Below the pieces are notes generated by a model. The model did not search any database. It had not been told where the DNA came from and worked only from the letters and a program-made list of their open reading frames with translations. DNA of 64,000 nt from Methanosarcina sp. (GTDB taxonomy: Archaea; Halobacteriota; Methanosarcinia; Methanosarcinales; Methanosarcinaceae), in NCBI GenBank assembly GCA_003164755.1, contig PLUB01000073.1, positions 1 through 64,000 of the forward strand, given 5' to 3'. Made by a program: the position numbers and the translations under genes. Positions 1 through 64,000 of this stretch are shown here, in pieces (position 1 is the stretch's first letter; every line of letters begins with the position of its first letter).

Positions 1-230
1 TTAGATTTTTTGCAACGGAACCGTAATAGGTCCTGCAATGCCCACATTCCCGTGTTGGTTACAGTGTAGAAGTATTCAATCAGATCTCCTACATTAGTAT
101 TCAATGTATGCGTACATTCGCCTTATAAAGTCCCTACCGGTGGAATATAATCACAGATTTCATTTACTGAAGCAGTTGCATCCAGCTGAGTACTGTTCTA
201 TCCCATTTATAGAATACCAACTAGATCTTG
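1..230 (-). pseudogene. 3' end of a decayed surface protein (Ig-like/DUF11)
   Basis: Read on the minus strand, this stretch gives broken pieces of two surface-protein modules. One contains STQLDATASV followed by YIPPVGTL, the signature of the Ig-like repeats in the intact protein at 28165-29172. The other reads NVGDLIEYFYTVTNTG and then, after a one-base shift, NVGIAGPITVPLQKI and a stop, as in DUF11-type domains at 38 kb. A stop lies between the modules. The remnant continues no further left because the window ends. It is most likely the 3' end of a dead cell-surface gene. Confidence 0.55.
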
Positions 231-290
231 ATGGGGCATCATTTCCCAAAATATTGAAATTAGCTCTTTCAAACTTCTAAATTTTAGAAT

Positions 291-1514
291 TCATATCCCG
301 AAAGCTGTCTGAGCAATAGTATTTTCAATTTCAATTCTTAGCTCATCTGGGATTCCCCTGATTCCAACATCCAGAAATCCACGAACGATCATACCAACTG
401 CTTCTTCTTCGGGAATTCCCCTGGCCATCAGGTACTCCACCTGATCTTTAGCAATTTTTCCTACAGCTGCTTCGTGAGTAAGCTCAATATCAGCTACATT
501 CGCTTCCAGGATTGGGATTGCCATTTGGCTTCCTTTGTCAGTAAGAACGAGCCCCTTGCATTCCAGATGCCCTTTAGCGCCATTTGCATTACCTATCATC
601 TCGCCCCTCGCAATTATTCTTCCACCAATTGTGATCGTCCTTGAAACCAGTTCAGCTTTGGTGTCAGGAGCATTGAAAATCGCTCTGCTTCCAAGATCAA
701 GCTCAGAACCTGAATGAGCAATTGCTATGGTATTGAGCCTGGCAACAGCTCCTCTTCCATCGAGCCTGACAGTCGGGTAGGTCTGCACAGAACGAACCGG
801 TTTGAGGCAAATGTAATTGCTTATATAAGTTCCTCCTTCCTCCACATGAACTACTGTTCTAGGCCGGACTCCGATTTGCTCTCCCCAGTTGTGGATCATC
901 GTGAAGCTCAAAGTAGCTCCTTTTTTCACGTACATCTCGGAAATTCCAAGATGTAGTCCTTCTTCTACTCCTTTTTTGGAGGTACAGCCTGTGATAATAT
1001 CAAGACTTGCTTCTTCCTCAACGACTATGATATTATGCACGGTCTGAGATATCTTTTTGCTGCCCAGCATAAGGCAGGTCTGAACTGGCATAGAAGACTT
1101 CTTACCAGCAGGGACACGAACAAAGTAACCGTCCGCATCTTCGAGATAGGTTTTTGAAGTGTATTTGTCAGTGTCCACCTGCACAAGTTTCCAGGAGTAA
1201 TCTTTCAGCCACTCATACTTTTCCATGGCTTTGTGAGTGGACATAAGCTCCACATTTTTATCTCTGAAGGAAGAGTGTGAGATCGCATTGTCCAACATAA
1301 GGAAACTTCCAGATCTTCCTTCCTCGCTTGGTATTACCCCTACTTGTAGCAAAGTTTTTTTGCTTTCCTCGTCAAGTTTCTGGAGGTTTTCAATAGGTTT
1401 GCTAACCTTGGAACCTTCCTCAAACTTTTCCAGCTCAAAGTCTTCGCCATAAATAGCCTTTTTATTGACTGAGCTCTCAGCTCTCTTTTTCAGGTTCACA
1501 TCATCAGTCTGCAT
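291..1514 (-). CDS. sufB: SufB/SufD family Fe-S cluster assembly scaffold protein
   Basis: The product (about 407 residues) belongs to the SufB/SufD family. With SufC it forms the scaffold on which Fe-S clusters are built in the cytoplasm; methanogens need many such clusters. The C-terminal half carries the beta-helix core, with stretches such as HLGISEMYVKKGATL and ELTHEAAVGKIAKDQV, the latter typical of the family. The length fits the short archaeal form. I prefer the ATG at 1514 (MQTDD) because a GAGGAG ribosome site lies eight bases upstream; an upstream GTG at 1523 would overlap that site. The gene overlaps the end of sufC, so the two are translated as a pair. Confidence 0.9.
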   Translation of the reverse strand: MQTDDVNLKKRAESSVNKKAIYGEDFELEKFEEGSKVSKPIENLQKLDEESKKTLLQVGVIPSEEGRSGSFLMLDNAISHSSFRDKNVELMSTHKAMEKYEWLKDYSWKLVQVDTDKYTSKTYLEDADGYFVRVPAGKKSSMPVQTCLMLGSKKISQTVHNIIVVEEEASLDIITGCTSKKGVEEGLHLGISEMYVKKGATLSFTMIHNWGEQIGVRPRTVVHVEEGGTYISNYICLKPVRSVQTYPTVRLDGRGAVARLNTIAIAHSGSELDLGSRAIFNAPDTKAELVSRTITIGGRIIARGEMIGNANGAKGHLECKGLVLTDKGSQMAIPILEANVADIELTHEAAVGKIAKDQVEYLMARGIPEEEAVGMIVRGFLDVGIRGIPDELRIEIENTIAQTAFGI

Positions 1515-2245
1515 TTTATACACTCCTCATACCCTTTATTTTTGATTTCTTCCAGCATTTTGAGAGGATTTCCGGAACACATAATTGTCCCATTGCAAAG
1601 GATATATCCTCTATCTGCCTTCAAATAATTCAGTATACGACCTGTGTGAGTAATAATAAGAGCAGATTTTCCCCTCTCACAACTTTTGCCTGGACAATTC
1701 ACACCTTCTTCAAGTAGGCTTTTTATTGTCATTCCAACCTGTTCTATGCTTACAAGGTCGACTCCAGATTCAGGTTCATCCAGGAGATAAAAACTAGGAT
1801 CCTGAGCTGCAAGCTGCAGAAGTTCGGAGCGTTTGATTTCTCCTCCTGAAAAACCCACATTTATATCTCTATCCAAAAAAGGCTTCATAGAAAGCTTTTC
1901 GGAAAGCTTTTCAGGATTTTTCTGCCCCTTTGATGCCACTCTTATCAGATCTTTCAGTTTTATCCCGGACATATCTGGAGGGCGTTGCATCATAATCCCG
2001 AGTCCACGACTGGCTCGCTCATCAACTGGCATGTCGTTAATTTTTTCTTCATTGAACAGAATCTGGCCTTTCACAACCTTGTACTCACTAAAGCCCATAA
2101 TTGTTCTCATTAAAGCTGTTTTTCCAGCTCCATTTGGCCCAAAAAGCACATTAGTATACCCTTTTTTGACTTCGAGATTTATGTCATGAAGCAAAGTTTT
2201 TCCGTTGACTTCGACAGTCAGATCCTCTATTTTCAGCATCGACAT
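1496..2245 (-). CDS. sufC: SufC, ABC ATPase of Fe-S cluster assembly
   Basis: This is a 249-residue soluble ABC ATPase that partners SufB. The Walker A motif GPNGAGKTAL is near residue 37, the signature GFSGGEIKRSE near residue 130 and the Walker B segment FYLLDEPESGVDL near residue 155. The acidic E after the Walker B D and the H of ITHTGR are as in SufC. There is no membrane segment. A second ATG six bases in (2239, MLKIEDL) sits at better spacing from the AGGAG site, so the true start may be there. The gene comes first in a two-gene sufCB operon, the minimal system usual in methanogens. Confidence 0.92.
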   Translation of the reverse strand: MSMLKIEDLTVEVNGKTLLHDINLEVKKGYTNVLFGPNGAGKTALMRTIMGFSEYKVVKGQILFNEEKINDMPVDERASRGLGIMMQRPPDMSGIKLKDLIRVASKGQKNPEKLSEKLSMKPFLDRDINVGFSGGEIKRSELLQLAAQDPSFYLLDEPESGVDLVSIEQVGMTIKSLLEEGVNCPGKSCERGKSALIITHTGRILNYLKADRGYILCNGTIMCSGNPLKMLEEIKNKGYEECIKCRLMM

Positions 2246-3198
2246 TTTCTCCTTTATCCTATTTTTGATACGGCTCCATTATTATTTTCTTCATATCTTT
2301 TGTATCTCAAGAAAATAATCATTCAAAATACCATTTTATTCAAAAAATATAAGGCTTTTATCATTTTATGGGTTTTTGATTTATTGCGATCAATTGTTAG
2401 TGGAATTAATAGTAAATTCTGAAGTTTTCAGCAGGGATTAAAAATCTCAACCATCTTGATAAGGTAGAAAAATTGCAAAAATTGGGCCATTCTAGCATAT
2501 TGCTTTAATTATGGTTACTTGCCCGATTTCTATTATTCCTCAATAATCTCTTTGTTCAATTTGTAAGACATTCTATTTCTAATTATACATTTTCCTCTGA
2601 ATATATATGTCTCCTTTGAACCTTGGTATCAGAATGCAACAATATTCTGAAACAACTAATTTAAGTCTTGTTCTTGAGTCATTGATCAAGATAGGAAGTG
2701 AAGGAATAGAACTTTTAATTTACTGCAACTATTCAACTTGGAGGAAAAAATATATCCATCTTTTCAGAAATTTCCTTATATCCCCATATGCTTCTAAGAC
2801 CTATAGATATTTTTGAAGGTTCCTTTGCTTAAATGATATTACCTCTTTATTAAAGTTATAGAGTAATTTCGATGAATCTCTGATTTTTACGAGTCATATA
2901 TACCATTTTATAAGCATATGATGAAATTCAGGGGTTTATCGAAATCCTCCATATTTTTAAATATTCTAAAAAAGAGCTCCATATATGGTCCCATTGTCTG
3001 TGGGGAAAAATATTTTATATGATAAATCTAGGATAAATATGGGGCTAACTCATATTTTTGAAGAGGAAAGTTCCATCCCAACATCTATAGAAAACAAGGA
3101 GTTTGTCACTTCTCATAACTAGGTCTAAAATTGCCAGCTCCCTACAAAACTCTTAGCTGCGTTATCATAGATTACAGTAATCTAAACACCTGCTCTCC
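2246..3198. other. AT-rich intergenic DNA between sufC and nrpR
   Basis: About 950 bases with no convincing gene. Short open frames here lack ribosome sites and family resemblance. The only structure seen is one copy of the dispersed palindromic repeat (2861-2949). The sufC promoter must lie near 2250-2400. Confidence 0.6.
2861..2949 (+). repeat. Dispersed palindromic repeat, family 1, copy A
   Basis: About 89 bases. The right end reads GGGGTTTATCGAAATCCTC and the left end is its imperfect reverse complement. Between them is a conserved core with ACGAGTCATATATAC and TTTATAAGCATATGA. Related copies occur at 4271, 19263, 58741, 60095 and 62351, with a half copy at 51255. It looks like a MITE or other non-coding palindromic element. 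Confidence 0.75.
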
Positions 3199-4179
3199 TC
3201 AGATTTCGGACATCGTTTTATATTCCAGAACTGTAGAAACTGGATTTGTTTCAATTCGAACTCCTGTCTCTTCGAGGGCGCATATTCCATTAATTCCTCC
3301 TACGATTGCAATTCCGAACTTTCCCATCTCAATAGGCGCCCCGAGTAAAGATCCATTAATCTCCTCTGGAAGGAAAAAGCCTCCTAATCCCATTTTTTCT
3401 GCCTGTTGAATAATTTCTATGACCCTATCATGAGCCGATAAATTTATCTGTCTAACATTTGCAAGAATTTTGCCTTTTCCCGTCTCAATCACTTCGAGAA
3501 CTGAAGTAGGTTTCCGTTTCATAAAAATTTGTATTGGATCAATTGAAGTTCCGCTATACGAAATTAGATCCAAAAAGTATGAAGGCTTTCGGTTTTCTAT
3601 CTGAAGAAGTCCACCGTAGGAAGGTTCTACAGGAATGCCTGATTTAAGAAGAAGCCCATCAAAAGTAACACTGCATACTGTAGCTATTCCGACTTTTCCT
3701 GGAGGCAGAAAAATTAAATCTTCGTCTTCTTCAAAAATTCTTACTTTCGAACTTATCATATATCCGGAATGTGCGGTATAAGAAATCACATCAATAACGG
3801 TTTCCAAATCCTCTTTAGCAAAGTAAGAGATATTTACTGGTACGACACCATCACTGGTCTTTGGATTAATAGTAGTTCTAAATGCCATCTCTTCTATTTG
3901 GGATATCACAAAACCAAAGCGATCTCCAATGAGAGCATCACTCATTTCACTTTCTCCCAGTTCAGTAAGTGTACGCCCTGCATACCCATGTTTGCGTGTG
4001 AATCCTCTCTCATCCAGGATCCTTAGATGATATCGGACAGCACGCTCTCCTATATCATACCCCCTATCGTTCAGTTCATCAGCTATGGCCCGGGCACCTA
4101 TAGGCTTGTCACTTTCGTTAATCACCCTCATAATTTCAATGAGTTTTCGCTCGATTTGCGGGTCCATCATATATAACAC
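3199..4179 (-). CDS. nrpR: NrpR-type global nitrogen transcriptional repressor
   Basis: The 326-residue product has an N-terminal winged helix-turn-helix (residues 5-70, with IGARAIADELNDRGYDIGER and RYHLRILDERGFTRK) followed by one NrpR regulatory domain (about 85-320). NrpR represses nitrogen-fixation and glutamine synthetase genes in methanogens and releases DNA when 2-oxoglutarate is high. Methanosarcina splits the protein into NrpRI (DNA-binding) and NrpRII; having both the helix-turn-helix and a single NrpR domain fits NrpRI. Three in-frame ATGs occur at the start (4179, 4170, 4167). No GGAA-N6-TTCC operator is seen upstream, so I see no sign of autoregulation. Confidence 0.9.
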   Translation of the reverse strand: MLYMMDPQIERKLIEIMRVINESDKPIGARAIADELNDRGYDIGERAVRYHLRILDERGFTRKHGYAGRTLTELGESEMSDALIGDRFGFVISQIEEMAFRTTINPKTSDGVVPVNISYFAKEDLETVIDVISYTAHSGYMISSKVRIFEEDEDLIFLPPGKVGIATVCSVTFDGLLLKSGIPVEPSYGGLLQIENRKPSYFLDLISYSGTSIDPIQIFMKRKPTSVLEVIETGKGKILANVRQINLSAHDRVIEIIQQAEKMGLGGFFLPEEINGSLLGAPIEMGKFGIAIVGGINGICALEETGVRIETNPVSTVLEYKTMSEI

Positions 4180-4270
4180 CGTTATTCTGTTATCATACCA
4201 TAAACTTCATTGATAATCTTAGCAAAAAAACTAAGACATACATCCTAATTTTTTAAATACTATATAGAAT

Positions 4271-4350
4271 TGCGATAATTCCAAAATGCTGTCATATGCT
4301 TATAAGTGGCGCAAATAATTCGTGAAGATAAGAGGTTTATCGAGATCCTC
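4271..4350 (-). repeat. Dispersed palindromic repeat, family 1, copy B
   Basis: The plus strand ends GAGGTTTATCGAGATCCTC. Read on the minus strand the copy follows the same order as copy A, including the CACGAAT and CTTATAAGCATATGAC core segments. The far end is more decayed (GGAATTATCGCA). Confidence 0.65.
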
Positions 4351-4750
4351 TTATTTTTATAGATACATTAGTTTGCGTGACATAATTTGATTTTATAGTA
4401 CAAAGATAGCTTAATATATAAATCAGCCAGTTAATAACGGTTCTCTGAAAATTTACAATCCTTTAGGAAGTGAAGGGTATTTGGCTGAAATAAAGTTGGA
4501 TATTCAAAATTTTTTACTCTTCTGCAGACCTAAAAGTTTGTGGTAAATTAAAATAACTGGAACGTCTTAAAGAGTAATAGAAGAGTTTGAATTTCATATT
4601 TAGAAAAGGCCTTTCCTGATATGAAAAGATTTTAAGTTTGCCATCTGTCTTTTATTCAAGAAGTACCTTTAAGCTTTAAACTGACCTATAAAATATAATT
4701 AGAGCTAATTCTAAGTCCTTCACATAAAAATGCATATATATTTTTTTGAC

Positions 4751-4869
4751 ATAGGACTTGCGCCGATGAATTCCGAAACAAATTCCGATCGACTTTGAAG
4801 TTAAAGCCACGCTTAGGAAAATTAGAGGTTTAATACATTGATTTCTTATTTCAATTGCATAAGTCCTAT
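4751..4869. repeat. Inverted-repeat element, family 3 (ATAGGACTT ends)
   Basis: The left end starts ATAGGACTTGCGC and the right end, read in reverse, starts ATAGGACTTATGC. The inner part of the right end (TTGAAATAAGAAATCAA) resembles sequences at 25511, 58350 and 58475. GGACTTACGC-type ends are common on insertion sequences, so this may be an emptied IS or a MITE. Confidence 0.5.
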
Positions 4870-4916
4870 TATAGTTACAAAAACTTTCAACTACCTACAA
4901 GAACACTTGATATAAT

Positions 4917-7478
4917 ATGTATGATCCAAATTTCAACGTTAATCCACCTGAAATTCTGGTTCCTGTAGGCGGCCAAAAAAACCTCCTCGCCGCAATCAAA
5001 GGAAGAGCTGACGCCATATACCTTGGGGTAGGCGAATTTAATGCCCGCCAGGGTATACATAATTTTGCCCTCGGGGAACTGGAAGATGCAGTTGATCTTT
5101 CTCACTCGCATGATGTTTCTGTTTATCTGGCACTGAACATCCCTATAAAACAAGAGGAACTTCAACAAGTCCTCAAGATAGTTGATTATGCATATTCTGT
5201 TGGAGTTGATGCAATTATCTTGCAGGATCTAGGTCTCCTAAGTCTTATAAAAGAAATTTATCCCAACCTTGAGCTGCACATGAGTACGCAGATGACTATC
5301 CATAACAGTAAGGGAGTTGATTTTGTAGCAGGTCTAGGGGCAAGAAGAGTTATAGTCGCAAGAGAGCTCACTGCAGAAGAGGTAAAAGTCATTGTGGATT
5401 ATTCAAAAGTGGGCATCGAGGTTTTCGTCCACGGATCTCTTTGTTATTCATATGCTGGAAAATGTCTCTTCAGCAGTTTAATGGAGGGCAGAAGCGCCAA
5501 CAGAGGAGCATGTGCTCAGCATTGCAGACGTCGCTACAGATTCCTGGTAAACGGTATAGAAATTGATGAAAGAAATATTAGAGGCAGCTACCCCCTAAGC
5601 TGTGCCGAGCTTTCCACCCTTACTGGACTTGAAGAAATAGTAAAAACCGGGGTTGTAAGTCTTAAAATTGAAGGCAGGATGAAAAAACCCGAATATGTGA
5701 CAGCAAGTGCTGCTGCCTACAAAGCTGTAGTTGAGGGCATTTGCAATTCAGAGAAGAGTCCGACAATAGAAGAGCTTGAATCGAGGGAAGCAGAGATTGC
5801 AAAACTCTTTTGCAGAGGCTTTACAAGGGGGTTCATACTTAAAGAGAGAGATGTATCACATCCCAAATACAGCTCAAACTACGGAGCTTTCCTAGGAAAA
5901 GTCCTAGATATTTTCCGTTCAAAAATGAACACAAAACTTACAGTCAAGCTAGATGAAGATATTCAGGTAAAAGATGGCATCAGCGTCTTCATTGGGGAAC
6001 GAATGATTGGCTCTGCAGTAGCAGGCATAATCAAAAGTAAAGGCGACCATGTAAAAAGTGCAAAAAAAGGCGAAAAAGTAGGGCTTGAAATCAGCTCGAA
6101 AACAGGAAGAGCAATACATATCGGAGACGAACTATACCTTACAACAAGCACAAAACTCCTGGATACCCTCCAAAAAACAAAATTGAAAACTTACACAGTG
6201 GACCTGAAAGTAAGAGCTAGAAAAGGAGAACGGTTCACAGTTGAAATTAGAGCGAAAAGAGGAAAAAGAAGTGTAAGGAAATATTTCTTAATTGCGGAAT
6301 TTTCGGATGACTATATTGTTCAAGGAGCTGATAAAGCTCCAACTACCTTCGAGCAGATAAGAAAGGTAATGGGAAGCCTTGGAGATTTTTCATTTGAAGC
6401 TATAGATATCTCAATTGAAGCTGATGAAAATATTTTTATTCCGGTTGGCGTGCTGAAGAATACACGGCGAAAGGCTGCAGACCTTTTGTTGGATAAAATC
6501 CTTAAGGTGAATAAAAAAGAGCAAAAACACCCGCTTTTGAATAATTTCAATTATCTGTGTGTTTCCAAAAATGCTGAGAATAAAACCAGCGATAGTAAAG
6601 AAAATAATCTCAAAGATGATAAGAACAGGAACATAACTTTAAAGAGACTCTTCCTTAGCGTTGAAGTGGATGAAATCTCCTCCTTATTTGAAGCGGTAGA
6701 TGGTGGTGCAGATATTATTTATGTCCCGATTTCAAGGTTTGAAGAGCTGAATATACCTGAAAACGCAGAGAGATTTCAGGAGTTAATAGCAGAAAGAAAT
6801 GAGATTGCCTTTAAGGTTCCCCTCATTGCTCATGATAGAGAACTGGATGAACTCAAATTCGTTATGGAAAAAGTAAGAGATGCAGGCTTTAGTATAGCAT
6901 GTTCCGATCTAGGAGCTGCACAGATAGCAAAAAATCTTTCCATACCCTTTGTTGCTCAGAAAGACTTCAATATTTTTAATTCTTTTACAGTCAGCATTTT
7001 CTACCAAGCAGGAGCGTACAGAGTAACACTCTCAAGCGAACTGAACCTGAGTGAAATAAAGAACATTTGTGAAATGCTCCATACCTGTGGGGCAGTAGGA
7101 CAAGTTGAAATTCTTGTTTATGGCAGAGAACTTATGCTGATTACAGAAAATGATCTTTTAAAGCCTCTTATTAAAAAAAAGATCGTACAAAAAGACAGCG
7201 AAGTTTATCTTCTTGACCAGACAGGCTCCAAGTTTCCCATTAAACGGATGGGCACTCGGACTCTAATCTATAACTCGAAAGTACTCAACATGCTAAAATA
7301 TGTCAAAAATTTAGAAGGGGATGGAGTGGATGTTATTCGGCTTGACCTATCACTAAACAATGATGCTGAGATAAAGGGAATCGTAAAAACATTTAAAGAA
7401 GCTCTTGCAGGAAAAGAGAGAAAGCTAAATGCAAAAGGAGTTGAGTATACAACTGGACACTATTTCAAAGAAGTTTAA
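4917..7478 (+). CDS. U32 family peptidase / RNA hydroxylation-type protein
   Basis: The 853-residue product belongs to peptidase family U32, named after collagenase-like proteins. The better-studied members (TrhP, RlhA) take part in hydroxylating tRNA or rRNA bases, so an RNA-modification role is more likely than protein digestion. The N-terminal barrel starts PEILVPVGGQKNLLAAI. The cysteine-bearing core is visible (VHGSLCYSYAGKCLFSS, then RGACAQHCRRRYR, then YPLSCAEL), consistent with a metal or Fe-S site. A lysine-rich linker near residues 540-570 leads to a second, diverged barrel-like half (about 575-850), a long form usual in methanogens. It stands alone, with long gaps on both sides. 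Confidence 0.85.
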   Translation: MYDPNFNVNPPEILVPVGGQKNLLAAIKGRADAIYLGVGEFNARQGIHNFALGELEDAVDLSHSHDVSVYLALNIPIKQEELQQVLKIVDYAYSVGVDAIILQDLGLLSLIKEIYPNLELHMSTQMTIHNSKGVDFVAGLGARRVIVARELTAEEVKVIVDYSKVGIEVFVHGSLCYSYAGKCLFSSLMEGRSANRGACAQHCRRRYRFLVNGIEIDERNIRGSYPLSCAELSTLTGLEEIVKTGVVSLKIEGRMKKPEYVTASAAAYKAVVEGICNSEKSPTIEELESREAEIAKLFCRGFTRGFILKERDVSHPKYSSNYGAFLGKVLDIFRSKMNTKLTVKLDEDIQVKDGISVFIGERMIGSAVAGIIKSKGDHVKSAKKGEKVGLEISSKTGRAIHIGDELYLTTSTKLLDTLQKTKLKTYTVDLKVRARKGERFTVEIRAKRGKRSVRKYFLIAEFSDDYIVQGADKAPTTFEQIRKVMGSLGDFSFEAIDISIEADENIFIPVGVLKNTRRKAADLLLDKILKVNKKEQKHPLLNNFNYLCVSKNAENKTSDSKENNLKDDKNRNITLKRLFLSVEVDEISSLFEAVDGGADIIYVPISRFEELNIPENAERFQELIAERNEIAFKVPLIAHDRELDELKFVMEKVRDAGFSIACSDLGAAQIAKNLSIPFVAQKDFNIFNSFTVSIFYQAGAYRVTLSSELNLSEIKNICEMLHTCGAVGQVEILVYGRELMLITENDLLKPLIKKKIVQKDSEVYLLDQTGSKFPIKRMGTRTLIYNSKVLNMLKYVKNLEGDGVDVIRLDLSLNNDAEIKGIVKTFKEALAGKERKLNAKGVEYTTGHYFKEV

Positions 7479-8605
7479 ATAGAGGATTATGGATCAGTAT
7501 TAAAGAGAGTTTCGATAGAGGGAAATAAAGTATATAAATGTATCAAGAAATTCACTCAATCCAATCTTCTGTGAGTATGTGAATACATATTAACTTGTTA
7601 AACTCCTCGATTCTTAAGTTTTATTTGCAAGAAAAGGCAAATCTTACCTCAAAATTGACACTATTTTATTTATCCCCAGACTGTCAAAGTTTCAGTACCC
7701 TGAAAAGATCTCGAATTAACTGTTTTAAGTTGAATTCACATTCTACTGTAGAACTCAACGCCAGAAAAATCAGACTGATCATCGTTCTAAAGAAAATGGA
7801 GAAAACTCTCCGGTATAGTTGAGATTCAAGGATCTCAATTCGCCGACTTCTACATATCTTGAAGAATTTTTATGTTGATAAGGAATGTTTTGTTGGCATG
7901 AACCTTGGCTGACCAAAAAAGGTTCTAAGATGATGGAATAAAGTTAGTTGAACAAATTTATTCCGATCCAAACCAATTTCACTACGAATTTGGAACTTGT
8001 TACTTTGAGTAAGTCGTAGAAGCTGAGGACAATAAACAAGATCGAATACTAAAACCCATAATGACCTGCTCAATAGAACCTTGCTAGTCGATAGAGCAAA
8101 AAAGGTAAATAGCTGACCAAATACCCCCTTTTTATAGATTTAAATCACCCACCTTTCAATATAACCTACTTCCTGCAAACATACACAAGAATGCCATACA
8201 TTTACTCAATATGGCAACAGTAGGTTAAAAATAAATCTAACTCTCAATAAATAAATAGACGACGATGGCTAAATAGGAAATAAATTATATATCTGCATAC
8301 ATCTGTGGGATGTAGGTTCCATCATTATACAAAGATTCATATCAAAGGGAAAGTTTCAGGTTGAAAGAAAGAACGTAACCGGATATAAAAGCAGCAAATA
8401 TCTACCATTAATTAGGAGTGAGTCCATGACATATTAAGTAAATTTAATATCAAAAGGCTGAGGAATTTAAATCAAACAAAATTGAAAAGCTCAAATCGTC
8501 ATTGACAGTACTAAATCTATAAATTTTTTGATTAGCTCATGAAGAAAAATACAAATATTTGTCAATTCACCGTACTCAGATTAAGTTAAATCAAAGTTTT
8601 CGCTT
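7479..8605. other. Intergenic region with a family 2 repeat and a decayed reading frame
   Basis: About 1.1 kb. A short plus-strand stretch near 7930-8060 reads as an interrupted protein (DGIKLVEQIYSDPNQFHYE) that I could not identify. One copy of repeat family 2 sits at 8171-8313. No intact gene is supported. Confidence 0.5.
8171..8313 (+). repeat. Dispersed repeat, family 2, copy 1
   Basis: About 143 bases, beginning with ATACACAAGAATGCCAT and ending with GCATACATCTGTGGGATGT. The interior has AAAAATAAATCTAACTCTCAA. Related copies lie at 13924 (minus) and 19551 (plus). The ends are inverted repeats of each other, as in MITEs. Confidence 0.7.
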
Positions 8606-9256
8606 TTAAAAATCTGGTATCCTTATCAATTTCTTTGCCCACTTAAATTTTTTTTTCTTTATTGAGTTCACAAAGGGATCCTCAAAATCAAAACCTGCAA
8701 ACCTGATTTTATTAGCTCCAAATTCTCTAGCTACAAAAACACACCTATCTCCATCGCTAAATCCACCGAAATTGTACACCTTATCTAAGGGTCTGGCCTG
8801 GGTTGTAGCAATAAAGCGCTTGAAACGTGGCACGTATTTCTTAAGCTTATCGATATTATTCCCGTGTGCATGGATCAGAACTATTGAGGCCTTTTCACAG
8901 GCAAGGATTTCTTTTTCAATATCAACTTCGGAATTGCCATCAAGGTCGGTACAGATGATTTCAGGCACACGACCAATATCCATCAAAACGGCAGCAGCTC
9001 CGTCAGCTGCGAGTATCACAAAAGCAGAAAGATCGATTTCTGAGAGTTCATTACTTAGTTTTTGGGCGTTTCCACATACCAGAATGGATTTTCCGGAAAT
9101 TAAAGCTACAAGTTCAGAAAGCTTGACAGTGTTATTTTTATTCAACATGTTGGAAAGGAATCTTGCAGCTTTTTCATCGTCTACGCGGTCAAACCCAAAA
9201 TCTTCAAGAATTTTTTCATAAATAGGCTCCCAGGCAGCAAAGTCCACATGAATCAC
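8606..9256 (-). CDS. mptE: 6-hydroxymethyl-7,8-dihydropterin pyrophosphokinase, archaeal type
   Basis: The 216-residue protein matches the archaeal DUF115 family. MptE activates 6-hydroxymethyl-dihydropterin with a diphosphate, an early step to tetrahydromethanopterin/sarcinapterin, the one-carbon carrier of methanogenesis. Family motifs are clear: ILVCGNAQKL, ILAADGAAAVLMDIGRVPEI, CTDLDGN, IHAHGNN, ATTQARPL and FSDGDRCVF. The D-rich DLDGN and HAHGNN segments probably bind metal and diphosphate. The length is normal. ileS is next upstream on the same strand, about 140 bases away, so joint transcription is possible. Confidence 0.88.
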   Translation of the reverse strand: MIHVDFAAWEPIYEKILEDFGFDRVDDEKAARFLSNMLNKNNTVKLSELVALISGKSILVCGNAQKLSNELSEIDLSAFVILAADGAAAVLMDIGRVPEIICTDLDGNSEVDIEKEILACEKASIVLIHAHGNNIDKLKKYVPRFKRFIATTQARPLDKVYNFGGFSDGDRCVFVAREFGANKIRFAGFDFEDPFVNSIKKKKFKWAKKLIRIPDF

Positions 9257-9393
9257 TTTTTTTCCTATTGTTGCAATTTTTTTGAATTAGATTTAGCATG
9301 AAAATCCTTCTAATATGCAGGTATTTTCATCCATTTGTACTTGTTATTCGAAGGATTGTGTGTCTTTTTTCGTTGAGTTTCAACATTTTGGAG

Positions 9394-12300
9394 TTATTTC
9401 TTTGCAATTCCCATCTTCATCGCAATGCCTTCAACATCCCAATTCTTTACAAGGGCTCCTGAGATATCAATGTCACTGCCAAGATCAAAGACATCGACTC
9501 TTGCTTCTTCTGCAATCAGGCTTTCCATGGTCTCAATTAGATTTAAAATCCGTTTGTCTTCGATCCTGACAGATGCGCAAATGCTTTCGTCTATGACAAG
9601 ATCGAGTTCTTTTCGCATTTCTTGGAGCCTGCGTATGACTTCCCTTGCATATCCTTCAGCTTCTAATTCTGGAGTGAGGTTTGTGTCCACATAGACAAAG
9701 CCGGCATTTGACTCGGCACTGGCTATGCCTATAGGAAGAATTTCCTTGAAGTTTGCCATGCCAGAAGTAACTATAGCAGTTGACCCATCTTCAAGGGTTA
9801 GTTCGAACTCACCGGTCTCGAAAAAGGCTTTCTTTAGGGCAAAGCCATCGATTTTCTGGAGAGCGAAGATAACTTTCCCTGCGTCCTTTTTGAAAGTAGG
9901 ACCTATTTTTCCAGGATCTGGGATCACTTCAAGACCGAGTTCATCCCACCACTCACCCACACCTATCAGAACAATTGCCTTGGAATTTGTCTGATCCATA
10001 AGGACTGAGGACAAGTTCTTGACAGCCTTTGCTGAATCCTCACTGCAAGGAGACACTATTATTCTTGATATAGGCCATCTGAGTTTCCTCCCTTTCTTCT
10101 GGCGAGCATTTGATGCCGCTTCCACTATAGAGCGAGCTGTATCCATAGCTGCTTCAAGACCACTGTCAAGGTAAGCTTCATTGACTTTAGGCCAATCGCA
10201 CATATGAACCGATTCAAGAGCATTCGGATCTACATTCAAAATAAGGTTCTGGTGCATCTCTTCAGCCAAATAAGGCATAAAGGGAGATATCAGTTTTGTA
10301 AGAGTTGTGTAAATTTCGTAAAGCACACAGTAAGCTGCAAGTTTATCAGGGTCATCAGCTTCGATCCATGTTCTTGGCCGGATAAGCTGGATATACCAGC
10401 GAGAGAGATCTTCAATAGTAAATTCCAGGATTTCACGAACTGCTTTGTGCAACAAGTAACCTTTCATGGCTTCATCTACTGCTTTGATAACAGATTGAAC
10501 TCTTGAAAGAATCCATCTGTCTTCCTTACGGAGAGCATGTTTTATGGAATCAATGCTGACCTGCAGAGGATCAAAGTTATCAAGTGACATATATGGCAGT
10601 GGGAATCTAAAAACATTCCATAAAATATTTATTGAGCGGTGGATGGTTTCTACTTCTTCGAGATTAAACTTCAGATCTTCCCATGGAGCGCTGGAGGAAA
10701 GTACATAGGTACGAAGGGTATCAGCCCCGAATTTGTCGATAATATCCAAGGGAGAGATAACATTTCCATAGCTTTTGGACATCTTCTTTCCACCTGCGTC
10801 CAGGGTAAATCCATGCATAAGTACACTTTTGTAAGGAGCCCTTTCAAAGCCTACTATGCTTGCTCCAAGCTGGGAATAGAACCAACCGCGAGTTTGGTCG
10901 TGACCCTCAGTTATGAAATCAGCAGGCCACCATTCATCAAACTTCTCCCGAGTCTGAGGAAACTGGAGGGTTGCCCAGGAGGCAACAGCCGAATCAAACC
11001 AGACGTCAAATACATCTTCAATGCGCATTTTCTCTCCGCCGCATTCACAGGGAATGAGGACCCTATCCACGTAAGGACGGTGAAGCTCTATATCTTCGCC
11101 TATATTTGCTTTTTCCAACAATTCAGCTTTGGTTCCTATTATCTCAAGCTTTCCACATTTTCTGCACTTCCAGATCGGGATCGGGATTCCCCAGTATCGC
11201 TGCCTAGAAATGCACCAGTCCCTAGCGCCTTCTACCCAAGTTCTGAAACGTGCTGAGCCTGCCCAATCAGGATACCAGTCTACTGAATCGATTTCCTCGA
11301 GCATTTTTTCCTTTATCTCAGTAATTTTGAGGAACCATTGTTCTGTCGCGAGATAGATGATTGGGGTCTTGCAGCGCCAACAGTGCCCGTACCTATGCGT
11401 GACTGTTCCTTCTGCAAAGAGCCTGTTGCGCTCCTTTAAGTCCTTAATTACAATTGTATTTGCTTCCCTGACGTTTTTGCCCTCGTATTCCCCGGCTTCG
11501 CTTGTATAAGTACCATTTGATCCTACGGGGCAGAGAATCGGAAGGCAGTATTTCACACCAATGTTAAAGTCTTCCATACCGTGTCCTGGTGCGAGGTGCA
11601 CACAACCTGTATTTTCTATGGTTACGAAATCCGCAAGATAAATCCCGTGCTTAATCTTATTCTGGATAGGTACCAAATCCCCAACAGGACTTTCATACTC
11701 CAGTTTTGTTAGATCCTCTCCGGCCATTGTCTCAAGTACTTCATAGTCAATATACCTGCCCTGCTGGAGGACATTTTTGATCATGTCTGTAGCTGTAATG
11801 AGTGTCTCTTTCGAACCATTTTGCCTGATTGCCCTGAATTTTGAGTATTTCACATCTGGGTTCACAGCTACAGCTACATTTGCCGGAATTGTCCAGGGAG
11901 TCGTTGTCCATATAACTATGAAGGTTTCTTCACAATTTTTGATCCTGAATTTTACATAAATTGAAGGGTCTATCTGCTCGGAATATTCAACCTCTGAATC
12001 TGCAATTGCAGTCTCACAGCGAGGACACCAATTGACCGAACGCTTGCCGACATCCAGTAAGTCTTTTTCGTAGGCCTTTTTGAGTGTCCACCAGGCAGCT
12101 TCGATGTAATCGTCTTTTAAGGTCATGTAAGGATCTGTCCATTGCATCCAGACACCAAGCCTTTGGAACTGTTCAGTCATTGCCTGTTTCTGGGTAATAG
12201 CAAATTCCTTGCACTTTGCGATAAAATTTTCTACCCCAAAGGTCTCTATATCCTTCTTGGATTTGAAGCCGAGAACTCCTTCGACCTTGACCTCGATTGG

Positions 12301-12570
12301 CAGACCGTGCATATCCCAACCAGGACGCTCAAGTATGTAGCGGTTGTTCATGGAATAATAGCGAAGAATGGAATCTTTGATGATCTTGTTCCAAGCAGTT
12401 CCAAGATGTATATGCCCAGTAGTATACGGGGGACCGTCAACAAAAAAAAACTTTCTACCGGTCTTGCGGAGCTCCCTGGTTTTCAGGTACGCATCACTGT
12501 CTTCCCAGAACTGCATTACTTTTGTTTCTATCTTTTCTGCATCGTACTTGGCAATGATTTCTTTTATCAT
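9394..12570 (-). CDS. ileS: Isoleucyl-tRNA synthetase
   Basis: A full-length class I aminoacyl-tRNA synthetase (1058 residues) that charges tRNA-Ile. The HIGH-type signature is [12 protein letters not shown] (near residue 51) and the KMSKS loop is [11 protein letters not shown] (near 600). Zinc-binding cysteine pairs CPRCETA and CRKCGK are present, as is the editing domain with [16 protein letters not shown]. The long C-terminal anticodon-binding part is complete, as in the archaeal/eukaryotic type. A palindrome GGGAGACTCCC (12573-12583) lies just before the start codon and includes the likely ribosome site. Confidence 0.97.
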
Positions 12571-13481
12571 ATGGGAGTCTCCCTGATGAAAGTTAGATAA
12601 AATGGGAATTCGATAAGTTTAAGCTCTATCTTGCAATTGCTCTATAGCTACTGGTGATTAGCTACTAAAGGTGGATTACTGAATAAATCTGCTATCTACT
12701 GCATATATTCTAAATCTCAAACAAATATCTGAATAGAAAAATACCCGTATCCGATAAAACAAACTTGTCTTATAGGGAATATAATAAATCTTCCGCATAG
12801 CAATCAATTTATCTTGTAATTACTGTACATAATTTAAGCTTTGTTATAACGCGAACAGAAAAATCATTCTTTTGTTTTCTGGTCATGTCCGCAATTATTG
12901 ATCAATTCTAAAGGCACATAGAGGCATTTTTAGCATATATATAAATATAAAGGCTTCATTTTTGGAAAAGTGAAAATTATTGAGTTCCTGAACATAGTTA
13001 ATGCGAATTCTTTTCAGGATAAAACAAGTTGCAGAATTCTCAAATAACGATGATTTTTTTTTGATTCCATAAGATATTATAAAAATCTCAGTCTTTTTAT
13101 TCCCATAGCCAACTCGGATAAAGTTCTCCTTCATTTTACATACAATTTTGTAGGAGGATCAACCTCCCAGCTTTTTTGAGCTGAAGAATTAGAAGAATAA
13201 AGTTTTGGATCCCAATAGTCTAAACTGAATTTGAAACTTTTATTTTAGATCTCAAATGCAGGAATGATTACTCCTTTTTTTAGAATTGATTAATTATTCA
13301 TGAACAAGATCCAAGTCGTAAATCCCACCAAATAAATATATTATTTCTTTCTCTTATTTTTTGACCAAAGCGAAAAGTTTTAATCTTATTGACTAGTCAT
13401 GCATAAATATCTCATATGGAATCTAGCAATTTTATATGGGTTGAGTGTAATAATAGGAAGTTAATCCTAGAGGTATTATTA
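12571..13481. other. Intergenic region upstream of ileS and of the small lipoprotein
   Basis: No gene is supported. It must hold the ileS promoter (leftward) and the lipoprotein promoter (rightward). The sequence is AT-rich and I see no repeat-family copy in it. Confidence 0.5.
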
Positions 13482-13712
13482 ATGAAAAAAATGTTAAAGA
13501 TCATTGGAATGCTTATTGTTATAGCTGTTGTTGTCTTTTCAGCCGGCTGTGCCAACAAAAAGACAGAGACTACAAATACAACAAACACTACAACCACTGC
13601 AACAAATTTATCAAATGAAAGTGGATATAACAACCCAGTCGCAACTGAAGTTCCAACTGGAAACGTAACTAATGAAAGCAAGACTACTACTAACGTAACT
13701 ACTACCAAATAA
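13482..13712 (+). CDS. Small Thr/Asn-rich lipoprotein
   Basis: A 76-residue exported protein. Starting at the ATG that follows a GAGGT ribosome site by seven bases, it has a charged start (MKKMLK), a hydrophobic stretch and the lipobox FSAGC at residues 18-22, so it should be lipid-anchored on the outer face of the membrane. The mature part is almost only T, N, S and K, with many likely glycosylation sites. An upstream in-frame ATG at 13416 would bury the signal and is rejected. Just after the stop the reading continues in broken frames of similar composition, so the gene may be a shortened form of a longer one. Confidence 0.7.
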   Translation: MKKMLKIIGMLIVIAVVVFSAGCANKKTETTNTTNTTTTATNLSNESGYNNPVATEVPTGNVTNESKTTTNVTTTK

Positions 13713-14323
13713 TAACTATTCAAACCGTAACTGAATCTGCAGTTGGTTATAATTTAACTGCTGAATAAATATCGGAAGATGTAAGCGTAACTTAATAACT
13801 GAAAACTTTGCATCTGAAGATGAGGAAACCAAAGCTCAAATAAGCAGTAGAATACAGGAACCACTTAGCAGGCTCGGCAGCGTGCATATTTTTTATAAAA
13901 TCTACTATATACACCTTAATCCGACATTCTGCAGATGTATACAAATGTATTATTTTTTTTACCTATTTGCCCATTATTACATTGCAAGTTAGATTAATTT
14001 TCAAGCTACTTGCATACTGAAAAAGTAGATGGCATTCTAGTGTACATCCGCAGAATGTGTATGATCTTTTTTTGTACAACCAATAGTTCAAGTGTCAAAG
14101 GCGATGAATAATTCTTCGTTTTCGGTACATTAAAATTTAGGTCGTATCCTTTAATCATGATCAAATCTAAAAAAAGAGTATACATTCCATTTTAAAAGGA
14201 TCCAAATGTTTTTTGAAGAAAAAATTAGGTTTTACACCAAATGAAAATTGTACTGTCAAAGTAAAGTATCAAATGCCTTCATAAAAATTTGAAGACGCAG
14301 GAAACGTAGTCAGATCCTTAGTT
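13713..14323. other. Intergenic region with decayed lipoprotein tail and a repeat
   Basis: The first 100 bases translate in changing frames to more T/N/S-rich peptide, which suggests the end of a longer ancestral lipoprotein. A minus-orientation copy of repeat family 2 follows at 13924-14058. Nothing else is recognised. Confidence 0.5.
13924..14058 (-). repeat. Dispersed repeat, family 2, copy 2
   Basis: It starts ACATTCTGCAGATGTATACA and ends TGTACATCCGCAGAATGT, forming terminal inverted repeats. Read on the minus strand it follows copies 1 and 3: AGAATGCCATCTA, then AAAATTAATCTAACTT, then GGGCAAATAGGTAAA. This is the copy with the best preserved ends. Confidence 0.75.
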
Positions 14324-14854
14324 CTACAAAACATCTCCGGAAATCAATTCAAAAGATATGTTGAGCACAGACCTGGAAACCTTCTCAAAAATTGCTTCGA
14401 TATCGCACTCGAACTTTCTTGCCATAAAAAGTGCCACTATCCGGATATCCACAAGGTAAGAAAGCCTTTCCTGCATGGAGTTCATTTCAGATACAAGCTT
14501 TTGTCTATTTACTCCTGTATTTTTAGCAATGAACTCTAGGACTTGCTCAAAGGAGATATCTTCCTTGATAGGAGCGAGGTTCCCTCCAGAGTTATCCTGA
14601 CTTTCAAGAAAATTTTCTGACGGCTTAAAGGTATTAGGGAGCCTTATACCTTCAACATCGAAGGCAGGTGTAAGAGCACCTTTATTAAGGGAGAGCAGGC
14701 CTACTTCAAGAGCACGGTATTTTACTTTTGAAGCAATTTTTGGAGAAAACCATTTCAGGTCAAAAGCCAGTGTAAACTCAAAATCCTTTTCTGAAAGAAA
14801 AATTGCATTATTTTTTTTAAAAGGAATTGAAACTACAAGTCTAAGTTCTTCCAT
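14324..14854 (-). CDS. DUF2240 family protein
   Basis: The product (about 176 residues from the ATG at 14854) resembles the DUF2240 family of conserved methanogen proteins with no proven function. The N-terminal part (LRLVVSIPFKKN, then LSLNKGALTPAFDVEGIRLP) and a C-terminal helical part (FIAKNTGVNRQKLVSEMNSM) are the recognisable pieces. No catalytic motif, signal or membrane segment is visible. I chose the ATG with GGTG seven bases upstream; ATGs at 14866 and 14956 are alternatives. It stands alone on the minus strand beside serA. Confidence 0.7.
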   Translation of the reverse strand: MEELRLVVSIPFKKNNAIFLSEKDFEFTLAFDLKWFSPKIASKVKYRALEVGLLSLNKGALTPAFDVEGIRLPNTFKPSENFLESQDNSGGNLAPIKEDISFEQVLEFIAKNTGVNRQKLVSEMNSMQERLSYLVDIRIVALFMARKFECDIEAIFEKVSRSVLNISFELISGDVL

Positions 14855-14910
14855 TCTTTGCACCATTAAAAAAACTGATACTTTGAAGTAGATCGAAGTA
14901 TAACAAAACT

Positions 14911-14980
14911 TCGGTATAATAGGTTCATGATACAATGTATCCCGGTATAATATCAATTATACAGTGGATCTCGATATAAC
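14911..14980. promoter_or_regulatory. Three spaced TATA-like boxes upstream of the DUF2240 gene
   Basis: The decamers TCGGTATAAT (14911), CCGGTATAAT (14942) and TCGATATAAC (14971) recur about 30 bases apart, with a weaker GAAGTATAAC before them. They may be decayed tandem repeats or repeated binding sites in the promoter zone. Confidence 0.3.
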
Positions 14981-15183
14981 AAGCTTCTTGGATGAATTAA
15001 GGAAAATGATAGCAGCTCATGTACATAATTCTCATTTTAAGCTTATGCCGAAGCAAGATATATCTCCAAATTTATTTAGCCACAATCGATTATAAAATCA
15101 TTTTGCAAAAATTTTAATTTATTTTTGATGCTAATTTCTGCTATCACAATTGTAGAGGCCTGCTTTTCTTGTCAAGGAAAAGT

Positions 15184-16755
15184 TCAAAGTGTTACAAGTT
15201 TGGCATTGAGTATTCCAGGAATACTTCGTACTTCTTCAAGGATCGGTGCAGAGACTTCAGAGTCTACATTAAGTACCATCATGGTAAAGCCTCCGATTTC
15301 AGATCTACCAACCTGCATGCCTGATATATTAATCTCGTTTTTACCTAGAACCATGCAGCATGGTCCGATTACGTTAGGCTTATTGATGTGCTTGGCAAAA
15401 ATCATACGTCCTGCAGGGAAGATATCCATCTTGTCCTCATCAACTGAAATGATCTTTGACTCATCTCCAACAACAGTTCCAGCAACTAGTTTTGTCAGCC
15501 CACTGCTAATAAGCCTGATACTCATGGTTGAAGAGTACTCCTCAGAAGATTCTGATTTACTTTCCACGACCGCAACCTTTCTGGACTTTGCGAGGGTAGG
15601 AGCATTGACATAATTAACTCCAGAACCAAGAGCCATTTCAAGCAATCCTTTGAGAGCAGAAACAGTAAGTGGTCTGGTATCTCTTCCTGAAATTTCTCCA
15701 TTGTATGCGATTTCTACCTTTTCATAATTGCCATCTGCAAGCTGCCCTGCAATTTTGCCCATGATCTCCGAGAGCCTGATGTAAGGGGCAAGGATTGCCA
15801 TAGCTTCTGGCTTTATTGATGGAATATTGATTGCATTCTTTGCAAGTCCGCCTGTAAGGACGGATACAATTTCCTTGGCAATATCTATTGCCACGTTGAC
15901 CTGAGCTTCCTGTGTAGAGGCTCCAAGATGAGGGGTTACTATGACATTGTCAAACTGCAGGAGAGGACTGTTAAATGGAGGTTCCTCAACGAATACATCT
16001 AACGCTGCACCCCCTATTTTTCCGCCTTCAAGAGCCTTCGCTAGTGCTTCTTCATTGATGATTCCGCCGCGAGCGCAGTTGATAATCTTTACACTGGGTT
16101 TCATCAGGGCAAACTGTTCTTCATCGATAATGTTTTTGGTTTCTTTAATTAAAGGAGTATGTACCGTAATATAATCAGCTACTTTTGCGATTTCATTTAC
16201 TGTAGTAAGTTTGATCCCCAGTTCCACCGCTCTTTTTTCTGAGATAAAAGGATCGTACCCTATAAGGTTCATTTCAAGTCCTAAAGACCGTTTTGAGACT
16301 TCGGAACCAATTCTTCCAAGACCTATGATTCCCAGGGTCTTACCCTTGACCTCAATACCCGTAAATTTATTGCGCTTCCATTCCCTTGCTTTCAGGGAGG
16401 CATTTGCCTGAGGGATGTTTCTGGACATTGCCATCATCATAGCAATAGTGTGCTCTGCTGCCGAAATCATATTGCCTTCTGGAGCGTTAGTCACAATGAT
16501 GCCTTTTTTGGTAGCTGCATCCACATCAACATTGTCAACTCCGACTCCAGCCCTACCGATTACTTTCAGGTTGTCAGCAGCTTCGATAATTTTCTGAGTG
16601 ACCTGAGTTCCGCTTCGTATTACAAGGGCATCATACTGTTTAATTTTATCCACAAGCTCATCCTCTGAAAGTCCTGTATGTATATCAACAGTAAAATGTT
16701 CTTTTAAAATATCCAGTCCTTCGTTGGAAAGTGAGTCGCTGACCAATATTCTCAT
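15184..16755 (-). CDS. serA: D-3-phosphoglycerate dehydrogenase
   Basis: A 523-residue enzyme that oxidises 3-phosphoglycerate to 3-phosphohydroxypyruvate with NAD, the first step of serine synthesis. The Rossmann motif GIIGLGRIGSEV is near residue 146. The catalytic arginine lies in NCARGGIINEEAL (near 232) and the catalytic histidine in TPHLGAST (near 281). The C-terminal half holds the intervening domain and a final ACT domain (IGGFTMMVLNVD to the end), the usual serine-sensing part of the long form. Length and motifs are intact. Confidence 0.96.
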   Translation of the reverse strand: MRILVSDSLSNEGLDILKEHFTVDIHTGLSEDELVDKIKQYDALVIRSGTQVTQKIIEAADNLKVIGRAGVGVDNVDVDAATKKGIIVTNAPEGNMISAAEHTIAMMMAMSRNIPQANASLKAREWKRNKFTGIEVKGKTLGIIGLGRIGSEVSKRSLGLEMNLIGYDPFISEKRAVELGIKLTTVNEIAKVADYITVHTPLIKETKNIIDEEQFALMKPSVKIINCARGGIINEEALAKALEGGKIGGAALDVFVEEPPFNSPLLQFDNVIVTPHLGASTQEAQVNVAIDIAKEIVSVLTGGLAKNAINIPSIKPEAMAILAPYIRLSEIMGKIAGQLADGNYEKVEIAYNGEISGRDTRPLTVSALKGLLEMALGSGVNYVNAPTLAKSRKVAVVESKSESSEEYSSTMSIRLISSGLTKLVAGTVVGDESKIISVDEDKMDIFPAGRMIFAKHINKPNVIGPCCMVLGKNEINISGMQVGRSEIGGFTMMVLNVDSEVSAPILEEVRSIPGILNAKLVTL

Positions 16756-16904
16756 GTCAATTTCTCCAATAAATAAGATAAACTTGATCCATTAAATTTT
16801 AACAAAGAAATAACTCAACTTAATCACACTTAAGCATTATCACCTATATTTAAAGCAAACGCTAATCATCTCGGTATTTATCAAAGTTATTCTACACTAC
16901 ATAA

Positions 16905-17135
16905 TCAACTGATGAGTCTGATAACTCCTATTTTCGGTTCGTAACACTGACCACCCACAAGGAGAGAACGAACAACTTCATCTATAAATTGATAAGTAAT
17001 CCCATTGGAAATTGCTGTATTCACAAAAGCTGCGTAGTCAACTCCCATGTGTCCACCCATTTCTCTGAGTAGCTCAAGCACAAACTCTTTCTGACCAGCC
17101 TCGGATCCTGTATTACCCTCTGAATCAAAATCCAA
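16905..17135 (-). CDS. C-terminal winged-helix piece of the RPA-associated protein (frameshifted)
   Basis: The 76-residue frame begins with TTG inside the end of the preceding gene, in the +1 frame. It reads as a winged-helix module (FVLELLREMGGHMGVDYAAF, then FIDEVVRSLLVGGQCYEP) like those ending RPA32 and related replication proteins. Removing one base from the four-T run (AAAA on the plus strand, 17127-17130) joins it in frame to the upstream protein. It is probably the lost C-terminus of that protein rather than a separate gene. Confidence 0.55.
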   Translation of the reverse strand: MDFDSEGNTGSEAGQKEFVLELLREMGGHMGVDYAAFVNTAISNGITYQFIDEVVRSLLVGGQCYEPKIGVIRLIS

Positions 17136-17775
17136 GGGTCTGAGTACCTTCTCTGATTGAACCTCGAAGCAATCTCACAAATTCCTGAGGAGAGCGTTCC
17201 TGTTTAAGAGCAATAGAAATACCTTCTGCAAGATCTAAAGAAATCCCTCTCTCGAGCAAGTACTCCCTGATTTTTTCCCCACGATATCCGCTAGCCATAG
17301 CTTCTGAGAAAGCTTCGAGTCTCTCAATTGTTTGCTCTGCAGTATCTACAACCCACCTAATTCGGATCTTTTCGTCAACTACATTTACTTCTTCAACCCG
17401 GATAGAGACATAAAACAATCCAGATTCTGGTTCGTAAATCCGAGCTTTGCCTGTGAGGGCGATGAAAGCTGGAATTTGGACCGTCGAAAAGAAAATAGAT
17501 GCTTCAGGCTGATACTGTCCGGCATATACCGTAAAAGCTCCTGTAGGATCTACTATCCTTGCCTTCCACGTCTCATTTAGTGTGCCTACACTGTCAAGTT
17601 CCGTGATTACTCCAACAATGAATACACGGTTGAGAATAAGGCCAAGAGGGCTAATAAGCAGATTCGGGGTTTTCGAATCAGCTGCTTCAGAATCAGATAT
17701 TACTGATTTTTCAAGCTCCCTAAAAGCTTCAAATTCTCTTGCAAAAACTCTTTTTGCAACCTCTCGTTTAAGCAA
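17125..17775 (-). CDS. RPA-associated protein (COG3390 family)
   Basis: The 216-residue product belongs to the family encoded beside archaeal RPA genes (RPAP in haloarchaea). These proteins have an OB-fold and work with RPA on single-stranded DNA. The OB-fold covers about residues 45-140 (VFIVGVITELDSVG, then WKARIVDPTGAFTVYAGQY). The TTG start overlaps the rpa stop by eight bases, with GGGAG upstream, which points to coupled translation. The frame ends early; the winged-helix part lies in the next frame (see 16905-17135). It could be a true frameshift mutation, a sequence error or a two-piece form. Confidence 0.75.
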   Translation of the reverse strand: MLKREVAKRVFAREFEAFRELEKSVISDSEAADSKTPNLLISPLGLILNRVFIVGVITELDSVGTLNETWKARIVDPTGAFTVYAGQYQPEASIFFSTVQIPAFIALTGKARIYEPESGLFYVSIRVEEVNVVDEKIRIRWVVDTAEQTIERLEAFSEAMASGYRGEKIREYLLERGISLDLAEGISIALKQERSPQEFVRLLRGSIREGTQTLGF

Positions 17776-19138
17776 AGCCTACTCTCCCACTGAAAATCTG
17801 TGAATTCCTGTCCTGCTTATCTTTTTCATCCGGCCCGAGTCTGTGAAGCAATTCCATTACCCTTACCACAAGATCATCTTCAGGTACCCAGGCTTTTTCA
17901 GCTACGAACAAAATCCCATATTTGCCTTTTGAGGAATTCCCACGAACTGCAATGTAGCGGCCTGTAAGGGAATATCTGAGATCTTCGTAAACCGCATCTT
18001 TAGAGACATCCGAAAACATTAGCTTTTCGGCTTCTTCAAGGGTTTTCCCATAAATAATTTCCGAAAGTTCTCTAGGAAACATAACTGAAATGGACCCTGT
18101 TCCGTCATCAAGTATGGCCTTGATCCGCATGTCCCTTACGCCTTCTACCTTGCCATGAACCCTGCAGATTGCTTTTTGAATCGAACGACCACATTCTGGA
18201 CAGCGGGAGATAATCCCGGAGCCTGGCCGGACTGAAATCATATTTCCAGCTGTGATCACATCGAACATGACGTCTTTTGAGACTATTTCCTCGATTCTAA
18301 TAGGAGAAGGGTCTTTTCCCGCGGATTCGAAGGTGAAAGCAAGTTTTCGGGCCTCTTCCAGCTCGATAGAAGAAACTTTTGTGCTGTTAAGGATATTGAC
18401 TGAATGCATTCCCCTTAACATTCGGATATGCGCTCCCTCTATTTGGATTATACTCCCTATATCAATCCCAGGAAGCTCAATCCAGGATGTGAAAGGCAAC
18501 CTTCCGGTCTCATCTGCGAGAACACCTGATACAACTCTAGACCGATGTCCTCTGACCAACACCTCCTTGTTTGAAAGCTGAAGTACGCAGGCTACAGTCC
18601 CAACGGAAAAATCTGCAGCTCCGATATCTACCAGCTTTTTTGACTGGCTCTCGGAAAGCTTAGATCGGGGGAGAAGCGACGAGTCAGCAATTTCAGATAC
18701 AAGAGACTGTGCCCAGATAAAAAGCCTGATCTTATTCTGCCAGGTGCGTGTATAAGCGTTTTTGATAGTGATTATATCTCCTATCGAGCCTGGAAGATAT
18801 TCCCATGAAGAAAACATAACCGAACCTGTTTCATCTGCAAGGACCCCTATATACATCTTATAAGTTCCTTCCTGAGTTCCATCCTGAGGGAGGATTGTTT
18901 TTTCTCCAAGGTCCAGGATAATGCCGATAACCTCAAAATTCTCCAGGTTAGCTGAAAGATCCTTTACCTTTAGAACTTTCTTTTTCCTTCCTAATTTGCG
19001 GAGGATACTCTCTTTTGTAACATCTTGCAGCATTTGAAAAGCAAGACGTTTATTAAACTCTGCATGGAAACCAGTTTTTTCAAGATCTCCAAGTTCCTTG
19101 TTTAACTCCTCAATGTAGGATCCAATTTTTTCATCCAT
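17768..19138 (-). CDS. rpa: Replication protein A, single-stranded DNA-binding protein with zinc finger
   Basis: A 456-residue single-stranded DNA-binding protein for replication and repair. OB-folds cover about residues 60-150 (VIGIILDLGEKTIL, TGSVMFSSWEYLPGSIGD), 170-265 (TGRLPFTSWIELPGIDIG) and 330-420. Between the second and third is a zinc finger CPECGRSIQKAICRVH, a C-x2-C-x8-C-x2-H pattern known from RPA2 and RPA3 of Methanosarcina. A C-terminal tail follows. I cannot say whether this is the RPA2 or RPA3 paralogue. It overlaps its partner gene downstream. Confidence 0.9.
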   Translation of the reverse strand: MDEKIGSYIEELNKELGDLEKTGFHAEFNKRLAFQMLQDVTKESILRKLGRKKKVLKVKDLSANLENFEVIGIILDLGEKTILPQDGTQEGTYKMYIGVLADETGSVMFSSWEYLPGSIGDIITIKNAYTRTWQNKIRLFIWAQSLVSEIADSSLLPRSKLSESQSKKLVDIGAADFSVGTVACVLQLSNKEVLVRGHRSRVVSGVLADETGRLPFTSWIELPGIDIGSIIQIEGAHIRMLRGMHSVNILNSTKVSSIELEEARKLAFTFESAGKDPSPIRIEEIVSKDVMFDVITAGNMISVRPGSGIISRCPECGRSIQKAICRVHGKVEGVRDMRIKAILDDGTGSISVMFPRELSEIIYGKTLEEAEKLMFSDVSKDAVYEDLRYSLTGRYIAVRGNSSKGKYGILFVAEKAWVPEDDLVVRVMELLHRLGPDEKDKQDRNSQIFSGRVGFA

Positions 19139-19550
19139 TTTTAAGCCTCCATTCGAGACAATAATAAAATAATTCCGATTTTACAGCTTTTCGGATTTCA
19201 TGATATTTCAGGTTCGATTTCAGCTCGCTAAATACAGTCTTTTACAATAAATTAGGTTCAATAGATAATTTCAAGAAACCTCTTATTTTCAAGAGTCACT
19301 TATACACATAAGCACATGACAAAATTGAGGGTTTGTCTAAATCCTCAAGAATAACACTAATAAAGATACAGCTTTTCAGGTAAATACAAATTTCAAATTA
19401 GATATAGATATCCAAGCTCTTATAACAACAATTTTTTGCAATTGTTGAAACCTAAGGCTTTTGCAACTTATTAGATTTGGATCTGGTTGGATTTATTTTC
19501 TTTGTTTTGGGAATCATAACTGTGAGTTATAATTTTTGAAATAATATCTC
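19139..19550. other. Intergenic region upstream of rpa, with a family 1 repeat
   Basis: No gene is seen. The rpa promoter lies at the left end and a copy of repeat family 1 is at 19263-19346. Confidence 0.5.
19263..19346 (+). repeat. Dispersed palindromic repeat, family 1, copy C
   Basis: Reads AATTTCAAGAAACCTCTTAT at the left and GAGGGTTTGTCTAAATCCTC at the right, with AAGAGTCACTTATACACAT and AAGCACATGACAAAATT inside. It is in the same order as copy A. Confidence 0.7.
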
Positions 19551-19685
19551 ACTTTCTTCAGATGTACACAAGAATGCCATCTATTTTCTCAATATGACCG
19601 TATCTTAAAAATTAATATAACTTTCAAAGAATGATGGCAGGTAAATGGGCAAATAAATTGTTTATCTGTGACATCCACAGAATGT
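19551..19685 (+). repeat. Dispersed repeat, family 2, copy 3
   Basis: Starts TTCAGATGTACACAAGAATG and ends GACATCCACAGAATGT. The inner AAAAATTAATATAACTTTCAA and GGTAAATGGGCAAATAAAT match the other copies. Confidence 0.7.
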
Positions 19686-19869
19686 AGGTACGATAAATTG
19701 CAAGCTAATAGCTGCAAAGTGATAAAGAATAGGAAGATTTCGATTTATCTCTAATTTTTTTACCGCAAGTGATCCTATACAAATCTTTCCCACTAATTTC
19801 TGTAGTTGACGTCATTTTTTTCTTTTAGGATTCGTTATTCTTTGATTTTAAAGATAGCTTATGCTATCC

Positions 19870-20814
19870 TAAAAATAATCTTTTTATATCCAATGCCATC
19901 AATAGATAGAGATTCGAAGAAAAAGCTGTATACAACATCTTCAAATTCACTCTTTGAACAGTAATGACAAGAACTTTTCCTGCTTTGCATATTTCTTTAG
20001 TTATTGCATAAATTCATTTCCTTGTAGCTCTTTTTGAGTTGATCCTCTCGTTTCTTAATACATCACTTATTCCCAGATGATGTTCTTTTAATGCTCTTTT
20101 TATTATTGCATCATAACCGTTTGATTTTGCTCCAAAGCATTCTCTGTCTCTGTAAACTGCTTCATTTTTTTTCTGATAAATCTATTTGAGAGTCATGAAA
20201 CGATGCAATGTTGTTTTGAATCTTCTGATCAGCTCATAATCCACGTCTATTATGCATGAAGTTTATATCCAAAGTGTAACTTAGTCTTCTTTTATCCAGG
20301 TTCAGTTTTTGCTTCTTCTTGTTTTCACTTCATTTTCTCGCGATTTATCCACTTTTGGATGTCCAAGATCTAAATGGATAGAAGTAGCATACGGAATTAT
20401 TTCCTGTTTACTTACGACCAAGGCAATTAAGTTAGCTTTGCAACTGTCAACATATTTTTTCTTTTATGCAGTTATCAATAATTCTCTTTCCGAATGATCA
20501 GCTGGGGTACTGTCTGGTATATATTCTAGAAAATCAAAAAATTTCCTTAAAGAAATTCGATTAATACATTGTTTCTCAAGTTCAAAGTCTTGAAGACTAT
20601 GAAATTTCTGTAAAACAAACAATTTTAGTATAACGATTACTTAAGCTTTAGGTCTACCTATGGAACTGTTTTGTTAAAATATATGGACTCAAAAATGATA
20701 CAAACAGATTTCCACTCAATTAAGGAATCAATTTCAGCAAATTTGTCTCTAACTGATCGAAGACGTTTGTATTCTTCTTTAAGAGCAAAATCAGAAAAAG
20801 TTTTCATGAATAAA
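19870..20814 (-). pseudogene. Decayed IS5-family transposase
   Basis: The minus strand begins with an ATG and an intact stretch (MKTFSDFALKEEYKRLRSVR) like IS5-group transposases of Methanosarcina, then breaks into several frames with many stops. Later recognisable pieces are IPYATSIHLDLGHPKVDKS (the first catalytic Asp region), YTLDINF, and near the end RQRMLW and the decayed tail. The element is dead. Its first 158 bases (20710-20867) are identical to 37663-37820. Confidence 0.7.
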
Positions 20815-20867
20815 AATTATTGTTAACTAATTTAAACTCTCCAATGTTCAAATGCATAGAAGTTTAT
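20710..20867 (-). repeat. 158-base identical copy of an IS5-type 5' end (partner at 37663)
   Basis: Base-by-base reading shows no difference from 37663-37820 over 158 positions, in opposite orientation. It covers the terminal region and the first 33 codons of the transposase. Confidence 0.9.
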
Positions 20868-21095
20868 CGATATTCTCTACAATTATCATGATTCCTCACT
20901 TAACCAAAGACACTAAAATTAAGTACCTCATGCATTAAATACTAAGATAAACATTTACTTAATATGTTCAAACTAGCCGATGCCGAAGACTTTGTGATGT
21001 CAGAAGAAATTTCAAAATGTAATGGATAAATTCTTCAAAATTATTTTCGTTTCCTCCGTCATGAGGGAAACTCAGAACGAACAGCCCTTAATCAC

Positions 21096-21902
21096 ATGGA
21101 AAATATGATGTGGATAGTGCGAGTCCTCAACAAATATGATTTGGGAAACCTTACAGAAGATGATCTTTACGTTTTCCTTGCTGCATTGGAAAATTATACC
21201 TACATAACACCTGCAGGAAATGAGAAGAAATACTCTGCAGCCACAAAGGAAACCCGAAAAGTTGCTTTTAAAAAGTTTCTCAAGTGGTGTAAAAACTATG
21301 AACTTCACGGAAAAATCAAATGCAAAAGACTCAAAGGAAAGAAGCTTCCCGACGATATCAAATGCAAAGAAGATATTCTAAAGATGATAGAGGCAGGCAG
21401 TAATAGTAGGGACAGAGCTATTATATCTTGCTTTTACGAGTCAGGTGCCAGAAGGGGGGAACAACTGTCTGCTAAGATCAAAAATATAGAGCTTGATGAG
21501 TATGGAGCTGTAATCACCTTCCCAGAAGGAAAGAACGGCGCTCGAAGGGTTAAATTAATTTTTTCTGCTCCATACCTTCGAGAATGGCTGGATGATCACC
21601 CAAGAAAGGACGACAGAGACGCTCCTTTATGGTGCACATTAGACAAACACGCTGGTCCTATATCTGTTACTGGGCTTGTGAACGTGTTTAATAGATGTGG
21701 AGAAAAGGCAGGAATCGAGAAAAAAGTGAATCCACATTCCTTTCGGCATGATAGAGCAACTCATTTAGCTGCAAATTTCACAGAACAACAGCTTAAGATG
21801 TATTTAGGCTGGTCTCCTACATCAACCCAGCCAGCTACATATGTTCATTTGAGTGGAAAAGGCATGGATGATGCTGTTTTGAAAATGTACGGTATTAAAT
21901 AG
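21096..21902 (+). CDS. Tyrosine recombinase/integrase (interrupted gene)
   Basis: The 268-residue frame is a tyrosine recombinase, which cuts and joins DNA through a covalent tyrosine link. The catalytic Arg is in ESGARRGEQ (near residue 119), the H-x-x-R pair in HSFRHDRAT (near 212), and the tyrosine in ATYVHLSGKG. The frame is part of a longer gene. Upstream from an ATG at 20964 the same frame gives 21 residues (MFKLADAEDFVMSEE...), a TAA at 21027, then SAM-like N-terminal sequence up to this start. At the other end it stops at TAG (21900-21902), after which the same frame runs on into a zinc ribbon. It is probably the integrase of a lost virus or plasmid. Confidence 0.85.
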   Translation: MENMMWIVRVLNKYDLGNLTEDDLYVFLAALENYTYITPAGNEKKYSAATKETRKVAFKKFLKWCKNYELHGKIKCKRLKGKKLPDDIKCKEDILKMIEAGSNSRDRAIISCFYESGARRGEQLSAKIKNIELDEYGAVITFPEGKNGARRVKLIFSAPYLREWLDDHPRKDDRDAPLWCTLDKHAGPISVTGLVNVFNRCGEKAGIEKKVNPHSFRHDRATHLAANFTEQQLKMYLGWSPTSTQPATYVHLSGKGMDDAVLKMYGIK

Positions 21903-22157
21903 GATGAAAACGACGCAGAGTTCTTGAAACCAGGTGTATGCCCCAGATGCCACGAATTAACTGCAGTAAATGCGAAGTTCTGTTTCAAATGTGGATTTCC
22001 GTTAACTAAGGAAGCTGCAACAACTGTAGAATCGATAAAAACTGATTATGTACAGCTTGCAGATCTGGACGAAATTAGAGAAATGAAAAATACGTTAAAA
22101 CATGAGCTTGAAGAAATTTCCAAGCTTAAAAAAATGATGCTTAAAGTTGAGAAATAA
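21903..22157 (+). CDS. Zinc-ribbon C-terminal domain of the integrase, behind an in-frame TAG
   Basis: Directly after TAG at 21900-21902, in the same frame, come 84 residues: a linker (DENDAEFLKPG), a zinc ribbon CPRC...CFKCG, and a predicted coiled coil (DEIREMKNTLKHELEEI). From memory, related Methanosarcina integrases carry such a ribbon as their C-terminus, so this is the end of the same protein. It could be made by reading TAG as pyrrolysine or by starting anew at the TTG at 21924, or not at all. Confidence 0.6.
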   Translation, partial: DENDAEFLKPGVCPRCHELTAVNAKFCFKCGFPLTKEAATTVESIKTDYVQLADLDEIREMKNTLKHELEEISKLKKMMLKVEK

Positions 22158-22199
22158 TTTTCTCATAGAGTTGACCCAAAACTCAAAATTACATCTCTC

Positions 22200-22850
22200 G
22201 ATTTCAAATTCAAATGACTAAAAAGCATGGACTGCTTATAATGAAGCTCAAAAAGTGGAAGTCAAGTTATTTGATGAATTACTAAAAGATTTAGCTGTGG
22301 TAATCCTTGAACTAGGGCAAATAACGGGAAGGCCACGCTTGTCAATTCATTAGTCTATATTCTGTGCCATTCAGAAAGTGTACTCTAAGTTATCCAGCCA
22401 TTGAGCGTATAGTCTCTTTCAGAATGCAACTCAACAATCTGGACATTACTCCAATTTTGTATAAATTTGTCTTCTTATCCGCATTACCAGTAGCCGATTA
22501 AAGACTGATTTATCGTAAATTCGACGGGATTTAGAACACCAGCATATACAATGGAATGAAACATGGGCAGAGCATAGAAAATAAGTGTCTCAAGGCTCGT
22601 ATGTATGTAGTGCAAAGATCAACATAGACGATTCTATGATCATAACTAATGGAAATTGAAATGGCTCTTCACAGTTTAGCCAGTTGATTAATAAGATATC
22701 AAAAGGCTTCATGATCCATGCCGTTTTTACTGACTTAGCTTATTCGTCTCGCAAAATTTTGACGTCGTAAATGTATTGGTGAGAAGCCATATAGCCTTTA
22801 AGAAAAATGAGACTGGAAGGTTGCCTTGTTCTGCTATTTACTTATATACT
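22200..22850 (+). pseudogene. Decayed DDE transposase
   Basis: Plus-strand translation gives WTAYNEAQKVEVKLFDELLK, QITGRPRLSIH, stop, SIFCAIQKVYSKLSSH, stop, AYSLFQNATQQS, further stops and shifts, then SQFSQLINKISKGFMIHAVF and DLAYSSRK. This pattern, including the D before LAYSSRK, fits a DDE transposase common in Methanosarcina. It is dead. Confidence 0.6.
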
Positions 22851-22859
22851 TATAAGTTG

Positions 22860-23440
22860 TATATAACTGACTGGTGAAAAAATTATCAGTCTAACGAAAA
22901 CCTCTCTAGCATTACTAATAGATCAAAATAAGGTTGCATAAATTCAGACATTGTTGAAGTCTGTTTTACATCTTCAATATGGGATTCATTAGCATGATTT
23001 TTGAAACTTTCATATGAATCCGAAAAGTCTTCATCAGCATGATTTTTGAAACCTTCTAATTAATAAGCATGGCTACCGAGCCTGTAAATATCTTCAAATT
23101 ATCATATAAAGTTGTAAAGCTAGTTTTTAAACACTTATCAAAAAAGCGAATCGAATGAAACAACTGAGTACGAAGTTCTTGAGCATGATTGAAATCTATA
23201 CAAGGATATTCTTTTAGGATTTGCTTTTCAAGGATTAATATTTAATGATTTCTCATATTTATTCAACTGTATTTCAGGATAGTGTTTTCGGATATTTCGC
23301 AAATTGTTTAATTCTTCAATCTTGCATTTGTTATTTGACCCTGGCTTTCGTGGAATTTTTTAAATACAATTATTTTGTTCTAAACCTTCCAAGTGAGACC
23401 GGATATTTTTCTCATCAACTATATTACATCTTTTCTGTGA
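22860..23440. other. Non-coding stretch between two decayed mobile elements
   Basis: No gene is seen. A short direct repeat, GCATGATTTTTGAAAC, occurs twice near 22995 and 23038. The IS200/IS605-type element begins at its right edge. Confidence 0.4.
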
Positions 23441-23460
23441 ATATTTTATTCAGTCGAATA

Positions 23461-23480
23461 CCCCGCAGCTTGCTGCGGGG
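23461..23480. repeat. Left-end hairpin of the IS200/IS605-type element
   Basis: A perfect eight-base-pair stem with a CTTG loop. Confidence 0.8.
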
Positions 23481-23548
23481 ATGGAATACTTCCCCGATAA
23501 CCGTTGTTAAATAATAAATTTATATTTTTTGCTACATTTGTACTGTAA

Positions 23549-23996
23549 ATGGAACTAAGACCTGCAAATCATTGTATATATAAAATAAGATACCACATGG
23601 TTTTTTTGTGTGAAGTACCGTAAAAATCTTTTTTAAGGGATAGAACTCATCAACTTTTTGAAAAACGTATGCTTTGAAATTAGTGAAAGATACTGTTTTG
23701 AGTTTGATGCAATTGGTCGAGATGGTGATAATGTACATCTTTTTGTTGGAGCTGAACCAAAGTATTCTCCTTCAAAAATCATGCAAATTATAAAAAGTAT
23801 TACAGCAAGACAAATCTTTAAACAATACCCTGAAATCAAAAAACAGCTTTGGGGTGGTGAACTGTGGAGTGATGGGGGCTACATTGGAACTATAGGAGAT
23901 GGAAAAACTTCAGATGTTATCAAAAACTATGTTGAAAATCAGGGAAACAAGGAAGAAGAAGAAGCATATCAGCAAATGAAAATACTCGATTTTTAA
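23549..23996 (+). pseudogene. tnpA: Inactivated IS200/IS605 transposase TnpA
   Basis: The protein starts MELRPANHCIYKIRYHMVF as in TnpA (Y1 transposase), then shifts frame, meets a TAA in the second frame, and continues open from 23658 to the stop. The HUH metal motif, normally DHVHLF, reads DNVHLF, so the first histidine is lost. The catalytic tyrosine region (SDGGYIGT) and the final helix remain. With a frameshift, a stop and a lost histidine it cannot be active. Confidence 0.8.
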
Positions 23997-24030
23997 TAGC
24001 CATTACAACCAGAGCGGGGGCGCGAGCATA

Positions 24031-24050
24031 CCCCGTTGCTTGCAGCGGGG
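24031..24050. repeat. Right-end hairpin of the IS200/IS605-type element
   Basis: An eight-base-pair stem with one G-T pair and the same CTTG loop as the left end. Confidence 0.8.
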
Positions 24051-24074
24051 TGCGCCAGCGCAACTTTGATTTTT

Positions 24075-24401
24075 GTCAATCCATATTGCCATCTGTATGG
24101 CTCTTCCAGGATTTCCTTAACCACCGTTTGTTAGATTAGTAATCGCAATGTTTAGTATTCCATCAAGAGTCCCAGCATTTTTGATTATTGGAATCTCTTT
24201 GTCAAAGTTTTCTGGTTGTATGCCATAGGAAAATTTGACCTTTATTTTAGAAGGAGTGCTAGGTAACGACAGATTAAGTGCTCTTCCATTGAAACTATTA
24301 CTGAGACTTGATTCTTTGTCCTGGGAGTATGCTAATGTAGTGATAGATCCTGCTGCAACATAAATTACAACGAAAACAAGCGAATTTAAAATTATTTTCA
24401 T
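24075..24401 (-). pseudogene. TasA/CalY-like secreted protein gene, truncated by an IS element
   Basis: The first 94 residues are open: a signal segment (ILNSLVFVVIYVAAGSITTL) and AYSQDKESSLSNSFNGRALNLSL, the pattern of SipW-dependent TasA/camelysin-like proteins. A TAA follows NLTNGG, but the same frame then continues GNPGRAIQMAIWIDKNQ, matching LGNDLQMALWIDTM of the intact relative at 24674, and breaks off at the IS200/IS605 end. The gene is thus dead by a nonsense change and by insertion. Compared with its neighbour it lacks the whole second half. Confidence 0.7.
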
Positions 24402-24593
24402 GTTTAGCGTTTATCACTCCTTTTGCATACAATGTCATATTTTGTTTATAATCCTTAATAAAGATACTGATATAACATTCTCTAATTGTTATATAGTTTC
24501 GCGACATAAATGCACACTTGACAATAAGCTGTCCTACACATCGCTTTATAACTAAATTTAAGTTTATAAGTGGCTGATGGACTATTTAAACTC

Positions 24594-24635
24594 ATTCGCG
24601 GATAGTATATTAGTATACTTTACTTCCACGCGAAT
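24594..24635. promoter_or_regulatory. Nested inverted repeat in the leader of the TasA-like gene
   Basis: Outer arms ATTCGCG and CGCGAAT enclose an inner hairpin AGTATA-TTAG-TATACT. A TATA-like ACTATTTAAA lies just upstream (24581). The dyad therefore falls at the expected transcription start, a plausible repressor site or RNA hairpin. Confidence 0.45.
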
Positions 24636-24673
24636 GTACCGTTAGAAAGTTAATTGAAGGAGGTCTAATAAAA

Positions 24674-25318
24674 ATGATTAACAGACAAATGATTTTAAGC
24701 TTAACAACCCTTGTAATAATTTATATACTGGTAGGATCCACCACAGCATTCGCATATTTCATGGACAATGAATCAAGTCTAAATAATAATTTTACTGCAG
24801 GAACAATTAACCTATCAGTGCTAAATGCTCCTTATTCTACAGATTTAGTTTTTCCACAAGGAATTAAACCAGGAGATAGTTGCTACGAATATGAGATAAT
24901 CAATAATGTCGGAAGTCTCCCAGGAAATTTGAGCATGAGCCTTCAAAATCTCTCCGAGACAGATATAGCAACGAAGTTCTATCCTAATGGAAATCCTTCC
25001 GGAGCCTTGGGAAATGATCTACAAATGGCACTGTGGATTGACACGATGCATAATGGCCCTACGTTTATATCAGGTGATATCTTACTACAACCTAGTGGCA
25101 CATTTATCAATAATACTTCCAGTCTGACCTACTATTCACCATTTAATTATAACAACACTCAATGGACACAAATTATAACTATGAATAATACTGACAGCTA
25201 TGATGTTTACCGTACCTGGTCTCTTCCATACATAGTTGGTAATGAAGTTCAGGGTGATAGCCTTATCTTTGATATCAACTATACTCTTAACCAAACAAGT
25301 CCAATATACTGTCAGTAA
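24674..25318 (+). CDS. TasA/CalY-like secreted protein with SipW-type signal peptide
   Basis: A 214-residue exported protein. The signal segment (LTTLVIIYILVGSTTAFAYF) runs into DNESSLNNNFTAGTINLSV, which follows the SipW-cognate pattern (AYFxDxExSxxNxFxAGTxxL) of TasA and camelysin. In Bacillus these form biofilm fibres or act at the cell surface. The domain continues through GIKPGDSCYEYEIINNVGSLPGNLSM. The start is fixed by a GGAGGT site ten bases upstream. No anchor is seen at the C-terminus, which may be released or polymerised. The divergent neighbour at 24075 is a broken relative. Confidence 0.7.
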   Translation: MINRQMILSLTTLVIIYILVGSTTAFAYFMDNESSLNNNFTAGTINLSVLNAPYSTDLVFPQGIKPGDSCYEYEIINNVGSLPGNLSMSLQNLSETDIATKFYPNGNPSGALGNDLQMALWIDTMHNGPTFISGDILLQPSGTFINNTSSLTYYSPFNYNNTQWTQIITMNNTDSYDVYRTWSLPYIVGNEVQGDSLIFDINYTLNQTSPIYCQ

Positions 25319-26166
25319 ATTATCAATAAGTAAAAAGCTCCTTAAAAAAGAGACCAATGAACTGATAGCCGAATTAATGATAAATAGGGGTCTAAGATCC
25401 ACTATTTATATTTACTTTTAAAATTGAAACTACTTTTTGGTTGTATCCTTATGTGATTTAACAGAGACTCTGAAAATCAATACTTTTTATAAATATCATG
25501 TATGTAGACTTACGTACTTGATGTATAAAATCAAGCTAAATGGACGTTGTTGTTTAATTTGCATTTAAGCTACTTGAAGGTTTAGTATTATTGATGTCTC
25601 AGTTAAACTATTTATAGTCCGAGATTTTTTAAAGCTTCATGAACAAAATGTGAAGTTTCTATTAATTTGATTTCATTTATTTTTAATTTATTTCTAGCTT
25701 ACTTCCAATCGAGGTAAGATAAAGCACTTGCAGTAGGCTGTCCCTATACTTCATGAATCCCAGATATTCCAAATCCTATATGAATATAGGGTCTGCCACC
25801 GATTACTCTAAGTAAATGAAAAAAATAGTACGAAACACATAGACAAATTTCCAGTAAATTTGCTTGCGATCTATTTTTAATTGGAACAGTGTATCTAAAG
25901 TTATATAAAGTCAGATTGAGTTTAGATCTTCTTGTTTGGCACAAGACAAATAGGATTTATCGTTTTTATTAATGCATAATTTTTCTGAAAAAAAATAGAT
26001 GTATCAATGGAACAAAGAAAACAGAAACTTTGTCGATATAACCAATAACTTTCTATCCAGATATATTTTACAGACCTTTCAGTACACTGCCGAAATTTTT
26101 ACTTTGAAAATGTGAATCTAAAAAAAATTAATAATATATTTCAGAGAGTTTGACAGCAAGTGAAAT
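25319..26166. other. Non-coding stretch after the TasA-like gene
   Basis: No gene is supported. A sequence like repeat family 3 occurs at 25511-25545 (ACTTACGTACTTGATGTA, then AAATCAAG). Some AT-rich stretches resemble those near 26950, perhaps from decayed coding DNA that I could not identify. Confidence 0.4.
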
Positions 26167-26571
26167 TTATAGAAGACACGAACACCTGACAATTCGGATA
26201 TAGTCAGGCTTAGTATTAGTATTACTAATTATTGTTATATTGTTTTCTTTTTGACTAGCCGTTAGACTGACAGTATAATACTTTTCTGCAGTGTCCCTTT
26301 TCAGGTAGTATGTGTGTTCAGGATTTTGTCTATATGAATAGCTTCCATCACCAAAATCCCACTTCCAGACATTAGGTGATCCTGTACTGTTGTCGGTAAA
26401 ATGAATATGTAATGGAGTTTTTCCTGAAGTGGGAAATCCAGAAAAAATAGCTACAACATTGGATTTTATTGTTGCATTATTGGTTGTATTGTTGGTCAAA
26501 GGGGCTGCATGTGCAGTTGCTGAAAATAATATCATGCTTATTATTATAAGCAAAATCTTTTGTTCCTTCAT
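26167..26571 (-). CDS. Secreted single PKD-domain protein
   Basis: A 134-residue exported protein. A signal peptide (residues 1-22, KILLIIISMILFSATAHAA) and an N/T-rich linker precede one PKD domain: FSGFPTSGKTPLHIHFTDNS, VWKWDFGDGSYS, PEHTY and YTVSLTAS are its standard strands. PKD domains mediate adhesion in Methanosarcina surface layers. Usual relatives have many such domains; this one has one and then ends, so it may be a shortened gene. Confidence 0.7.
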   Translation of the reverse strand: MKEQKILLIIISMILFSATAHAAPLTNNTTNNATIKSNVVAIFSGFPTSGKTPLHIHFTDNSTGSPNVWKWDFGDGSYSYRQNPEHTYYLKRDTAEKYYTVSLTASQKENNITIISNTNTKPDYIRIVRCSCLL

Positions 26572-27337
26572 ATAATCTCCCGCTTTTCGATTTTATGAAA
26601 TGATTATTCTATAGTCTTACCAGCTCTAAGTTTGGTAACAGTGGCTGAATTAACTGAGACAGTGGCATCAAAAAATTGAGTTCTGATTCAATTTGTTCAT
26701 GTTTTTAGTTTTGTTCAGAGTATTAATACCATTCTTTCATTTGTTAATATTTCTACTTATGCTTATGGTTTAGGTTAATTAGTTTCAGGTGTTCCATGCG
26801 ATCCATATGCTCTATGAGTTGCAGATGTTCTAGAAGGCCCATAAGTTCCAGGAGTAATAGAGCAACAATGTTTTCTTATTTAGGATGGAACTTAGGAAAT
26901 TCAGAATTTTGGCACAAAACTATGCATCAGTCAAAAACGACAAATCCTATTTGTGGCAAAGAAAAGAGTATAGAGTCAATCAGAATTTACAGAACTTTCA
27001 GTACATTGCTCAAGTTGGCAAAGTGCACAAATTTTTGTAAAATCACGGCCTTCAAGAAGTTGTTAAGTTGAAAATATCACTGAAAGAACAATCTTGTACC
27101 CTACAAATTCAACAAAACGTATGAGGGTAAGCTTATACTATCTTACGAGAGTTTTACAACTTTCGATTGGAAAAATGGGGAAAAATCTGACATTCTCCAA
27201 AGTTTTATCGGTTTTTCTGAAACGTCTTCTAGCCATTATTCGGTTATGCTGTGATTATCGCCTGTGTCCTGGAATTGTTATTGAGAATCTGCTCCCGCAG
27301 TCACTGTAGTTCCCATATATTTCTAGATCTTGCTAGT
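26572..27337. other. Non-coding stretch with traces of decayed surface-protein DNA
   Basis: The minus strand near 26776-26870 reads SITPGTYGPSRTSATHRAYG and HGTPETN before a stop, a low-complexity tail like those of the DUF11 proteins. No complete gene is seen. Confidence 0.35.
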
Positions 27338-27925
27338 GTTATGAAGTTGATAAACGACTTGTTGATACAGCTTAAATCTGGAGGCAAAAAGCAAGCAGGC
27401 CAGATTACCGAACATTTTACTAAGGCTGTTGACAATTAAGAAATCCAGCAACAGGGCTTAGATTAGGTGGGATATATGTTCTTGAAAGAATTGTAAATGA
27501 ATCGAAGAGAGATTACCGACCAATTATGGAAATTTTAACTGCTTATGTAAGAAGGAATTCTAGTGTTAATAGTAGATTAAAGGAAAATTCGATAGCAATT
27601 AAAGAGATACCAACGAATATTCAAGCTAACGAAAGTATAACTAAAGAATATTCAAAAATAAGTGAAACACCATTCGATAAATAAAGCAACCATTACTGTA
27701 ATTGGAAGAGATCCGTCTTTTTTTGGGCATGGAAAAATCAAAAATCTAAATATTTTAGGAGGTAACCTTTTTGGAATTAACCTTTGTAGTACTAAACTTC
27801 CGAAGGCTAACCTTTCTGATGCTGATCTTTCTGATACTGACCTTATGAAAGTAATCCTTTATGTAGCTAACCTTTCTATTGCCGATCTTTCTTGTACTGA
27901 GTTAAACAATTTTGCAATCGAATAA
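27338..27925 (+). pseudogene. Decayed pentapeptide-repeat protein
   Basis: Three frames together give one protein. GGKKQAGQITEHFTKAVDN is followed by a shift, then LRLGGIYVLERIVNESKRDY and MEILTAYVRRNSS, the helical head typical of Methanosarcina pentapeptide proteins. Another shift leads to ATITVIGRDP and about ten pentapeptides (NLSDA DLSDT DLMKV ILYVA NLSIA DLSCT). Pentapeptide repeats fold into a square beta-helix. At least two frameshifts disable it. Confidence 0.65.
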
Positions 27926-28164
27926 AAAACAATATTAATAGGGAGTAAACATAATCTAATAAGATGAAATGTTTTAACACAATTATTTTCTAATAATTAA
28001 TATATATTGTAGAAACCACATACCAAAACGTAGTAAGATCTGAAGATTGCAATTATTCTTGGCCCGAGGTTAGAGATCATAAAAATAAGAGGTTAAGCAA
28101 AATACTCTTAAAGGTCTGACAGTTCCATGATGGATCTATGATTATATAACACTGGAGTCTACTA

Positions 28165-29172
28165 TTGACCAAAAAGGTAATTATTATAGGCTTATTCATT
28201 TTGTTTGTAGTTATTATTTTTGGATTAACAACTATATTAGCAAGTGCAAGTTGGACTTCTCAGGTAACTACCACCCATAGTATCTATGTAAACATTACGC
28301 CTATAATTACTTGGAGTAATCCTGCTAACATAACGTATGGGGCAGCATTGACCAATACTCAGCTAGATGCAACTTCTTCAGTATCTGGAACTTTTGCCTA
28401 TAATCCAGTAGCAGGAACTGTATTAAGTGCAGGTACGCATATATTGACTGCTACTTTCACATCAACTTATACTACAGCAACAGATAGTGTGTTAATCAAT
28501 GTAACACAAGCTACTCCTGCAATTACTTGGAGTAACCCTATAAACATAACCTACGGAACAGCATTAAGCAGCACCCAGCTAGATGCAAATGCTTCAGTAC
28601 CTGGAACTTTTGTCTATAATCCACCATCAGGAACTGTATTAAGTGAAGGTACACATATATTGACTGCTACTTTCACACCAACTGATACTGCAAACTACAC
28701 TACAGCAACAACGAATGTTTCTATTAATGTAACACGGGTAACTCCTATAATTACTTGGAGTAATCCTGCTAACATAACGTATGGAACAGCATTGACCAGT
28801 ACTCAGCTAGATACAACTTCTTCAGTACCTGGAACTTTTGCCTATAATCCACCATCAGGAACTGTATTAAGTGAAGGTACGCATGTATTGACTGCTACTT
28901 TCACACCAACTGATACTACAGCAACAGATAGTGTGTTAATCAATGTAATACAAGCGACTCCTGCAATTACTTGGAGTAACCCTGGAAACATAACCTACGG
29001 AACAGCATTAAGCAGCACCCAACTAGATGCAAATGCTTCAGTACCTGGAACTTATATCTACACCCCACCCTCAGTACGGGTAAATATGTCTAATGATGGC
29101 GTTTTATGTGTACTTTTTGGTATATTTTTGGTACTTTTAGCAGGCATTTTGGTACTTTTAATGTACCTTTAG
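28165..29172 (+). CDS. Surface protein with four Ig-like (MBG-type) repeats
   Basis: A 335-residue protein from a TTG start (GGAG upstream). A signal or anchor segment (residues 4-27) is followed by four repeats of 70-80 residues, each starting with ITWSNPxNITYG and containing STQLDA, GTFxYNPPSGTVLS and THxLTATFTPTDT. Repeats 1 and 3 are most alike, as are 2 and 4, so a two-repeat block was duplicated. The fourth stops after IYTPPS, and the frame then runs into a hydrophobic tail (VLCVLFGIFLVLLAGILVLL) that could be a membrane anchor or an out-of-frame ending. Likely a cell-surface adhesin. Confidence 0.65.
   Translation: MTKKVIIIGLFILFVVIIFGLTTILASASWTSQVTTTHSIYVNITPIITWSNPANITYGAALTNTQLDATSSVSGTFAYNPVAGTVLSAGTHILTATFTSTYTTATDSVLINVTQATPAITWSNPINITYGTALSSTQLDANASVPGTFVYNPPSGTVLSEGTHILTATFTPTDTANYTTATTNVSINVTRVTPIITWSNPANITYGTALTSTQLDTTSSVPGTFAYNPPSGTVLSEGTHVLTATFTPTDTTATDSVLINVIQATPAITWSNPGNITYGTALSSTQLDANASVPGTYIYTPPSVRVNMSNDGVLCVLFGIFLVLLAGILVLLMYL
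28300..29070 (+). repeat. Four tandem coding repeats with AB-AB order
   Basis: Units begin near 28300, 28515, 28745 and 28960. Units 2 and 4 share long near-identical DNA (AACATAACCTACGGAACAGC onward); units 1 and 3 share AACATAACGTATGG and CAGTACTCAGCTAGAT-type variants. Confidence 0.75.
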
Positions 29173-29325
29173 CACTACAAATTTTGCAGATTTATTAACT
29201 ATTTATTATAAATAAAACAGTAATTCACTAAAAAAGATGAAAAAAAGTAGTAAATAAAAGAAATTAATTTTGTATATTCATACATTTGACCAATTCGTTA
29301 TCTAGTTCTACTTCTGTTTTTAATC

Positions 29326-29880
29326 AAGTCCATTACTGTTACAGACGACAAGTTTGGTACAGTACCTATACAAAGCAGTGGTATCTTTAGTCAAGGTTCA
29401 AGTGTTACAGGAACAGCGACCTACAAAATAACAGATGCCGACATTAATACAGGTACTGTGACCAATTCAGCGTCTGCAAAAGGTTCATTCAACAACCAAC
29501 CAGTAATTTCACCACAAACCGTTGCGATAGCTTTCTATAAGCATCCAACAGATGACAGAGCTCATAATAGCGAATCTAACAATGGTGATTATGGTAGATA
29601 TTATGGACCTAACTATGGCACGGTTTTTGTACCTGTACCGATGATGTATAGCAGTGAACATTATGGCAAAACAAATATACCAAATTCGGACTCTAAAGGG
29701 CATAAGGCTAAAGCTCATTTGAGCAAACATAAAAATCACTACAAACACCATAAAACAGGAAAAAAATCACTACTGCCAACAAATCCACATAAACCGCTAT
29801 TGTCTATGTACTTGTCTCTATTACGATCTCAACCACGGCACCAAAATCATCTACCTAGCATGAAGTCCAAAATCCCTTAG
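29326..29880 (+). pseudogene. 5'-truncated DUF11-type surface protein with basic His-rich tail
   Basis: The frame opens without a start in mid-domain: ITVTDDKFGTVPIQSSGI, GSSVTGTATYKITDADINTG, FNNQPVISPQTVAIAFY, then a Tyr/Gly-rich linker, PVPMMYSSEHYG, and the tail HKAKAHLSKHKNHYKHHKTG. This parallels the gene at 38119-39025 residue by residue, but the last 40 codons differ. A stop lies at 29287 in the same frame. It is a fragment of a former surface gene; a GTG at 29458 could start only a partial product. Confidence 0.65.
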
Positions 29881-30239
29881 CCCACAAGATCCATATAAAC
29901 CACTTTAACTACTCCAGAAACGATATTTTGATAGCTAACTCAATCCTTTTTGCAAACGAATGAAAACATAATTTTCTGACTCAAGAATACTACTCTTGGC
30001 ATCCGAAAATCTAATCTTTGTTATTTTGAAAAAAATTTATAGTATCCAAATTATAAAAATGTAATCTTATAATTCGTCTTAGGCATAATTTTTAATTAGT
30101 TAATGATAACCTATCAACTAGTTGATTTAAATCCCACTGTGGGCTTCTAATGAGCTCACAGATTTATCTAGAGATTTCTATTCCTCTGTCTAGATACTTA
30201 CAACATGCCATTAATGACTTTTAGGATGGTATAAGTTAT
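29881..30239. other. Non-coding gap before the CHAT remnant
   Basis: No gene is seen. The first 40 bases (AAAATCCCTTAGCCCACAAG and on) resemble 39905-39960, which suggests that a longer ancestral segment was duplicated together with the DUF11-type gene. Confidence 0.4.
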
Positions 30240-30870
30240 ACACGTATTCATTTTCATTAAGGACAGTGATTTATATACTTCGGACTTATCTGCTTGCAAT
30301 AAAAAATCAAACCGGCTTGGACAATACACTTTAATGGGCATATCTCCATTTCTCTTGCCACGGTAGCTATAACTGAAACGAGCCAGTACAGTCTGAATTG
30401 TACCTTGTAGGAAGGAAAATGCTGAGTTTGGCAGATCTTCAGAATGATATAGTGGATATGTTCTCAGCAAGGTTGGTTACTCTTTCTGCCTGCAAGACAG
30501 GTATTACAGATGTTATGATAGGCAGTGCCGATGAATTCGTTGGCTTACCTGCAGGCTTTATGCTTGCTGGTATTCCATGTGTGGTAAGTAGCCTCTGGTC
30601 GGTTCCAGATATATCCACAGCCATACTGATGCAGCATTTCTACTCTCCAATCATATTGCTGAGAGTATGGATATTCCATTGGCATTGCAGGAAGCTCAGC
30701 TCTGGGTCAGAGATCTCACTTGTAATCAGGTGAGAAGATTATATAGAAAAATGCTACTTGTTCGGGTGAATGGGAAGACGAAAGCAAGAAAAGAATAGAA
30801 CAATATAGGGATAGCTACGCAAAAATGGTAGAAGAATCTCCAAAAGAGAAGCCTTTTTAGCATCCATATT
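30240..30870 (+). pseudogene. Decayed CHAT-domain (caspase-like) protein, copy 1
   Basis: CHAT domains are caspase-like cysteine proteases. Plus-strand reading gives YLHFSCHGSYN with the catalytic His, a TGA, then NEPVQSELYLVG, SARLVTLSACKTG with the catalytic Cys, GSADEFVGLPAGFMLAG, VVSSLWSVPDIST, a frameshift near 30645 and SMDIPLALQEAQLWVRDL. A TAA precedes the His segment. Both catalytic residues survive but the gene is broken three times. A shorter relative lies at 35450-35843. Confidence 0.7.
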
Positions 30871-31239
30871 ATTGAGCAGCTTTCATAGTTAACGGAGCAT
30901 AAAATTATGGTTGTGTCTGATAGTGAACATATTTTGGAGCTAGATTTTTTTGTCTTCTTGAAGTATCTGCACCACATAATAACTATCAAAAGTTTTAATT
31001 ATTCATTTTAAGTATCATTTGTATTAAATTAAATCACTTTTATATCAAAATTCTTTTTTTGCTTCAGCTAACAATTTGTGAACGTATACTAACATTCAAA
31101 GCTAATTGTCGGAATGTAATTACAAAAAATATGCAATATGACTATATAAACCTTTTGAAATTATTTGCTATAATAGATTAGGTCATCGAAAATAAAAAAA
31201 ATAAAATATCCAAGTCAAAAATCAACTATAAGCGTCTGC
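30871..31239. other. Non-coding gap between CHAT remnant and decayed dinB
   Basis: AT-rich; the left part may be the last decayed codons of the CHAT protein. Nothing else is recognised. Confidence 0.4.
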
Positions 31240-32329
31240 TTTTAGTCTCTTGCCCTTAGTTCAGTAACACCTACATCCACAGCAGTAATTTCTTGTCGTT
31301 GAATTCTGAAAGGAGTTCCATTGCTATATTTTTAATTACATTTATATCCTAAGTCCAAATGGTACAGATTTCGCACGTGTGAAAGTAGAAAAGTTATTTA
31401 AACGGACTATGATAGTTACAGTCTTAAACAGATAATTATTTTTAATTAAGTTATCATGCACACTATCAGCAAGCTTACCTACATTTTTTGCAATTTTATC
31501 AGGGTCATCAACATCTTCATCAAAAATTATGTGCCTGCTTATGGACTTTACACCTTCTCTCTCGTTAACCTCTTCAGAATCAATACCATTGGCTCTTTGC
31601 TTTATTAGAATGCCCATTTTACCGAACTTTTCAGAAAGCACCTGAACTTTGAAGTTAGCAAGTTCTTCTACCTTGTTTATTCCCATCTCTTTTAGTGCTT
31701 CAATTGTTTTTTTACCAATGTAAGGAATTACAGATACTGGTAGTGGGAAAAGGAAGTCTCTGACATTTTCAGATCTAACAACTGTTAACCCATCAGATTT
31801 CTGAAACCCAGATGCTGTTTTGGCTACCAATTTATTTGGACCAATACCAACTGAACGTGTAATTTCTTCTTGTTGCTTAATTTCATCCTTAATCTTGTGT
31901 GCACAGCGAACAGCATCTTCAAAATTACTGATATTAAATGGCACAAGGTAGGCTTCATCTATGCTTACTGGTTCAAATTTTTCGGAAAAATCCTCGCAAA
32001 ATCTACATCACATTGCATGATGCTGTTTTATACAACTCCATATTCACAGGCAAAAAAGTGCAATTGGGACACAATTTATGGGCCCTACTTATCGGCATTG
32101 CGGAATGTACTCCAGATTTCCTTGCTTCGTATGAACATGTTCTTACAACGCCCCTCCGAAGTGTTGGATTAAATCGCATCACAATACACAGAGCTTTCCC
32201 TATCAAATTAGGGTGCTCTCTTACTTCCACTAATGCAAAAAAGCTATCCATGTCAACATGCAAGACTATCCGCCTTTCATGGTTATCTGTTTCAAAATTT
32301 GAGGCAGACATCAATGTAAGATGGTTCAA
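31240..32329 (-). pseudogene. Decayed second copy of dinB
   Basis: The minus strand begins MNHLTLMSASNFETDNHERR and IVLHVDMDSFFALVEV, parallel to the intact dinB next door. The frame ends at a stop near 32003 and resumes shifted as CEDFSEKFEP, VSIDEAYLVPF, running to a stop at 31342. Past that stop, shifted pieces such as NIAMELLSEFNDKKLLL show the lost little-finger domain. A nucleotide tract between polymerase motifs is also shorter than in the intact copy. One frameshift and an early stop make it non-functional as a full polymerase. Confidence 0.8.
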
Positions 32330-32529
32330 ATAACTAATAAAATGTTGTGAAAAATCTAGCGACCTTATATAGAAGATTGTAGGAGAGCTAGTTGAAATAC
32401 AGAACTTCTTTAGGCTTAAATTGCTTTTCTGACTGCATTAGAAGCTCACTATATGAAGGACCAAAGGAAAATGATGTTTATTATGAGTATAATTTGACTC
32501 TAAAGATGAGGCTATAAAAAGGCGTTATT

Positions 32530-33675
32530 TCATACCCGACCATCATTTTTCTTAATATGTACTTTAATAAAATCAGTGATCAGAGTTTGTCTTTCGTCTC
32601 TTTCTCTGAGATTCGAAACTCCTACTCCTACAAGCCTGAGTTTTTGCCTTCCAATGAACTCTGAAAGTAGCTGCATAACTATCCTTTTAATAACAAAAAT
32701 ATCAGAAGTCCAGACTGAGGTAGTCTTTGAGCGTGTATATGTGGAAAAATCCTCGAAGCGCACTTTAAGAGTTACTGTTTTGAAAAGGAAGCTATGTCTT
32801 AGGAGAGCTCTATGAACGCTCTCTGCAAGCATTTCCAGGGAGCCTGCAATTTTTACAGGGTCATTTGTATCCTCCTCAAATGTTCCACTCCTGCTTATTG
32901 ACTTTACAGCTTCCTCCCATTCCTTTACTTCACTGAAATCTAGACCATAAGCCACCTGCTTCATCCAGAGACCAATTTTCCCGAACTTTTCAGAGAGGAT
33001 CTGTACATCGCAGTTTGCTAGTTCCTCCACTTTTGTAATCCCCATCAATTTAAGGATATTAGTTGTTTTTTCACCTATACCAGGTATTTTTGAGACGTCT
33101 AGCGGGTAAAGGAACTCTTGGACATCTTCTGGCCTCACAACCGTAAGGCCATTAGGTTTATTAAACTTTGAAGCGACCTTTGCAATAAGTTTGTTTGGTC
33201 CAACCCCTACCGAACATGTGATTCTTTCTTGTCTCTTGATCGCGTCCTTTAATCTAAGTGCAATAATGGCAGCCTCTTCAAAGTTTCTTATTTCGAGTCC
33301 AGGCACTAGAAAAGCTTCGTCTACGCTATATTGCTGGAACTTCTCTGCAAAACCCTTCATTATCTCCATTACGTTTGCAGAAACCTGGGCATACAGCTTC
33401 ATATTTACAGGTACAAAGGCAGCATCGGGACAGAGCTTATAAGCCTGTGAAATTGGCATTGCCGAATGTATACCATATTTTCTTGCCTCATATGAGCACG
33501 TGCTCACGACTCCTCTCCCTTTACCTCCCTTTGGATCTGAACCAACGACAACGGGCAGACCTTTAAGTTTCGGTTTTTCTCTGATCTCCACAGATGCAAA
33601 AAACGAATCCATGTCTACGTGAAGAACAATCCGCTTTCCGGTGCAGTTTGTATGATGATTGAGCGCCAACATCAA
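32530..33675 (-). CDS. dinB: DNA polymerase IV (Y-family, DinB/Dpo4-like)
   Basis: A 381-residue translesion polymerase that copies past damaged bases with low fidelity. Palm motifs are intact: IVLHVDMDSFFASVE (metal-binding Asp, near residue 17) and QQYSVDEAFLV (SxDE, near 110). The helix-hairpin-helix thumb is VSKIPGIGEKTTNILKLMGI, and the little finger runs to about residue 360 (LRLVGVGVSNLRERDE). The C-terminal tail lacks an obvious PCNA-binding box. A decayed duplicate lies downstream, and an array of inverted sites lies upstream (33800-33883), so regulated expression is possible. Confidence 0.93.
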   Translation of the reverse strand: MMLALNHHTNCTGKRIVLHVDMDSFFASVEIREKPKLKGLPVVVGSDPKGGKGRGVVSTCSYEARKYGIHSAMPISQAYKLCPDAAFVPVNMKLYAQVSANVMEIMKGFAEKFQQYSVDEAFLVPGLEIRNFEEAAIIALRLKDAIKRQERITCSVGVGPNKLIAKVASKFNKPNGLTVVRPEDVQEFLYPLDVSKIPGIGEKTTNILKLMGITKVEELANCDVQILSEKFGKIGLWMKQVAYGLDFSEVKEWEEAVKSISRSGTFEEDTNDPVKIAGSLEMLAESVHRALLRHSFLFKTVTLKVRFEDFSTYTRSKTTSVWTSDIFVIKRIVMQLLSEFIGRQKLRLVGVGVSNLRERDERQTLITDFIKVHIKKNDGRV

Positions 33676-33799
33676 TGCGATATTAGATTAAAAATATAAT
33701 AGGTATAAGCAAGCTGGGTGAAAGTATTAAATTGATAGACTGATGATTCTACAAAAAGACTTAATTAATATTTGTGTTACAAGTTTGGCCAAATTCAAA

Positions 33800-33883
33800 T
33801 TTAGCTGTAGAGCAATATTAATTAGCTGCACAGCAAAATATATTTCGCCCTACAGCTAAAATTAATTACCTGTACAGCTAAAT
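33800..33883. promoter_or_regulatory. Four-site inverted array, likely operator, between dinB and a small gene
   Basis: Sites: TTTAGCTGTAGAGC (33800), ATTAGCTGCACAGC (33821), GCCCTACAGCTAAA (33847) and CCTGTACAGCTAAAT (33869). The first two point one way and the last two the other, so the whole block is a large dyad. Each site has the core AGCTGTA or its reverse complement. Confidence 0.6.
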
Positions 33884-33981
33884 TCTAAAGTCTTATGATA
33901 CCGGTTTTACTACTTATAGTTCTTTAATATATCTTCTTTATTTATTCCTAATATTTAAAGATAATATTATAATGGGGTAAG

Positions 33982-34365
33982 ATGATGCTGGTGAATCCTA
34001 AAGATAAAATAAAAGGGTCTTTCATAGCTCAAATGCCTTCAGAATGGATTGTGAAGTTACCGTCCAATTCAGTGGGGCATACATACAGGGTGGCTATGTA
34101 TATTTGGCACTTAAAAGGGGTGAAGAAATCTAATGATTTAATAGTCACTTTGAAAGGTATAAATTCATTTTTACCTATTCCGGATTGGGCTTTTCCGAAA
34201 GCATTGGATGAATTAGAAAATTGTGGAATGATAAAAACTGTAAGACAACGGGATAAAAGTCCAACTGTAATTGTATTATGTGACACTTGTTATAAAGGAT
34301 ATCCAACTTTAAAAACACACGCCTTAACAACCAAATCGCGATCCCAAACAATAAAATTAATGTGA
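33982..34365 (+). CDS. Small possible winged-helix DNA-binding protein
   Basis: A 127-residue protein I do not recognise by name. It has the look of a small winged helix: PDWAFPKALDELENCGMIKT could be the recognition-helix part, and RDKSPTVIVLCDT the wing. There is no signal or membrane segment. The C-terminus is basic and polar. It lies divergent from dinB, across the inverted-site array, so it may bind those sites; that is inference. A viral or plasmid origin is possible given the terminase-like gene nearby. A second ATG follows the first directly (MM). Confidence 0.5.
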   Translation: MMLVNPKDKIKGSFIAQMPSEWIVKLPSNSVGHTYRVAMYIWHLKGVKKSNDLIVTLKGINSFLPIPDWAFPKALDELENCGMIKTVRQRDKSPTVIVLCDTCYKGYPTLKTHALTTKSRSQTIKLM

Positions 34366-34984
34366 ATATGTATATATCATAGATAAAATATCATATCAGA
34401 TAAGAGCTCCCACAATCTATTTTCTTCTAATTTATTTAATGAGTTTGGGTGGACAGGCTAACCTGAAATGCCAAAAAAGTTGATCTTATGAACTGCTTAA
34501 GATCGTTGCCTACCGTTTAGTAGAGATTCGTTTTAAAGGTTTGTGAGTCAATGAAATATATTAAATTAAATAATATATATTTTCTTTATATATATCTCAT
34601 CTAATACTATTTAAACTAAATACTATTAAATATATGTGGAATTCTATCCGAAAATTTAAACAGATATCTTTATTGAATTAAATTATATAGTTAAAATGTA
34701 ATAAAAATATATGAAAAATATCTCAATGGTACCTACCGTACTATAGCAGTAAAATCATGGGGATTTAACGTGTCAAAAAAATGACGTAACGTGGGGCTAC
34801 TAGTGAGACTTTTATCAGAAGTCGTATTAACCGTCGTTTTAAAAAAATGGCTTACAGTGCCTGAGAATGGCTCTGGTTTGATTTGACGTATGTAACCACG
34901 CTTCTATGCAGAAAAAAACTAAATATAACATTAAATACAAGACTTACTAATATTAACTATAAAAAATAAAAAAATGGTGTTAAG
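34366..34984. other. AT-rich gap with no recognised feature
   Basis: I see no gene, repeat-family copy or RNA here. The middle is extremely AT-rich (34560-34720). Confidence 0.5.
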
Positions 34985-35056
34985 ATGGTACGCCCTTCAA
35001 AACTATCTCCAGATATAACAAAGCTAATCGGTGAAAATGTAGCTTTAGGACTTACT

Positions 35057-35059
35057 TAG
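35057..35059 (+). other. In-frame TAG codon in the terminase small-subunit-like gene
   Basis: From the ATG at 34985 the frame reads MVRPSKLSPDITKLIGENVA, LGLT, TAG, then ALAAESAGITYQIFNSW without a break into the long open frame. TAG can be read as pyrrolysine in Methanosarcina. Confidence 0.7.
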
Positions 35060-35110
35060 GCCCTTGCTGCAGAATCAGCTGGCATAACATACCAGATATT
35101 CAATTCTTGG

Positions 35111-35419
35111 ATGACTAAAGGAAAAAATTCAACATCAGGAAGGTACTTTGAATTCTATAAACATATTCAACAACGGAATGCTGAAGGTGCTCTAAGACTG
35201 CTCGAGCGACTAAACGCGGCAGCAAAAGCTGGAGATATTCGGATCTGTATGTGGATTTTGGAGCGACGTTTCCCAGAAAATTATGGTCGGCGTTTGTACA
35301 GAAAAATGAATGTTGTTTCAGAGAATAAAAACGCGAACGTTGAGATAATCGTCAATGATGTCGATAAACTCAGAAAAGAAATTCTAGCGAAGTTAGCTCA
35401 GGATAAAGGAAAGATATGA
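35111..35419 (+). CDS. Terminase small-subunit-like protein of a provirus (gene from 34985 with in-frame TAG)
   Basis: The uninterrupted frame gives 102 residues (TTG-type or ATG start near WMTKGKN). Including the part upstream of the TAG, the whole product would be about 144 residues. The N-terminal helix-turn-helix (ALAAESAGITYQIFNSWMTKG) and the following GRYFEFYKHIQQRNAEGAL, MWILERRFPENYG segments resemble small terminase subunits and related virus proteins in Methanosarcina genomes. Such proteins recognise viral DNA for packaging. No large subunit or other virion gene is visible nearby, so it is an orphan remnant or a reused DNA-binding protein. Confidence 0.55.
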   Translation: MTKGKNSTSGRYFEFYKHIQQRNAEGALRLLERLNAAAKAGDIRICMWILERRFPENYGRRLYRKMNVVSENKNANVEIIVNDVDKLRKEILAKLAQDKGKI

Positions 35420-35449
35420 GTCACCATTTGTTTAAACGTTTTCATCCGA

Positions 35450-35843
35450 GCTCAACTATTTTACTAGAATATGCTTCATTTTTCATCGGCCTACATGCCG
35501 GTTTTATGCTTGCAGGCGTTCCATGCGTCGTCAGCAGTCTTTAGTCGGTTCCGGACATCTCCACAGCGATACTGATGGAACGGTTCTACCCCAATCATAT
35601 TGTTAGTGGAATGAATATTCCTTTAGCGTTACAGGGCGCTCAACTCTGGGTCAGAGACTTTACTTCTAGCCAAGTGGCAGATTATATATAAAAATGCTAC
35701 TGCTCAAGAGAATGGGACGGCAAGAGCAAGGAGTTCATTGAACAGTACAGGAAACGCTACGCTGAAATGGCCAAAGAATCTCCAGAAGAGAAGCTGTTCC
35801 AGCATCCATATTATTGGGCAGCGTTCACTGTCAACGGAGCATA
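35450..35843 (+). pseudogene. Decayed CHAT-domain protein, copy 2
   Basis: Begins in mid-domain with GLHAGFMLAGVPCVVSSL, then TAG where copy 1 has Trp, then SVPDISTAILMERFYPNHIV, NIPLALQGAQLWVRDF, a TAA, and REWDGKSKEFIEQY, PEEKLFQHPYYWAAFTVNGA, the usual end of these proteins. Both catalytic residues are missing. It is more like a bacterial CHAT C-terminus than copy 1 and serves to identify it. Confidence 0.7.
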
Positions 35844-37216
35844 AAATACAGGGCTCTCTTCAATCATGTGTATATGATGGAGTCTTATCCTGTTCGTTTA
35901 GGTATAACTATCTCATCAAATTCTTCCGTAGCTTATCTCTTCAGCTAGATTTAGAGACATAGGCTGATGAAGAGCCTAAAGCAGATCGAAACGATAAGTG
36001 TCCACTGCTGATCGAATCAGAACTCCGTAGATTTTTGCATGGGATACAGCACCTTGATAGGCTAAGGCAGTTAGAGCTATCCCTAATGTAAGAACTAGGC
36101 AAGCTGCGAGAAAAACTTTAAGCTCCACGGATTCCTATCAGGATAAAAGTACCAGCTGACCAAGCTCTTTCGCCCTCAGGTACATATTGATACCATTGAA
36201 GATTGTATTCCGAATTATTTTTATGATTGTTTGTGTTTCTTCCCGCTCTCCACCAGGTATGGTAGGCTAATTACAAGAACCTAAAAGCTTTCATGTTCAG
36301 GTTTTGCTATTGCATTAGCTGTGATATTATCCGAAGGCGGGGTGATAGCTCTTGAAATTTAAGCACATGCATTTTATTGTCAGATCCTGTCCAAACTAAG
36401 GATACAGATACCATAGAATGTGTATTGAAGCAAGCTAAATCTCTTTCAAATGGATGGCCCAGTTGAAGAATAGTGAAACTTTAATCACGCATGCTTATAT
36501 TAGGAAAAAGCGAAGATTCCTTTGAATTTTCGTTCACTAAACTCGCTAACTAGCGCTCAAATATAAATAAGTATATCGAAAAATTGAGTGATTTCTCGGC
36601 TTTTTTGGTATATCTGACCTACTAATAAAATCCTTAATATGTAAAGAATATTGGATGTTTGAGGCACTCGATTTTAGGGTCTTCCTTAACCGAAGACGCA
36701 TGTAAACTGATTACAACAAAAGATTCTAGGGAGATTGATCCATATTTTCGGAAAGAATTAGCAGAAAAATTGGACAATAGAAGCAATAATCCTTGATGCA
36801 GGTTTGATTTAAGATGCCATTGTATGTGAAGGTTATCTTAAAATGCGTTACATAAAAGAAGGTAAGGTACTTATTTGATTTTGTTTAAATTTAAGTATCG
36901 CTCAACTATACATTACCAATTAGCTGTAACTATCTTTAAAATCAAAGATTAATGAACAAGGAGAGAAAAAATAAGGGAAATAAAGAAATCAGTGGGAAAG
37001 GTTTAAGTGGGGAAGATTTGGATAAGATTCCAGCGGGAAAAAAATCCTAGATAAATCAAAATCCTCTGTAAAATATTTCTGTAAAAAATATCATTTCTGA
37101 TCTAATGTTACTATGTAATTAATAAATTTACAACGTGTAATTAGGCCTGATTATTGAGTTGGAGCTGAAGCTGGGGCTGAAGTTGGAGCAATCGTGCATG
37201 AAGCTACGTAAGGTAT
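35844..37216. other. Decayed coding DNA, unidentified
   Basis: Broken frames occur throughout. Pieces that look once-coding are EPKADRNDKCPLLIESELRR (near 35970), DTDTIECVLKQAKSLSNG (near 36410) and LTEDACKLITTKDSREID (near 36690). I could not assign a family to any of them. No intact gene is present. Confidence 0.4.
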
Positions 37217-37522
37217 TTAAGAGTAGTTAGAAGAGTAGTTAGGGTTGTTAAAGTAATTAGGGTAGCTAGGATAGCTAGGGTAGTTAGAATAGCTAGGGTA
37301 GCTAGGGTAGCTAGGGTAGTTAGAATAGCTAGGGTAGTTAGGATAGCTAGGGTAATTAGGGTAGTAGGAGTATCCATAGGGATAGCCATAACTCCACCCC
37401 CATCCATATCTTTCCCAGCCGACACGTGAACTAGCCACCACTGCGGTCAACGATACCACAAAAAGGACTGCCAGCAAAATAGCTAACACCTTTTCCATTC
37501 TACCAGATAATTGTTTCAACAT
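37217..37522 (-). CDS. Secreted Tyr-Pro-Ser repeat protein
   Basis: A 101-residue exported protein. The signal segment (EKVLAILLAVLFVVSLTAVVA) is nearly the same as that of the gene at 39227. The mature part is made of YPSYPN and YPSYSN triplet repeats after a Trp/Gly/Tyr-rich start (WERYGWGWSYGYPYGYSYYP). Such Tyr-rich repeats suggest a structural or cross-linked surface polymer; the function is not known. The coding repeats make the plus strand a GGGTAGCTAGGGTAG-type array. Confidence 0.65.
   Translation of the reverse strand: MLKQLSGRMEKVLAILLAVLFVVSLTAVVASSRVGWERYGWGWSYGYPYGYSYYPNYPSYPNYPSYSNYPSYPSYPSYSNYPSYPSYPNYFNNPNYSSNYS
37235..37360 (+). repeat. G-rich tandem repeat (TAGGGTAGC type)
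   Basis: The plus strand repeats a nine-base unit close to TAGGGTAGC, with TAGGGTAGT and TAGAATAGC variants. It is the coding repeat of the gene on the other strand, and it can in principle fold into G-quadruplexes. Confidence 0.7.
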
Positions 37523-37662
37523 TTATTTCACTCCATTTTTATTAGGAATTCACACAATTTTTAGGATTAATTGTATAAGCATCAGGTTATAACTAAAACA
37601 TTATATAGTTTACTAATATATATATCTTAATTAATGTTATAATCAAGATATGGGGGATTTAT

Positions 37663-37820
37663 ATAAACTTCTATGCATTTGAACATTGGAGAGTTTAAAT
37701 TAGTTAACAATAATTTTTATTCATGAAAACTTTTTCTGATTTTGCTCTTAAAGAAGAATACAAACGTCTTCGATCAGTTAGAGACAAATTTGCTGAAATT
37801 GATTCCTTAATTGAGTGGAA
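37663..37820 (+). mobile_element. IS5-type 5' end fragment, identical to 20710-20867
   Basis: It holds an element end, a ribosome-site-free leader, an ATG at 37723 and the first 33 transposase codons, then breaks off sharply at 37820. No 3' end is present nearby. Confidence 0.8.
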
Positions 37821-37872
37821 CTCAAGTAAATCACCAAACAGTAGTATACTGGATCGACAAGTACACTAACAT

Positions 37873-38117
37873 AATGAAAACTTTTATAGATTACCTGAAG
37901 CCACATGTCAGTCAAACGTAAGGAGCTTACGAAGTTTATGTAAATATAAAAGGTGACACGAAATACTTTCAGCTTTATATATGACGAAACTTGATACTGG
38001 ATAGCTCATGAAGTTGCAGACAGTAAACATAAACACTATGCAAGAAAATATTCCACGAAGGTGGCGAGATTACAGAAAAGACACCGTAGACCTTAATCAC
38101 TGATGGACAGCCAGCTT
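37873..38117 (+). pseudogene. IS6-family transposase, 5'/middle fragment, decayed
   Basis: Reading across shifts and stops gives MKTFIDYLKPHVSQ, YEVYVNIKGDTKYF, LFHEGGEITEK-like KKIFHEGGEITEKTP and TLITDGQPAYH. The last is the second catalytic Asp segment (LITDGxPAY) of IS6-type transposases. It breaks off there, at the point where the DUF11-type sequence starts. The missing end resembles 42790-42962. Confidence 0.6.
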
Positions 38118-38118
38118 A

Positions 38119-39025
38119 TCACAGATTGAAACAGGTGGCTATGTTAACTTATCAAATAATAATGGAACTATCACTTTACAAAACAGTGGGCTGCAAAGAA
38201 CATGCAACATGCTTATTGAAAATGCGACAAGCACTCAAAATTCCAGTATCAATCTAACCAATATTGCAATTGAAGGAAATTCTACTGTAAATATCAATCC
38301 TTCAAATTGGAATGACATTGGCAATTCGACTGTTACAATCGAAGACGTTGGAAGTAATGGAAAAACATATTATACGGAAATCATTACCTATCAAAACAGT
38401 CAGGTTATACAGGTTACTTTCCAGGGTGCTGCTCTGACAATAGCAAAATCAGCATATCCAACAAGTTATGATGATGTAGGACAGACTATCACATACCACT
38501 ACACGGTAACTAACTCAGGAAATGTGGATATATCAGCACCTATTACTGTTATAGACGACAAGGCTGGCACAGTATCTATACAAAGCAGCGGTATACTTAG
38601 TCCGGGTTCAAGTGTTACAGGAACGGCTACCTACACAATGACAGATGCCGACATTAATACAGGTTCTGTGACTAATTTAGCGTCTGCAACAGGTTTATTC
38701 AACAACCAACCAGTAACTTCACCACAAAATATTGTGACAGTTCGCTATAAACAGCCAACCAATGACATAGCTCACAATGGTGGTTATCGTGGTGGTGTAA
38801 GTCCCTATGGCCCCTGTACCGATGATGTATAGCAGTCCAATGTATGGCAGTGAACCCCGTGGGTATGGAACTGAACCTTATGGATATAGTAGTGAGCCTT
38901 ATGGAACAACAGAAACACAAAATTCAGACTCTAATGTCCACAAGGCTAAAGCTCATTTAAGCAAACATACACATAAACACTATACAACCAAACACCATAA
39001 AACAGGAAAAAATCATTCAAAATAG
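38119..39025 (+). pseudogene. DUF11-type surface protein with basic His-rich tail (frameshifted, 5'-truncated)
   Basis: The frame begins without a start codon (QIETGGYVNLSNNNGTITLQ), passes an ATG at 38209, and shows a DUF11-like domain (AYPTSYDDVGQTITYHYTVT, NSGNVDISAPITVIDD). After FNNQPVTSPQNIVTVRYKQP it ends at TAG 38830 in a shifted frame. One base of change near 38810 restores PVPMMYSSPMYGS, EPYGYSSEPYGTTETQN and the tail HKAKAHLSKHTHKHYTTKHH. The relative at 29326 has this junction intact. The tail could bind metal or acidic glycans. Confidence 0.65.
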
Positions 39026-39226
39026 AGAACTTAAAATAGAGATTGAAAAATTAAACATGCCTGGTATACGTTGCAAACAAATAGCCATGTGGTGTGCGCC
39101 ATGCAATGTATACCAGTGTATTCTCGCAATGGAATACACAATACTTTTCTCAATGTAAACTGGTATTTTCATGTATCTAAACAGTTTAGCACATGTTTTC
39201 AGTTTAGCACATGAATTAACTCTTAA

Positions 39227-39478
39227 TTAGTCATCATTTTCACAAGCTGTCTCTTCGTTACAGCGACAGTGGGAGCATCCACCGGTGTGAGAATGGGAAC
39301 ATCCACAACTGTGAGAGTGGGGACTGCCATAACTGCTGCAGCTGCCAACACAGTGATGATGTCCATGCAAATGGCATGCACTAGCTGCTCCTACAGTTAA
39401 TGATGCTACAAAAAGAACTGCTAGCAAAATAGTCAATACTTTTTTTGCTTTAAATGACTGTTTCAACATTAGTTTCAC
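39227..39478 (-). CDS. Secreted His/Cys-rich small protein
   Basis: An 83-residue exported protein. The signal segment (KKVLTILLAVLFVASLTVGA) closely matches that of the Tyr-Pro-Ser protein at 37217. The mature part has about a dozen His and eight Cys in patterns such as CHLHGHHHC, SHSCGCSHSHTGGCSHC, which should bind zinc, copper or similar metals. No anchor follows. It could buffer or store metals at the cell surface; that is inference from composition. Upstream, TTTCAACAT-N-TTTCACTCC-type leader sequence is shared with the 37217 gene. Confidence 0.65.
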   Translation of the reverse strand: MKLMLKQSFKAKKVLTILLAVLFVASLTVGAASACHLHGHHHCVGSCSSYGSPHSHSCGCSHSHTGGCSHCRCNEETACENDD

Positions 39479-40242
39479 TCCTTTTTTGTTAAAAATTAAT
39501 AAATTAGTATCACTTTAGGGGTGTTTGTTTGTCGATTCAAATCTTTTTTTCATGGTAAATGAACTATGAACTTAGTTCAAATGTGCAAATTTAACTTTCT
39601 GGAATTATCTGATTGGCTATCTGCTATTTGACTGTTGAAAAGTTAATTAGGTTCCATAAAACATTACTTGTTTGTAGTTAAAAATTTGCCAAGTTTAGCC
39701 ATAAATTACTGTACAAATCCCAAAATGAATTCAAGTTGTTTAATCAAAGTGGCAAAAGACGTTGAAATATGCTCAATAACCCATATGAAAAAGCCACCGT
39801 TAACGAAAAATCATCAAACAAATCGCAACGCCCGATATTTCCTGGAAACCATCTTGTTATCTGTTATGGTCTATATAATGATCGGGCTCCCTACTCAGAT
39901 CTCTTCCATGGTCATCAAAATCCCCTTCGCCCACAAAGCCCACGGGAGCCACTTTATAGACGCTAAGATCGATTTTGTAGGGGCTAGCATGAATTTGCCA
40001 TCGAGTAAGAACGTTACCTTGAGCCTATAAGTTCCCTATCCCTTGTTTATATTTACGAGTAGATTTTCAGATTTTTGTTTTAGGCAATAGTGGAATCAAA
40101 TCGCCATATATTTCAAAATTTTTTTACGAATTATATAGACAACCAATTTTCTTTTAAATATGTTTAAAGTTATCTACCTTTCAATATATTTGCGTTTATT
40201 AATTCAGTCAAGGAATTTATTGAATTTGATGGTGGCGAAGTC
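39479..40242. other. Gap with an uncertain small frame, upstream of the bacterial-type gene
   Basis: A 120-codon open frame at 39668-40030 has a hydrophobic stretch (FLETILLSVMVYIMIGLP) and might be the start of a broken surface protein, but it has no clear ribosome site. Part of it (39905-40060) resembles 42570-42710 and 29855-29920. Confidence 0.35.
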
Positions 40243-42234
40243 ATGAAATCTCTACTTCAACAAAACGGCTATTCATTCGATAAAGGGTTGCGCATATGGA
40301 GTCACCCGGAAAGAGAAAGCATCGCCTATAGTGACGGAGACGAAGTCGAGTTGCGATTATTCGATATCATAAATCGTGCAGACGATCTGAGCATTATGTC
40401 GCAAGAATTGAATGCTCAGATTACCGATTGGCCATCTTTTTATCACCTTTCTCGGCTTCGCGCTAACCTCCTGCGTCCAGTTCACGATCTCCTGAGAGGG
40501 CGTATTCTTGAAATTGGCGCAGGATGCGGGGCAGTTACGCGCTTTTTGGGCGAGACCGGAGCAAGCGTTTTTGCTCTCGAGGGTTCCGTGCGACGGGCAA
40601 AAATTGCAGCCGCACGCTGTCAGGATATGGATAACGTCACAGTAATTGCCGACTCTTTCGACCGCTTTACCGCCGCTAATGATTTTGATGTTATTACTTT
40701 GATCGGAGTGCTGGAGTATGCGCGCGTATTTTTCCCTTCCGACTCAGGAGATCCTGTTGATGCGATGCTGAGACATGCGCGCAAACTTCTTCGACCCAGC
40801 GGCATTCTGTTAGTGGCAATTGAAAATCAACTCGGACTGAAATATTTTGCAGGTTTCAAAGAGGATCATCTTGGCGTTCCAATGTACGGGATCGAAGACC
40901 TTTATCGTATGGATGGGGTCGTGACTTTTGGACAGAACGAATTGAGACAGCGAATAAACTCTGCTGGATTAGAGCATCAATATTGGTGGTTTCCCTTTCC
41001 CGACTACAAGGCTCCCGTCTGTTTTCTTTCCGAAGACGGCATTAAGGAAAAAGACAACATTGACCTGAGTACCTTGCTTTCGAATTCTGTGCGGTTCGAC
41101 CACCAGAATACTTACAAGCATCTGTTTTCGCTGGAGCAGGCCTATAAGCCAGCGTTTAGAAACGGCCTAACCGGAGACCTTGCTAACTCTTTTCTCGTTG
41201 TAGCTTCCGATCAGGAGCAGACGAGATTAGACAAGCCAATTCTCGGATGCCATTTTTCCGTACAACGCCGTTTGCAGTTTGCAAAGCAAGTGATTTTCTT
41301 GCGAAAAAGGGATGGAGGAATCGAGGTAAAAAACGAATTGCTTTACGGCAAGAACGCGCAGACGGAAAGGTCACCTCTTTCGGTTCATTTAGAATATGCG
41401 CCGTTTTTCCCCGGCACTCATTGGCAGCAACAGTTGACACGGATCGTCAACACGCCCGGATGGACTATTACAGATGTCCAAAATTGGGCAAAAACGTGGT
41501 TTGAAGCATTACTTGAATTTTCCGATCTGATGGAAAAACGGGATGAGCTTTCACCACAATTTCAAATTCTAGGAAATCTCTTTGATGCAGGCCCCCATAA
41601 TCTTATTGTTGACGATCAGAATGATTCGCACTTCTTTGACCAGGAATGGCGATTAGGTTTTCCAATTGAATTGGGATTTTTAGTGTTTCGAAGCCTTTTA
41701 TATTCATTGATGGCTCTTACAACGATAGCTCAACCGACTCTATCCACCGAAAAAAATATTCTTAATCTGCTGAAAAGCATGGTTCAGTCACTTGGCCTTT
41801 TGCTTATGGACGCGGACGTTGTCCGTTATCTTAGCATTGAATCCAACATTCAAGAATTGGCATCGGGTATAAAAGAACAGGTATCTTTTAAGCAGCTTGC
41901 CACGCGAGAACTGGTTGTGCGTAAGCCCTTGCCTGAATTAATAAACGCATGCGACGAAAACGGGGTTCTTCGTGAGCGGATATATGAGCTAGAACCGGCT
42001 GTGAGTGAACTTACTCAAGTCATTGAGGCCATGAAGCCTGAATTAATAAATGCATGCAACGAAAATAGGGTTCTTCGTGAGCGGATATCCGAGCTAGAGC
42101 CTGCTGTGAGTGAACTTACCCAAGTCATTGAGGCCATGAAGCAGTCTAGGTCCTGGAGAATAACGGCGCCACTACGAATGTTAATGCGCACTATCACTAC
42201 AGTTTACCATGCACCTTTTTGCTTTCGCAAATGA
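40243..42234 (+). CDS. WbdD-like methyltransferase/kinase with C-terminal coiled coil (bacterial origin)
   Basis: A 663-residue protein with three parts. Residues 60-220 are a class I SAM methyltransferase (ILEIGAGCGAVTRFLG at 88, ITLIGVLEYA, LLRPSGILLVAIEN). Residues 330-500 look like a small-molecule kinase: FDAGPHNLIVDD gives the catalytic D and N and HFFDQEW the metal-binding DxE. Residues 560-635 form a predicted coiled coil with a tandem 35-residue repeat, then SRSWRITAPLRMLMR, an end typical of bacterial glycan enzymes. This order matches WbdD, which caps O-antigen chains with methyl and phosphate and measures their length with its coiled coil. G+C content and codon use differ visibly from neighbours, so transfer from bacteria is likely. 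No glycosyltransferase lies beside it. Confidence 0.65.
   Translation: MKSLLQQNGYSFDKGLRIWSHPERESIAYSDGDEVELRLFDIINRADDLSIMSQELNAQITDWPSFYHLSRLRANLLRPVHDLLRGRILEIGAGCGAVTRFLGETGASVFALEGSVRRAKIAAARCQDMDNVTVIADSFDRFTAANDFDVITLIGVLEYARVFFPSDSGDPVDAMLRHARKLLRPSGILLVAIENQLGLKYFAGFKEDHLGVPMYGIEDLYRMDGVVTFGQNELRQRINSAGLEHQYWWFPFPDYKAPVCFLSEDGIKEKDNIDLSTLLSNSVRFDHQNTYKHLFSLEQAYKPAFRNGLTGDLANSFLVVASDQEQTRLDKPILGCHFSVQRRLQFAKQVIFLRKRDGGIEVKNELLYGKNAQTERSPLSVHLEYAPFFPGTHWQQQLTRIVNTPGWTITDVQNWAKTWFEALLEFSDLMEKRDELSPQFQILGNLFDAGPHNLIVDDQNDSHFFDQEWRLGFPIELGFLVFRSLLYSLMALTTIAQPTLSTEKNILNLLKSMVQSLGLLLMDADVVRYLSIESNIQELASGIKEQVSFKQLATRELVVRKPLPELINACDENGVLRERIYELEPAVSELTQVIEAMKPELINACNENRVLRERISELEPAVSELTQVIEAMKQSRSWRITAPLRMLMRTITTVYHAPFCFRK
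41932..42141 (+). repeat. Two tandem 105-base coding repeats
   Basis: Units 41932-42036 and 42037-42141 each encode 35 residues, starting PELINAC and ending VIEAMK, with only a few differences (for example DENGV versus NENRV, IYELE versus ISELE). The repeat keeps the frame and five heptads. Confidence 0.9.
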
Positions 42235-42251
42235 CCTCGCCTTTGCCGAGC

Positions 42252-42385
42252 CTGCTCAACTTAGATATTTTATCAACGAGGTAAAATATAAAATAGATAG
42301 GGGAGTACTTTCGCAGACAAATGGCCAGATACTGATTGATTCAGCAAATGATATAATTAATTCTTTAAGCAATCGTGTTAGGTAG
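42252..42385 (+). pseudogene. C-terminal fragment of a surface protein
   Basis: The frame reads AQLRYFINEVKYKIDRGVLS and NGQILIDSANDIINSL before TAG, like the conserved helical end of Methanosarcina PKD/NosD-type surface proteins (FINEVxxxxGKKLxxxQAxxLIxxAxxIINSL). No upstream part remains; the bacterial-type gene ends just before it. Confidence 0.5.
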
Positions 42386-42789
42386 GTAGAGATTATTTGA
42401 ATTCAATCGTATTGAAGCTCAAATTGATTATATAAATATTTGAAATAAAATATAGTTAAATGTATTGGAGTTATAGAAATTTCATAAAATCGATACATAA
42501 GGAATTAGCTATATTATGTATCAAGATTATGAGATAGGGTATCTACATCTAAAGCATGTGGTATCGGCATTATGATCGTGAAAGAAGCCACGGGGGACCC
42601 CTTTAGCGGTAGCTGAAACGATGTTGTGATGGCTAACTCCCACTAAGTCAACGAATGGGGACATTACCTTGGGCCTATCAGTGGCTTATTACCTATTTAC
42701 ATTTACGACTATAATGTTTATGCACCTATCTTTATTACCTTATAATATGTAGAATAACTAAGTTAGATGATTTATGAGATGATTAGTTT
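42386..42789. other. Non-coding gap with a stretch related to 39905-40060
   Basis: No gene is seen. From 42570 to 42710 the sequence (GAAGCCACGGGGGACC, ACATTACCTTGGGCCTATCAG) is a diverged copy of 39915-40065, so related DNA flanks the bacterial-type gene on both sides. Confidence 0.45.
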
Positions 42790-42962
42790 CCTTATTTGGC
42801 TCCAACTACTATTATAAATGTATGCAGCTATATCACTATTACATAAGATCACATGAAGGATTGGAAGGAGAGACGTCTGCTGAAGCTTGTGAGGTTGAGT
42901 TGAAATGGGGAATAAGTGATAACCTTATACAGAATGCGAGTGTGCAGGCAAAAACCACTTAA
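42790..42962 (+). pseudogene. IS6-family transposase, 3' fragment
   Basis: Reads LYHYYIRSHEGLEGETSAEA and CEVELKWGISDN, LIQNASVQAKT and a stop, the end of an IS6-type transposase (normally YNFIRPHxGLxGKTPAEACGI). It is the part missing from the fragment at 37873-38117 and lies in the same orientation. Confidence 0.6.
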
Positions 42963-43094
42963 AATTTTATTTTATCATTAATTCTTTTTTAGTGCAAATC
43001 TAAAATTAACTAGAGATTACTAATATTAAACTCAATTAAATATTGCTGCGTTTAGTTATTCCGTCATTTCTATCTGCCTCAATAATTATCTATT

Positions 43095-43676
43095 TATGTA
43101 TCACGCATTTCTAAAGGCTCTCAACTATCTGGAATTTCAAAGATGTGAGGTTTGCCACCAACATAACTGTTTACATTTCATTTGTCTATCAACTTTAAAA
43201 CGAATGCGTATGAACTAACCACTTTATCCAAAGTTATGTCTGGATAATACGCCGCTCTTCAGAAATGGAGTTCATGAAATTGACAATTCCCGATTATACC
43301 AAACGTCTTCCTTTCTTCATCAATTCCTGTATTAAATATACGGACTAAATTAGCATGATTTGTAGGCATGTTAACGCAACATAACACATCCAAATTAGTA
43401 TCTATTCCTTGAGATATTGTTTTCTCAGTTCTGCATCAGAATCTTCTAAAAAAGTGCAAAATCTTCCCACTTTTTGGTTTTGTCACCGTTGATAAATACA
43501 TTTATATTGGATAGAAATTTATTCCTTAAACTAGTCGCGCCAGAATATCCAACTATAAAATACGGAATTGGAGAAATTATCTTCTTTTCTTCCGACTATT
43601 CAGTACATCTGATTACTCTTCTATTGCCTGCTAACACAACACCATCTTTGCATAGGATACCAATTATTGATGTCAT
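43095..43676 (-). pseudogene. Decayed proteasome-like Ntn-hydrolase
   Basis: The minus strand starts MTSIIGILCKDGVVLAGNRR, then SEEKKIISPIPYFIVGYSGA, which is the start of a proteasome-type Ntn-hydrolase (TxxIGxxxKDGVVLAxDRR and IGxAGS). After several stops it ends DITLDKVVSSYAFVLKLIDK and VGGKPHIFEIPDS. These match the family order. The gene is clearly dead. It is not the main proteasome beta subunit, which would be essential. Confidence 0.55.
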
Positions 43677-44088
43677 TAGATGGTTAGTTAAGTAATTATT
43701 TGATTTTATTATTTCTTTATAATTTCACTGGGTTTAAAATCATCCAAATTCGTGTTTTATCATTATAACTTTCAATAATTGTAATATTTAAAAATATAAT
43801 ACCTACCAAATGCCTTGCAGTTTCCCCAACAAAATCCCCCGAGTTTTTAACCCCAATTTCTAAGAGACAATCCACAAAGACTCCACAGAACCGATGCACA
43901 TAATCTTTATGTACTAGAAATGTTATTCACAACATACCAATTCCGACTGATCACTTGATTTTTAATTCACCATCTTCAGGCTTAATGTTTTCGAATAGAC
44001 ACTATAGAAATGTTCGAACGCGATAGGGAGTTTTTCCCGCGTGAGTAAGGTTTTAATACAAATTACAAATCTTGCGGAGGAACATAAA
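43677..44088. other. Gap upstream of the ribosomal protein operon
   Basis: No intact gene is seen. The minus strand near 43760-43900 (MHRFCGVFVDCLLEIGVKNS) may be decayed coding DNA. A TATA-like ACACTATAG at 43998 and a short hairpin GGGAGTTTTTCCC at 44024-44036 lie at the operon front. Confidence 0.4.
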
Positions 44089-44469
44089 TTGGGTAAAAAA
44101 TCGCTGATAAAACTTACGAGAAAAACAAATCCGAAAATAGTTTCCCTTATTCTTACCCTGAAAGATAGAGCAAATACAGATGATGCTCCAATCTGGAAGG
44201 ATATCGCGAAACGTCTTGAGACACCGTCTAGAAATTATGCAACTGTAAATATAAGTAAAATCAACAGGCATACTGCAAATTCTGATGTCCTGCTCATCCC
44301 AGGGAAAGTTCTGGGCGCTGGCCTCATTGATCACCCTGTAACTGTTTCGGCTGTAACCTTCAGTGGATCAGCAATTAAAAAAATCACTGAAGCCGGTGGC
44401 AAATGTCTGAGTCTCGAAGAGATTATGGAAGCAAATCCAAAAGGGTCCGGTATTAAAATTTTTTGTTGA
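44089..44469 (+). CDS. rpl18e: Ribosomal protein L18e
   Basis: A 126-residue large-subunit protein. The family sequence runs [20 protein letters not shown] to [18 protein letters not shown] chose the TTG at 44089, eight bases after a CGGAGG site, because the family starts at GKKSL; a GTG at 44041 would add 16 residues of unrelated sequence. It is the first gene of the operon here. In many archaea rps13-rps4-rps11-rpoD come before it; they are absent, so the operon is cut at this point. Confidence 0.93.
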
Positions 44470-44482
44470 GAGGTTTAAGAAG

Positions 44483-44905
44483 ATGAAGGTTATCGATGCA
44501 AAAGGGCTTATTTTGGGACGTCTGGCAAGCAAAGTTGCAAAACAACTTCTTTTAGAAGACAAAAAAATATATGTTGTAAATGCCGAAAAAGCTGTGATTT
44601 CTGGCTCAAGGGCAACCACCCTTAAAGAATACATGGAAACTCGGAAAAGAGGTGCTACAGAGTTTGGGCCCTATTTTCCCAAGCGTCCAGACCGCATCCT
44701 GAAGAGAACTATTCGTGGAATGTTGCCTTATAAGAGATCTAGAGGCAGGGATGCAATGTCCAGACTCAAAGTCTATGTAGGTGTCCCCTACGAACTCAAG
44801 AGCGCTGAAGTGATCACCATTGAAGATGCCGATATGAGGCTTCTGAGTTCTAATAAATATCTAGAACTTGGTGAAGTGAGCCAGAAAATGGGTTCAAAAT
44901 TCTAA
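44483..44905 (+). CDS. rpl13: Ribosomal protein L13
   Basis: A 140-residue large-subunit protein of the uL13 family, archaeal type. Motifs include [26 protein letters not shown] and [27 protein letters not shown] site precedes the ATG. It is 13 bases after rpl18e and 13 bases before rps9. Confidence 0.96.
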
Positions 44906-44918
44906 AAGGTGAGTCCTC

Positions 44919-45323
44919 ATGATCAAAGTAGTTAATTCATCGGGAAAGCATAAGACTGCAACTGCACGTGCAACAGTCACAAAGGGAAATGGAAGGATAA
45001 GGATCAATAAAATTCCACTCGAGCTATATACCCCAGAGATTTCAATGATGAAGATCTCCGAACCTTTGATGATCGCAGGAAATGAGATCGTTTCTGGGAT
45101 TGACATCAATGTAGATGTTCGAGGCGGTGGAATTGTTGGGCAAGCTAATGCAGTAAGAACAGCTGTTGCTAGGGGTATTGTGGAATGGACAAATGATACA
45201 ATTGTTAGAGACAACTTCGCAAACTATGACCGAAGTTTACTTGTGAGCGATTCCAGACAGAAAGAATCAAAGAACTATGGTGGACCTGGGGCTCGGGCTA
45301 AATATCAGAAATCTTACAGGTAG
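44919..45323 (+). CDS. rps9: Ribosomal protein S9
   Basis: A 134-residue small-subunit protein of the uS9 family. It shows [18 protein letters not shown] near the start, the core [20 protein letters not shown], and the basic tail [17 protein letters not shown] that reaches the decoding site. GGTGAG lies before the ATG. Its stop is TAG, directly before rpoN, which shows that TAG can end genes in this genome. Confidence 0.96.
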
Positions 45324-45327
45324 AACT

Positions 45328-45516
45328 ATGATCCCAGTCAGATGTTTCTCATGTGGAAAAGTAATCTCTAACTATTGGGATGAGTACAAAAGACGTGTCA
45401 ACGATGGAGAAGAAGGTGCCTTAGTACTGGATGATCTAGGGATCACACGCTACTGCTGTCGCAGAATGATCTTAAGTCACGTCGAACTTGTTGATGTGCT
45501 TTCACCATACCAGTAA
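45328..45516 (+). CDS. rpoN: RNA polymerase subunit N (Rpb10-like)
   Basis: A 62-residue zinc-binding RNA polymerase subunit. The family start [13 protein letters not shown] holds the first Cys pair and [11 protein letters not shown] the second. The ATG is four bases after the rps9 stop, with AGGTAG upstream. The stop codon touches the first base of tRNA-Pro. Confidence 0.97.
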
Positions 45517-45591
45517 GGGACCGTAGGGTAGCTTGGTCCATCCTTCGGCGTTCGGGACGCCGGAACCTGAGTTCGAATCTCAGCGGTCCCA
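45517..45591 (+). tRNA. tRNA-Pro (anticodon CGG)
   Basis: The acceptor stem GGGACCG pairs with CGGTCCC. The anticodon arm is CGGCG-TTCGGGA-CGCCG, with CGG at the anticodon place. The T arm is TGAGTTCGAATCTCA. Discriminator A at 45591; CCA is not encoded. It starts at the base after the rpoN stop codon and so must be cut from the operon transcript. Confidence 0.95.
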
Positions 45592-45705
45592 TTTCCCTGT
45601 GTAAGGAGTACTGGTTTTTAGTCATGTATGTGCTAAATATCAAATATATCATACTTTTAGATTATTGAATTTCATGTTTGCATTTTAGAGTTTCAGGGTG
45701 ATCAG

Positions 45706-45888
45706 TTGGTCAAGGAAATATATACTCGGTTCGAACGTGCGCGTATTGTAGGTGCAAGAGCGTTGCAAATTGCAATGGGAGCTCCTGTCCTTATTGAAGA
45801 CGATGGGCGGCTGGATCCTCTGAGTATGGCTATTGAAGAATTAAAAGCCGGAGTTATTCCTATCACAGTCAAGCGTAAAATTCATTGA
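45706..45888 (+). CDS. rpoK: RNA polymerase subunit K (Rpb6-like)
   Basis: A 60-residue RNA polymerase subunit. It reads [20 protein letters not shown] and GAPVLIEDD, with the [17 protein letters not shown] end, all standard for Rpb6. The TTG start follows GGGTGATC, a near-perfect match to the archaeal 16S rRNA 3' end, only a few bases upstream. Confidence 0.95.
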
Positions 45889-45946
45889 AAATTATGTGGG
45901 ATTCATTTTAATATATTGAATATTTTTTATTTTATGAGGTGACTTT

Positions 45947-46687
45947 ATGGAGGAAATTGAGGAAATAGTGCAGCAGGAGGAAAACGAAGCACAGCATTCT
46001 CCTGAAGAAAATTTAGTGGCGGAAACAAAACCTGCACCTGAAAGGGAAGCCACAGCAAAAACCAGATCTACACCTGTAGAAGACGACGAAGCTTCTGCTA
46101 AAGAGGGAGCTACATCCCTTGTGGCCATTGATGAATATCTGGCAGCAGGTGTTCACATCGGAACTCAGCAGAAGACCCAGGATATGATGCGCTTCGTATA
46201 CAGGGTTAGAACTGACGGATTATATGTGCTTGACATCCAGTCAACAGATGAAAAAATCAAAGTTGCATCAAAATTGCTATCTCATTACGATCTTTCAAGA
46301 ATTCTTGTTGTTTCTTCAAGACAGTACGGTCAATATCCTGCAAGGATGCTCTCTAGGGCTCTTGGTACAAGGGCAATGCTTGGAAGATTCATTCCTGGTT
46401 CTCTTACAAATCCAGAGATATATGGCTTTTTTGAGCCTGAAGTTGTGATTGTGACCGATCCTGCAGGGGATGCCCAGGTTCTGAAGGAAGCTTCAAGTAT
46501 TGGAGTACCTGTTATAGCACTTTGCGATACTAACAATCTTATTTCAAACGTGGATCTTGTAATTCCCACGAACAACAAAGGTAGGAAAGCTCTTTCCCTT
46601 GTTTACTGGTTGCTTGCAAGGGAAGTCTCCAGGCTCAATGGTACCCCTTTCAATTATGAGTTGACTGACTTTGAAACTCCTCTTTGA
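45947..46687 (+). CDS. rps2: Ribosomal protein S2
   Basis: A 246-residue small-subunit protein of the uS2 family. An acidic low-complexity N-terminal extension (residues 1-60, [15 protein letters not shown] and on) precedes the core: [66 protein letters not shown]. The acidic extension is longer than in most archaea. GAGGTGAC lies before the ATG. Confidence 0.95.
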
Positions 46688-46718
46688 TACCAAAAGACAC
46701 ACCTGCATACGGGCAAGG

Positions 46719-46728
46719 ATATATAAAA
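46719..46728 (+). promoter_or_regulatory. Promoter TATA box before the MEMO gene
   Basis: The sequence GGATATATAAAA lies about 30 bases before the ATG at 46757, so transcription would start close to the start codon. Confidence 0.5.
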
Positions 46729-46756
46729 AAAATCCATATTTAATATGGTGATTTAA

Positions 46757-47554
46757 ATGAGACGGCCAGCAGTTGCAGGGCAGTTTTATCCCCTTAATCC
46801 TGAATATCTAGAAGAAGAACTCAAGAGATGTTTTAAAGATCTGGAAATCCGGGAACGAGATGTTCTCGGAGCTGTTTGTCCACATGCAGGATATCTCTAT
46901 TCTGGGAAAGTGGCTGCGAGTGCCTATGCAACCCTCCCTAAAGCTGATACATATGTCCTTATTGGTCCCAATCATACTGGATACGGCTCACCTGTATCTG
47001 TATCCAAAGATACATGGGAGACTCCCTTGGGAATTGTAGAAGTTGATGTAACACTTGCCGATGGATTTTTAGGGAGCATCGTTGATGTAGACGAGCTAGG
47101 ACACAGATACGAACATTCTATTGAAGTGCAGATCCCTTTTCTCCAATATCTTTTTGGAAGATCTTTAAGGATACTCCCCATTTGTATGGGTATGCAGGAT
47201 GAAGAGACTGCAGTTGAGGTAGGAAACCTTGTTGCTAATCTTGTTTCCAAAAGTGGAAAAAAAGTTGTCTTTATATCTTCAAGTGATTTCACCCATTATC
47301 AGCCTGCAGAGAGTGCAAAGGAAATAGATAATGAAGTCATTGAGGCTATTCTTGATCTAGATGTATCCGAAATGTATAATATACTCTATAAGAAAAACGC
47401 GTCTGTATGCGGATATGGGCCAATTGCCACGATGCTTACCGCCTCTAAAAAGCTCGGTGGAAGCCGAGCTACTCTTCTTAATTATACAAACAGCGGTGCT
47501 ATTTCAGGAGATATGAACGCAGTTGTGGGATATGCAGCGATTATTGTGGAATAA
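46757..47554 (+). CDS. MEMO1 family protein
   Basis: A 265-residue protein of the MEMO family, related to class III dioxygenases. Conserved metal-site-like histidines are in CPHAGYLYSGK, LIGPNHTGYG and SSSDFTHYQ; the Cys of SVCGYGPI is also typical. The start MRRPAVAGQFYP is the family start. The biochemical role in archaea is not settled. In many Methanosarcina genomes it sits, as here, between rps2 and mevalonate kinase. Confidence 0.92.
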   Translation: MRRPAVAGQFYPLNPEYLEEELKRCFKDLEIRERDVLGAVCPHAGYLYSGKVAASAYATLPKADTYVLIGPNHTGYGSPVSVSKDTWETPLGIVEVDVTLADGFLGSIVDVDELGHRYEHSIEVQIPFLQYLFGRSLRILPICMGMQDEETAVEVGNLVANLVSKSGKKVVFISSSDFTHYQPAESAKEIDNEVIEAILDLDVSEMYNILYKKNASVCGYGPIATMLTASKKLGGSRATLLNYTNSGAISGDMNAVVGYAAIIVE

Positions 47555-47753
47555 GAGAAGTTCTACGAAAAAATTAAGCCCACTAGGTTTGGATTCTATT
47601 GAAAACCGAATAGTTATAATCACTTATGCCTGGGTAAGTTTTTTAGGGATATTACTTTTATTTAACTGCATACTGGTCCATAAAATTCAATTCAAAATAA
47701 GAAATTAAGTCCCTTATATGTTTAATACAAAATTAAGAATTTCAGAGGATATT

Positions 47754-48659
47754 ATGGTTTCGTGTTCTGCGCCTGGGAAAATCTATCTTTTCGGAGAACA
47801 TGCGGTCGTTTATGGAGAAACCGCAATAGCTTGTGCAATTGATCTGAGAACACGAGTGAGGGTAGAACTTAACGATTCGATAATAATTCAGTCGCAAATT
47901 GGCAGGACAAGTATTGATTTTGAAAAACACCCCTACATCACCTCAGTTATCGAGAAAATGAGAGAAAATACACAGATAAAAGGTATTTTCCTAGAAATAG
48001 ATTCCGAAATCCCCGTGGGTTCTGGACTCGGATCATCTGCTGCGGTGACAATAGCAAGTATAGGCGCTCTCAATGAGATGTTTGGATGTGGCCTTTCTCT
48101 CGAAGAGATTGCAAAACTTGGCCATGAAATAGAGCTCGATGTCCAGGGAGTTGCAAGCCCCACTGATACTTATGTCTCTACATTCGGAGGAGTTGTTACA
48201 ATTCCTGAAAGGAGAGAACTGAAAATTCCAGACTGTGGAATTGTGATTGGAGACACAGGAATTTTTTCATCTACAAAGGAGCTTGTCGCAAATGTCAGGA
48301 AGCTCTATGAAAGTTATCCCGAACTGATCAAGCCTCTCCTGGCTTCTATTGGTAAAATCTCTCGAATTGGGGAACCTCTTGTCCTGGCAGGAGACTATCC
48401 CGCCATTGGCAGACTTATGAATGTAAATCAAGGACTTCTAGATGCCTTAGGAGTAAATATTATTGAGCTTTCCAGCTTAATTTACTCATCCAGGAGAGCT
48501 GGGGCCTTTGGATCTAAGATTTCAGGCGCTGGCGGTGGGGGGTGTATGTTTGCGCTCACGCCACCTGATAGATACAAACAGGTTAGTGAAGCCATTTCAA
48601 AAGCTGGGGGGAAAGTGACCATTACAAAACCAACTAAACAGGGCCTGACATTACACTAA
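47754..48659 (+). CDS. mvk: Mevalonate kinase
   Basis: A 301-residue GHMP kinase that phosphorylates mevalonate, the entry to isoprenoid lipids. Motif 1 is SAPGKIYLFGEHAVVYGE at the start, motif 2 PVGSGLGSSAAVT (near residue 85), motif 3 GAFGSKISGAGGGGCM (near 260). I chose the ATG at 47754 because the family begins MVSCSAPGK and GAGG lies just upstream; an ATG at 47718 adds 12 unrelated residues. It is followed by ipk after 83 bases. Confidence 0.96.
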   Translation: MVSCSAPGKIYLFGEHAVVYGETAIACAIDLRTRVRVELNDSIIIQSQIGRTSIDFEKHPYITSVIEKMRENTQIKGIFLEIDSEIPVGSGLGSSAAVTIASIGALNEMFGCGLSLEEIAKLGHEIELDVQGVASPTDTYVSTFGGVVTIPERRELKIPDCGIVIGDTGIFSSTKELVANVRKLYESYPELIKPLLASIGKISRIGEPLVLAGDYPAIGRLMNVNQGLLDALGVNIIELSSLIYSSRRAGAFGSKISGAGGGGCMFALTPPDRYKQVSEAISKAGGKVTITKPTKQGLTLH

Positions 48660-48742
48660 GCAGTTTGAATTTTCATCTAATTATTTGGCGATTATTCATA
48701 AAAGAAATTGAAAATTATTTAAAAGGCATTAAGTGATATGGC

Positions 48743-49525
48743 ATGGTAGTATCAACAGAAACTGTTATACTGAAGCTCGGAGGCAGCGTTATTACTGACA
48801 AAAACGCAGATGTAGGAGTTGTAAGAGCATCTGATCTCCTAAGGATTGCACAGGAAGTTTCCAAATTTAGAGGGAATATGATTATTGTGCACGGCGCTGG
48901 TTCCTTTGGACATACCTACGCCAGAAAATACGGACTTGATATGATTTTTAATCTTAAAGGAGTTATTGTAACCCATGAATCAGTCAAGAAACTAACCTCT
49001 AGGGTAGTAGATTCTCTGAATCGCCTCGAAGTTAGGGCTGTGGCTGTACATCCTATGGCCTGTACAGTTTGCAGAAAAGGAAGGATAGAGAGCATGTACC
49101 TTGACAGCATAAAGCTCATGCTCAAGAACGGTTTTGTCCCGGTACTGCACGGAGATATTGTTATGGATCTTGAACTCGGGACATGTGTCCTTTCAGGTGA
49201 CCAGATAGTTCCTTACATTGCAAAAGAGCTCGGAGTCACCAGGCTTGGACTGGGGTCCGCAGAGGATGGAGTGCTCGATAAAAATGGAGAGCCTGTACCT
49301 GAGATTACACCTAAAAAATTTGAACAATTAAAACATTATATCGGAAGCTCAGAAAGCACTGATGTTACAGGCGGCATGCTCGGGAAGGTACAGGAACTTC
49401 TGGAACTTAGCAAAACATCTTGTATTACTTCGTATATATTCAATGCAGGGAAAGCAGATAACATATTCAAATTTTTAAATGGAGAACCCATAGGGACCAA
49501 AATTAGTCCGGATGAAATGGTATGA
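48743..49525 (+). CDS. ipk: Isopentenyl phosphate kinase
   Basis: A 260-residue amino-acid-kinase-fold enzyme that turns isopentenyl phosphate into isopentenyl diphosphate in the archaeal mevalonate route. Visible motifs are LKLGGSVITDKN at the start, VHGAGSFGHTYA with the catalytic His (near residue 55), VLHGDIVMD, LSGDQIVPYIA and DVTGGMLGKV. It is three bases from fni, so they are co-translated. Confidence 0.95.
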   Translation: MVVSTETVILKLGGSVITDKNADVGVVRASDLLRIAQEVSKFRGNMIIVHGAGSFGHTYARKYGLDMIFNLKGVIVTHESVKKLTSRVVDSLNRLEVRAVAVHPMACTVCRKGRIESMYLDSIKLMLKNGFVPVLHGDIVMDLELGTCVLSGDQIVPYIAKELGVTRLGLGSAEDGVLDKNGEPVPEITPKKFEQLKHYIGSSESTDVTGGMLGKVQELLELSKTSCITSYIFNAGKADNIFKFLNGEPIGTKISPDEMV

Positions 49526-49528
49526 AAT

Positions 49529-50626
49529 ATGATCAATAATACCTCAAGGCGAAAGATCGAACACTTGAAAATATGTGTTAAAAACCCTGTGGAATCACAA
49601 AATATCAGTGCTGGCTTTAGGGATGTGACGCTTATCCACAGGGCACTTCCGGAACTCGATATGGATAAGATAGACTTATCTGTAGACCTGCTCGGAAAAC
49701 ATCTACAAGCTCCTTTTTTGATTGCCTCAATAACTGGAGGGCACCCGAATACTATTCCAATAAATGCTGCACTTGCATCTGCAACTGAAGAACTGGGAGT
49801 GGGAATAGGAGTTGGCAGCCAGAGAGCTGCTATTGATGATCCTTCTCAAGAAGAATCTTTCAGGATTGTGAGGGAAAAAGCTCCTAATGCCTTTGTTTAC
49901 GCGAATGTGGGCGCTGCTCAGATCCGCAAGTATGGAGTTGATGGAGTTGAAAAACTTGTCGAAATGATTGATGCCGATGCTATTGCCATTCATCTTAATT
50001 TCCTACAAGAAGCCATCCAGGCAGAAGGAGATAGAGATGCAACTGGTTGTCTGGACATGATTAGAGAGATTTGTTCTGTACTGAATACGCCAGTAATGGT
50101 CAAAGAAACAGGAGCTGGAATTTCAAATGAAGATGCTCTTCTCCTCCAGAAAGCAGGCGTGTCTGCAATTGATGTTGGGGGCGTAGGTGGCACAAGCTGG
50201 GCAGGAGTTGAAGCCTACAGGGCTAGAGAAAGTGGAGATTTTGTCTCAGAACAGATGGGGATACTTTTTTGGGACTTTGGGATCCCCACTGTTGCCAGTA
50301 TTATAGAATCCAGGGTTTCCCTCCCAATTATCGCAACCGGTGGAATCAGAACAGGCCTTGATATTGCTAAATCAATTGCTATTGGAGCCAATGCGGCAAG
50401 TGCAGCTATGCCCTTTGTGGACCCCGCATTTAAAGGGAAAGAAGCCGTTGTGAGTGTCCTTTCTCGAATGCTGAATGAGTTTAGAGCCTCAATGTTTCTT
50501 TGCGGCTGTGCAAATATACAGGATCTACGGAATGCACCTGTGGTCATTACTGGTTGGACTCTTGAGTACCTTGGACAGCGTGGTTTTAACTTAAAAGACT
50601 ATGCCATGTCAAGGGAAATACTTTAA
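49529..50626 (+). CDS. fni: Type 2 isopentenyl-diphosphate delta-isomerase
   Basis: A 365-residue FMN-dependent isomerase that interconverts isopentenyl and dimethylallyl diphosphate. The barrel shows SRRKIEHLKI at the start, ITGGHPNTIPINA, GVGSQRAAI, AIHLNFLQEAIQ, VKETGAGIS, DVGGVGGTSWAG and TGGIRTGLDIAKSIAIGA, which bind FMN and substrate. It completes the mvk-ipk-fni set. Confidence 0.96.
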   Translation: MINNTSRRKIEHLKICVKNPVESQNISAGFRDVTLIHRALPELDMDKIDLSVDLLGKHLQAPFLIASITGGHPNTIPINAALASATEELGVGIGVGSQRAAIDDPSQEESFRIVREKAPNAFVYANVGAAQIRKYGVDGVEKLVEMIDADAIAIHLNFLQEAIQAEGDRDATGCLDMIREICSVLNTPVMVKETGAGISNEDALLLQKAGVSAIDVGGVGGTSWAGVEAYRARESGDFVSEQMGILFWDFGIPTVASIIESRVSLPIIATGGIRTGLDIAKSIAIGANAASAAMPFVDPAFKGKEAVVSVLSRMLNEFRASMFLCGCANIQDLRNAPVVITGWTLEYLGQRGFNLKDYAMSREIL

Positions 50627-51761
50627 GGTACTACATATGTATTGTTGCCTTTTATCACATTTTTATTGAAATTTGCATCATGCAGGTAAGGTCTAGTATC
50701 AAATTAGTTCAATAAAAACTTGTCATATGACAACATTTATACATACTATGAAAGTAATGTTTCTGAATAAATCATTAATATGAAATGAGCAACAGTTCGT
50801 GCTTATCAGGGAAGATTACGATAAACAGTTATGCTCTATACCAAGGGAAAAATTAATTTAATTACCATCATTTAGGGATGCAAGAGAAATAGGATATTTG
50901 TCTTTATCATAAATTACCTAGGCAATACCAGGATAATTCAAAATTTATAGAGAAACTTGGAAAAAAATCACTTTGAAAATTTATTAATCATTCTAATCTC
51001 GATTCATCATAATTAAATTTGTAATAAATAGGTACAAGCAAAGAATTAATCTCATAGTTGCGCAGGCTCAGATCATTGAATATAAGTCACTTTTTAGTAA
51101 AGCAAGTAATCCATAAAGGTCATTAATTAAGAATCACCTTAATAAGTCATCAAAATAAGAATAGTTTAAGAAATAATGGTTTCGTGAGAATTAATAATTG
51201 AAGAATAATAGAGCAGTTCAATAAACTCAAATTTATAGCCGGTTACTTATAGAGCATATATAAGCAACTTGTTTAAATAAGAGATTTATCAAAATTCTCA
51301 ATAGTATTAGGTGGAGGTACGCAAAAGAGACCTATTGATTTGGTTAATATCTCGACACTTATCTTTGAAGGTAGTAAAAAGTTTTAAAATAATTATAAAA
51401 GTGCAGGATTGAAAGTAGTTTCTTAAATCGGACAAAATGCTGAGAAGTACATATTAGCTAACAAGGTATGTATAAGTATGTATACAGATTTATAAATGTA
51501 TATAATTGTATGAATATATATAAATTTGTAAGTATATATGTGTAGAATCTAATCACTCTTCAAAATATTTAGTCAGATTTATTCAATAAACAAATGGATT
51601 TCTTCCCAATAAGTGGTTAATAAGTGGCTGTTCTGAGGCTGATTCCAAATTATTATACTATATTGTTTGCATTCAGAGTCATTGCTTTAGACCGTTATAG
51701 GATATCTTTTTTTAGGTTTCGGTTTCAAAGGGATAAAAATTAAAATAAGAGGTTAAAAAAT
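50627..51761. other. 1.1 kb non-coding gap between fni and the RNase J gene
   Basis: No gene is supported. It is very AT-rich, with TA-rich runs near 51470-51550 and a half copy of repeat family 1 at 51255-51299. From memory, fni and the RNase J gene are close in other Methanosarcina genomes, so this may be inserted DNA. Confidence 0.5.
51255..51299 (+). repeat. Dispersed palindromic repeat, family 1, half copy
   Basis: Only the right half is clear: TATATAAGCAACTTG, then AAGAGATTTATCAAAATTCTC. Confidence 0.45.
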
Positions 51762-53105
51762 ATGACTGAAATAGGAATTGTTGCAATCGGCGGCTATAAT
51801 GAGATGGGCCGCAATATGACGGCAGTAGTCGTAGGTGAAGATGTCATTATTCTGGACATGGGACTTCGGCTTGACAGAGTCCAGATTCACGAAGATGTCG
51901 AAATTGACAAAATGCATTCTCTGGAACTGATCGAAATGGGTGCAATTCCTGATGATACTATCATGAAAGAAATAAATGGAACTGTTCGAGCAATTGTGTG
52001 TACCCACGGACATCTTGATCATGTAGGTGCGATTCCAAAACTTGCCCATAGATACAATGCTCCTATTTTAGCTACCCCCTATACTGCGGTCATTATAAAA
52101 CAACAAATTGAAGCTGAACGCAAGTTCGAGGTTTGCAATAGGGTTATTTCGCTCAATGCAGGTGGGACTTACCAGGTCACAAACGAAATTTCCATCGAAT
52201 TCATCTGCGTTCAGCACAGTATTATAGACTGTGTTATTGCAGCTATTCACACTCCAGTTGGAGCAGTCCTTTATGCCTGCGACTTCAAACTGGATCGGAC
52301 TCCGACAATTGGTAATGCTCCGGATTTCGAACGCATCAAATCTCTTGGAAAGGAAGGAGTGATTACAATGATTGTAGAGAGCACAAATGCCGGACGTTCA
52401 GGAAAAACTCCTTCGGAACAAATTGCAAAGGATATGGTAAGGGACGTACTGCTCGGAACAGAAGAAGCTGATGTCGGGATGATCATTACAACCTTTGCCT
52501 CCCATATTGCCAGGCTGAAAGCTATTATTGAAGCAGCTGAAGAAATGGGCAGAATTCCTGTACTTATGGGTCGTTCAATGGAGCGCTATTTTGGAGCTGC
52601 AAAGGATGTTGGGTATCTGGAGTTACCTTCAAATGTAGAGATCTATGGCCTCAGAAAAGACATCGATCGTGCCTTCAAACGCATCATGCAGGAGGGAAAG
52701 AATAAGTACCTCCCAATTGTTACCGGCCACCAGGGGGAACCAGGTTCAATCCTTGTGCGCGTTGCGAATGGGGAAACTCCCTATGCAATAGAACCAGGAG
52801 ACAGGGTCATTTTCTCGGCAAACGTGATCCCAAGCCCGATGACTCAGGCAAACCGCTACGCTCTTGAAACCAAACTCAGAATGAGAGGCGCCAGAATCTA
52901 TGACAATGTGCATGTATCAGGGCATGCATATCGGGAAGACCACTGGGAACTTCTGAGAATGGTGAATCCGGAACATGTAATCCCTGCCCATGGTGATCTA
53001 GAGATGCACGGGCACTACATAGAGCTGGCGGAAGACGCTGGATATGTACTAGGAAGTACAGTACATCTTCTAAGGAACGGTGAAGTGTTATACATCGAAG
53101 AATAA
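51762..53105 (+). CDS. rnj: Archaeal RNase J-type ribonuclease
   Basis: A 447-residue metallo-beta-lactamase/beta-CASP enzyme. The zinc motif is CTHGHLDHVGAIP (near residue 77), followed by later His in VQHSIID and VHVSGHAYREDH (motifs C) and HVIPAHGDLEMH. The start EIGIVAIGGYNEMGRN is the archaeal RNase J signature. It degrades RNA 5' to 3'. The N-terminal and C-terminal extensions of bacterial RNase J are lacking, as in other archaea. AGAGGT precedes the ATG. Confidence 0.92.
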   Translation: MTEIGIVAIGGYNEMGRNMTAVVVGEDVIILDMGLRLDRVQIHEDVEIDKMHSLELIEMGAIPDDTIMKEINGTVRAIVCTHGHLDHVGAIPKLAHRYNAPILATPYTAVIIKQQIEAERKFEVCNRVISLNAGGTYQVTNEISIEFICVQHSIIDCVIAAIHTPVGAVLYACDFKLDRTPTIGNAPDFERIKSLGKEGVITMIVESTNAGRSGKTPSEQIAKDMVRDVLLGTEEADVGMIITTFASHIARLKAIIEAAEEMGRIPVLMGRSMERYFGAAKDVGYLELPSNVEIYGLRKDIDRAFKRIMQEGKNKYLPIVTGHQGEPGSILVRVANGETPYAIEPGDRVIFSANVIPSPMTQANRYALETKLRMRGARIYDNVHVSGHAYREDHWELLRMVNPEHVIPAHGDLEMHGHYIELAEDAGYVLGSTVHLLRNGEVLYIEE

Positions 53106-53136
53106 TTGTATAAGAAGTATATTTCCTGTGATAAAT

Positions 53137-54102
53137 ATGACGCTGACTGATGAGATCAGAAAAAGAAGCATCCATGTCGATGCTGCAATTGATGAGTTAC
53201 TTCCGATAACTAATCCAAAAGAACTTTACAAAGCATCTCGCTATTTGGTGGATGCTGGAGGAAAACGTCTCCGTCCAGCAGTCCTTATTTTGGCAGCTGA
53301 AGCTGTAGGTTCCGATTTTAAATCTGTTTTATCGACAGCAGTGGCCGTGGAACTTGTACATAATTTCACCTTGATCCATGATGACATAATGGACAAAGAC
53401 GATATCCGCAGGGGAATGCCTGCGGTCCATAAAATATGGGGTGAAGCAGGAGCAATTCTTGCAGGAGACACCCTTTATTCTAGAGCTTTCCAGATCATGT
53501 CAAAGGTTGAAAATGAACCTATAAGGATTTTGAAATGCATTGATATCCTCTCTAAGACCTGTACTGAAATCTGCGAAGGGCAGTGGCTTGATATTGAGTT
53601 TGAGAAGAGGGAAAGGGTTACAGAATGCGAATATATTGAGATGGTGGGAAAAAAGACATCAGTTCTTTACGCAGCTGCAGCAAAGATCGGAGCACTTCTC
53701 GGAGGAGCTTCAGATGAAGTTGCAGAGGCATTATCCGAGTATGGGCGCCTTATAGGAATCGGTTTTCAGATGTATGATGACGTTCTGGACATGGTCACTC
53801 CCCAGGAAGTGCTCGGGAAAGTAAGAGGTAGCGACCTTATGGAAGGGAAACATACTCTTATCGTAATCGATGCATTCGCAAAAGGTGTCAAACTAGATAT
53901 ATTCGGTAAAGGAAAAGCTACTCTGGAAGAAACAAATGAAACAGTCCGGATTCTAACAGAGTGCGGATCCATTGATTACGTAAAGAATCTTGCAATTTCA
54001 TACATCAACGAGGGCAAATCAAAGCTAGATGCTTTGAAAGACTGCCCGGAAAAAGAGATTCTCCTCCAGATTGCAGATTACATGATTACAAGGGAGTATT
54101 AA
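53137..54102 (+). CDS. idsA: Prenyl diphosphate synthase (geranyl(geranyl)/farnesyl type)
   Basis: A 321-residue trans-prenyl transferase that builds the chains of archaeal ether lipids. The first Asp-rich motif is LIHDDIMDKDDIRRG (near residue 77) and the second is YDDVLDM (near 212). GGKRLRPAVLILAAEA is the family's substrate-binding start. I chose the ATG at 53137 (MTLTDEIRKRS), 31 bases after the RNase J stop; an upstream ATG would overlap that gene. Product length cannot be told from sequence alone. Confidence 0.94.
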   Translation: MTLTDEIRKRSIHVDAAIDELLPITNPKELYKASRYLVDAGGKRLRPAVLILAAEAVGSDFKSVLSTAVAVELVHNFTLIHDDIMDKDDIRRGMPAVHKIWGEAGAILAGDTLYSRAFQIMSKVENEPIRILKCIDILSKTCTEICEGQWLDIEFEKRERVTECEYIEMVGKKTSVLYAAAAKIGALLGGASDEVAEALSEYGRLIGIGFQMYDDVLDMVTPQEVLGKVRGSDLMEGKHTLIVIDAFAKGVKLDIFGKGKATLEETNETVRILTECGSIDYVKNLAISYINEGKSKLDALKDCPEKEILLQIADYMITREY

Positions 54103-54779
54103 ATAGGAAACTCTCAAATAACCGGAGCTTTCAGAGAATATGTGGTTAATTGGAGCTTCAGATCCCTTATTTCAACAAGTTTTTTTTCAACTATTTCCAT
54201 CATTTATATCGATGATCCAAAAAATTTTTATTTTATGCCAATAGGGATGAGATTTTTGTTCAAGTGGCAAACTATCTGGAAGTTCAGATGCCTTAAAAAT
54301 TCACATATCTGGCATTCAGGTAATTTGCCTCTTCAAACAATTTTCCAGAACATTATACACCATTCTCTGAAATGTAAACTCTCCAATGGGTTAAGGGAGA
54401 AAGTCAACTTAAAAACTGCCAATAATATATATAATTATATAATTTCTGGCTCGGATACTGGAGTTTTAACAACGTCGTAGTAAAATTTATCAATCTGATT
54501 TATGAGTCTGATCAGACAGTACACCGCCAACTGGCTCATATACTCAGTAAAATTTCACCCATTTTTACGAATATTGCAAATAAGTAATGTGAATATATAT
54601 CTTTTTCTGGCGCACTATCCACCTCAATTCCCAGGTGTCAAAGAATTAAAACAAACTTCACTTGAAATTACTTTAAAGACATAATACTAATTTCCCATTT
54701 TCCGTGGATTAAAATTACTCCTTTCATAATCCGTGGGAAAAGTTAGAGTATTTTGGATCATGCTGAAAAAGGAGGAAAT
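54103..54779. other. Non-coding gap after idsA
   Basis: Open frames here (54142-54480, 54502-54684) have no ribosome site or family features, so I do not call them. No repeat-family copy is seen. Confidence 0.45.
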
Positions 54780-55480
54780 GTTTTTGATGCGAGTTTAAAC
54801 TTGTAAGACTTGAGCATAAGTGAAACTTCCAGGAAGAAAAAACAAACTAGATCTTCTCAAACCTTACCGATCTGAAAAACTTGATGAAAGCTTCTATACT
54901 GCTGCTCGACTCTATCTAGAAATAAAAGAAATAGATTTAGAGGGAGGAAAAACTATCTTCAGGCTTTATTAAGAGAAGTCATACCAAAAAAGAGAGTATC
55001 TGCTGTACTCAGCTATGAAAATAGAGCAGGAATATAAGCCCAAATATAAATGGTAGAAATTGGAGTAGTTGAAATTGATGGAGAACAAAATAACTATTTT
55101 GCTTCAATATGATTCTCGGATATTCCAGGATGATGTACTTTAATTTACAATGAAAATAGCTACCCTCGATCTCATTAAGTAGAATGTATTTGAGTTCATT
55201 GGAGAATCACAGGAGATACTCTAAGGAAACATGAAACAGGCTATAATCAGAAGAACCGTAATAATTCAAATTCGGAATATAACCCACATTTCAATGATTT
55301 TTTGTTCAAGCATTAAGACCCTATTCCTAGCTTATGTAAGCTTTAGAGGCCTCAGGCAAACGGCAAGATTGAGATTACAGAAGAGGGCTTCAAGAGGAGG
55401 AATCCCTCCCTTGAAAAAATATTCACCTCTCTCGAAGACCTGAACTCCCAAGTTCATAAACCATTGAAAAGGGTAAATTC
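54780..55480 (+). pseudogene. istA: Decayed IS21 transposase (IstA)
   Basis: Pieces in changing frames read RVSAVLSYENRAGI, VEIGVVEIDGEQNNYFASI (start of the integrase core), FSDIPG, then NPHFNDFLFKH, DPIPSLCKL, RPQANGKIE and SLEDLNSQVHKPLKRVN. These follow the IstA order, including the NGKIE/TKGKVE catalytic Glu region. Dead. Confidence 0.6.
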
Positions 55481-55839
55481 AACTGACCACCAAGTTACCT
55501 ATAAAATAATCTTGAACTTTATTACGGGTATAACTTAACCCTTTGAGTTAGGTTCCTCATTATAAATTAGTCCATAATAAAACCAGAAAAATCCCAACAG
55601 ACTTTGAGATTACATTTCTTTAGAACAAATATTTTGTTTCTTAAAGGTTTTCAGTAAAAAGCACAGAGCTTTAGATCCTCCGAGAAAAAGGAACATTTCC
55701 AGGGTCTTCAAAATGACATTTTGAAGACTAATTTAAAATGCCAGAAAAACTCACAGATTAAATTGAAGTTTTCAGGTTTCAAAGTTGAAGAGTGGTCTCT
55801 TGAAGTTTATGAAACTTTCAGTGAAGGAAGTTCAGCATG

Positions 55840-56260
55840 AACAACTTCCTCAAAATTACTACAAGGGGCAGCAAAAAACAATTGAAATTTTTGAGTTTTT
55901 TTGAACAAGAAAAGAAATACATGAAAACTGTTGCACCTAAGAGACTGATGAAAAGTGTTATTTTTCTTTGAAAATCCTATTGAGGAATATATTTTGAGGT
56001 TCAGTCATCTATTGATAAAAAAGTCATCGAAAACTTTGCAACCTTGAAATCTATACTTAATGCAAAAAATGTTGTTTTGTTCTATACTTTTGGAGTTGGG
56101 AAATCACACATTATAATTGCTCTTGAAATTGAAGCAGTAAAAGTAAGGATTTCTGTTTATTACTTATGGGGTGCAGAGAATCAAGAATCCCACATCCTTT
56201 ATTTAGGGGATGAAGTTAACTCTCGAGTCATTTTTTTTCGTTTAATCCTCTAAATAATCG
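55840..56260 (+). pseudogene. istB: Decayed IS21 helper ATPase (IstB)
   Basis: Reads FLSFFEQEKKYMKT, a stop, VQSSIDKKVIENFATLKSIL and FGVGKSHIIIALEIEAVKV. The last is a worn Walker A (normally GPPGVGKSHLAIALG) of IstB. It lies after istA as usual. Confidence 0.6.
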
Positions 56261-56499
56261 CTTTTTTGCAAAATAGGTTTTTTTGGCACTATTATCAGAG
56301 GTGATGTAACTCATATATGACCAGAATTTGATACACATTGGGATAAAATAGCTTTAGCCATAGCTATGGCCAGATCATCTCTCAAATAGTGTTTGTTCCT
56401 GAGTATTGACTCAATATTATTTTTCAATAATCGAATTAAAAAATATTGAGTTTCTATTTTCACCACTATTTGCCCGGAGCAAGGCTATAAATTAATACT

Positions 56500-56631
56500 A
56501 TGGAAGTTGGAGAATCTCAAGTTCACTTATCCCTGGAATTCAATCCAAGAAACTCTATATCAGAGGTAGCTCAATACCTGAAGGGAGGTAGTTCTTACAG
56601 ACTTTTCGGGCTTTATCCTGAACTGAAATAA
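56500..56631 (+). pseudogene. IS200-type TnpA fragment
   Basis: Reads SQVHLSLEFNPRNSISEVAQ, YLKGGSSYRLFGLYPELK and a stop. This matches the HUH-containing middle of an IS200-type TnpA (normally DHVHLLLEFPPKYSIS), of a different lineage from the copy at 23549. The first His is replaced. Confidence 0.6.
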
Positions 56632-56856
56632 ACCAAAAAAATATAAGGGAAACATAGCATAATTTTAAGATATCCTTCAACTATCGATTTTAGATTGCGG
56701 AAAAAAAATAAAAATATTTTATAAAAAGTAGTATATATTCTCCGCAAATTCTGACAAAAGAACATATATTGGCCAGATGCCGAGCACCAAAATACAAGTT
56801 TTTATTTATATATCCATATTTGTGTCTATAACTGAGTAAAAAAAAAGCAAAATTTT

Positions 56857-58290
56857 TCAGAGTTTTTTCCTAACAACAAAATATCCTGCTAGGATCAGAG
56901 GCAAGGAGATCGCCATTAATATTTTAGCGACTTCTCTTGCTTGTTTTGCTCTATTATTATTTGAACTTCCACTTATTGCTATCTCTCCTGTCTTTTCCTG
57001 ACTTCTTAGAGTATCCTTTAATTTTGATTCAGCCTGAGCTCCATTTTTTGTTACTTCTCCTGGATATTCAGTTATTGCAAAGGAGGAAAATCCAGACGTT
57101 TTAGATCTAAAATATATATAATCAGTATCTTCGCCGACCTTTTCAGTGTATAGAGGTTCCCAATTTTTATTATATCTCTGAAGGACTATCATAGATTCGT
57201 TGACATTTTTATCGTGAATCCATGCTTTCTTAACTCTGAATCCTATTAACCCATTTTTCAGGGATGGAGAAAGTTCTACCCCTTTATCCCCTATCTGGAT
57301 ATTTACCTGTTTATATATTATCCCGAGAGGAAGTTTTGGAATGAAAACGGACTTGCTCTTGAGTTCTTCCACAGTGGTTGTTGTCTTAAGAAATGTTTTT
57401 TCTGCGTCATATTCGATAAATAAAATGCATGTACTGTTTCCCGGGAAGTCATACATTATATGATTACCGCTTATGACATTCCTAGTAGCTAATTCTTTGG
57501 CAACAACATTGCCTTCTGGCTCTCTGGAAACAAGGCTCATACCTGGACTGCTAGAGTAATTGGAAACCCCATCTCCTCCTCCATCTCCATAGCTTGAATT
57601 TAATATACTCAAATTTACAATATCTGAATTTGCAGTATGCAACTCCCATATATTTGAATTTAAAGTGCTTGAATTCGCAGTACTCGAATTATAGGTTCCT
57701 GAATTTCCGGTATTTGAATTTAAGATATTTGAATAACCTTTAATTGAATTTGCAGTTTGTGAGTTTCCAATACTTGAATTTACTTTAATTGAATTTATAG
57801 TACTAGAATTAACAATACCTGAATGTATATTAGTTGAGTTTCTGATACTTAGATCTCCAGCACTCAGATTATCTGTTCTTAGATCATTAGTATTTAAATT
57901 AAAGATATTTGAATCCTTATTTCTTGAATTTTCAGTATTTAAAGATACATTAGTTGGATTTACAATATGTGAATTCTCAGCATTTGAATTTTTGTTGCCC
58001 AAATATCGGTTGTTTGGGTACCCCCTGTCCGAATAATCTTTGTCTGAATATCCTCTGTCTGAATATCCTCTGTCTGAAGGCCCTCTGTTTGAATATCCTC
58101 TGTCTGAATACCCGTTGTCTGAATATACTTTGCCGGCATACCCTTTGTCTGAATATACTCTGCCGGCATACCCTCCGTATCCCAACTGTCCATCTAAAGC
58201 ATATACAGTGCTTGTTATCATTCCAAGAATCAGTAGTGCTGTTAGTAATACACAGATTCTTGAGTTGAGAAAATTTGCTTTCATTTTCAT
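56857..58290 (-). CDS. PGF-pre-PGF surface protein with long pentad-repeat region
   Basis: About 477 residues from the ATG at 58290, which GGAGG precedes by four bases. A signal peptide (residues 1-30) is followed by a five-residue-period region: first GYSDR-type units (about 35-90), then units with N and S at fixed places (about 90-225, such as SSTAN SSTLN). After a Gly-rich hinge comes a PGF-pre-PGF domain (VISGNHIMYDFPGNSTCILF to GFSSFAITEYPGEV) and a C-terminal membrane anchor (ILMAISLPLILAGYFVV) with a basic end. It should be held on the outer face of the membrane. An upstream start at 58431 is rejected because it would bury the signal. Confidence 0.8.
   Translation of the reverse strand: MKMKANFLNSRICVLLTALLILGMITSTVYALDGQLGYGGYAGRVYSDKGYAGKVYSDNGYSDRGYSNRGPSDRGYSDRGYSDKDYSDRGYPNNRYLGNKNSNAENSHIVNPTNVSLNTENSRNKDSNIFNLNTNDLRTDNLSAGDLSIRNSTNIHSGIVNSSTINSIKVNSSIGNSQTANSIKGYSNILNSNTGNSGTYNSSTANSSTLNSNIWELHTANSDIVNLSILNSSYGDGGGDGVSNYSSSPGMSLVSREPEGNVVAKELATRNVISGNHIMYDFPGNSTCILFIEYDAEKTFLKTTTTVEELKSKSVFIPKLPLGIIYKQVNIQIGDKGVELSPSLKNGLIGFRVKKAWIHDKNVNESMIVLQRYNKNWEPLYTEKVGEDTDYIYFRSKTSGFSSFAITEYPGEVTKNGAQAESKLKDTLRSQEKTGEIAISGSSNNNRAKQAREVAKILMAISLPLILAGYFVVRKKL
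57585..58185 (-). repeat. 15-base-period coding repeat (about 38 pentads)
   Basis: The DNA repeats in units of 15 bases, with TCTGAATATCCT on the plus strand in the GYSDR part and TTTGAATTT in the N-S part. Confidence 0.75.
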
Positions 58291-58297
58291 TAGCCTC

Positions 58298-58311
58298 CGA
58301 CCAAAAGGTCG
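58298..58311. promoter_or_regulatory. Short hairpin in the leader of the PGF-pre-PGF gene
   Basis: CGACC-AAAA-GGTCG, a five-base stem directly upstream of the GGAGG ribosome site. It could affect translation. Confidence 0.3.
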
Positions 58312-58869
58312 TAAACAGAAACTTTTAAAATATAAATAACTAACTTGGGACTTACATACTTGAAATACAAAATCAAGCTCATCGGACTTTATGACCAAAT
58401 TTAATTGTAGAAAACGTTGATTTAATATCATCGAGTTCTCAGATCAACCTCTTAGATACCTAATTGACAAGTAATCACATATAGGACTTATGGGCTTGAA
58501 ATACTAAATCAAGTATAATAAACACTGTAGTTCAAAATTATATTTCAGACAATTAATGGATTAATGCCATTGATTTCTAAGTCAAAGTGCATCAGTTTTA
58601 AATATATGGTGACCAATGGAATATTACCCGAGGGAACTGATTCAAAAGTGGGATGATTTAAAATAATTAGGACCTTTGCAGTAACATGTTCTAAATATGG
58701 TTTTCATAGACTTCTCAAATATATTTATATACTTGACGAAATATTGGTAAATCTCTGATTTCTTACGAATAATTTATACTCCATTTTATGAGCGTATGAC
58801 AAAATTTAGAGATTTATCAAAATATTATTTAGTTGTATATTGGTGGCTCATATATGCCTTTGCTGCCGC
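58312..58869. other. Gap with family 3 and family 1 repeats
   Basis: Two family 3-like sequences occur in direct order (near 58350 and 58475: GGACTTA-N5-CTTGAAATAC and AAATCAAG). A family 1 copy is at 58741-58826. No gene is seen. Confidence 0.5.
58741..58826 (+). repeat. Dispersed palindromic repeat, family 1, copy D
   Basis: Reads GTAAATCTCTGATTTCTTAC, CGAATAATTTATAC, CATTTTATGAGCGTATGAC and TTTAGAGATTTATCAAAAT. The outermost arms are worn. Confidence 0.65.
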
Positions 58870-59925
58870 GTTGTGAGTTTTGTGTTACTATCAAAATTAC
58901 TCAAGCCAGTTTCTAATTTGTTATAACTCCAGCCTCCGAAAAGCTCCCACTTAGAACATTATCTTTGCTCTTTGTGACTACTTTATTCCAGACTGAACTT
59001 TTCAATATCCTAAGACTGCTCTATTCCTCCATGATATTCGTAAATTTTTCAGGACTTGTTAACCAGATCTTTACTCCTTGATTCATCCCTATCCAGCACA
59101 ATGTGATCCAGTATCGCATATTTTAGTTCTTTGAAATATTCTAAATACTTTCACAAATCCATATACTTTCATTGAACCATAATTTTTTCATGAAAAATAT
59201 TTAAGCTGTTTAGACCAGCATATTTTTTTGCGTTATCAGGATTCACCAAAAAATTTGATGTCAATCTTGTTAGAAATGCCATTGATTTTCCTGATAGCTT
59301 TGATGTTCTTAATCCTGCGTACCAATCGTCAAAAACAATGAATTTTCGGTTTAAATCCATATTTTTTGATTTCATCAAGTACATCAAAGAGATGATCGTT
59401 CTTGGTTTTATTGCCTTTAGCGATGTTATACATATAAAATGGAAGCATAGTGAATTATATTATGTAAAATCACAAATTTCAGAAGATTTCGATAAACATC
59501 AATTTTGGCTGGTTGCTTACAAGTATATATAAGTAATTATATTTATAATTAATTTGTTAACATCGATAGTTTATCAAAATTTTACTCAAGAAGTTATTGA
59601 AGAATAAAATTTCACATGTGAAGAACCAAATTACACACAATGCACAAAAATTTGATTTTGAATTTAAAGCAAGTTTGTTATACTGCCAAAATAACATATG
59701 ATATAAATTCACCAACTAGCCAAACCAAGGTAATCAAAACAATTTCATCAACAGTAAGACGATATTTTCCACTCCACAGATGCCGAACAAAATTTGTCCT
59801 TTCAGAATCAAGTTTATCCATTATTATGTCGTCGACTATCAGACAACCTTCTTTAAGAGTAACTAATTTCTTTACTTCAGCTCATAAAGATTCCGCATTT
59901 GAGAGTGCTTTCAAATGAGATGGAT
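58870..59925 (-). pseudogene. Decayed DDE transposase (IS4/ISNCY-like)
   Basis: The minus strand reads KKLVTLKEGCLIVDDIIMDK (first Asp), RHLWSGKYRLTVDEIVLITL, then FIVFDDWYAGLRTSKL (second Asp), SMAFLTRLTSNFLVN, and later in other frames ISWRNRAVLGY and the FRRLEL end. The order and motifs fit a DDE transposase with a late GIEQ-type Glu region. Many stops and shifts make it dead. Confidence 0.6.
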
Positions 59926-60094
59926 CCATCTGAAAAGCATTGATTATAAAGGATAACTGCATTCAGCTTCATTTCAGGAAAAAAACAGTAAATTCAGCAA
60001 CAATAGAATTAATGTAATTAAGGTCAGTATATTGTAGCAGGCTTATAGCACCACTTCAACAATTGTATCACCTATTTATAAATAAATATATTTC

Positions 60095-60185
60095 AGAATA
60101 TTTTGATAAACCTCTGATTTTCGTGAGTCATTTATATATTATTTATGTGGATATGAAGAAACCTACGGGTTTATCGAAATTCTAC
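60095..60185 (+). repeat. Dispersed palindromic repeat, family 1, copy E
   Basis: Reads ATTTTGATAAACCTCTGATT, TTCGTGAGTCATTTATATA, then GGATATGAAGAAACCTACGG and GGTTTATCGAAATTCTAC. The order is the same as copy A. Confidence 0.7.
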
Positions 60186-60689
60186 ATAATATCTATCGTT
60201 TGATGACACTGGAAATAAAAAGAGTATTTCAAAAATAGAGGAAGGTATCTTTAAAATAGTGAAATAAGAAAAGAGATAAAAAAATGTCACGATTCAGCCT
60301 GAGCAAAACAATTCCAATAGCCATCTTTGCTGGATGCATCAAAATAGATATCATCTGATTGATTGTGAGTAGACTAAATAGTTGCGAAAAAAAAGGTGAA
60401 AACACAGTAATTCGTGGGAAAGATTCGGACGGGTTCCACAAAAACGCACTCCAAAGTGAATGGGAATCCTTATAAATTTGTTTTTACAAATGTAAATAGT
60501 TTATGTGATAAATATAATTACAAAAAATGCAAGGAAAAGTAAATAATTTTTAAAACATTTATTGGATAATAAAAACGCTAAGTAAAATATTATTCATTGG
60601 AAACAGAATTGAAAATTGATTCCAAAAGATACAACTATTTTACCCTTTTAAAAGCTGATTCGTGTAGAACAAGGTTGAACCACCCAAAA

Positions 60690-60698
60690 CTTATATAA
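60690..60698 (+). promoter_or_regulatory. TATA box for the tRNA-Val gene
   Basis: AACTTATATAAA lies about 60 bases before tRNA-Val, preceded by an A/C-rich stretch that could be the TFB element. Confidence 0.5.
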
Positions 60699-60755
60699 AT
60701 GATGATGTGTCTATGGAGGTGTACTTTGGTGTAATAAATGAAAACATAACAAAAC

Positions 60756-60829
60756 GGGCTCGTGGTCTAGACGGTTATGACGTCGCCTTGACATGGCGGA
60801 GGTCCTGAGTTCGAATCTCAGCGGGCCCA
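60756..60829 (+). tRNA. tRNA-Val (anticodon GAC)
   Basis: The acceptor stem GGGCTCG pairs with CGGGCCC (one T-G pair). The anticodon arm is TCGCC-TTGACAT-GGCGG with GAC in place. The T arm is TGAGTTCGAATCTCA. Discriminator A; no CCA encoded. Confidence 0.95.
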
Positions 60830-60915
60830 CTAAAACGTTTAGATATTTTACATAAAATTGGATAGCGCTATCTTTTTATGTAGTATAACATAGGTGTAGT
60901 TAAGAGTATCTGTTT

Positions 60916-60990
60916 GCCCAGGTAGCTCAGTGGGAGAGCGCTGCCCTGAAGAGGCAGTTGTCCCCGGTTCGAATCCGGGTCTGGGCACCA
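60916..60990 (+). tRNA. tRNA-Phe (anticodon GAA), CCA encoded
   Basis: The acceptor stem GCCCAGG pairs with TCTGGGC (one G-T pair). The anticodon arm is CTGCC-CTGAAGA-GGCAG with GAA in place. The T arm is CCGGTTCGAATCCGG. Discriminator A, then CCA at 60988-60990. Confidence 0.95.
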
Positions 60991-60994
60991 CATC

Positions 60995-61066
60995 ACATCA
61001 GTAGTGTAGCGGTCATCACCGGGCGTTGCCAACGCTCGAACCCGGGTTCGAATCCCGGCTGATGTA
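60995..61066 (+). tRNA. tRNA-Gly (anticodon GCC)
   Basis: The acceptor stem ACATCAG pairs with CTGATGT. The anticodon arm is GGGCG-TTGCCAA-CGCTC with GCC in place. The T arm is CCGGGTTCGAATCCCGG. It starts only four bases after the CCA of tRNA-Phe, so both are cut from one transcript. A first base A is unusual for tRNA-Gly. Confidence 0.9.
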
Positions 61067-61378
61067 TAAAAAAAGGTTGTTTCCAGATTTTGTATTCTTT
61101 ATTTTTTTCAACCATTTATTCAAAATTTATGTATTTATGAACACATATTTTTACATTGCTATTCCGTTCACTACAACTACTTCACATCTATATAACTATA
61201 ATCAAGATTCCTTTTTGAGTTCCGAGATTAACTTTTTAAACATGATCATGCTCATCGTTAACACTTATTTTTTTATTTAAGTTTTGACTAATAGTAGTTA
61301 AGAGACTGTAAAATTAAATTTGTTAACCATCCTATCGTTAACCAAAAATTAATTAAAACATTAAATCGTCATATTAGT

Positions 61379-61390
61379 TGGATATATATC
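61379..61390 (+). promoter_or_regulatory. TATA box before the small gene and SAMP pair
   Basis: TGGATATATATC lies about 80-90 bases before the ATG at 61469 and is the only strong TATA-like element upstream. Confidence 0.4.
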
Positions 61391-61468
61391 TCGAAGAGCC
61401 AAAAAATCTGATTGAAGAGATCTATACCAATTATGTTGCAGACCTGAAAAATCATAGGAGAACTAAAA

Positions 61469-61597
61469 ATGTCCGGAAAGTTCCAGAAACGAGATGCAGA
61501 ACGAAAAGGTATCAAAAAAGAATATGAACTGGAGCAGAAGTTAATAAAAGGAATCGTAGATGAAATTCAGGTAAGCGGCGGTGGATCCATTAAGTGA
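61469..61597 (+). CDS. 42-residue small basic protein coupled to the SAMP gene
   Basis: An open frame of 42 codons: it starts MSGKFQKRDAERKGIKKEYE and ends IQVSGGGSIK. GGAG lies nine bases before the ATG. Its TGA overlaps the GTG start of the next gene (GTGA), a strong sign of coupled translation and so of a real gene. The middle is a charged helix; the GGGS end is flexible. I do not recognise a family. It may act with the ubiquitin-like protein, which is inference from the coupling alone. Confidence 0.65.
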   Translation: MSGKFQKRDAERKGIKKEYELEQKLIKGIVDEIQVSGGGSIK

Positions 61598-61806
61598 GTA
61601 AAAAAGTACATATACAAATTCAGGCTGGGGATATTTCAGAGCAGACTGTAGAAATTACTGAGAACACTACCTACGAAGATCTGCTCTATCGATTGAAAAT
61701 AAATCAGGAAACTGTAATTGTGTTAAGTGGAGGTAAGGCAGTTCCCCTTGATGGGACAATAAGTTCCAACGAGATTACAATCCTGAAAGTTGTAACAGGA
61801 GGGTGA
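61594..61806 (+). CDS. Ubiquitin-like small archaeal modifier / MoaD-ThiS-like protein
   Basis: A 70-residue beta-grasp protein ending in VVTGG. The C-terminal Gly-Gly is the activation site of SAMP, MoaD and ThiS proteins, which are adenylated by an E1-like enzyme and then carry sulfur or are joined to lysines. The fold shows VHIQIQAG, TYEDLLYRLKI, VIVLSGGKAVPLDGTI and ITILKVVTGG. The GTG start overlaps the upstream small gene. Which of the three roles it plays cannot be told here; no E1 gene is in view. Confidence 0.85.
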   Translation: MSKKVHIQIQAGDISEQTVEITENTTYEDLLYRLKINQETVIVLSGGKAVPLDGTISSNEITILKVVTGG

Positions 61807-63889
61807 TTAGCTTAAAAAATAAGGGTGTCTGGCTATTCTTCATTATAACTTTTTTCACTTGTCGATCTTTATTTTAAGTTTTCTCACTTGCCGACAAGTT
61901 TTAGAACTATTTTCCCATAATCTATAACGTTTACCTATTTTTTATGGCAATAAAATTATGGTCTTCAATGTGATGCCATTTACTACCCCTTTCCCCCGTC
62001 AAGCGGATTAAATTGTGGGCAAGAAATTTTTTGTCGTCCATTTATATCCAGAGGAGGTTTTAAAAACTACAAATGTCAGCAAATCCCCAGATTTCCACTT
62101 TAAATCTACAATTTAATATTATATTGTAAGTGCGTTTTTAAATATAGCCTTCATCATCCTCATGAGCTTATATAATACATTCTCTAAATAATTTTAAATT
62201 ATTTCAATCGAGTTTTATATACTTAATTAGTCACTCTTTTTTTTGGAAAAATAACATTAAATAACACAAATAAGTTAAAGTAATTTTCACCTCATATTTT
62301 TGACTGTTGATTTTATAACTACCTTAGTAAGTAAAGTTATATTAATTTGTGAGGATTTCGATAAACCCCTAATTTTCACGAGTCAATATATACGATTTAT
62401 ACGGATAGGATTTAATTTAGGGATAATCAAAATAATCTTTAGTTTTTAAAAGATGTTATAAAACTAATCAGTGAATTGCCATTGAAGTCTCAAATGTTAT
62501 GTTGATCAATAATTTTATATTAGCCATTTAGACAATTACACTACAATGAAATGGTGATTTAAATTAGTAGAAATAATAAACAAAAACTATTCTTTGGATA
62601 CTCACAAACTTTTTTTCATTGCTGATATCCTCGATATATCTTATGAAAAACAGCAGCAACATTTCACTAGAGATAGTGATGGAATTTTAGCTCTTTAAAG
62701 TTTAGTTATCTCTGTAAAATGCAATTTTTCTGCATATAAACCAACATGACTTTTGTGTTCCTGTGCAGAATTCATTGAGAAAGCGTCTACATTTTATGGT
62801 TGGAAATGCACGAGGTATGAGGCCATTTAAACATAAAAAACAGAAAAGATAAATTCAAAAATAACTGCACAACTTGAGCTTAATAACATGATTCAGCCAT
62901 CAAAAATCTTCCCAAAAACCATAGCAGATTTCATTTATACTTTCGGCGTCGTCACAAACTTGCACAAAAAAAAATAGATTTTAAAAATGGAACTCAAGTT
63001 ATTCCTGCACCTGAAATATTCAACCTAGCTGATTTAATGGCATACATTTTTGAGAAAAATGACAGAGAAATTCTATAATAATCTCGTCAGGTAAGGCAGT
63101 CGATCAGATAATATATAATTATTCGCTAAATATTTGTAAAAAAGTGTTCATATAAGAGGGATTCTGGACATCGGAACATCTTTCACCACTGTAGTTAAGC
63201 TTCAGAAATGTCTGGCTATTATAAAATATCTTGCCGATGAAATCAAAATTTTAAATAGATCAATTTCCAATTATTCCTATGGGAAACATTACTGAAAATG
63301 AGTACTGTAATTCGGCTTCAGGTATTGGATAAATTGATGTAACTCTGATCGCTGAAATAGACAATTTCAAGGACTTTTCTTCAGGGATAATCTTTCTTCA
63401 TGACTTGGAATAGTTCGGGATGTATAACAATCGGTGGCTAAATTGTAGAATGGCAGAATCGCAAAAAGATTATCAAAGATAGAAAGATGGAATCTAATAC
63501 ATTTTGCTCATGAATTAGCATTAAAGACGAATAGTAAGTTAGGAGAGTTTTTAAAGTGGAAGAAATATCAACTGGACATTCAAAAGCAATTGTTGCTCTA
63601 GAAATAAAAATTGCCACAATTACATGGCATCTGATTACAAATAGCCAGTTCTACTAAGATGAAACAGAATACCAGAAGGGAGGAATTCACAAGACGAAAA
63701 ATTTTGAGACTAAGATATTCTCGATTGATAAAAGTACAAAAATAACTAGTGAAATAATCCAAATTATGGTAAAAGAGAATGGGGGGGTACTTGAGAACCA
63801 TTTTTGCCACATACTTTCATGTTGAATGAAATCTTAAATATAAGAGAAAAAAAGCTCAAAAAATATCCTGCCAGTAAATAATATTGAGA
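61807..63889. other. Two kilobases without a recognised gene
   Basis: A family 1 repeat lies at 62351-62437. Broken frames such as FKNGTQVIPAPEIFNLADLM (near 62980) suggest decayed coding DNA that I could not identify. The frame at 63598-63810 on the minus strand has no ribosome site and is not called. Confidence 0.45.
62351..62437 (+). repeat. Dispersed palindromic repeat, family 1, copy F
   Basis: The left arm is the best preserved: GAGGATTTCGATAAACCCCT, followed by TTTTCACGAGTCAATATATAC. The right arm is worn (TTTAGGGATAATCAAAATAATC). Confidence 0.75.
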
Positions 63890-64000
63890 TTATCTTTTAT
63901 AAACCTTTTCAAAAGGATAGGGCAATTTTGCCTCTGCAGGAATTCTATCAACGAGTTCTATAAAGTCTGGGTCATGCATCGGGGTCAAATTATTCTGACT
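63890..64000 (-). CDS. C-terminal end of an unidentified gene (runs off the window)
   Basis: The last 36 residues of a minus-strand gene, SQNNLTPMHDPDFIELVD, RIPAEAKLPYPFEKVYKR and a TAA at 63890. The start lies beyond base 64000. Composition looks like normal coding sequence, but I do not recognise the family. Confidence 0.55.
   Translation of the reverse strand, partial: SQNNLTPMHDPDFIELVDRIPAEAKLPYPFEKVYKR

Follow-up and report, generated by a model that had tools for sequence, protein, structure and literature searches.

Iteron origins, and integrative elements that carry their own DNA polymerase, are both already known. The ori of phage lambda, with its O protein, belongs to the first group. 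Iteron plasmids have two to seven iterons of 17-22 bp, a winged-helix Rep protein, and an AT-rich element with 13-mers (PMC4980987). We analyzed a 64-kb stretch of Methanosarcina sp. DNA (the window) in which repeated inverted sites lie between dinB and a divergent gene coding for a 127-aa protein. A sequence-only reading had taken these sites for an operator dedicated to dinB. Judging from sequence comparison, we consider it probable that they represent iterons, from the replication origin of a PolA-encoding integrative mobile element that left them behind. The array region and the 127-aa protein were searched in 60 relatives, and the statistics are based on the window together with the relatives' loci.

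Features of the locus, in window coordinates:

32530..33675, minus strand: dinB, with IMS, IMS_HHH and IMS_C domains, outside the cassette (ORF list, domain search)
33689..33732, minus strand: dinB's own conserved promoter region, TTAATACTTTCACCC ... TATA-like box, common to Methanosarcina dinB genes (upstream comparison, motif search)
33753..33788, no strand: boundary between the dinB-side sequence and the mobile cassette, which has lost polA (similarity search of the region)
33778..33793, no strand: probable decayed fifth iteron (alignment; intact counterpart at G017:C451, ATTTAGCTATAAAGCC)
33800..33883, no strand: candidate iteron array, four imperfect palindromes with a period of 21/22/22 bp (window sequence, self-comparison, periodicity test)
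33803..33814, no strand: iteron 1, AGCTGTAGAGCA (palindrome scan)
33824..33835, no strand: iteron 2, AGCTGCACAGCA (palindrome scan)
33846..33857, no strand: iteron 3, CGCCCTACAGCT, reverse AGCTGTAGGGCG (palindrome scan)
33868..33879, no strand: iteron 4, ACCTGTACAGCT, 11/12 of the palindrome (palindrome scan)
33929..33973, no strand: AT-rich tract between array and gene, candidate unwinding element (89% AT over 45 bp)
33982..34365, plus strand: 127-aa winged-helix protein, candidate array-binding protein or initiator (ORF, alignment, structure model)
34985..35419, plus strand: terminase-small-subunit-like pseudogene with an in-frame TAG at 35057 (homology to an L096 gene)

The array and its relation to dinB

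The four sites at 33800-33883 are present in the window sequence, and each matches the palindrome AGCTGTACAGCT (AGCTGT/ACAGCT) at 9-11 of 12 positions. AGCTGTA cores, two in each direction, had been proposed; this holds for AGCTGTA at 33803 and for TACAGCT at 33851 and 33873, but the core at 33824 (AGCTGCA) is one base away. The proposed large dyad is real, since the region 33798-33884 matches its own reverse complement at 78% (E 5e-10). The reported spacing of 21, 26 and 22 bases does not survive: the value of 26 is an artefact of measuring between half-sites of opposite orientation, and as the sites are palindromes starting at 33803, 33824, 33846 and 33868, the true period is 21, 22 and 22 bp. 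This 22-bp periodicity is significant against first-order Markov shuffles (P = 0.002), and four such sites within 90 bp form the sole cluster of this kind in the 64-kb window. Comparison with the G017 relative, which has five sites, suggests that the window array once had a fifth about 21 bp further out, now decayed. Counting the 7-mer or the degenerate palindrome across the genome gave too many chance matches to be informative; the single word AGCTGTA occurs 514 times in the genome, and isolated occurrences carry no meaning.

The position of the array between two divergent genes agrees with an operator controlling dinB in a DNA-damage response. However, no array sites were found upstream of dinB at any of 28 other loci in the genus and family, and the array recurs elsewhere without dinB, with a virus-like DNA polymerase A gene (polA) in dinB's place, so that an SOS-like operator does not explain the sites. 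We rejected this candidate, to which we give next to no probability. Conservation of the sites in related genomes, a point on which the operator proposal depended, holds beside paralogues of the 127-aa protein (G017:C451) and fails at dinB.

Furthermore, dinB has a conserved element of its own, whose exact match in this genome is confined to the window dinB promoter. Upstream of Methanosarcina dinB genes, TTAATACTTTCACCC is followed by a conserved stretch and then by a TATA-like box, immediately ahead of the start codon and nearer to it than the array is. TTAATACTTTCACCC and the following bases (window 33718-33732) are strongly conserved upstream of dinB in L001-L027; in L006 the automatic motif search matched elsewhere, and the TTAATACTTTCACCC element is visible in the upstream comparison. 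The exact 13-mer TTAATACTTTCAC occurs once in this genome, at the window dinB, and one of its one-mismatch sites lies just upstream of a second dinB, on C31. From this conservation, the TTAATACTTTCACCC element, and not the array, is the candidate dinB control site or promoter. The genome has two other dinB genes, a typical one on C31 and a distant one on C113, and the intact window dinB is followed immediately downstream by a broken second copy (31342-32329; 57-61% identical) that is interrupted by in-frame stops.

Similarity to dinB promoters stops at about 33752-33768, and similarity to G017:C451 starts at about 33788; in the similarity search, the dinB-side match (G017:C305) ends at query position 53 and the array-side match (G017:C451) begins at query position 89. 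dinB thus abuts the cassette by rearrangement.

The array-linked cassette in relatives

The array is also found upstream of paralogues of the 127-aa gene on C58 (88% identical protein) and C115 (broken) of the same genome (G000), and it recurs at G017:C451, in no case beside dinB. C58 has three sites, G017 five, and C115 one perfect TTTAGCTGTACAGCTAAA. Matches to the spaced inverted-site pattern in the 60 genomes were mostly unrelated, the true relatives being those in G000 and G017:C451. A gene for a family A DNA polymerase (Pfam DNA_pol_A, E ~1e-13) terminates directly upstream of the array both on C58 and at G017:C451.

Intact cassettes are present in Methanosarcina sp. Chersky (G024:C55), Methanosarcina sp. 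ERenArc (G019:C9), euryarchaeote BL5 (G119:C28) and Methanosalsum natronophilum (G180:C8), and a PolA profile search showed that Planctomycetes, Proteobacteria, Fibrobacteres and one viral contig have this arrangement as well. At 16 loci of the first set and at 31 of the 33 of the second, polA is followed by the winged-helix gene in the same orientation. Pfam assigns a DNA polymerase A domain to the cassette PolA, and PHROG profiles match it both to phage DNA polymerases and to an exonuclease subunit. Upstream of polA lies a conserved gene for a protein of about 190 aa, 193 aa in Methanosalsum, which had no Pfam or PHROG match and whose model gave a best E of 0.5 against solved structures; a single-strand-binding role for it would be a guess. 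The RT-linked PolA of proteobacterial plasmids was considered as a relative of the cassette enzyme and rejected, as it falls in a separate clade; in L080 and L081, Paraburkholderia and Dinoroseobacter conjugative plasmids, the polymerase of that other clade comes directly after the reverse transcriptase gene.

Between polA and the winged-helix gene the repeats are lineage-specific, with five copies of ACCTATACAACTTTGTCC in Methanosalsum, three of AACTGTAGGCATTCTTG in G024, TTGTGCCAAAATGGCATAATA in G119, and GGAACGxxxTGTCC or TTCGCTGTGTCCC in Planctomycetes. Periodicity was tested at lags of 12-40, significance in the first set being P below 0.01, and a significant best lag of 21-23 was obtained in 12 of 20 first-set regions. 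The second set consisted of loci found by PolA similarity, 33 of them testable; four are first-set elements again, and the loci, largely planctomycete relatives, are not all mutually independent. A significant period was found in 14 of these 33, at a lag of 20-24 in 12 cases; among 177 control windows taken from these loci there was none. The arrays of relatives have 2-5 copies at 21-24 bp, and about half of the bacterial cassettes in both sets showed no significant array between polA and the winged-helix gene in the lag test.

The window's AT-rich tract ranks in the top 0.08% of the window by composition and overlaps the likely promoter region of the 127-aa gene. In the array-bearing first-set cassettes that were scored, a 45-bp stretch of 76-93% AT lies between array and gene and ranks in the top 0.01-0.21% of its locus, even at 53-64% GC. 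Several array-less cassettes have no such tract, and in several the genes overlap. Repeated TCTnnTTA-type units (a pattern chosen after inspection) occur in the planctomycete tracts, and plain tandem AT-rich 12-14-mers in those of L131 and L143; 13-mer-like repeat units are thus seen in Planctomycetes and are not clear in the window tract.

Several observations place the cassette in mobile elements. Tyrosine integrases adjoin the winged-helix gene in L105, L106, L111 and L113 and serine recombinases in L104, and an integrase is present at the Methanosalsum cassette locus. Three planctomycete loci (L109, L110 and L111) have a tRNA-Met gene immediately adjoining the cassette on its integrase side; a second copy of the tRNA's 3'-terminal 20-22 bp lies beyond the opposite end of the cassette, at a distance of 8.1-8.8 kb, so that these three relatives combine an integrase with direct repeats at a tRNA. 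Rhodopirellula rubra carries such a tRNA-Met element. No tRNA-end repeat was found within the sequence examined for the tRNA genes near L105, L106 and L108. Decayed PolA or winged-helix pieces lie on C58, C115, C121, C29 and C80 of the window's host genome, which indicates that an element entered it repeatedly. An intact homologue of the window's terminase-like pseudogene is found at L096:3854-4336 (phrog_4102, E 6e-21), where it follows remnants of polA and the winged-helix gene in an order matching that of the window; the pseudogene probably comes from the same element as the cassette, and is a hint that the Methanosarcina elements may derive from a phage satellite or a provirus.

The integrase or recombinase genes and the terminase-like pseudogene near some copies might also suggest that the array is a recombination or packaging site, acted on by an AlpA-like excisionase or by a terminase. 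Against this, 2-6 kb separate the array in L109-L111 from the att repeats, of which one is at the tRNA and the other at the opposite end; L113 has a distinct gene for an AlpA-like (HTH_17) protein; and the array is always positioned between polA and the winged-helix gene. We regard this explanation as highly improbable.

Other genes were observed in these regions. The Methanosalsum element codes for an ATPase (L095:4056-4934) with weak matches to Zot (Pfam) and to DnaA-like replication initiation (PHROG) and a C-terminal HTH. The window has a CHAT-domain protease fragment (30398-30733), with a longer relative in the same genome (L078:7469-8530), and proteins with short internal repeats at 28165-29172 and 37217-37522 (ITWSNPANITYGTALSSTQLD-type; YPSYPNY-type).

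The winged-helix protein and a candidate origin

The sequence-only reading had named the divergent 127-residue protein as the natural candidate to bind the sites, and this agrees with our results: the array travels with its gene, and the protein is a predicted winged helix, which probably binds the array. The conserved start of the gene is probably the ATG at 33985. Compared with the C58 paralogue, the window gene has a dS of 0.57, a dN of 0.045 and a dN/dS of 0.08, so that the protein has been under selection for most of the separate history of the two copies. Modelling with AlphaFold2 on an 18-sequence alignment gave a confident winged helix at residues ~30-100. Among solved structures, the best Foldseek match is CodY, a transcriptional repressor domain (E 4e-4), and the neighbours are mostly transcriptional winged helices; among viral models, several neighbours are named replication initiators or replication proteins. 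Single family members have weak PHROG matches to DnaD-like helicase loader and O-like initiator families. The 127-aa protein has no Pfam domain above cut-off and no LexA-type peptidase domain was found; used as a query against viral contigs, plasmids and phages it gave no match, nor did its planctomycete and Fibrobacteres winged-helix homologues against phages and plasmids, and an NCBIfam search gave none. The predicted fold supports DNA binding and leaves the choice between repressor and initiator undecided.

Partition centromeres typically contain iterons to which winged-helix adaptors bind, and the protein could be a TubR/ParR-like adaptor that binds the iterons for segregation; TubR (4asn) appears among the Foldseek matches, at rank 48. 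However, no ParA, ParM or TubZ partner gene was recognized beside the cassette, whose constant partner is PolA, and we consider a centromere quite improbable. An autoregulatory operator, through which the winged-helix protein would control its own gene and the polA operon, positively or negatively, without a role in replication, is unlikely but deserves more weight. In its favour, the gene's promoter directly follows the array, and the predicted fold is like that of transcriptional regulators (CodY, MarR/ArsR types). In archaea, the small winged-helix protein Stf76 of pSSVx binds its own promoter at two sites (PMC4027180). On the other hand, up to five copies phased at 22 bp, with an extreme AT tract containing repeated units, also in GC-rich bacteria, exceed what a simple operator needs, and the constant neighbour is a DNA polymerase.

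A replication origin would account for this arrangement as follows. The element core would consist, in order, of the ~190-aa protein, the family A DNA polymerase, the iterons, the AT-rich unwinding tract and the winged-helix gene. Winged-helix dimers would bind the palindromic iterons on one helix face (22 bp being two turns) and melt the adjoining AT-rich tract, allowing the element's own PolA and host factors to copy the excised circle; the same protein on the same DNA would also limit transcription of its own gene. In the window, polA has been lost, and rearrangement has brought dinB against the candidate origin. Since its polA part is lost, the window copy is a remnant in which the winged-helix gene is still intact, and it presumably no longer replicates.

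The locus has in-phase repeats (four copies at 21/22/22 bp), an adjacent AT-rich tract, defined by composition only, and an adjacent winged-helix gene whose product has a predicted fold, a single domain and weak links to phage initiators; the layout of array and AT tract matches the iteron-origin anatomy reviewed in PMC4980987. Several points weigh against an origin: the 127-aa protein has one winged helix and classical Rep proteins have two, its best solved-structure match is a repressor domain, about half of the bacterial cassettes are without a significant array, the AT tract overlaps a likely promoter, the cassette has no helicase or primase gene as a constant member, and the purifying selection on the window copy may date from before the loss of polA and its stranding.

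More broadly, and much more tentatively, integrative elements in archaea and several bacterial phyla may form a class that starts replication at iteron origins where one small winged-helix protein, in place of DnaA or Orc1/Cdc6, acts as initiator and opens the DNA, which each element then copies with a family A polymerase of its own. If true, one minimal origin design would work in both prokaryotic domains, as a small portable polymerase-plus-origin module common to archaea and bacteria, and each lineage would offer a defined protein-DNA pair for testing. In Methanosarcina this would mean a replication mode unlike that of its one studied plasmid replicon (proposed rolling-circle) and a possible vector backbone. 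The combination of a family A polymerase, a single-winged-helix candidate initiator and an iteron array, in archaea and bacteria, had no description in the open-licence literature searched, and the IntY island paper does not describe the cassette. The analysis also removes an archaeal SOS operator as a false lead and points out the element that is really conserved at Methanosarcina dinB.

Comparison with known systems

The cassette resembles the iteron-type (theta) origins of RK2, F, R6K and pSC101, which have two to seven repeats of ~17-22 bp, an adjoining AT-rich region and a winged-helix initiator (PMC4980987), and here too the gene of the candidate binding protein is adjacent to the array. 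It differs from them in that its protein is a single small winged helix, without a second winged helix or a helicase-recruiting domain, in its constant linkage to a family A DNA polymerase, and in its occurrence in methanogenic archaea; furthermore, no DnaA boxes were found at or near the array.

Like bacterial LexA/SOS boxes at dinB, the window array consists of repeated palindromic sites upstream of a Y-family polymerase; unlike them, it is not conserved at dinB, and the 127-aa protein is without the LexA peptidase domain. The proposed extrachromosomal replication in Methanosarcina is shared with the pC2A/pWM321 RepA replicon, but RepA is a rolling-circle nickase acting with a double-strand origin (PMC9569500), and no such Rep was recognized in the cassette.

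Like pipolins and other self-synthesizing elements (PMC7385651), the elements are integrative, with recombinases, a tRNA target and their own DNA polymerase; pipolins have a family B polymerase, whereas the cassette enzyme is of family A (Pfam DNA_pol_A) and has an iteron-like array beside it. TV-Pol elements are likewise mobile and combine a polymerase of the PolA superfamily with an integrase or resolvase (PMC2579912). TV-Pols are without a linked nuclease domain, whereas the cassette PolA has a polymerase-exonuclease region (phrog_403 match), and its gene is followed by the array and the winged-helix gene.
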